Assembly: GCA_903882335.1 (NCBI GenBank)
Contig: CAIRWP010000028.1
Location: 1 to 32,817 of the forward strand
Origin: an uncultured Opitutia bacterium
Lineage (GTDB): Bacteria; Verrucomicrobiota; Verrucomicrobiia; Opitutales; UBA953
Reading direction: 5' to 3'
Length of the DNA stretch: 32,817 nt
The notes under the pieces are model-generated. The model saw only the letters and a program-made list of their open reading frames with translations. It ran no database searches and was not told where the DNA came from. Shown here piece by piece: positions 1 to 32,817 of the stretch; the first letter of the stretch is position 1; each line of letters opens with the position of its first letter. The translations under genes and the position numbers were made by a program.

Positions 1-82
1 CGACCGTCGTGCCTTTCGCCGTGTCCAACACGAGCGCCGTTGCGCTCTGCGTGGACAGGTCAAGACCCAGGACGATCGCCAT
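1..82 (-). CDS. xylB: Xylulokinase / FGGY-family carbohydrate kinase, N-terminal fragment (runs off the window edge)
   Basis: Reverse strand from ATG at 82 reads MAIVLGLDLSTQSATALVLDTAKGTTV, typical of the FGGY kinase N-terminus (LGxDxSTQS). It lies immediately downstream of xylA. Confidence 0.75.
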   Translation of the reverse strand, partial: MAIVLGLDLSTQSATALVLDTAKGTTV

Positions 83-86
83 AGCC

Positions 87-1397
87 TCAGCGAATGTACT
101 CGTTGATCAGGTTCTCGAGCATCTCTTGGCGACCGGACGCGAGCGTCGGCGCCTTGATGCCCTGGGCGTAGGCGTCGAGCTGGGCGAGGGTGGCCTTGCC
201 GGATTCGACCTTCTTACCGATGCCACTGTCCCAGGAGGCGTAGCGATTCGAGACGAACTTATCCATCTTGCCGTCCTTGATGATCGCATGGGCGATCTTG
301 AGGCCGCGGGCGAAGGCGTCCATGCCGCCGATATGGGCATGGAAGAGGTCGACCGGCTCGTGCGATTCGCGACGACGCTTGGCGTCGAAGTTGAGGCCGC
401 CCTTGGTGAAGCCACCCATCTTGAGGATGCGCAGCATGATGTTCGTCGTGAGGTAGAGGTCAGTCGGGAACTGGTCGGTGTCCCAGCCGACGAGCGTGTC
501 GCCACGGTTGGCGTCGACCGAGCCGAGGGCATCCGCGCCGATCGAGACTTCCATCTCATGCTCCATCGTGTGACCAGCGAGCGTGGCGTGGTTGGTCTCG
601 AGGTTCAGCTTGAAGTGCTTCAGGAGGCCGTATTCCCGGAGGAAGTTAAGGCACGCCGCCGCATCGGAATCGTACTGGTGGGTCGAGGGTTCGCGCGGCT
701 TGGGCTCGATCAGGAACTGGCCCTTGAAGCCGATCTTCTTCGCATGGTCGACGGCCAGGTGCAGGAGCGCGGCGAGGTGATCCAGCTCCCGCTTCATGTC
801 GGTATTGATCAGCGTGGCGTAGCCTTCGCGGCCGCCCCAGAAGACGTAGCCTTCGCCGCCGAGGGCCTTGGTGGCCTCGAGCGCGTGGCGGACCTGGCTG
901 GCGCCGTAGGCGAACACATCGGCGTTGGGCGAGGTGCCCGCGCCCTGCGCGTAGCGCGGGTGCGAGAAGAGACAGGCGGTACCCCAGAGGAGTTTCTTGC
1001 CGGTGCCTTTTTGGAACGCCTTCAGCTCCTGGGTGACGCGGGCGAGGTTCGCATGCGTCTCGGTGAGGGTCTTGCCTTCGGGAGCGATGTCGCGGTCATG
1101 GAAGCAGTAGAAGTCGATTTGGCACTTCTGGAGGAACTCAAAGAAGACCGGGACGCGGCGCAGGGCGTTGTCGAGGGAATCGGAGCCGTCATCCCAGGGC
1201 ATGAGGGCGGTGCCGGCGCCGAACGGGTCGGAGAGGCTGTTGCGCATCACGTGCCAGTAGGCCGCGGCGAAGCGCATGTGATCCTTCATCTTCTTCCCGC
1301 CGATCTTCTCGTCCGGGTTGTAGTGCTTGAAGGCGAACGGGTTCTTGGACTTGGGTCCTTCGAACTGGATGACCGGGACGTTGGGGAAGTGCGGCAT
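87..1397 (-). CDS. xylA: Xylose isomerase
   Basis: 436-aa ORF with xylose isomerase motifs ([116 protein letters not shown]). Confidence 0.97.
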
Positions 1398-1543
1398 GGC
1401 GGGTAGGAGCGGAAGCCCGACTTTGCCGCTCCGCCCCGCCCTGCCAAGAATGGAATGGGCGACCCGACCGAACGGCTTGTATTAATGCGACCCGCGGAAC
1501 TGCGCCTTGCAGGGACGGCCGTGCCGGACCAGCATCGGCCCTC

Positions 1544-2389
1544 ATGGAGGTCGTCCACACCATCCCCGAACTGCGCGCGGCGGTGGCCCGAGCCCGGCAA
1601 GCCGGCCGGACCATCGGGTTCGTGCCGACGATGGGTTGCCTGCACGAAGGGCATCTCGCCCTCATCCGCCGGGCGAAAGCCGAAACCGGCTATGTCGTCG
1701 TCTCGATCTTCGTGAACCCGACCCAGTTCGGACCGAACGAGGATTTCGCCAAGTACCCCCGCACGCTCGCCAACGACGTCGCCGGGAGCGCCACCGCGGG
1801 GGCCGACCTCGTCTTCGCGCCCGCGACCGAGGACTTCTACGCGCCCGGCGCCTCGACCTGGGTCGAGGAGACGTTCGTGAGCGAGGGCCTGTGCGGAGAG
1901 TTCCGTCCGGGGCACTTCCGCGGCGTCACGACGGTGGTCGCCATGCTCTTCAATGCCGTCCAACCCGACGTCGCGGTCTTCGGCCGGAAGGACCTGCAAC
2001 AGCTCGCCGCCCTGCGCCGCATGGTCCGCGACCTGCTCTTCCCGCTCCGGATCATCGCCCATGAGACGGTCCGCGAAGCCAACGGCGTGGCGATGAGTTC
2101 GCGGAACCGCTACCTTTCGCCCGCGGACTTCGCCAAGGCGACGGCCATCCCGGCCGCCCTCGCCGTGGCCCAGGCCTTGGTCGCCGCCGGGGAACGCGAC
2201 GCCGGCCGGGTCCGGTCCGCGGCCCTCGCCCGCCTCGCGGCGGAACCGGCCCTCCGCCCCCAGTATTGCCAGGTGGTGGACGCGGAGACCTTGCGGCCGG
2301 TGGACCAAGTCACCCCAGGCCGGACGGTGCTGGCGGTGGCCGGTCACCTCGGGGCGACCCGCCTGATCGACAACGCCGACCTCGGTTGA
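1544..2389 (+). CDS. panC: Pantothenate synthetase (pantoate--beta-alanine ligase)
   Basis: 281-aa ORF with GFVPTMGCLHEGHLALIRRAK, VSIFVNPTQFGPNEDFAKYPRT, VFGRKDLQQL and VREANGVAMSSRNRYLSP. Confidence 0.97.
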   Translation: MEVVHTIPELRAAVARARQAGRTIGFVPTMGCLHEGHLALIRRAKAETGYVVVSIFVNPTQFGPNEDFAKYPRTLANDVAGSATAGADLVFAPATEDFYAPGASTWVEETFVSEGLCGEFRPGHFRGVTTVVAMLFNAVQPDVAVFGRKDLQQLAALRRMVRDLLFPLRIIAHETVREANGVAMSSRNRYLSPADFAKATAIPAALAVAQALVAAGERDAGRVRSAALARLAAEPALRPQYCQVVDAETLRPVDQVTPGRTVLAVAGHLGATRLIDNADLG

Positions 2390-2398
2390 GCGGAAAAA

Positions 2399-2427
2399 GG
2401 CGGCAAGTCCCCTTGCGGGGACTCGCC
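2399..2427. other. Strong hairpin in the panC-to-NYN gene gap (terminator-like only when read on the minus strand)
   Basis: AGTCCCC-TTGC-GGGGACT with outer GGCG/CGCC pairing. An A-run (ggaaaaagg) precedes it on +, giving a T-run after the stem on -. Confidence 0.5.
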
Positions 2428-2446
2428 GAGGGGTCAGACTTGAGGG

Positions 2447-4273
2447 ATGGGACAATTTGCCTACAAGAACGAGGTGCTGGAGCCGCTGCGCCGGGTCCTC
2501 TCCGAGCAACTGGTCATGGACCTCAACCACGTCGCGGATGGCCCGCTGCTCGCGATGGCCAAGAAAATCCCCGGCGGGTACATCCACCGAAAGCCCTTTC
2601 TCCGCGATGCCAAGTGGCGCTTCCAGAAACGCCTCGCCCACCTGACCCAGGACGCCGCGGCCATCGCGGATCACCTCCCGTGGTACCAAGAAACGCTGAA
2701 AAGCGATAAGGCCAAGCTCGGCGAGCACCTTGATGAGTTGGCCGCGGTGATCGGTGGCCCCCGCGCCGCCCTCCTCTGTGTGCTCTGGAACGAGCAAGCC
2801 ACACAGAAGGATGCGACGCTCCCCGCCGACTGGCTCGCCCGGCTGGTCGCCCTTTCCAAGCCCCAAGCGGGCAAACCGGAGACGAAGGCCTGGAAGGCCC
2901 TCCTCGCCAAGCTGGTAGAGACGCCGGGGAAGGAACCCCTGGACTCGGCCGACGCCCTGGACTCGGCCGACCGCACGCTCCGGCGCCTGCAACAGGAAAT
3001 CGCGCAGGGCAAGGCGGCGCGCGAAAATGAAGGCCGCCAAATCCGCCGCCAGCACGCCAATGAACTTGAGACGAAGGACGGCGAGATCCGCAAGGCCCGG
3101 GAGGAAGCCGCCAAGTCCCTCCAAGAGGCCGCCAAGCTGGGCGCGAACCTGGAGTCGCAGGTCCAGTCGTTGCAGGCCAAGCTGACCAAGGAGGAGGAAG
3201 AAGTGGCCCGGCTCCGCGGCGAACTCGATCGCGCCCGCGAGCAGGTCGCGAAGAAGGCCCGGGAAATCGCCGAGGAACTCCTCTCCGAGGAAGTCCGTCC
3301 TTGGCTGGCCGATGCCCGGATCCTGAAGGCCGCCTCAGAGGAAGTCGCCAAACTCCGCCAGCTCACCTCGGAGACGGTGGAGAAAGTCCGCAAGGCGCAA
3401 CGGGACGCCGACCCCTTCCTGGCGAAGGAACACCAACTCCGTCAGGCCATCCCGCAGATGGAGGAAATGCTCAAGCTCCTCCGCCGCTACCAGCGGACCG
3501 CGGTGCAGGCGCTGCCGGAAGTGACCGCGCTGGAACAGCGCATCACCGAGCACGTCGAGAAGGTCCGCTACGAACTGGAAAAGCGCGACCAGCCTTCCGA
3601 CCCCTTCCTCGAACGCATCTCCGCCAAGATCAACGTCGCCGACAGTCGCGAGTTGAAGTCGATCGAAAGCGCCCTGCTGCTGGCGGAACAGTCCGGCCTC
3701 GTCGATTCCCGGCACGCCGACCTTTACCGGCGCGACATCCATCGACGCCGCTCCTACCTGGCCGACCGCGATTTCCACGTCCAGAAACAATCCGGCCCGC
3801 TGGCCTTGCTGGAACGCGCGGCGGCGACGGGCGAGAAGGCCCGCTTGGCCGTCGACGCCAACAACTTTGCCTGCCTCCGCCAAGATTACCTCGGGCTCAG
3901 CCTCCCCACCAAGAAGAACGCCCAAGGTGAGACGCGCTTCCTGCTCGATGCCGCCGCCCGGCAGAAGGTCGTCCAACTGCTCGAGAAGCTGGCGGACGAC
4001 GCCACGGGGCTGCACGTGTGGGTCTGCTTCGACGGCCAACCCAGCCAGCTCCGGATCGGCAACCCGCGGCTCAAGGCGACGTTCAGCCGCGCGGGGGGCA
4101 AGGCGGACCACGACCTGATGGACCTCGTCGCCAAGGACAAGACCGTGGAGGCCCCTTGGTTTGTCGTCTCGGACGACATCGAGGTGCGCGACGCCACCGG
4201 CCGCGAGGGCGCCTACATCGTCTACAACGACGGGCTGGTGCAGTTGCTGGTGAACCGCGGGCTGAAACCCTAA
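2447..4273 (+). CDS. Large coiled-coil protein with C-terminal NYN/PIN-like (YacP-type) ribonuclease domain; uncharacterised
   Basis: 608 aa. Heptad-rich charged middle (RQHANELETKDGEIRKAREEAAKSLQEA...ESQVQSLQAKLTKEEEEVARLRGELDRAREQ). C-terminus LAVDANNFA...VWVCFDGQPS...AGGKADHDLMDLVAKD...WFVVSDDIEVRDATGREGAYIV matches the acidic motif pattern of NYN/PIN folds. Confidence 0.75.
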   Translation: MGQFAYKNEVLEPLRRVLSEQLVMDLNHVADGPLLAMAKKIPGGYIHRKPFLRDAKWRFQKRLAHLTQDAAAIADHLPWYQETLKSDKAKLGEHLDELAAVIGGPRAALLCVLWNEQATQKDATLPADWLARLVALSKPQAGKPETKAWKALLAKLVETPGKEPLDSADALDSADRTLRRLQQEIAQGKAARENEGRQIRRQHANELETKDGEIRKAREEAAKSLQEAAKLGANLESQVQSLQAKLTKEEEEVARLRGELDRAREQVAKKAREIAEELLSEEVRPWLADARILKAASEEVAKLRQLTSETVEKVRKAQRDADPFLAKEHQLRQAIPQMEEMLKLLRRYQRTAVQALPEVTALEQRITEHVEKVRYELEKRDQPSDPFLERISAKINVADSRELKSIESALLLAEQSGLVDSRHADLYRRDIHRRRSYLADRDFHVQKQSGPLALLERAAATGEKARLAVDANNFACLRQDYLGLSLPTKKNAQGETRFLLDAAARQKVVQLLEKLADDATGLHVWVCFDGQPSQLRIGNPRLKATFSRAGGKADHDLMDLVAKDKTVEAPWFVVSDDIEVRDATGREGAYIVYNDGLVQLLVNRGLKP

Positions 4274-4274
4274 A

Positions 4275-4300
4275 AGAAAAAGGCGCCCCAGCGGGGCGCC
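4275..4300 (-). terminator. Rho-independent terminator of the ThuA-like gene
   Basis: GGCGCCCC-AGC-GGGGCGCC at 4282-4300. On the minus strand it is followed by TTTTTCTTTTA, 22 nt after the ThuA stop. Confidence 0.85.
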
Positions 4301-4322
4301 TCGGCGGACCCGGGCGGGCGGC

Positions 4323-5405
4323 TTACTTGGCGGCGGGCTTCTTCGGCGCGGGCGCGGGCGCGGCCACCGGCTCGGGCAGCACCGCGGCGAAGGCCTCGGC
4401 CTTCAGCCCCTTGTGGAACTGGTTGAAGGAGTACTTGCTGGGCTTCCACTCGACGAGCGGGGTGGCGTCGGCGGCGGCCGGAACGTCGAGTTTGAGGCCC
4501 CAGAAGACGCCGTTGATCAGGAGGCGACGGAGCGACTCATCCTTGAGGTCGCTGGCGGAAGCCATGGTGGTGGTGAGGATGCGGTTGACGGTACCGGCCT
4601 CGTTCTTCAGTTCACGGGTCCAGGCGACGGCCATGGCGGGCTCGTTGATGCCCTGCTCCTGCTTGTCGGTCGCGCGCTTCTTGCGGCGCTCGCTGGGCGG
4701 GCTCTTCGGATCCATATCCTTCAGGACCACGCCACGCAGGAGCACCTGGGCGTCGGCGGGCGGGTAGGCCTCATAGACGTCGGTGTCGCCGAAAATGCTG
4801 GTCACGCCATTGAGGAGCGGGCTCTTTTCGGCACCGGGCTCGACGGCGGTGCGCGTCGCCTCGCCCTTGTGGTTGCCCCAGTGGCTCACCCAGGTCTCGC
4901 CGAGCACGTTCTTGCCGAAGCCACCCTTGCTGTTCCAGTTATAGGCGGCGAAGGGGCTTTCCTTGGGGATGCCGGCGAAGGCGTGGGTGCTGGTGCGCGT
5001 GGCGACGATCGGTACGCCGCGCTTCACGGCGGCGTCGAACTTGGCAAGGGCCGTCTCGTTCCACTTGCGGAAACGCAGGCCGAGCACGAGCGCGTCCGCG
5101 CCATCGAGGGCCTCGGGCTTGCCCAGCGAGGCGCCGTTGTTCGGATTGATGGTGCCGTCGGCATCGTGCGAGAATAGGACGACGCAATGGAACCCGTGGC
5201 GCTCCGCGAGGAGGCGGGCGAGCATGGGCAGCGACTCCTCCGAACGGTATTCCTCGTCGCCCGCGAGCAGGACGACGGTCTTGCCGGAGCCGGGGCCCTT
5301 GCCGCCGGGGAAGTCGAGCCAGCCAGGGCCGGAGGTGAAGGTCTCGGCCGCAGTGAGCGAGACCACGCAGAGCGTGGCGACCAGAAGGGAGAGGAGGCGT
5401 TTCAT
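4323..5405 (-). CDS. Secreted ThuA-like domain protein (trehalose-utilisation-like fold)
   Basis: Signal peptide MKRLLSLLVATLCVVSLTAAE; KTVVLLAGDEEYRSEESLPMLARLLAERHGF, DALVLGLRFRKW, THAFAGIP and WVSHWGNHKGEATRT resemble ThuA-like proteins of the PVC group. Ala/Pro/Lys-rich C-terminal tail. Confidence 0.8.
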   Translation of the reverse strand: MKRLLSLLVATLCVVSLTAAETFTSGPGWLDFPGGKGPGSGKTVVLLAGDEEYRSEESLPMLARLLAERHGFHCVVLFSHDADGTINPNNGASLGKPEALDGADALVLGLRFRKWNETALAKFDAAVKRGVPIVATRTSTHAFAGIPKESPFAAYNWNSKGGFGKNVLGETWVSHWGNHKGEATRTAVEPGAEKSPLLNGVTSIFGDTDVYEAYPPADAQVLLRGVVLKDMDPKSPPSERRKKRATDKQEQGINEPAMAVAWTRELKNEAGTVNRILTTTMASASDLKDESLRRLLINGVFWGLKLDVPAAADATPLVEWKPSKYSFNQFHKGLKAEAFAAVLPEPVAAPAPAPKKPAAK

Positions 5406-5478
5406 GGGGTGGTGAGAGGAGAAAAGTAGGCGGGCGGCAGGAGGCTTTCAAGCGCCCTGTTCTGCCAAATACCCCCTA

Positions 5479-6192
5479 TTACCGGCGGTCGCCCGCCCGT
5501 TTGGGCGGGGGCGATAACGGGTCTGGGCGCAAAGTCTCGGTCCGCCCGTCGGAATAGGTCGTGACTCGGTTGCCCAGCGCGTCGACGCGCGTGGTCGCCG
5601 AGGTGCCGTCGGAGAAACGCGTCTCCACGTGGCCCAGTGCGTCCACGCGGGAGCTCGCGGTGACGCCGTTGGAGAAGCGCGTGGTCGTCGAGCCGAGCAG
5701 GTCCGTGCGGCTCTCGGCGGTGATACCGTTCGAGTAACGCGTGCTGACGCCGCCGAGCGGGTCGACGCGGGAGGAAGCGGTCACGCCGTTATCGAAGCGG
5801 AGTTCGCGGCGACCCAGGGCGTCGACGCCGGCTACGCCCGCGGTGGGCAGGCGACCGCTCCAAGGGTCGCGGTGCGCCGCGGCGGCCGCGGGGGTCAAGG
5901 GCCGGACAGCTTCGCCGTCGGACATGATCGAGGCGGGGGCGGTCGCCGCCCTGGGAGCGGAGCGGACGTCGGCGGCGAGAGGTGCGCGAGGCCGGACGGG
6001 AGCCGCGGCAGAGTCGCCGCGGGCGGCCGGCGCGGCGGTGCCGACGGATGGCGGGAGCACCTCGACGGGTGCAGGGCCCAGCGTCCGCGCCAGCAGGAAG
6101 CACGCGAGGAGCGCGAGAGCGAGGAGCGGAAGGAGGCGTCCCACCCGGACAGTATCATCGGGCGGCGACGCGGTCACAACCCCCGAAAACAA
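5479..6192 (-). CDS. Single-pass membrane-anchored protein with five 20-aa tandem YD-like repeats; uncharacterised
   Basis: One hydrophobic segment (LLPLLALALLACFLLARTL), an Ala/Pro-rich linker, then five repeats of RVDxLGxxxTRFSNGVTASS. The true start may be a downstream GTG. Confidence 0.7.
   Translation of the reverse strand: MFSGVVTASPPDDTVRVGRLLPLLALALLACFLLARTLGPAPVEVLPPSVGTAAPAARGDSAAAPVRPRAPLAADVRSAPRAATAPASIMSDGEAVRPLTPAAAAAHRDPWSGRLPTAGVAGVDALGRRELRFDNGVTASSRVDPLGGVSTRYSNGITAESRTDLLGSTTTRFSNGVTASSRVDALGHVETRFSDGTSATTRVDALGNRVTTYSDGRTETLRPDPLSPPPKRAGDRR
5530..5829 (-). repeat. Five tandem degenerate 60-bp coding repeats (20 aa each)
   Basis: GTCGACGCG-type blocks recur at 5581, 5641, 5701, 5761 and 5821, exactly 60 bp apart, and encode VDALG/VDPLG/TDLLG. 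Confidence 0.9.
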
Positions 6193-6222
6193 ACGGGGCG
6201 GACGTCTCGCGACATCCGCCCC
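6183..6222 (-). terminator. Rho-independent terminator of the DUF1501/PSCyt1 operon
   Basis: GGGGCGGA...TCCGCCCC with inner GTC/GAC pairing (6195-6222). On the minus strand it is followed by GTTTGTTTTCGGGG, 21 nt after the stop at 6244. Confidence 0.85.
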
Positions 6223-6243
6223 GGAGCCTCGCGCCGGAGGCGC

Positions 6244-7632
6244 TTAGGCGATGACCTTGTCGACCACCTTACCGAAGTTGTCGGTCAGGCGGAAGTCGCG
6301 GCCGTTGTAGCGGTAAGTCAGCTTGGTGTGGTCGAAGCCGAGCAGGCGCAGGATCGTGGCGTGCAGGTCGTGGATATCCACGCCGTCGGAAGCGACCTGG
6401 GAGCCGATTTCGTCGGTCTCGCCGTAGTGCATACCGCCCTTGACGCCGCCGCCCGCCATCCAGCAGCAGAAGGCCTTGGCGTGGTGGTCGCGACCGGAGT
6501 TCTGGTTCACGCGGCCCGCGGTGGTCGGGGTGCGGCCGAACTCTCCGCCCCAGATGATCAGGGTCTGGTCGAGCAGACCGCGCTGCTTGAGGTCGGCGAT
6601 GAGCGCCGCCGCCGGCGTGTCGATCGCGCCGCCGGTGCGGGCGGCCGAGGTGAAGATGTTGGTGTGGTGGTCCCAGCCGCCCGCGTCCACCTGGACGAAG
6701 CGGACGCCGCGCTCGACGAGGCGGCGGGCGCAGAGGAGCTTGGCGCCGAGGTCGCTCTTGCCGTAGGCGTCGCGGGTCTTCTGCGACTCCTTGGAGATGT
6801 CGAAGGCGTCGGTCGCGGCGGTCTGCATGCGGAAGGCGAGCTCGAAGGACTCAATGCGGGCCTCCAGCTGCTCATCCTTCTGCACCGTCTGCATGTGGCG
6901 CTCGTTGAGCTGGCGGACGAGGTCGAGCTGCTTGCGCTGGGCCTCCTCGGTGGTGAACTCGCTCTGGAGGTTGGCGATGACCTTGTTGGCCGGAGCGCCG
7001 GGACGGAAGGAGGTCTTCGCACCCTGGAAGATGGAAGGCAGGAAGGCCGACTGGCGACCGTCCGCGCCGCCGCCGAGGCTGACGAAGCCCGGGAGGTCCT
7101 GGCTCTCGGTGCCGAGACCGTAGAGCACCCAGGAGCCGAGGCAGGGCTTAGTGAGGATCGCCGAGCCGGTGTGCATCAGCTTGGCGGCCGGACCGTGGGC
7201 CGGCAGGTCGGAGTGCATCGAGCGGATGACGCACATCTCGTCGGCCTGCTCCTGGAGCTTCGGGAAGATCTCGGAGATTTCGAGGCCGGACTTGCCGCAC
7301 TTCTTGAACTCGAAGGGCGTCGGGAAGATCACGCCGCCCTGGCCGGAGGTGGACTTCTCGGCGAAGGCCTTCATGCCGGGCTTGTAGTCGAAGGTGTCGA
7401 GGTGCGAAGGCGCGCCGCCGGCGAAGATGTGGATGACGTGCTTGGCCTTGGCCGGCAGCGGGGCCTTGCGGGGCTTGAGGTCGGCCGTGATCTCGGCGCG
7501 GGCCGGGGCGACGAGGTAGTCGGCGACCATGGTGCCGAAGGCGACGGTGCCGAGGCCCATGCCGGTCTGGCGGAGGAACTCCCGGCGCGAGTTGGGCGTC
7601 GGAAGGCTGTTGGAGCAGTTCTGGATTTCCAT
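6244..7632 (-). CDS. DUF1501 (sulfatase/alkaline-phosphatase-like) protein with Tat signal
   Basis: Start MEIQNCSNSLPTPNSRREFLRQTGMGLGTVAFG. DUF1501 hallmarks HVIHIFAGGAPSHLDTFDYKPG, GARLVERGVRFVQVDAGGWDHHTN-type block, LIIWGGEFGRTP, GRDHHAKAFCCWMAGGGVKGGMHYGETDEIG. Confidence 0.9.
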   Translation of the reverse strand: MEIQNCSNSLPTPNSRREFLRQTGMGLGTVAFGTMVADYLVAPARAEITADLKPRKAPLPAKAKHVIHIFAGGAPSHLDTFDYKPGMKAFAEKSTSGQGGVIFPTPFEFKKCGKSGLEISEIFPKLQEQADEMCVIRSMHSDLPAHGPAAKLMHTGSAILTKPCLGSWVLYGLGTESQDLPGFVSLGGGADGRQSAFLPSIFQGAKTSFRPGAPANKVIANLQSEFTTEEAQRKQLDLVRQLNERHMQTVQKDEQLEARIESFELAFRMQTAATDAFDISKESQKTRDAYGKSDLGAKLLCARRLVERGVRFVQVDAGGWDHHTNIFTSAARTGGAIDTPAAALIADLKQRGLLDQTLIIWGGEFGRTPTTAGRVNQNSGRDHHAKAFCCWMAGGGVKGGMHYGETDEIGSQVASDGVDIHDLHATILRLLGFDHTKLTYRYNGRDFRLTDNFGKVVDKVIA

Positions 7633-7663
7633 GATGTGGTTTGGTTTGGTTGTAGAAACGGGG

Positions 7664-10600
7664 TTAGTTGAGGTAGACGAATTCGTTGGAGCAGACCATG
7701 GCCTGGGCGAGCATCTCGATCGGGCTGACCGGACGCTTGTCGAGCTTGACGCCCTCGTTGACCAGGCCGGCGCCGGTGACCTTGGTCTTGGGGGCCTCGA
7801 CGGCGGCCACGAGCGGCGCGCTGGGGACAAGGGGCTTGTTCATGAGCTCGCGGGCCGTGGGCTTGGGGGCCTTGGCGACCGGGGCCGGCTTGGCCTTGGC
7901 GACGGGCTCGTCGATGAAGCCGGCGACCTTGCGGACGAAGTCGCGGGCGAACTTGAGCTCGGCGACGGTCGGCGACCGCTGGTACATGATCTTGTAGAGC
8001 TGGGCGATGCGCGCGTCCTCGGAGGAAGCACCGGTCACCTCGGGGCGGGCCGCGACGGCGCGGGCCACGACGATCGAGAGCTCGTTGTTCATGAAGAACA
8101 GCGCCTGCTGCGGCACGATGGTGGAGCCGCGCTTGGAGTTGGCCATGTCGGGGTCCGCGAAGTCGAACTGGGACTGGAGGTCGCTGAGGCGCTCGCGGTC
8201 GATGTAGCCGTAGATGCTGCGGCGGTAGCTGATCGGGTCCTCGGTGATGTTGACGGGGCGGCCGCCGAGCGTCGTGTCCATCTTGCCGGTGAGCATCAGC
8301 ATGGAGTCGCGGATGGATTCGAAGTCCAGGCGACGGAGGTTGGCGTGCCAGAGGTACTTGTTGGCGGCGTCGATCTTCAGGGGGTCGACGGCTCCCTTCT
8401 GGGTCATCAGCGCGTTGACCTGCGGGTTGGCGGACTGGCGGTAGGTCGCCGACATCAGGATGCGCTTGTGCAGCTTCTTCAGGGACCAGCCGTCGTCCAT
8501 GAAGCGCATGGACAGCCAGTCGAGCAGCTCGGGGTGCGTGGGCTTCTCCGCCATGTTGCCGAAGTCGTCGGGGGACGAGACGATGCCGGAGCCGAAGTGA
8601 TGGAGCCAGACGCGGTTGACGAGCACGCGGGGCGTCAGCGGGTTGGTGCGGTTGGCGATGGCCAGCGCCAGCTCCCGGCGGCCGCTGCCTTCGTAGAAGG
8701 GCTGGCGGTCGGGGCCGGCGAGGATCTCGAGGAACTGGCGCGGGGCGACGGCGCCCTTCTTGTTGCGGTCGCCGCGCAGGTAGACGTTGGTGTCGCGGGG
8801 CTTCTCGGCGTCGGCGACGGTCATCGCGGTGCCGGGGCCGCCCGGGTGCGTCAGGTCGAGGGCGTTGATGGCCTCGAACCGGAAGAAGCGCGTCGGGATG
8901 TTGCCGTTCTGGAAGGCCGGGGCGGACTGCCAGGACTCGCAGAAGGCGCGGGTGGAGACGAGCACCGTCATCTGGGTGGTCGTGGCGATCTCCTCGTAGT
9001 TGGGCGTCGGGAAGGGGTAGGCCGCCAGCTGGGCGAGCGCCTTGTCGTCCTGGTCGCCGCGCTTGCCGGGCGTGCCGCGCATCTGGAGGTGCGCCATGAT
9101 GCGGTCATGGTGCTTCACGAACAGCGCGTCGTAGGCGAAGGCGACGTCATCGAGGGACTTCGGCTTGAGGTTGCGCAGGGCCTCCGCGACGAGCGGGTTG
9201 ACCGCGAGTTTCTTGTCGGCCAGCGCGGCGGCGAGGATGGCGGGGGCCTTCTCGGCGAACTGGGCCTCGGGCACCGCGCGGAGGCGGGCCAGCGGACCGG
9301 TGACGGGCGAGTCGGAGCGGATCATCATCGCGCCGTCCACCTCGCGGTCGACGACGTACTTGTCCTTGTACTTCTGCTGCATGTCGTAGCCCTTCTCGCT
9401 ACGGACGCCGCCGGCGAGCGCGACCATGGCGCGGGCGCCGAAGCCCTTATGCAGGAGGGCAAGCTGGCCGCCGACGTACTTGTAGTAGCCGCGGACGTTC
9501 TCGTCCATGTACTGGCGAAGCTGCTTCTCGTAGTCGGCGCGGACGGCGGCGGGGGCGGTGCGGGCCCCGCGGATGACCGGGTCGACGAGCGGGTCGATGG
9601 TGGAGGCGAAGACGCCGTGCAGGGAGTAGTAGTCGGCGGCGGGGATCGGGTCGAACTTGTGGTCGTGGCAGCGGGCGCAGGAGACGGTCAGGCCGAGGAA
9701 GCCCTTGGTCGTCGTGTCGATGCGCTCGTCGATCGTGTCGTCGTTGTTGTCGAAGCGCTTGCCCACGGTGATGAAGCCGAGCGCGGCGAGGCGCGGGTCG
9801 TCCTTGGCCAGGTCGGGCAGGCGGTCGGCCGCGAGCTGCTCGATGATGAACTGGTCGTAAGGCTTGTCGGCGTTGAGCGAGTCGATGACGTAGTCGCGGT
9901 AGGTCCAGGCGTTGGCGGAGCGGTCGCCCTCGGCGCCGCCGCGACGCAGGCCCTTGGTGTCGGAGTAACGGGCGGTATCGAGCCAGTGGCGGGCCCAGCG
10001 CTCGCCGTAGCGCGGCGAGGCGAGCAAGCGGTCGATGGTGCGTTCGAGCACCAGCGAGGCGGAGCGGGCGGGCTGGCCGTTGCGGACCGCCAGAGCGTCG
10101 CGGATCACGGCGGCGTCGAAATCGCGGGAGAAGGCGTCGGACTCGGCGTTGGTGGGCGGCAGGCCGTGGAGGTCGTAGGTGAGGCGGCGCAGCAGCGCCT
10201 CGCCGTCGGCGGTGGGATTGGGCTTGAGGCCCACCGCGTCGAGCTTGGCCAGGATGAATGAGTCGATCTCGTTCTGGCACCAGGCGGGGGCGCTCAGCTT
10301 GGCCGGCACGGCCGGGTCCTGGACCGCCTTGAAGGCCCAGTGGTCGCGGGCCTTCTGCGAAAGTCCGGTGAGCTTATCGGCGCCGCCGGCCGGGGCCGGC
10401 GCGCCCATCAGGACCCACTTCTCCAAGGTCGCGATCTTCGCGTCGCTCAGCTTCGGACCCGACTTGCGGGGCGGCATCGAGAGCTCGGGATCCTCCTGGT
10501 GGACCGCGACGAGCAGCAGGGATTTCTTGAGGTTGCCGGGAACCACGGCGGGTCCTTGGTCGCCGCCGGCCAGCAGCGCCGCGCGCGAGTCCATGATCAG

Positions 10601-10852
10601 GCCACCCTTGGAGACGCCTTCGGCCGCGGAGTGGCACTTGTAGCAATGCTCGCTGAAGATCGGGCGGATGTTCTTCTCGAAGAACTCCAGTCCGGCGGGA
10701 TCCATCTTTTCCGGCGCCTTGGCCTCGGGCTTCGCCGCGGCGGGCTTGGCGGACATGGCCTCGGCCTCCATCTTCATCTCCTGGGCGCGCACGGCGACGA
10801 CGCCGAGCAGGAGAAGCGTGGCGAGTCGGAGACTGGACGGGAAAGTCGGCAT
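7664..10852 (-). CDS. PSCyt1 (planctomycete-type cytochrome c) - DUF1549 - DUF1553 protein (paralog 1)
   Basis: 1062 aa. FFEKNIRPIFSEHCYKCHS (CxxCH), RWARHWLDTARYSDT, KPYDQFIIEQLAADRLPD, LTVSCARCHDHKFDPI (second CxxCH), LVNRVWLHHFGSGIVSSPDDFGNM, NSKRGSTIVPQQALFFMNN, MLAQAMVCSNEFVYLN. Confidence 0.92.
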   Translation of the reverse strand: MPTFPSSLRLATLLLLGVVAVRAQEMKMEAEAMSAKPAAAKPEAKAPEKMDPAGLEFFEKNIRPIFSEHCYKCHSAAEGVSKGGLIMDSRAALLAGGDQGPAVVPGNLKKSLLLVAVHQEDPELSMPPRKSGPKLSDAKIATLEKWVLMGAPAPAGGADKLTGLSQKARDHWAFKAVQDPAVPAKLSAPAWCQNEIDSFILAKLDAVGLKPNPTADGEALLRRLTYDLHGLPPTNAESDAFSRDFDAAVIRDALAVRNGQPARSASLVLERTIDRLLASPRYGERWARHWLDTARYSDTKGLRRGGAEGDRSANAWTYRDYVIDSLNADKPYDQFIIEQLAADRLPDLAKDDPRLAALGFITVGKRFDNNDDTIDERIDTTTKGFLGLTVSCARCHDHKFDPIPAADYYSLHGVFASTIDPLVDPVIRGARTAPAAVRADYEKQLRQYMDENVRGYYKYVGGQLALLHKGFGARAMVALAGGVRSEKGYDMQQKYKDKYVVDREVDGAMMIRSDSPVTGPLARLRAVPEAQFAEKAPAILAAALADKKLAVNPLVAEALRNLKPKSLDDVAFAYDALFVKHHDRIMAHLQMRGTPGKRGDQDDKALAQLAAYPFPTPNYEEIATTTQMTVLVSTRAFCESWQSAPAFQNGNIPTRFFRFEAINALDLTHPGGPGTAMTVADAEKPRDTNVYLRGDRNKKGAVAPRQFLEILAGPDRQPFYEGSGRRELALAIANRTNPLTPRVLVNRVWLHHFGSGIVSSPDDFGNMAEKPTHPELLDWLSMRFMDDGWSLKKLHKRILMSATYRQSANPQVNALMTQKGAVDPLKIDAANKYLWHANLRRLDFESIRDSMLMLTGKMDTTLGGRPVNITEDPISYRRSIYGYIDRERLSDLQSQFDFADPDMANSKRGSTIVPQQALFFMNNELSIVVARAVAARPEVTGASSEDARIAQLYKIMYQRSPTVAELKFARDFVRKVAGFIDEPVAKAKPAPVAKAPKPTARELMNKPLVPSAPLVAAVEAPKTKVTGAGLVNEGVKLDKRPVSPIEMLAQAMVCSNEFVYLN

Positions 10853-10986
10853 GGGGTGGGTAGGTTTTAAGACACCGCTGGGGTAATTAAGTTACGGCGT
10901 TTCTGGGGGTTTCTGCGGGGCCTGAACTAGAGATAATTGTCTATTGTAAGCGGGGGGACTTCAAGCCGTAGATGAGGGGGACCCTA

Positions 10987-11013
10987 ATAAAAAAGGGGGC
11001 CTTAGCCCCCTTT
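10987..11013 (-). terminator. Rho-independent terminator of PSCyt1 paralog 2
   Basis: GGGGGC-CTTA-GCCCCC at 10995-11010. On the minus strand it is followed by TTTTTTATTAGGG, 25 nt after the stop at 11035. Confidence 0.85.
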
Positions 11014-11034
11014 CGCGAACGGCCTCGCCGCCGC

Positions 11035-14000
11035 TCAATTGACGTAGACGAACTCGTTCGAGAGCAGCAAGGTGTGCGCTAGCAACTCGATGGGAGTCAA
11101 GGGGTTGCGAGGGATGGTCTCGCCGACGTTCTGTAGGATACCCTCGGCCCCGCCGGTGCTCACGGACATCATCATGTCGTCCGGGGCCTCGACCTTCTTG
11201 GTGGCGGGGACGCCCTTCTTGGTCACGGACCCCTGGGAGGCGGCGACCGGGTTGGCGGGCTTGGCGTCCTTGCCGGACGTGCCCTTGGCGCTGGTCCGGC
11301 TCGAGCCGGAGGTCGCGGTCTTGGCGGTGCCGGTGGCCGGGGTGCCGCGGGCGGCGGCGAGGGCCATGGCCTTCTGCTTGTCGAGGAAATCGCGGGCGGC
11401 GCGGATCTCGTTGGAGGTCGCGCGGCGCTGGAAGATCGCCATGAACATCGCGTTGATGCGCGCGTCCTCGGAAAAGGCCTTCACGACGTCGGGGCGCGCG
11501 GCCACCGAGCGGGCGACTTCGACCGAGAGCGGGTTGTTCATGAAGAACAACGCCTGTTGCGGCACGATGGTCGAACCGCGCTTGGAGTTCGCCATGTCGG
11601 GGTCGGCGTAGTCGAACTGCGACAACGTGTCGTTGAGGCGGAGGCGGTCGACGTAGCCGTAGAGACTGCGGCGGTAGCTGTAGGGCTCATCGGTGATGTT
11701 GGCCGGCTGCCCGCCGACGGCGGGGCTCATCTTGCCCGTGAGGAGGATCATCGAGTCGCGGATCGACTCGAAGTCGAGCCGACGCAGGTTGCCGCGCCAC
11801 AGCAGACGGTTGGCGGCGTCGATCTTGAGCGGATCGACGGCCCCCTTGCGGGCCACCAGCGGGTTGAGGTTGGGGTTGGAATCCTGGCGGTAGGCCGAGC
11901 TGAGCATGACCTGGCGGTGCATGCGCTTGAGCGTCCAGCCGTTCTTGGTGAAGTCGTCGGCCAGCCAATCGAGCAGCTCCGGGTGCGAGGGCGGCACGGA
12001 CATGTTACCGAGGTCGTCGGGCGTCAGCACCAAGCCTTCGCCGAAATGCTTCAGCCAGAGGCGGTTCATCGCGACGCGCGGGGCGATGGGGTTGGTCTTG
12101 GCCACGATGGCCTTGGCCAGCTCGAGGCGACCGCTCCCGTCGTTGAAGGCAGGGCGGTCGCCCTGCGAGAGCGCCTCGAGGAAGCGACGCGGGACCGTGG
12201 GACCGCGCTTATTCTTGTCGCCGCGCAGGTAGACGTAGCTGTCGCGGGGGCTGGCGGCATCCTGAATCGCCATGGCCTCGCGCGGGGCGCCGGGGTGGGA
12301 GAGGCGCAGCTCGTTGACCTGGGCCCAGCGGAAATAGGCGCCAGGCTTGCGGTTATTCTGGCCGCCGAAGACCGGACGGTTCTGCCAGTCGGCACAGAAC
12401 TTACGGGTATCAAAGAGCGCGATGCACTCCTCGTTCTCGAGGATCTCCTCGACGTCGGGCAGCGGCCACGGGTAGGCCGCCATCTGCGCGATCGCCGGCG
12501 GCGTCTGCTTGCTCGAGCGGCCGGGCGTCGCGCAACGGTCGATGTGCGCAAGGATGGAGGCCTTGCTGTCGTTGTAGGCCTTCTGGTAGGCCAGGGCGAC
12601 GTCGTCGATGGTCTTGGGCTTGAGGCCGCGCAGGGCCGAGGCGATGAGCGGGTTGACCGGGTTCTTGGGGTCGTTCAAGGCGGCGGCGAGCACGCCGGCG
12701 GCGCGCTCCTCGAACACCGCGACGGGAATGGCCGCCACGCGGGCGAACGGTCCGGTGATGGGGGAGTCGGCCTGGATGCGCATCGGCTCGAAGTCCGGCA
12801 AGGGCGTCTCCAGCTTGTACTTCTCGTTCACGTCGCCCCACTCGATCGAACCGCGCTTGAGCGTGGCGGCGACCAGGCGACCGGCCATCTCGCGGTCGTA
12901 GCGGGCGCGCATGTCCTTAAAGTACTTGTAGTAGCCGGCGGCGCTCTCCGCCTGCAGCTGATCGAGGCGTTTCTGGAAGTCGACCTTCAGGGTCGCGCCC
13001 TGGGGACCCGCGGTGATACCCGGCCGCTGGAGCGGCTCGATCGTCGAGGCGAAGATGCCGTGGAGCGAGTAGTAGTCGGCGGCGGGGATCGGGTCGAACT
13101 TGTGGTCGTGGCAGCGCGCGCAGGAGACCGTCAGGCCGAGGAAGGCCTTTGTCGTGGTGTCGATGCGCTCGTCGATCGTGTCGTCGATGTTGTCGAAGCG
13201 CTTGCCGATGGTGATGAAGCCGAGGGCCGCGAGGCGGGAGTCGTCGGGCTTGATGTCCGGGAGCTTGTCGGCGGCGAGCTGCTCGATCACGAAGCGGTCG
13301 TAGGGCTTGTCCGTGTTGAGCGCGTCGATGACGTAATCGCGGTAAGTCCAGGCGAAGGCGTAGCGGTAGTCCTCGTAGAGGCTCTTGCCCTGGTCGACCG
13401 GCAGACCGCGCGTGTCGGAGTAGCGGGCCGTATCGAGCCAGTGGCGGCCCCAGCGCTCGCCGTAGTGCGGCGAAGCCAGGAGGAAGTCGACCTGCTTGGC
13501 GACGACGGCGTCGACGTTGCCGGCCGGGGTGCCGCGACGGACGGCGGCGGCGTCGGCCGCGGCCGCGGCGTCATGGGCGCGGGTGAAGGCGATGACCTGG
13601 TCGGCGGTGGGCGGCAGGCCGAGGAGGTCGTAGGACATGCGGCGCAGGAGGGCCTCCGGGTCGGCGGCCGGATTGGGCGCGAGGCCGGCGGCCTCGAGCT
13701 TGGCGAGGATGAAGGCGTCGATCGGGCCCTTGACCCAGGCCTTGTTCTTCACCTCCGGCGGCGTGACGGCCTTGAGCGGGAGGTAGGCCCAGTGCTGCTT
13801 GGCCTTCTCGGTCAGGCCGGTGAGTTTGTTGCCGTTGCCGGCCGGGGCGGGGGCGCCCATCTTGACCCACTTCTCGAGCGCGGCGATCTTGGCGTCGGCA
13901 ATCTTACCGCCCTTCTTCTTCGGCGGCATGGCGATCTCGGGGTCGCCGTAATGGACGGCCAACAACAGGAGCGACTTGGCGACGTTGCCAGGCACCACGG

Positions 14001-14229
14001 CCGGACCTTGGTCGCCGCCCTTGAGCATCCCGTCGCGCGAATCGAGGATCAGGCCACCTTTCGAGGCGCCCTTTTCGATCGAGTGGCACTCGTAGCAATG
14101 CTCGGCGAAGATCGGGCGGATAGTCTTCTCGAAGAACTCGAGGCCCTCCTTGGTCGGCTCATCGGCGGCGAGCAACAGCGGACCGGCGGTCAGCACGGCG
14201 AGCAAGGGAAGGAAACGGCGCGGGGTCAT
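11035..14229 (-). CDS. PSCyt1 - DUF1549 - DUF1553 protein (paralog 2)
   Basis: Start taken at MTPRRFLPLLAVLTAGPLLLAAD (the ORF extends to 14253). FFEKTIRPIFAEHCYECHS, RWGRHWLDTARYSDT, SCARCHDHKFDPIPAADYYSLHG, NSKRGSTIVPQQALFFMNN, LLAHTLLLSNEFVYVN. Confidence 0.92.
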   Translation of the reverse strand: MTPRRFLPLLAVLTAGPLLLAADEPTKEGLEFFEKTIRPIFAEHCYECHSIEKGASKGGLILDSRDGMLKGGDQGPAVVPGNVAKSLLLLAVHYGDPEIAMPPKKKGGKIADAKIAALEKWVKMGAPAPAGNGNKLTGLTEKAKQHWAYLPLKAVTPPEVKNKAWVKGPIDAFILAKLEAAGLAPNPAADPEALLRRMSYDLLGLPPTADQVIAFTRAHDAAAAADAAAVRRGTPAGNVDAVVAKQVDFLLASPHYGERWGRHWLDTARYSDTRGLPVDQGKSLYEDYRYAFAWTYRDYVIDALNTDKPYDRFVIEQLAADKLPDIKPDDSRLAALGFITIGKRFDNIDDTIDERIDTTTKAFLGLTVSCARCHDHKFDPIPAADYYSLHGIFASTIEPLQRPGITAGPQGATLKVDFQKRLDQLQAESAAGYYKYFKDMRARYDREMAGRLVAATLKRGSIEWGDVNEKYKLETPLPDFEPMRIQADSPITGPFARVAAIPVAVFEERAAGVLAAALNDPKNPVNPLIASALRGLKPKTIDDVALAYQKAYNDSKASILAHIDRCATPGRSSKQTPPAIAQMAAYPWPLPDVEEILENEECIALFDTRKFCADWQNRPVFGGQNNRKPGAYFRWAQVNELRLSHPGAPREAMAIQDAASPRDSYVYLRGDKNKRGPTVPRRFLEALSQGDRPAFNDGSGRLELAKAIVAKTNPIAPRVAMNRLWLKHFGEGLVLTPDDLGNMSVPPSHPELLDWLADDFTKNGWTLKRMHRQVMLSSAYRQDSNPNLNPLVARKGAVDPLKIDAANRLLWRGNLRRLDFESIRDSMILLTGKMSPAVGGQPANITDEPYSYRRSLYGYVDRLRLNDTLSQFDYADPDMANSKRGSTIVPQQALFFMNNPLSVEVARSVAARPDVVKAFSEDARINAMFMAIFQRRATSNEIRAARDFLDKQKAMALAAARGTPATGTAKTATSGSSRTSAKGTSGKDAKPANPVAASQGSVTKKGVPATKKVEAPDDMMMSVSTGGAEGILQNVGETIPRNPLTPIELLAHTLLLSNEFVYVN

Positions 14230-14274
14230 GGCGAGAGGATGAAGGGATGACAAGGGGGAGGTCCGAAGGTTGCA

Positions 14275-14337
14275 CCTAGGGATAAAATCTCAGGCTGAGA
14301 TTAGGGATTAGCCCTAGGGAATCAAGCGGGCTTAGGG
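14275..14337. promoter_or_regulatory. Cluster of inverted repeats and TAGGG repeats in the divergent PSCyt1-2 / glycerate kinase intergenic region
   Basis: AATCTCA-GGC-TGAGATT (14286-14302), TAGGG-ATTAG-CCCTA (14302-14316) and four TAGGG copies (14277, 14302, 14315, 14333). Confidence 0.5.
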
Positions 14338-14398
14338 GGCCTCCCGGTTAAATGCCCTTCCCCGCCCCCTCATTTCCGTGCATAAAGCCCCACCCCGG

Positions 14399-15511
14399 AT
14401 GCGCATCCTTCTCGCCAGCGACAAGTTCAAGGGCGCCCTTCCCTCCCCGGAGGTGGCGGCGGCCCTGCAGCACGCCCTCGCCGAAGTCTTCCCAGGGGCC
14501 GAGTTCGACACCTGTCCTATTGCTGACGGCGGCGAAGGGACCACGGAGGCGATGGTCGGGGCCCTGGGCGGCGTCTGGGCCGAGGCGGCCGTCACCGACG
14601 CCCAAGGCCGACCGCGGACCGCGCGCTTCGGCTGGGTTCCCGCCGAACGTCGGGCGATCCTGGAGATGAGCGCGGCCAGCGGCCTCGCCTTGGTCTCCGA
14701 CCGACCGCTCGACCCGACGTCCGCCAGCACGGCCGGCACCGGCGAACTCCTGCGGGCCGCCCACAAGCTCGGCGCGGAGCGCATCCTACTCGGCATCGGC
14801 GGCTCGGCGACCAACGACGGTGGCCTGGGGATGGCGCTCGCGCTCGGTCACCGCTTTGAACGCCGCGGCGCGCCCTTCGTCCCGACCTTGGCGACGCTGC
14901 CCGAGGCCGACCGACTGCGGCTCGCCCCACCCCTCTTCGCCGAGGTGCTCGTCGCCTGCGACGTGGACAACCCGTTGCTCGGGCCGCGCGGGGCAACGCG
15001 CGTCTACGGCCCGCAGAAGGGCGTGCGCGACTTCCCTTGGTTCGAGGCGCGACTCAGCCACCTCGCGGATCTGGCGGCGGCGGCGACCGGCACGGACCCG
15101 CGGGAGACGCCGGGCGCGGGCGCGGCGGGCGGGCTCGGCTTCGGCCTGCTGGCCTTCGCCGGCGGAAGACTCACGCCGGGCTTCGAGCTCGTGGCCGCGC
15201 AAGTCGGGCTCGCGGCGCGCGTGGCCCGGGCCGACCTCGTCATCACCGGGGAGGGCCGCCTGGATGAGCAAAGCCTGCAAGGCAAAGGGCCGGTCGGCGT
15301 AGCCCGCCTGGCCCGGGCGCAGGGCAAGCCCGTCGTCGGCGTGGCCGGCGCGGTGGCGGACTCCGCGGAGCTGCGGGCCCAGTTCGACCTGCTGCTCGCG
15401 ATCAAGCCGGCGGAGATGCCGCTCGCGGAGGCCATGCGCCGCACCGCCGAGCTCCTCGGCGCGACGGTGCGTGCGCACGCCGCGGAACTCCGCGCCCTGC
15501 CCCGCCCTTAG
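14399..15511 (+). CDS. Glycerate kinase (GlxK/GarK family)
   Basis: MRILLASDKFKGALPSPEVAAAL, PIADGGEGTTEAMV, ILEMSAASGLALV, TAGTGELLRAA, GIGGSATNDGGLGMALALG, LVACDVDNPLLGPRGATRVYGPQKG, DLVITGEGRLDEQSLQGKGPVGVARLA. Confidence 0.95.
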   Translation: MRILLASDKFKGALPSPEVAAALQHALAEVFPGAEFDTCPIADGGEGTTEAMVGALGGVWAEAAVTDAQGRPRTARFGWVPAERRAILEMSAASGLALVSDRPLDPTSASTAGTGELLRAAHKLGAERILLGIGGSATNDGGLGMALALGHRFERRGAPFVPTLATLPEADRLRLAPPLFAEVLVACDVDNPLLGPRGATRVYGPQKGVRDFPWFEARLSHLADLAAAATGTDPRETPGAGAAGGLGFGLLAFAGGRLTPGFELVAAQVGLAARVARADLVITGEGRLDEQSLQGKGPVGVARLARAQGKPVVGVAGAVADSAELRAQFDLLLAIKPAEMPLAEAMRRTAELLGATVRAHAAELRALPRP

Positions 15512-16956
15512 GCGAAGATCGGCGCGGCCTTCCCCTTGCCGTCGATGGTGGCGTAGAACGGGCGACCCTCGATGTCGTAGGCCTTGCGCGGGCTGATACC
15601 CATGGCCGTGAAGATCGTCGCATGGACGTCCTCGACCGCCAGCGGGTCCTTGATGGCCACGAGCGGCCGCTCGTCGGCGGTCGCGCCGAAGACATGCCCT
15701 TTCTTTACGCCGCCGCCGAACATCACAACGCTCGTGCCGCCGGTGAAGTGGCGGTGCAGGCCGTAATGATCGGGGTTCTCGATGGTGCCACCCTTATGGA
15801 AGGACTGGTCGCCGGCCTTGGAGCCGGGGCGTCCCTCGATCATCGCGTCGCGGCTGAACTCGCTGGCGATGACCACCAGCGTGCGGTCGAGCAGGCCGCG
15901 GGCCTCGAGGTCGCGGATCAGCTGCGCCACGGGCGCGTCGATCGTGCGGTGCATCTCGTCCACCATCTTGTGGCCCTTGCCGTGGGTGTCCCAGTTGAAG
16001 AAGGGCACGTACTCGGTGGTGACCTCGACGAAGCGGGCCCCGTTCTCGACCAGCCGGCGCGCGAGCTGGCAACCGCGCCCGAAGCGGGTCGTGCCGTAGG
16101 CCTGCTGGGCCTCCTTCGGCTCCAGCGAGAGGTCGAAGGCCGCGCGCTCCTTGGCGCTCAGGAGCCGGTAGGCGTTGTCCATCGAGCGCAGCATCGACTG
16201 CTGCTGGAAGTCGCTCATCCGGTCGCGGTCGGGGCTGGCGTCCACCAGGCGGCGGAACTCGCGGTCGCGGTTCACGAAGCGACCGGCGTCCATGCCCTTG
16301 GGCGGGCGCACCGCGGTGGCGGCGTCGTCGGGGAACGGCAGGTTCATCGGGCCGAACTCGCCGCCGAAGAAACCGGCGGTCGTGAAAGCCTTCAGTTCCT
16401 CGCTCTCGCCGACGCCCTCGAGGCGCTGGCCGATGTTGATGAAGGCGGGCATCACCGGGTTGCGGGGGCCGAGCACGCGGGCCATCCACGCGCCGAGGTG
16501 CGGGCAGGCGACGGTCTGCGGCGGCACGTAGCCGGTATGCCAGTGGAACTGGTGGCGCGAATGCAGGATGCTGCCGAGGTCGGGCTGGACGGCGGAGCGG
16601 ATGAGCGTCGCGCGGTCCATGACCGAGGCGATCTGCTCGAGACCCTGGCAGATGCGCAGCCCGTCGACCGCGGTGGGGATTGCCGGGAAGGTGCTCAGCA
16701 CGCGCTTGTACTCGAGGCCCTTCTCGTAAGGCGCGTAGCGCTTCGGGTCGAAGGTCTCGGGCGCGGCCATGCCGCCGGCCAGCCAGATCAGGATGCAGGC
16801 GTCGGCCTTGGCGACCGGCGCGGGTTCGTCGGCAGCGAGGAGCTTCGGCGCGCCGAGGCCGAGCGTGGCGACGCCGGCCGCGCCGAGGAGGCGGAGGAAC
16901 TCACGGCGACGCAGGGCGGGCGGGAGGTCCGGGTCGAGGGGAAGGTCGGGAATCAT
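15508..16956 (-). CDS. DUF1501 (sulfatase-like) protein with Tat signal
   Basis: RRREFLRLLGAAGVATLGLGAPKLLAADE, CILIWLAGGMAAPETFDPK, GARFVEVTTEYVPFFNWDTHGKGHKMVDEMHRTIDAPVAQLIRDLEARGLLDRTLVVIASEFSR. Stop codon overlaps that of the convergent glycerate kinase. Confidence 0.9.
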   Translation of the reverse strand: MIPDLPLDPDLPPALRRREFLRLLGAAGVATLGLGAPKLLAADEPAPVAKADACILIWLAGGMAAPETFDPKRYAPYEKGLEYKRVLSTFPAIPTAVDGLRICQGLEQIASVMDRATLIRSAVQPDLGSILHSRHQFHWHTGYVPPQTVACPHLGAWMARVLGPRNPVMPAFINIGQRLEGVGESEELKAFTTAGFFGGEFGPMNLPFPDDAATAVRPPKGMDAGRFVNRDREFRRLVDASPDRDRMSDFQQQSMLRSMDNAYRLLSAKERAAFDLSLEPKEAQQAYGTTRFGRGCQLARRLVENGARFVEVTTEYVPFFNWDTHGKGHKMVDEMHRTIDAPVAQLIRDLEARGLLDRTLVVIASEFSRDAMIEGRPGSKAGDQSFHKGGTIENPDHYGLHRHFTGGTSVVMFGGGVKKGHVFGATADERPLVAIKDPLAVEDVHATIFTAMGISPRKAYDIEGRPFYATIDGKGKAAPIFA

Positions 16957-16959
16957 GGT

Positions 16960-19356
16960 TCAGCGGATGGTCTGGAATTCGGGCAGCATGCAGACGGCCC
17001 AGAGGAGGTCGGCCACGCCTTGCTCATCGAGCTTGGGCCCGAGCAGGCTCCGGGCCACGGCGAGCTCGGCGGCGGTGGGTTCGCGGCAGAGGGCCGACAG
17101 GTACAGCCAGCGCGCAAAAGCCTCGGGGGACTCCCAGTTCCGCCGCAGGAGGTTGGTCGCGCCGCGGGCGAGAAGGTCGGTGAGGGCGGCGCCGTTGGCC
17201 AGGTCGATCGCCTCGAGCGTGCTCAGCTCGTTCGGACGCATCGACACGATCTGCTCGCGGTTCGGGCGGCCGAGCGAACGCTGCAGGAGGTCGGCCTTCA
17301 TCAGCGTAGCGCGCGGGGTCAGCAGGACCTTCCCGGAGAAGACCGCGACCTGATCGGCCATCCGCTTCTCGGCGAGACCCCAGGCGGTCCCCGCGACGAG
17401 CGCGACCGGCTTCCACCCGGCGGCGGCGGACAGCCGCCCTTGGGTGTCGGGCAAGGTCGCCGACCACTGCCAGGACTTATCCGTGGCCAGGGCGACCTCC
17501 TTGCCGTCGACGGTCTGCGCGTACAGCTGGCACCAGAGGGCGGCGGCGTTCGGCGCGGACCCGCCGTTGCGACCGACGGCTACGATCTCGTTGGCGCCCG
17601 CGCGGAGGAAGGGAGTGAGATCGAAGGTCTGCGGGGTCTGCCAATCGTCGCCGGCGCCGACCTTGCGGCCGTTGACCCAGAGCTCGAAGGCGTTGTCGCC
17701 GGTGATCGTGCAGGCCGCGCGGCGCGGCGCGGCGGCCAGCGTGAGCGACTGGCGGAAGGCGCGCGCCTCGCCGACGGCGGGCTGGCGACCCCGCCCCGTG
17801 TCGTTGGACCAGATGGGCTGGGCGAGGAACGCGGCGGGAGCGCCGCCGGCGGGGGCGCGCGTGACGCCGGCGTCGATCTTGGCGGGCGTGGTCCCCGTGA
17901 GCCGCCAGACGGCGTCGACGAACTGCTCCGCGGTCAGGCGCTTGGACCGGGGACCGCGATAGGCGTAGGCCTGCTCGTCGGCGGTGGGCGCCAGGACCTC
18001 CGCGCGGGCCTGGTAGGCCTCGGAGGTGGCGATGAAGGCGAGCGCGGCGCGCAGGTCGTAGCCCGAGTCCCGCAGCTGGTTGGCGAGCACGTCGAGCAAG
18101 TCCTGGTTCCAGGGCGCCGTCTGCATCGCGTCGACGGGATGGACTACGCCGCGGCCCATGAGCCGCTGCCAGAGACGGTTGGCCATCGTGCGCTGGAAGC
18201 GTCCGTTGTCCGGATGCGTCAGCAACGCCGCGAGCTGGGTCAGCCGCTCGCCCTTCGGCTTCGAGGCGTCGACCTGCCCGAGTTCGGGAAAGAGCCAGGC
18301 GGCCGCCGCGGGCTTGCCCGTCGGGACATCGCAGCGGACGAGCTCGAGCGGACGGTCGGAGTAGATAGCGGCGAGGCCGTAGGCGTCCTTGAGTTTCCAG
18401 CGGTCGATGAAGCTATCGTGGCAGGACGCGCACTTCATGTTGATGCCGAGGAAGGCCTGCGAGACGCTCTGCGCGAACTGCAGCTCGGGCTTCTGCCCGG
18501 CGCTGGTGGCGCCGCGCCACACGATACCCTTCGCGAAGCCTTCGCTCTCCGGGAGGGGCGCGACCAGCTCGCGGGCCAGCTGGTCGTACGGTTTGTTGGT
18601 CACGAGCGCGCGGTAGAGCCAGGGCGTGATCTGCTTGCGCCCGCCGTCGATGTAGCCGGTGCCGGCGTAGTCGTTGCGCAGGAGGTCGTTCCAGAAGGCC
18701 ATCCAGTGGTCCGCGTAATCGACGTCGCGAGCCAGCAGGGCGCGGACGAGCCGGGCACGCTTGTCGGGGGCCAGGTCGGCGACGAAAGCGCGGGTCTCCT
18801 CCGGGCTCGGCAGGAGGCCGACGAGGTCGAGGGAGACGCGCCGGAGGAAGGTGGCGTCATCGGCGCGCGCGGGGCGCGGTAGCCGGCGCGATGCCGTCCA
18901 GGCGTCGAGCACGCGGTCGATCGGATGGTCGCGGCCGTCCTGCGCGGCCGGCAAGGCCACCGCGCGAGGGCGCAGCGCCGGCTCGTAGGCCGGTTGCTTG
19001 AAGGCGAACCCTTCGGTCCAGCGCGCGCCCTGGCCGATCCAGGCGCGCAACGTGGCGACCTCCGCCGGCGTGAGGCCCGGGCCCTTCGGGGGCATCCGGA
19101 GATCCGGGTCGGTGCTGACGATTGCCTCGAGCAATCGCCCCTTGGCCGCGTCGCCGGGCGTGAGGACAGGCCCATCCTCGCCGCCCTCGAGCAACGCGGC
19201 GCGTGTGTTCATCGAGAAGCCGCCCTTCTTCTTGTCCCCCGTATGGCACTCCGCGCAATGCTTGCGCAGCAGCGGCACCACGGCGTGGTCGAAGTCGGGC
19301 TCGGCGGCGCCGAGGACGGCGCCGGCGGCCAGCAAGGCCAGGAGGGCGGGCTTCAT
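16960..19356 (-). CDS. PSCyt1 - DUF1549 - DUF1553 protein with inserted GH2/jelly-roll-like sugar-binding segment
   Basis: Start MKPALLALLAAGAVLGAAEPDFDHAVVPLLRKHCAECHT; KCASCHDSFIDRWKLKDAYGLAAIYSD; RFQRTMANRLWQRLMGRGVVHPVD; insert FRQSLTLAAAPRRAACTITGDNAFELWVNGRKVGAGDDWQTPQTFDLTPFLRAGANEIVAVGRNGG. Confidence 0.9.
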   Translation of the reverse strand: MKPALLALLAAGAVLGAAEPDFDHAVVPLLRKHCAECHTGDKKKGGFSMNTRAALLEGGEDGPVLTPGDAAKGRLLEAIVSTDPDLRMPPKGPGLTPAEVATLRAWIGQGARWTEGFAFKQPAYEPALRPRAVALPAAQDGRDHPIDRVLDAWTASRRLPRPARADDATFLRRVSLDLVGLLPSPEETRAFVADLAPDKRARLVRALLARDVDYADHWMAFWNDLLRNDYAGTGYIDGGRKQITPWLYRALVTNKPYDQLARELVAPLPESEGFAKGIVWRGATSAGQKPELQFAQSVSQAFLGINMKCASCHDSFIDRWKLKDAYGLAAIYSDRPLELVRCDVPTGKPAAAAWLFPELGQVDASKPKGERLTQLAALLTHPDNGRFQRTMANRLWQRLMGRGVVHPVDAMQTAPWNQDLLDVLANQLRDSGYDLRAALAFIATSEAYQARAEVLAPTADEQAYAYRGPRSKRLTAEQFVDAVWRLTGTTPAKIDAGVTRAPAGGAPAAFLAQPIWSNDTGRGRQPAVGEARAFRQSLTLAAAPRRAACTITGDNAFELWVNGRKVGAGDDWQTPQTFDLTPFLRAGANEIVAVGRNGGSAPNAAALWCQLYAQTVDGKEVALATDKSWQWSATLPDTQGRLSAAAGWKPVALVAGTAWGLAEKRMADQVAVFSGKVLLTPRATLMKADLLQRSLGRPNREQIVSMRPNELSTLEAIDLANGAALTDLLARGATNLLRRNWESPEAFARWLYLSALCREPTAAELAVARSLLGPKLDEQGVADLLWAVCMLPEFQTIR

Positions 19357-19367
19357 CGCGGGGCGGC

Positions 19368-20465
19368 TCAGCGGGCGAACACGATGCAGCAAGCGGCGCC
19401 GGCCGCGACGGACTGCTTCGTGTCGGTCAGGCGGCCGGTGGCCGGGTCGACGCGGTAGGCGTTGAGGGTGCCCGACTTCTGCCCGGCGCAGACGAGCCAG
19501 CGGCCATCGGGGCTGAGGCCGAAGCCGCGCGGGACGGCCGGGACGTCGAGGGTGTGGCCGAGCGGCGACAGCTGGCCGTCGGCGCCGATCGCGTAGGCCG
19601 CCAGCGAATTATGGCCGCGGTTGGAGACATAGAGCGCCTTGCCGTCGGGCAGGCAGAAGATCTCCGCGGTGGAGGCGCCCTTGGCGTCGGCGCCGGCGGG
19701 CAAAGTCGGCAGGACCTGGAGCTCCTTCATCGCGCCGGTGGTCGCGTCGACCGCGAACACGCTCACGGTCATCGCCATCTCGTTGCACACGTACGCGAAA
19801 CCGCCCTGCGGGTGGAAGGCGAGGTGGCGGGGGCCGGCGCCCGGGGCCACGCGACCGGACTTGGCCGGGGACGGCTTGAGCGTGCCGGTGGCCGCGTCGA
19901 ACGCGTGGATGAAGATGTCGTCGGTCCCGAGGTCGGGCACGTAGACGAAACGGTTCGCGGCGTCCGCATAGATACCGTGGGCATGGGGGCCGGCCTGGCG
20001 ACCCTTGTTCGGGCCCGTGCCCTCGTGCTGCAGGAATGAGCTCGCGGGGCCGATCGAACCATCGGCCTTGAGCGGCAGGCAGGCGACGGAGCCCGAGCCG
20101 TAGTTGGCCGCGAAGAGGAACTTGCCCGTCCGGTCCAACGTGACATGGGTGGCGCCCTTCCCCTTCGTTTCCTCCGTGTTGAGCAAGGTGGCCGGGCCGT
20201 TCGCGGCGAGACGGTAGGCGGCGACGCCGCCACCGGCGACCTCGGCGGTGGCGTAGAGCACCTTGCCATCCTGGCCTAGCGCCAGGAAGGAGGCACCCTT
20301 GGCCTCGGCGATGACGACGGGGACGGAAAGTTTGCCGGTCTCCGCGTCGAGGGTGCCGCGCAGGATGCCCTGGGCCGCGGCCCCGGAGGTGCCGACATAG
20401 AAGGTGAGGTCGCCGGCGACGGCGGAGGCGGCGAGCAAGGTGAGCACGGGGAGGAGGGAGCGCAT
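19368..20465 (-). CDS. Secreted lactonase-type seven-bladed beta-propeller (6-phosphogluconolactonase-like)
   Basis: Start MRSLLPVLTLLAASAVAGDLTFYVGTSG; repeated blades HVTLDRTGKFLFAANYGSGSVACLPL, PHAHGIYADAANRFVYVPDLGTDDIFIHAFD, GPRHLAFHPQGGFAYVCNEMAMTVSVF. Confidence 0.88.
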   Translation of the reverse strand: MRSLLPVLTLLAASAVAGDLTFYVGTSGAAAQGILRGTLDAETGKLSVPVVIAEAKGASFLALGQDGKVLYATAEVAGGGVAAYRLAANGPATLLNTEETKGKGATHVTLDRTGKFLFAANYGSGSVACLPLKADGSIGPASSFLQHEGTGPNKGRQAGPHAHGIYADAANRFVYVPDLGTDDIFIHAFDAATGTLKPSPAKSGRVAPGAGPRHLAFHPQGGFAYVCNEMAMTVSVFAVDATTGAMKELQVLPTLPAGADAKGASTAEIFCLPDGKALYVSNRGHNSLAAYAIGADGQLSPLGHTLDVPAVPRGFGLSPDGRWLVCAGQKSGTLNAYRVDPATGRLTDTKQSVAAGAACCIVFAR

Positions 20466-20517
20466 GGTGCGGTGGTTATGATTAGAGGGATAGGAAAGGC
20501 CGAGGTTCCAAGCAAAC

Positions 20518-21843
20518 TCAGCGGCCGTCCCACCAGCCATCCAGGAGGGCGGTGAGTCGTTTGACCTCGGCCGGACGTTCGGCGGCGAGGTCGCGCTTTT
20601 CATGGGGATCGGCCTTGAGGTCGAAGAGACGCGGCGGCTCGGTGGCGTCGCTCGAGCCATGCTGGGTCGCGCCGGTCTTCAGGCCGCTCGAGACGATGAG
20701 CTTCAGGTCGCCGGCGACGAGCCAGCGGTAGCGCAGGCTGGCGGCGGGGGTACCCAGTTGGCGGATATCGTGGGTCGAGTTCTGCCCGGCGACGAAGGGG
20801 CGCGCCTGCAAGGCCGCGTCATCCAGGAGATTGAGACCGTCGCCGTCGGCGGGCACCGGCGCGCCGGCGAGCTTGAGCAAGGTCGGCATAAGGTCCACGG
20901 CGCTGGCCGGAGCCTGGACGACCGTCGGCGCGACCTGGCCCGGCCAGCTCACGAGGATCGGGGAGCGCACGCCGCCGTCGAAGGGCGACTGCTTGGAGCG
21001 CGCGAAGTCGACCTCCGGCTTGTCGGTCCGCGGGATCCAGCCGTTGTCGGCGATGTAGACGATGACCGTGTCGCGGGTGAGGCCTTCCTTCTCGAGGTGG
21101 GCGCGCACCTCGCCGATGGTCTCGTCGAACCACTCCACCATCGCATGGTAACGGGCGGCCTGGAGCGTCGGCGACTTGTCGCGGTACTTGGCGAGGAGCC
21201 GTTCGGGCGGCGTGTGCGGGTCGTGCGGCATCATGGGCGCGTACCACGCGAAGAACGGTTTGCCGGACTGCTTGGACCGGGTGATGAAGTCCGTGAGCGG
21301 GGCCAGGCTCTTGCGCCCGATGTCGAGCCCCACGTCGCCATGACGGCCACCCTTCGTCATGCCTTCGGTGAAACCGCCGGTGGAGTAATCGCCCATCCAC
21401 CACTTGCCGGTCTGCAGGCTGACGTAACCGCGCTCGCCCAGCAGACGCGGCAGGATCGGCGATGTCTGGAACAGCTTGATCATCTGGGCCCGACCCTGGA
21501 GGAAGGCCGGGCTTTTCTGGCGGGCCGCCGCGCCGCCGGCGGCGGCGGGCACCAGCGGGTCGTTGCCGGTGATGCCGTGCCGGTGGACATGCCGGCCGGT
21601 CAAGATCGAGGCGAGGCTGGGGCCGCACAGGGAGTTGGTGACGTAGCCCCGGGGGAAGACGCGGGACTCGGCCGCCAACTTGTCGAGGTGCGGGGTGCTG
21701 ACCGCCTTGGAGCCCATGAAGCCGTAATCGAACCACGCATGGTCGTCCGAGATGATCATCAGGATGTTCGGGGCCTTCGCGGGCGCCGCGGGTTCGGCGG
21801 CCGTCAGGGTGAGGGCACCGAGGAGAAGCAGGAGGGAACGCAT
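20518..21843 (-). CDS. Secreted sulfatase (type I arylsulfatase family)
   Basis: PNILMIISDDHAWFDYGFMG, TPHLDKLAAESRVFPRGYVTNSLCGPSLASILTGRHVHRHGITGN, GKWWMGDYSTGG, FFAWYAPMMPHDPHTPPERLLAKY, VIVYIADNGWIPRTDKPEVDFARSKQSPFDGGVRSPILVSWPG. Confidence 0.93.
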   Translation of the reverse strand: MRSLLLLLGALTLTAAEPAAPAKAPNILMIISDDHAWFDYGFMGSKAVSTPHLDKLAAESRVFPRGYVTNSLCGPSLASILTGRHVHRHGITGNDPLVPAAAGGAAARQKSPAFLQGRAQMIKLFQTSPILPRLLGERGYVSLQTGKWWMGDYSTGGFTEGMTKGGRHGDVGLDIGRKSLAPLTDFITRSKQSGKPFFAWYAPMMPHDPHTPPERLLAKYRDKSPTLQAARYHAMVEWFDETIGEVRAHLEKEGLTRDTVIVYIADNGWIPRTDKPEVDFARSKQSPFDGGVRSPILVSWPGQVAPTVVQAPASAVDLMPTLLKLAGAPVPADGDGLNLLDDAALQARPFVAGQNSTHDIRQLGTPAASLRYRWLVAGDLKLIVSSGLKTGATQHGSSDATEPPRLFDLKADPHEKRDLAAERPAEVKRLTALLDGWWDGR

Positions 21844-21851
21844 GGGGAAAG

Positions 21852-23849
21852 TCACCAGATCTTGACGCGCTGAGCGGGGTCGAGCCACATCGAATCGCCC
21901 GGCTTCGTGCCGAACGCCTCGTGGAACTCGTCGATGTTGCGCAGCACGACGTTGATGCGCTGGGGCATCGGGGAGTGGGTGTCGGACAGCAGGCGGTTCC
22001 GCAAGGTCTCCGGGCGGATGTTGCCGGCGAAGGCGAAGGCGTGCGCCAGGAAGAAACGCTGCAGCGGCGTCTGGCCCGCGATGAGCCGGCCGGAGCGGAA
22101 CGCCTCGGTCTCCCGGAAGGCGTCCAGCGCGATCGCCACGCCGCCGATGTCGGCGATGTTCTCGCCGAGGGTCAGCTTACCGTTGACGCGGATGCCCGGC
22201 AGCGGTTCCTCCCGGTCGTACTGGGCGACGATCCGGTCGCAGCGCTCGCGGAACGCCTTCTCCGTCGGCGGAGACCAGCCCTGCTCCAGGCGCCCCGTCG
22301 GACCGAAACGGCGCCCCGAGTCGTCGAACCCGTGCGTGAGCTCATGCCCGATGGTGCAGGCGATGAAGCCGTAGAGCACGGCGTCATCGAGCGCCTCGCC
22401 GTCGTACGTCGGCACCCCGAGGATGGCGGCGGGCATGACGATCTCGTTGTTCATCGGGCTGTAGTAGGCGTTGACCGTGTAGGGGCGCATACCCCACTCC
22501 TCGCGTTCCGGGGCGCCGCCGACCCGGGCGAACGTCCGGGCGCGCGACCACTTGCTGACGTTGACGAGGTTCTGGGCGAGGCCGTCGGCGCGGATCTCCA
22601 CGCCTTCGTAGCCGCGGAACTTATCGGGATAGCCCACGCGGAGCTTGATCGCGGCGAGTTTGCGTAAGGCCCACGCCTGCGTCTCGGCATCCATCCACTC
22701 CAGCTTGCGGATGCGGGCGGCGAAGGCGGTCCGGACGTTCTCGCAGACCAGGCGGAAACGTTCGCGCTGCGCCGGGGTGAAGCGGCGCGCCACGTATTCC
22801 TTGCCGAGTAGGTCGCCCAGGGCGCCATCCTGTATCCGCAAGGCCCGCTCCGGGAGACTGCGTTGCTGCTTGGCGCCGGTCAGGACGACGCCCTCGAACT
22901 CGAAGGCGGCGGCCGCCGTGGCGGCGTTGAGCACGGAAGCATGCCCGGAGATCGCCTGGAAGCGGAAGTAATCGCGGACCGCCTCCGCCGGGGTCTCGGC
23001 GAGGATCCGCGCCAAAGCCTTGAGGAAATCGGGCTGGCCGACGATGACGCGGGTGACCGCGGGGGCGCCGGCGCGCCGCGTGACGGCCTCCCAGCGCAGG
23101 CCGGGCGTGAGGGCGTCGATCTCCGCCCAGGACATCGGGTGGTAATGGGCGTCAGGGTTGCGCAGCTGCACCAGCGGCAAGGAGACTTCGGCGAGCCTGG
23201 TCTCGAACGCGAGGACCGCCGCGCCGGCCTGCCGGGCTCGCGCCGCGTCATAACCGAGGAAGCCCAGCATCTGGGCGACATGGGCGGGGAAGGCGTCCCG
23301 CACGCGCTTGGTGGCGGGCTCCTCGCTGAAATAGAACGCGCGCTCCGGGAGGGAGAGCCCCGTCTGCCAGAGCTGCAGCGCGACCTTCGTCTCGTCCTTC
23401 TTGTCCTGCCCAGCGAACACCCCGAGGAACGTCCCCGTGCCTTCGGCGTAGAGATCGGCGGCGGCCTCCAGGAGCGCCTGCGGCGTCTTGGCCTCGTCGA
23501 GCTTGGCCAGGACGGCGCGCAGCCCGGCCGGGAGCTCGGCCGGGCCGGCCTCGAAGCCGAGGGCGGAACGCCAGAAATCGGCGAGCCGACGCTGATCGGC
23601 GGTGGCGTCCGGCTTTGCGAGCAACTCGCCGTTGATCACGAGGAGGTCCTTCTTGATGAGGTCGTCCTGCCAGGCGAAGGAGTTGTAGACGGCCCGGTCG
23701 GGGGCCAAGGGGAAACGGCGTAGCCAGGCCCCGTTCGCATGCGTCCAGAAGTCCTGCCGGGCGGACACCGCCGGGTCGCGGTTGGCCTCGATGAGATCCG
23801 CCCCGGGCAGGGAAGTAGCCAGCAGGAGGGCGAGCAGGGGCGAACGCAT
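21852..23849 (-). CDS. M13 family (neprilysin/PepO-like) metalloendopeptidase
   Basis: VNAYYSPMNNEIVMPAAILGVPTYD, FIACTIGHELTHGFDDSGRRF (HExTH) and LGENIADIGGVAIALDAF. Signal peptide at N-terminus. Confidence 0.95.
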   Translation of the reverse strand: MRSPLLALLLATSLPGADLIEANRDPAVSARQDFWTHANGAWLRRFPLAPDRAVYNSFAWQDDLIKKDLLVINGELLAKPDATADQRRLADFWRSALGFEAGPAELPAGLRAVLAKLDEAKTPQALLEAAADLYAEGTGTFLGVFAGQDKKDETKVALQLWQTGLSLPERAFYFSEEPATKRVRDAFPAHVAQMLGFLGYDAARARQAGAAVLAFETRLAEVSLPLVQLRNPDAHYHPMSWAEIDALTPGLRWEAVTRRAGAPAVTRVIVGQPDFLKALARILAETPAEAVRDYFRFQAISGHASVLNAATAAAAFEFEGVVLTGAKQQRSLPERALRIQDGALGDLLGKEYVARRFTPAQRERFRLVCENVRTAFAARIRKLEWMDAETQAWALRKLAAIKLRVGYPDKFRGYEGVEIRADGLAQNLVNVSKWSRARTFARVGGAPEREEWGMRPYTVNAYYSPMNNEIVMPAAILGVPTYDGEALDDAVLYGFIACTIGHELTHGFDDSGRRFGPTGRLEQGWSPPTEKAFRERCDRIVAQYDREEPLPGIRVNGKLTLGENIADIGGVAIALDAFRETEAFRSGRLIAGQTPLQRFFLAHAFAFAGNIRPETLRNRLLSDTHSPMPQRINVVLRNIDEFHEAFGTKPGDSMWLDPAQRVKIW

Positions 23850-24017
23850 ACCGCAGGGTGGCGGCCCCCAAGGGCGGGGGAAACCCTATTTTAGGGAACG
23901 ATGACCCGGGCCGGGGCTTGGACCGTTTGACAGGCCCCGGCGAGCGGGCAGATTACCCCTCGCCCACCCCCGGGCCCGGCGGACGCCCTGGCGCCGGAAA
24001 AATCTACGCGAAGGATT

Positions 24018-24034
24018 TCATTGTCAGACAATGA
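24018..24034. promoter_or_regulatory. Perfect 8-bp-arm palindrome upstream of the sigma factor gene
   Basis: TCATTGTC-A-GACAATGA in a locally AT-rich intergenic stretch. Confidence 0.5.
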
Positions 24035-24126
24035 CTTAGGAAATCATTGGTCCGAAAAGGGCATTTTCCGGCCCCTTCTATAGAGGCCATTTACTTTTTA
24101 TTAGAAACCACCCCACCCCTTTCCAC

Positions 24127-25128
24127 ATGATCCAAACCCAACTCCTCCAAGACCTCCGCCTGCCGACCAGCACCCTCCCCGCCCCGACCCACGACCGCCA
24201 CCCGAACCAGGAGACCGCCGCTGATTCCTCGACCCTGTCCGAGCTCGCCGCGCTCGCGGCCCAGGCCTTCGCCGAGGAGCCCACCGAGTTCGACGGCCTC
24301 GGCGACTACCTCCGCCGCGCCTGCCACCGCGATAAGCTCGAACCCGCCGAGGAGACCGCGCTGGGTCGCGCCCTGCGCGCCGGTCGCCGGGCCGACGGCT
24401 CGTTCACGCCGGCGGCGCGGCTCGCCTACGATGAGTTCGTCGAACGCAACCTGCGCCTGGTCGTCTACTTCGCCAAGCGTTTCGCCCGGAGCCGCGATGA
24501 CCTGCTGGACCTGATCAGCGCGGGCAACCTGGGCCTGATGACCGCGACCCAGAAGTTCGACCCCGAGCGCGGCATCCGTTTCAGTACCTTCGCGGCGTGG
24601 GACATCCACAGTCAGATCGTGGCGGAGGTGCGCCAGCGCCAGCGCCCGGTGCACCTGCCGCGCAACCTCCACGAGCAGCTGACCGCGGCCCGGCGCGCGG
24701 AGGCCGAGCTGACGCAGCAGCTCGGACGCGAGCCCACCGAGACCGAGGTCTCCTTGGAACTGGGTTGGGCGCCCGACCACCTGACGGACCTGCGCCGGCT
24801 GACGCAGGCCGGCGTCTCGCTCGACGCCCCGCCGGAAAACGACGGCGGACTCACCCTGGCGGACCGCCTGAAGGACGAGGCGGCAACGGACCCGGCGCAC
24901 GCGGCGGAACGCTCCGACCGCGCGACCTTCGCCCGCGCCCTGCTCGACCATCTCGACGGACGCGAGCGCCGCATCCTCTGCCTACGCCACGGGATCGGGA
25001 CCGACCATGAATGGACGCTCGAGGAGATCGGCGCCGCCCTGGGCGTCACCCGCGAACGCGTCCGCCAGCTCGAGGGCATCGCGCTGCAGAAGCTCCGGAC
25101 CGAGGCGGCCGCGCGGCCCGCGGCCTAA
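24127..25128 (+). CDS. RNA polymerase sigma factor, sigma-70 family (regions 2, 3 and 4 present)
   Basis: FVERNLRLVVYFAKRFARSRDDLLDLISAGNLGLMTATQKFDPERGIRFSTFAAWDIHSQI (region 2), LGREPTETEVSLELGW (region 3), HGIGTDHEWTLEEIGAALGVTRERVRQLEGIALQKLR (region 4). Confidence 0.95.
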   Translation: MIQTQLLQDLRLPTSTLPAPTHDRHPNQETAADSSTLSELAALAAQAFAEEPTEFDGLGDYLRRACHRDKLEPAEETALGRALRAGRRADGSFTPAARLAYDEFVERNLRLVVYFAKRFARSRDDLLDLISAGNLGLMTATQKFDPERGIRFSTFAAWDIHSQIVAEVRQRQRPVHLPRNLHEQLTAARRAEAELTQQLGREPTETEVSLELGWAPDHLTDLRRLTQAGVSLDAPPENDGGLTLADRLKDEAATDPAHAAERSDRATFARALLDHLDGRERRILCLRHGIGTDHEWTLEEIGAALGVTRERVRQLEGIALQKLRTEAAARPAA

Positions 25129-25199
25129 CGCCGCCCGCAAGGCGGCCTACTAACCCGGGGACGAGCACGGGCGGTCTTGCCGCGGCGTCGGGGGTGACC

Positions 25200-26510
25200 A
25201 TGATCGACGTCATGGCTCTCCGCCGCCCCGCCCTCCTGCTGGCCGCCACGCTGGCGCTGCGCGGAACCCTCGGTGCCCAGAACCACGAGCCTTTCGAGGA
25301 CCCGCCGATCAACTACTCCACGACGGTGCCGGTGGACGCCGTCTCCCGCCTGAACGCGGCCATGGCGAAACAGGCGGAGGAAATCCGCGGCTGGCCCGCG
25401 CGGCGCCGGTTACGTTGGTTACTCGAGCAGTTGCAGGTGCCGGTGGAGTCCCAGCTGCTCGTCTTCGGCAAGACCAGCCTGCAGCGCGGGCTCATCTCGC
25501 CCGGCAATCCCCGGGCGCTGTATTTCTCCGACGAGGCCTACGTCGGCTGGGTACCCGGCGGTGCCATCGAGATCACCGTCTTCGACCCCGTGCTGGGTGC
25601 GACCTTCTACGTGCTCGACGCCCAGCAGCCAGAGACGGCGCCGTTGATCGCGCGCAGCCAGGAGTGCCTGCTCTGCCACGCTCACCATGATCACACCCCC
25701 TCGCTGCGCGCGCGCTCGGTCTTCCCGGACGCGACCGGCGAACCGCTCAGCGGCTCGGGGAGCTCCAACATCGCGCCGGACACCCCGCTGGCGGAACGCT
25801 GGGGCGGCTGGTACGTCACCGGCCGGCCCAGCGGGCTGCGGCACCGGGGCAACGTCACCGGCAAGACAACCGAGGATTTCACGGGCGACGCCGGGTTGCG
25901 CGGCGAGGTGCGCCCGGAGCTACCCGCCGGCCCCGACGCCGCGCGCTACCCGCGGGCGACGAGCGATATCGTGGCGCTGCTGCTGCATGACCATCAGGTG
26001 CACGTGCACAACGTGCTCTCCGCCGCCAACCAGCAGGCGCGGATCGCGCTCTTCCGCTGGCCGGCGATGCGCGAGCTCCTGCAGCTGCCCGCGAACTCCG
26101 CGCCCGCCGGCTCCTGCCTGGTCGTCCTGAACAGCCAGGCGGAGAAGGTGATCGAAGCCCTGCTGTGCAAGGGCGAGGCAGCCTTCCCGGCCGGGGGCGC
26201 GCAGGGCGACGGGGCCTTCGAGAAAATCTATGCCGCCAGCCGCCGGGCGGACGACCGCGACCGCTCCCTGCGCGACCTCGACCTCCGGACGCGCCTGTTC
26301 AGGTACCGCTGCAGCCCGCTGATCTACGCGCGGACCTTCGAGGCGATGCCCAAGGAACTCCGGACCGTCGTGCTGCGCCGCCTCTCCGTCGGCCTGCGCG
26401 CCGCGACCCCGGCACCGGAGTTCGCCCACCTGCCGGCCGACGAACGCCAGGCCATCCACGAGATCCTGACGGCGACCTTGCCCGACCTTCCCGCGGACTG
26501 GGGGAAGTAG
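25200..26510 (+). CDS. Exported mono-heme (CxxCH) protein of unknown function, PVC-type
   Basis: MIDVMALRRPALLLAATLALRGTLGAQ signal; PINYSTTVPVDAVSRLNA, NPRALYFSDEAYVGWVPGGAIEITVFDPVLGATFYVLD, SQECLLCHAHHDHTPSLRARSVFPDATGEPL, AERWGGWYVTGRPSGLRHRGNV. Start could also be M at 25212. Confidence 0.75.
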   Translation: MIDVMALRRPALLLAATLALRGTLGAQNHEPFEDPPINYSTTVPVDAVSRLNAAMAKQAEEIRGWPARRRLRWLLEQLQVPVESQLLVFGKTSLQRGLISPGNPRALYFSDEAYVGWVPGGAIEITVFDPVLGATFYVLDAQQPETAPLIARSQECLLCHAHHDHTPSLRARSVFPDATGEPLSGSGSSNIAPDTPLAERWGGWYVTGRPSGLRHRGNVTGKTTEDFTGDAGLRGEVRPELPAGPDAARYPRATSDIVALLLHDHQVHVHNVLSAANQQARIALFRWPAMRELLQLPANSAPAGSCLVVLNSQAEKVIEALLCKGEAAFPAGGAQGDGAFEKIYAASRRADDRDRSLRDLDLRTRLFRYRCSPLIYARTFEAMPKELRTVVLRRLSVGLRAATPAPEFAHLPADERQAIHEILTATLPDLPADWGK

Positions 26511-26520
26511 GCGGAGACGA

Positions 26521-26552
26521 CGAAGGCCGGACCCTCGCGGGACCGGCCTTCG
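26521..26552. terminator. Possible bidirectional hairpin between convergent genes
   Basis: CGAAGGCCGG...CCGGCCTTCG with inner CCC/GGG pairing, between the stop at 26510 (+) and the stop at 26576 (-). No strong T-tract on either side. Confidence 0.5.
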
Positions 26553-26575
26553 GAAACCTGGGGTGAGACGGCGGC

Positions 26576-27382
26576 TTACTTGGCGAGCGCGGCGAGCTTC
26601 TCGCGGATGGCGTCGGCCTCGATCTGGTAGCCCTTGGCGTTCAGGTGCAGCAGGTCGGGCATGATCTCCTTGGAGAGCGTGCCGTCGGCGGTAAGGAACT
26701 TCGGTCCGATGTCGAAGTAGTGCACCTTCTGGCCGTCGTCGAACTTGGCGATCAGGGCGTTGACGGCCTTGTTCTTGGTCCGGCCGGGGTTGTTGGCCTC
26801 GCCGGCGCCGCGCGGGAAGATCGCGAGGAGCAGGACCTTGGTATCGGCCGAACGCTTATGGATGGCGGCGATGATGTTCTTGATGCCGCCCGCGATCTGC
26901 TCGGGGGAGTTCTCGGCGACGCCGGCGTTGTTGGTGCCGATCATGAGGACGACGACCTTCGGCTTGATGCCTTCGAACTCGCCGTTCTCGACGCGCCAGA
27001 GCACGTGCTGGACGCGGTCGCCGCCGATGCCGAAGTTCACGGCCTTGTACTGGGCGTATTCTTTCTCGAAGAGCGCCTTCTGGCCGTTCCAACCGGCGGT
27101 GATGGAGTCACCGAGGAAGACGACCTGGGCTTCGCCCTTCTTGGCGAGCGCGACGAAGGATTCGTGCGACTTCACGAAACCGGCCTGCGGCTGGCCGTCG
27201 TTGCCGAGCTTAGGGGCGGCGACATCGGCGGGCTGGGCGGGCAGCTTCACCGCCGGGGCCTTGGCCGCGGGGGCCTTGGCGGCCGGCTTGACGTCGGCGG
27301 CGGGCTTCTTCGCCTCGTCGGCGGCGAAGGCGGAGGCACCGAGGAAGGCGGCGCCGAGGAACAGGGTATGGAGGGGCTTCAT
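26576..27382 (-). CDS. Secreted SGNH/GDSL-family hydrolase (PAF-acetylhydrolase-like)
   Basis: Start MKPLHTLFLGAAFLGASAFAADEAKKPAADVKPAAKAP; VVFLGDSITAGWNG, AVNFGIGGDRVQHVLWRVENGE, VVVLMIGTNNAG, DLLHLNAKGYQIEADAI. Confidence 0.92.
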   Translation of the reverse strand: MKPLHTLFLGAAFLGASAFAADEAKKPAADVKPAAKAPAAKAPAVKLPAQPADVAAPKLGNDGQPQAGFVKSHESFVALAKKGEAQVVFLGDSITAGWNGQKALFEKEYAQYKAVNFGIGGDRVQHVLWRVENGEFEGIKPKVVVLMIGTNNAGVAENSPEQIAGGIKNIIAAIHKRSADTKVLLLAIFPRGAGEANNPGRTKNKAVNALIAKFDDGQKVHYFDIGPKFLTADGTLSKEIMPDLLHLNAKGYQIEADAIREKLAALAK

Positions 27383-27483
27383 GGGGTGGGAGCAGGACAA
27401 TGCTTCTCGCCCCGTGGTTCCCGCCTGTCAACGCGCCGTTGCGGACGCTTGCCCTGCGGGCGGAGCTCGGCCAGCGTCGGACC

Positions 27484-27894
27484 ATGAGCAAACCCCTGCG
27501 TTTCGTGACCAAGGCCGAGGCCCTCAAGGAGGAATACAAAGGTCGCACCAACTACTGGCTGACCCGGCCGGAGCTCACCGGCGCGAAGGACCTGCAGGTC
27601 TGCGAGGCCACCTTGCCCGCCGGCGAAGGGCATGCCTTCCACACCCATCCTGAGCTCGAGGAGATGATCTACGTGCTCGCCGGCGAGGTGGAGCAGTGGG
27701 TCGAGACCGAGAAGCGCGTCCTGCGGCCCGGCGACAGCGCGCACATCCCCGCCGGCGTCGTGCACGCGACGTTCAACGCCTCGCAGGCCGACGCGACGAT
27801 CCTGGCGATCCTCTCGCCCGGCGCGAGCCAGGGCCCCTTCATGGTCGACGTCAGCGGCGAGTCCCCGTGGAAGGAACTGCGCGCGCAGGGATGA
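27484..27894 (+). CDS. Small cupin-domain protein
   Basis: ATLPAGEGHAFHTHPELEEMIYVLAGEVEQWVETEKRVLRPGDSAHIPAGVVHATFN matches cupin motifs 1 and 2. Confidence 0.88.
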   Translation: MSKPLRFVTKAEALKEEYKGRTNYWLTRPELTGAKDLQVCEATLPAGEGHAFHTHPELEEMIYVLAGEVEQWVETEKRVLRPGDSAHIPAGVVHATFNASQADATILAILSPGASQGPFMVDVSGESPWKELRAQG

Positions 27895-28535
27895 ATTGGT
27901 TCGCCCGCCACCGCGTCCTGCTCGTCAGCGCCGCGCTCGTGCTGCTCGGCGCGATCGTGCCCTACCTGATCTGGGGCGACGCGTTGGAGGCGGCGTTCTC
28001 GGTCGAAGGGGCGCGCGCCTGGATGTCCGGCTACGGCGCAGGCGCGGGCCTCGCCGGGATCGGCCTGCTCGTCGCCGACCTCCTCCTGCCGATCCCGAGC
28101 ACGCTCGTGATGTCGGCCCTCGGCCTCGCTTACGGTACCTGGCTCGGCGGGCTCTACGCCGCGGCCGGCACGATGCTCGCCGGGCTCGTCGCCTACGCCC
28201 TCAGCCGCTGGCTGGGCCGGCCGCTCGCGCTGCGCCTCGCGGGCGAGGAAGGCCTGCGCGCCGGTGAAGGGCTCTTCGCCCGCGGCGGTGCCTGGCTCGT
28301 GGCGGGCTCGCGTTGCCTCCCGATCCTTCCCGAGGCGGTGGCGTGCCTCGCTGGCCTGCATCGCATGCCGTTCCGGACCTTCCTCTTCGCGCTGGCCTGC
28401 GGCAGCGTGCCGACGGGGTTCCTCTTCGCCGGCATCGGCGCGCTGGGCCAGGCGGAGCCGGCCTGGGCGCTGGGCCTGAGCGTGGTCGTCCCCGTGGCGC
28501 TCTGGCTGGCCGCGCGACGCTGGTTCCCGCGCTGA
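27891..28535 (+). CDS. TVP38/TMEM64 (VTT/DedA-like) membrane protein
   Basis: Several hydrophobic helices; LLVADLLLPIPSTLVMSALGLAYGTWLGGLYAAAGTMLAGLVAYALSRWLGR and SRCLPILPEAVACLAGLHRMPFRTFLFALACGSVPTGF. ATGA overlap with the cupin gene. Confidence 0.85.
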   Translation: MNWFARHRVLLVSAALVLLGAIVPYLIWGDALEAAFSVEGARAWMSGYGAGAGLAGIGLLVADLLLPIPSTLVMSALGLAYGTWLGGLYAAAGTMLAGLVAYALSRWLGRPLALRLAGEEGLRAGEGLFARGGAWLVAGSRCLPILPEAVACLAGLHRMPFRTFLFALACGSVPTGFLFAGIGALGQAEPAWALGLSVVVPVALWLAARRWFPR

Positions 28536-28538
28536 GGC

Positions 28539-29213
28539 CTACTTCAGTTCCTTGATCCGGACACCGCGGTACCAGACGCGCTTCGCCTCATCCTGGAAGC
28601 CGATGTGCCCGTCGGCCGGGCGGTCCTTCATCGGCGACTTATCCAACGCCAGTACGATGGTGCGCTCACCGTTGAAATCGACCTGCAGGAGGTCGGCCTG
28701 GAGGGTGAGCGTGTAGCGGTTCCACTCGCCCGCGGGTTTCACCATGTTCCGCGCCGCCGCCATCGCGCGGATGATCCCGCCGCAATCATGGTGGCCCGGC
28801 TTCGCCAGGCCGTGCGTGTCGAGGATCTGCAGCTCGATGCCACGGTCGACCGGATTAAGGGGGTCGGCCACGCGGAAGAAGACACCGGAGTTGCCGGTCC
28901 GTTCGAACTTGAATTCGAGGTCGAGGACGAAGTCGCGGTACTTGCGCTCGGTGAAAAGGTACGCATCGAAGCGCTTCCAGCCCGTCTCGCCGGGGCGCGG
29001 CTTGAGGGTGACGGTACCGTCGGCCTCGTAGACCCAGTTGCCCTTCGTGCGCCAGCCGGCGAGGTCCTGGCCGTTGAACAACGGGACGAAGCCGGGCGCG
29101 TCGGCCGGCGGGTGGGCCACGGCGGGCACCGTCGGGCTGACCGGGAATGGTTCGCTCGCGGGACGGGCGAGCGACGGCAGGAGGAGGCAGGCGAGTAGGA
29201 GCGGGGTACGCAT
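28539..29213 (-). CDS. Secreted DUF1080 (3-keto-disaccharide hydrolase-like) protein
   Basis: GFVPLFNGQDLAGWRTKGNWVYEADGTVTL, YRDFVLDLEFKFERTGNSGVFFRVADP, GIELQILDTHG, GEWNRYTLTLQADLLQVDFNGE, DGHIGFQDEAKRVWYRGVRIKEL. Confidence 0.93.
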   Translation of the reverse strand: MRTPLLLACLLLPSLARPASEPFPVSPTVPAVAHPPADAPGFVPLFNGQDLAGWRTKGNWVYEADGTVTLKPRPGETGWKRFDAYLFTERKYRDFVLDLEFKFERTGNSGVFFRVADPLNPVDRGIELQILDTHGLAKPGHHDCGGIIRAMAAARNMVKPAGEWNRYTLTLQADLLQVDFNGERTIVLALDKSPMKDRPADGHIGFQDEAKRVWYRGVRIKELK

Positions 29214-29224
29214 GGTGGCGGGAA

Positions 29225-30361
29225 TCAAGGGAGACGCAGGGTGGCGGTCGGCGTGGATGGGGCGTCGAAGCGCTCGCTCAACCAAGCGCTCAGCTGGGCC
29301 GGCGACGCGGGCGTCGGGATCGCGGTCAGCGCCACGCGGCCGTTGACCGTGACCTTGACCGGGCGGGCGAGGTCGTCGACGAGCCCCTCGCGTAAGCGCA
29401 GCGTCAGGCCCGCAGGGACGTCGCCCTCGAGGACGATCTCCTGGCCGCGGGCGGTCGCGACGATCTTCTGGCCGGGCTTCGCGACGCCGGCGGGGAGCTC
29501 CAACCAATAGAAACGGTCGTGCGTGACGCCGGTCTGCACCCAGACGACCTTGCCGGGCCAGGCGACGCGGGTGAACTTGGCCATCCAGGGCAAGGCCTCG
29601 GCGTCCTTGCGGTCCATCCAATGCGGCAGACCGGGGTACACGCGCCCGAGATGCTCGTAACCGGCGGGGTCCTCCAGCCGCAAGCGACCGAACTCGGCGA
29701 TCTTCTCCGCGACGACCTTGTTGCGGTTATAAGCTGCGTCCGCCCCGCCGACGAACATGGCGAAGGGGAGATTACGTACGCCGAGGGTGTTCACGCCGTT
29801 CGTATGCCCCGCCATCATCGCGGCGGCAGCAAACCGGTCGGCCATCCGCGGGGCGAGCTGCCAGACCCCGTCGCCACCGGCGGAATAACCGAGCAGGTAG
29901 ACCTTGTCCGGGTGCACGCCGCGGACCGCGATGAAATCCTGGATCAGCCGGTCGAAGAGACGGTCGATGTGCGGCTCGTGCCAGAGGTTCCACGTGTTGG
30001 TCGGGGCACGCGGCGCGACCACGATGCCCTCGGGCGGGGCGTAGAGCCGGATCTGGTTGCGCCACTGCTGGTCGTTGACCTCGGCCGGGGCACCGCCGCC
30101 GCCGTGCATCGAGATCCAGAGGCTCCGCTCGCCCTCGGGGGCGAGGTTGAATTCCCGCTCCAGCCAGCGGAGGGACTTGTCCCCGTCCTTGATCTCGCGG
30201 GCGGCCACCTCGGCGGCGCGCTCGGCCCGGAGCTCCGTCCGGCGGCGCGCTTCGGCCACCTGCAACGGCGAGAGAGGCGGTATCGCGGAGACCGGGCCAC
30301 CGAGGACGACCAGCGCGGCGAGCAGCAAGAGCAAGAGGAAGGGACGGGGGCGCCTGACCAT
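29225..30361 (-). CDS. Exported alpha/beta-hydrolase (PHB-depolymerase/esterase-like)
   Basis: Signal [78 protein letters not shown] (GxSxG nucleophile elbow). Confidence 0.82.
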
Positions 30362-30426
30362 AGCCTAGACCTAGCCACCGGCCTTGCGGAGGCGAGCCAT
30401 CTTCTGAGGTCGACCGACCTCCCTCA

Positions 30427-30443
30427 CCTCCTTTTAAAGGAGG
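30427..30443. promoter_or_regulatory. Perfect palindrome CCTCCTTT-T-AAAGGAGG abutting the S9 peptidase start codon
   Basis: Arms 30427-30434 and 30436-30443; ATG begins at 30445. Confidence 0.6.
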
Positions 30444-30444
30444 C

Positions 30445-32364
30445 ATGGCCCGCCCCGCCCTCGCTTTCCTGCTGTCGCTCCTGCTCGTGACGGCCGCGGA
30501 GATCCCGCCGAACCTCGTCGTCGAAGGCGTGCCGCCGATCCCACCCGAGCTGCGGACGCAGGTCGAACCCTACCTCAATCTCGGCGGGGCGAGTTTCCGC
30601 GGCTGGCACGGCGCCCGGCGCGAGGCGATGGTCACGACGCGCATCGGCGACGCGACGCACCTCCATCGCCTGGCGGAACCGAAGGGCAAGCGCGTCCCGC
30701 TGACCCGCGGACCCGAACCGATCCGCAACGGCGCCTTCCAACCCGGCGGCACGAAGCTGCTCTACGTCGCCGACCAAGGCGGCGACGAGAACTACCAGCT
30801 CTGGCTGGTCGACACCGCCGACCCGAAGGCGACGCCGGCGCGGCTCACCGACGGGAAGTCTCGCAACACGGACGCCATCTGGTCGAAGGACGGCCAGTGG
30901 ATCGCCTACGCGACCAACCGGCGCGAGGTGAAGGCGAGCGACATCGTCCTCGTGCAAGCCGCGGATCCGCGGGAGGAGCGCGTGCTGCTCCGCCACGACA
31001 CCCCGGGCTGGGGCATCGCGGATTGGTCGGCGGATGGGACGAAGCTCCTTCTCCGCGTGGCCAACGGCCAGGAGGACACCCGGCTGTGGACCGCCGACGT
31101 CGCCACGGGCGCCAAGGTCCAGGTTTCGCCGAAGACCGGCCGGCGCATCCTCGCGCAAGCGCGGTTCGGCGACGGCGACCGGGCGGTCTTCGCGCTGAGC
31201 GATCATGAGTCGGATTTCCTCGACGTGGTGCGCCTCGAGCTCGCGACGGGGGAACTGCGCCGCCTCGGGCCGGCCCCGCGCTGGGATGCCGAGGAGCTCG
31301 CGCTCTCCGCGGACGGCCGTCTCCTGGCCTACACGCGCAACGAGGAGGGTTGGTCGGTGCTCCACGTGCGCGACCTGACCGACGGGCGGGAACGCGCGCT
31401 CCCCGCGGTGCCCGCCGGGGTGCTCTCGGCCCTGGCCTGGCGACCCGGCAGCCATGAGCTCGGCTTCTCGCTCAACAGCGAGGAGACGGCGGCCGACGCC
31501 TGGTCCGTCGACCTCGACGCCGGGACCGCAACGCGCTGGACCGACCGGACGAGCAAGCCGAAGCAGGCCATCGCCGTGCCGGCGCCGCGCGTCGTGCGCG
31601 CGCCGAGTTTCGACGGGCTCAGCATCCCCGCGCTCGTCTACGAACCCGACCCCGTCAGGTTCCCCGGCAAGCGCCCCGCGCTCTTCCTCCTCCACGGCGG
31701 GCCCGAAGGCCAGTCGCGCCCGGGCTACCGCGGGAACCTGCTCTACTACCTGAACGAGCTGGGCGTGGCGCTCATTTATCCGAACGTGCGCGGGTCCACC
31801 GGCTACGGCCGGCGTTACCTCTCCTTGGACAACGTCCTGAAACGCGAGGACTCGGTCAAGGACGTCGGCGCCCTGCTAGATTGGGCCGCCCAGGAACCGC
31901 GGCTCGACGCGACCCGCTTCGCCGTCTCCGGCGGCAGCTACGGCGGCTACCTGAGCCTGGCCTGCCTCGCGACCTACCCCGACCGTTTCCGCTGCGGCGT
32001 GGACAACGTCGGCATCGCGAACTTCGTCACGTTCCTCCGCGATACCTCCGACTACCGCCGCGGCAACCGCCGGCTGGAATACGGCGACGAGCGCAAACCC
32101 GAGGTGCGGGAGTTTCTCGAACGGATCTCCCCGGCGAACCAGGCCGAACGTATCAAGGCACCCCTCCTCATCGTCCAGGGCCGCAACGACCCCCGGGTCC
32201 CGGTGACGGAGGCCGAGCGGATGCGGGACGCCGTCCGGGCCAAGGGCGGACGGGTCTGGTACGTGATGGCCAAGGACGAGGGCCATGGCTTCGTGAAGAA
32301 GTCCAACGCGGACTTCCAGTTCCTCGCCACCGCGCTCTTCCTGCGGACGCACCTCTTGGACTGA
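30445..32364 (+). CDS. S9 family (prolyl oligopeptidase/acylaminoacyl-type) serine peptidase with beta-propeller
   Basis: Signal MARPALAFLLSLLLVTAAE; propeller repeats; RPALFLLHGGPEGQSRPGY, GVALIYPNVRGSTGYGRRYLSLDN, FAVSGGSYGGYLSLACLATYPDRF, APLLIVQGRNDPRVPVTEAERM, DEGHGFVKKSN. Confidence 0.95.
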   Translation: MARPALAFLLSLLLVTAAEIPPNLVVEGVPPIPPELRTQVEPYLNLGGASFRGWHGARREAMVTTRIGDATHLHRLAEPKGKRVPLTRGPEPIRNGAFQPGGTKLLYVADQGGDENYQLWLVDTADPKATPARLTDGKSRNTDAIWSKDGQWIAYATNRREVKASDIVLVQAADPREERVLLRHDTPGWGIADWSADGTKLLLRVANGQEDTRLWTADVATGAKVQVSPKTGRRILAQARFGDGDRAVFALSDHESDFLDVVRLELATGELRRLGPAPRWDAEELALSADGRLLAYTRNEEGWSVLHVRDLTDGRERALPAVPAGVLSALAWRPGSHELGFSLNSEETAADAWSVDLDAGTATRWTDRTSKPKQAIAVPAPRVVRAPSFDGLSIPALVYEPDPVRFPGKRPALFLLHGGPEGQSRPGYRGNLLYYLNELGVALIYPNVRGSTGYGRRYLSLDNVLKREDSVKDVGALLDWAAQEPRLDATRFAVSGGSYGGYLSLACLATYPDRFRCGVDNVGIANFVTFLRDTSDYRRGNRRLEYGDERKPEVREFLERISPANQAERIKAPLLIVQGRNDPRVPVTEAERMRDAVRAKGGRVWYVMAKDEGHGFVKKSNADFQFLATALFLRTHLLD

Positions 32365-32486
32365 GCGACCCTGTAAACGATTACAAATGACGGCGGCGAC
32401 CGGGAGTTTCCCCTCGCTCGCGGGCGGATAATCAGCATAAATCAGCCCATGGCCGCACCCCGCGGCCGTACCCCAATACCCTCCCC

Positions 32487-32817
32487 ATGAACTGCGTGAA
32501 GAAACTCACGGCGGCGCTGCTGCTGTCACTCCCCGGCCTCGCCCATGCCGGCGAAGCGGATATCCGAATCCCCGACCTCGCGAAGACGACGTTCCTCGTC
32601 GGCACGGTTACTGGCCCCCAAATCCTGTGGTTCGGCCTGATCGTCTGCGCCCTCGCGACCGCCTACGGTTGGTGGCAGTACCTGCAGACGCGGGCGCTGC
32701 CCGTGCACCGCTCCATGGCGGCGGTCTCCGACATCATCTGGGAGACCTGCAAGACCTACCTCTGGCAGCAGGGCAAGTTCCTCGCCGGCCTCTGGGTGCT
32801 CATCGCGGGCTGCATGA
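32487..32817 (+). CDS. hppA: Membrane-bound ion-translocating pyrophosphatase, N-terminal fragment (runs off the window edge)
   Basis: MNCVKKLTAALLLSLPGLAHAGEAD...GPQILWFGLIVCALATAYGWWQYLQTRALPVHRSMAAVSDIIWETCKTYLWQQGKFLAGLWVLIAGCM; the LPVHxSMxxVSxxIWETCKTYLxxQGKFL segment resembles bacterial H+/Na+-PPase N-termini. Confidence 0.75.
   Translation, partial: MNCVKKLTAALLLSLPGLAHAGEADIRIPDLAKTTFLVGTVTGPQILWFGLIVCALATAYGWWQYLQTRALPVHRSMAAVSDIIWETCKTYLWQQGKFLAGLWVLIAGCM

Follow-up and report, generated by a model that had tools for sequence, protein, structure and literature searches.

The NYN gene and its neighbours

The window, that is, the whole stretch of 32,817 nucleotides analysed here, carries a 608-aa open reading frame on the plus strand between panC and a convergent gene:

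1544-2389, plus strand: panC, the upstream neighbour (PF02569, 6e-99), conserved across the genus
2447-4273, plus strand: coding sequence of the 608-aa long NYN protein, with orthologues in 44 of 55 genus genomes and under purifying selection
4323-5405, minus strand: convergent neighbour of 360 aa, matching no Pfam family and kept in most of the genus

The frame opens with ATG, 57 bp downstream of panC, and the order panC, NYN gene, 360-aa gene is found by synteny in most of the genus. Its position, strand and length are as the original prediction described them, and all four motifs quoted there are present, namely LAVDANNF (aa 467-474), VCFDGQPS (526-533), GKADHDLMDLV (551-561) and VVSDDIEVRDATGREGAYIV (573-592). 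Because a profile search recovered orthologues in 44 of the 55 genus genomes, the protein start MGQFAYKN is conserved, and dN lies far below dS in all segments (dN/dS below 1 throughout), conservation marks 2447-4273 as a real gene. By dN/dS, constraint is highest in the middle module of the protein and lowest in the N-terminal domain and the coiled coil.

An operon with panC is unsupported, given a hairpin between the two genes and an unrelated transporter-like gene at this position in other clades. In one part of the genus only (L022-L043, L049, L053), a membrane transporter-like gene lies on the opposite strand between panC and the NYN gene. A toxin-antitoxin pair of the VapBC PIN type was also rejected, as the protein is 608 aa long and its neighbours are panC and the convergent 360-aa gene, with no small antitoxin gene adjacent; no antitoxin-like partner was seen beside the NYN gene. 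Elsewhere in the window (6244-14253), a DUF1501 gene adjoins two tandem PSCyt1-PSCyt2-PSD1 genes of planctomycete cytochrome type.

A predicted nuclease domain on a helical scaffold

The whole protein was modelled by AlphaFold2 with an alignment of 26 orthologues as input. In the predicted layout, residues 8-157 are helical and residues 159-174 form a linker of poor order; a single helix then spans 174-321, more helices follow as far as 461, and residues 465-603 make up an alpha/beta domain. Overall, the model has a low pTM (0.32), which is expected for domains that sit on a long helix. The parts are as follows:

2447-2920, plus strand: N-terminal all-helical domain, aa 1-158, 10 helices (AlphaFold2 pLDDT 93.2, pTM 0.88)
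2966-3409, plus strand: long continuous helix or coiled coil, aa 174-321 (predicted helix with heptad-type periodicity)
3284-3829, plus strand: conserved helical middle module, aa 280-461 (most constrained segment; profile-profile match)
3833-4255, plus strand: predicted NYN/PIN-fold nuclease domain, aa 463-603 (PF05991, Foldseek, and hmmsearch to Rae1)
3854-3856, plus strand: codon of D470, metal-site aspartate in DANN (invariant in 25; aligns with the Asp of Rae1 LLVDGYN)
4031-4033, plus strand: codon of D529, metal-site aspartate in FDG (invariant; aligns with VVFD of Rae1)
4106-4108, plus strand: codon of D554, metal-site aspartate in KADHD (24 of 25; aligns with ETAD of Rae1)
4175-4177, plus strand: codon of D577, metal-site aspartate, second D of SDD (invariant; aligns with TSD of Rae1)

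The N-terminal region, which the original prediction had not recognised, folds confidently when modelled alone (values above), and a structure search against the PDB found no match to this fold (best E 1.2, probability 0.04). The long charged coiled coil proposed earlier is borne out by a predicted helix of 148 unbroken residues (174-321), in which a strong hydrophobic repeat of 3.5 residues is found (p=0.0005) and 42% of residues are charged; its C-terminal limit needs correction, since the helix reaches about 321 rather than 290. The middle module overlaps the end of this helix and carries the RPWL and QRDADPFLAKEHELRQAIPQMEEM motifs, and its dN/dS is about 0.05-0.17 where dS is unsaturated. 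With the middle module being the most constrained part of the protein, the scaffold appears not to be passive. The full protein, searched as a single sequence against the PDB and NCBIfam, gave coiled-coil noise only.

The C-terminal domain can be assigned to NYN_YacP with confidence, as had been predicted. PF05991 is matched by all 26 aligned orthologues (best 8.3e-8); taken singly, the window protein reaches 19.8 bits, under the gathering score of 24.6 bits. The top three Foldseek matches in the PDB are Bacillus subtilis Rae1/YacP (including 5mq8/5mq9; probability 1.0, E 1.7e-3 to 4e-3). A profile built from 25 diverged long NYN domains, which outside the genus share about 14-25% identity with the window protein, matches Rae1/YacP in the PDB at 2.3e-9 by hmmsearch, aligning with Rae1 residues 4-109 of 181 only. 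All 25 domains keep D470, N473, D529, G530, A553 and D577 (numbered as in the window protein), and 24 keep D554. The fold is thus predicted to be NYN/PIN-like, and the acidic motifs, which the original prediction had placed at metal-binding positions, are kept in diverged homologues, with four aspartates aligning to those of Rae1. Neither of the two outcomes that would have refuted the original prediction was observed. For the SDD pair, the claim holds for the second aspartate, D577; the first is not invariant beyond the genus.

Work on a related NYN enzyme assigned three aspartates of this kind to its active site, and Mn-dependent cleavage was lost when the first was mutated (PMC11346440). 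Because the acidic site is kept in the long proteins and the cited enzyme needs such aspartates, RNase activity of the window protein is likely. It is improbable that the protein is instead a structural or RNA-binding protein whose NYN domain no longer cuts: conservation of the middle module above the NYN domain and the weak PF05991 match would suit such a role, but the four aspartates persist across about 14-25% identity with one exception among 25 (D554), in contrast to a class of NYN-like proteins of 170-300 aa in which the first aspartate is seemingly lost.

Exchange, absence and distribution of the long form

Over the 32.8 kb, the window is about 95% identical to the close relative BS10 (L054) and on average about 82% identical to L021. 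The NYN gene is the sole gene that departs from this pattern, being 50-83% identical to BS10 and 98% identical to the more distant L021. The features of the exchange are:

2400-4315, no strand: exchanged segment, departing from BS10 (L054) and matching L021, with flanks showing the opposite
2401-2428, no strand: hairpin at the left limit of the exchange, separating panC from the NYN gene, with a 12-bp stem; it resembles a terminator on the minus strand
4280-4302, no strand: hairpin at the right limit of the exchange, separating the NYN gene from its convergent neighbour, with a 10-bp stem

The breakpoints lie at these hairpins, within some tens of bases of the open reading frame. For the NYN tree, a grouping of the window with BS10 is rejected (p-AU 7e-11), whereas panC and the convergent neighbour join both (98). 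L055 carries another divergent NYN allele between conserved flanks. In addition, the congener G057 (99% complete) has no NYN match; on its contig C8 (41465-43403; L217, L220), panC matches as far as 42298 and the neighbour from 42393, about 95 bp apart. The locus in G057 is a clean empty site from which the NYN gene is precisely absent, and the NYN gene beside panC behaves as an exchangeable cassette that is swapped as a single gene.

That the swap is an assembly chimera, the NYN gene being an ordinary, vertically inherited one, is very improbable. The genome assembly of the window is fragmented (375 contigs), as such a reading would have it, but the reading would require two false joins in the space of 2 kb, each falling at the edge of a gene; the junctions show no long stretch of exact identity, L055 is independently similar, and L021 has the same allele on its own 204-kb contig. 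As a separate observation, a contig titled Polynucleobacter meluiroseus (L036) has an Opitutae NYN locus and comes from a mislabelled or contaminated MAG.

Beyond the genus, a profile of genus orthologues found no match in four sister genera, and most genomes of the order have a short YacP of 150-220 aa instead. To restrict the family to one genus would be wrong, as that impression is an artefact of the close-orthologue profile; PF05991 together with long open frames revealed a wider family. Across the phylum, PF05991 also gives weak scores to a further size class of proteins, about 570-740 aa long, seventeen of which were aligned as a phylum-wide set. Profile-profile comparison of the genus alignment with this set gave 99.4% probability over 311 columns, and by segment the middle modules (95.8% over 133 columns) and the NYN domains (96.4%) match their counterparts only. 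The N-terminal domains of the genus and of the rest of the phylum match weakly (14% probability; off-diagonal controls null), and homology between them is not claimed at that probability. Outside its build set, the seventeen-member profile found further genomes and families with full-length matches (about positions 1-597); these matches and the homologous middle module support the scaffold as part of the same protein.

Of the 338 Verrucomicrobiota genomes sampled, 37 have full-length long relatives; they belong to 13 families, with the genus of the window counted. The architecture is therefore no one-off: the whole protein is a long-scaffold variant of NYN_YacP from a little-recognised Verrucomicrobiota family. 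Relatives were sought in plasmids, phages and viral contigs and none were found; the phylum-wide alignment was too diverse for a viral scan. A third NYN-like class in the phylum, of 170-300 aa (L156, L157, L211-L216), seemingly lost the first catalytic aspartate and co-occurs with short YacP in several genomes.

A first domain tree of 25 long and 19 short domains parts the two forms by a branch of 99/98. When 14 weaker single-domain proteins were added, a branch of 97/90 parted all long forms and five shorter proteins from the rest, Rae1 included. Strict monophyly of the long forms fails in this wider tree (p-AU 0.02), the five shorter proteins falling on the long side. The trees place the long branch as a subfamily of NYN_YacP that is distinct from Rae1.

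Short YacP is present in 105 of the 338 genomes, and the two forms occur together in 1 genome against 11.5 expected (Fisher p=8e-6), although families are not independent and the exclusion is suggestive only. This near-exclusion underlies the main rival to the role proposed below, in which the long protein replaces short YacP/Rae1 in particular lineages as a housekeeping RNase of mRNA decay, possibly on the ribosome, where the short form was lost. Rae1 being a ribosomal A-site endonuclease (PMC6613710, PMC12320835), such a replacement is possible. The counts, however, track families, so that common descent rather than function may explain the exclusion, neither form was detected in the sister genera and many genomes of the same order, the window protein lacks the C-terminal extension of Rae1, and the gene is precisely absent from the 99%-complete congener.

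A proposed conditional role and comparison with known systems

The reading that we prefer, at a probability of about 0.5, is a conditional NYN RNase that is dimerized by its coiled coil and gated via its middle module. The C-terminal domain would be an endoribonuclease of the NYN/PIN fold that depends on metal, with the large helical scaffold controlling its activity. We infer that the coiled coil forms a homodimer holding two NYN domains, that the variable N-terminal domain selects the target or the site of action, and that the middle module couples the N-terminal and NYN domains and gates cleavage. The gene most likely acts conditionally, in response to stress or foreign RNA, rather than as a constant housekeeping RNase, because it is dispensable, exchanged as a unit and mostly missing from the small genomes of the genus, and because a paralogue occurs in defence-type clusters. 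A role in RNA quality control or in a stress or toxin response, as originally suggested, is possible. Several points weigh against conditional action: the window gene has a fixed place beside panC without recognised defence neighbours, a useful ordinary gene could also be under strong purifying selection and be found in 44 of 55 genomes, and the neighbours of the paralogue need not reveal the function of the window gene, those across the phylum being mixed.

The paralogue, a second long NYN protein with the same domain layout, is found in three genomes of the genus; its copies are 38-76% identical mutually and about 21-24% identical to the window protein. Its neighbours differ among the three genomes and include a PD-T4-3-like GIY-YIG protein (3.8e-43), PDC-S14 (1.9e-100), an HNH nuclease, a P-loop/HAD protein, a beta-CASP protein, a Schlafen-type helicase and a kinase-PP2C-vWA trio, so that the three loci (L160 2893-11042, L161 3703-7105, L196 3761-13507) look defence-like. 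GIY-YIG (PD-T4-3-like) and HNH genes are present in the islands of L160 and L196; in L161 and L196, the paralogue is followed by a protein joining a P-loop kinase and an HAD phosphatase, a layout like that of polynucleotide kinase-phosphatase. In a distant family (L155 3309-6831), two long NYN genes lie in tandem with an 8 bp overlap after a vWA gene, and at the related L151 a mechanosensitive channel gene adjoins the vWA gene. In another distant family, a protein kinase gene follows the long NYN gene; elsewhere in the phylum the neighbours are ordinary. Beside the window gene itself, no recognised defence genes were found. PADLOC gave no family for the window protein beyond weak coiled-coil matches, those to LmuB/JetC being discarded as coiled-coil similarity.

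A narrower form of the conditional RNase, rather doubtful at present, is an RNase of anti-phage or other conflict with an N-terminal sensor, the alleles of which are exchanged under selection by invaders. It draws on the single-gene allelic exchange and presence or absence at a fixed locus, on the greater variation of the N-terminal domain and coiled coil than of the middle and NYN parts, and on the paralogue islands and the tandem copies; the lack of recognised defence neighbours at the window gene, of homologues found in phages or plasmids, and of dN/dS values other than well below 1 in all segments speaks against it. As a tentative extension, a defence class could be envisaged in which a sensor of new fold at the N-terminus signals through the coiled-coil dimer and middle module to an NYN pair that cuts RNA, the whole being carried as an exchangeable cassette. 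If true, this would represent an unnamed, Verrucomicrobiota-wide class of scaffolded NYN ribonucleases defending against invaders.

For the conditional RNase in general, the question is testable because the single-gene swap and the clean empty site provide natural alleles and absences within one genus. For NYN RNases that cleave mRNA on bacterial ribosomes, the model is Rae1/YacP. A separate, ancient NYN branch on a large conserved scaffold, with a predicted fold that has no PDB match, would widen the known control of bacterial RNA cleavage.

In the literature searched, which did not extend to key Rae1 and PIN classification papers, no description of the scaffolded-NYN architecture was found. 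Actinobacterial proteins with an N-terminal coiled coil that are annotated as NYN/COG3688 possibly follow the same plan, a helical region, then a coiled coil and a NYN domain at the C-terminus, and such a similar layout may lower the novelty of the architecture. The CRISPR-associated NYN protein of Bacteroides, a Mn-dependent RNase (PMC11346440), and the NYN domain of MARF1 share the NYN fold with the window protein and have RNase activity that depends on conserved aspartates, but belong to other NYN subfamilies and contexts, where a coiled-coil scaffold is not described. The short YacPs of the same order and phylum (150-220 aa) share the domain family, but consist of a single domain with strong PF05991 scores, fall on the other side of the tree and almost never occur in the same genome as the long form. 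B. subtilis Rae1/YacP (PF05991), the ribosomal A-site endonuclease (PMC6613710; PMC12320835), has in common with the window domain the NYN/PIN fold, the four acidic positions and the D-x-x-N motif, and to this extent, in domain family and fold, the likeness to Rae1/YacP drawn in the original prediction stands. The window protein is nevertheless not a Rae1 orthologue, as it has 608 aa, lies on a separate side of the domain tree and lacks the C-terminal helical extension of Rae1, ending 31 residues past D577. The FD-A of Rae1 is FD-G in the window protein, and whereas Rae1 is a small single-domain protein, the window protein places a scaffold of about 460 aa before the domain.
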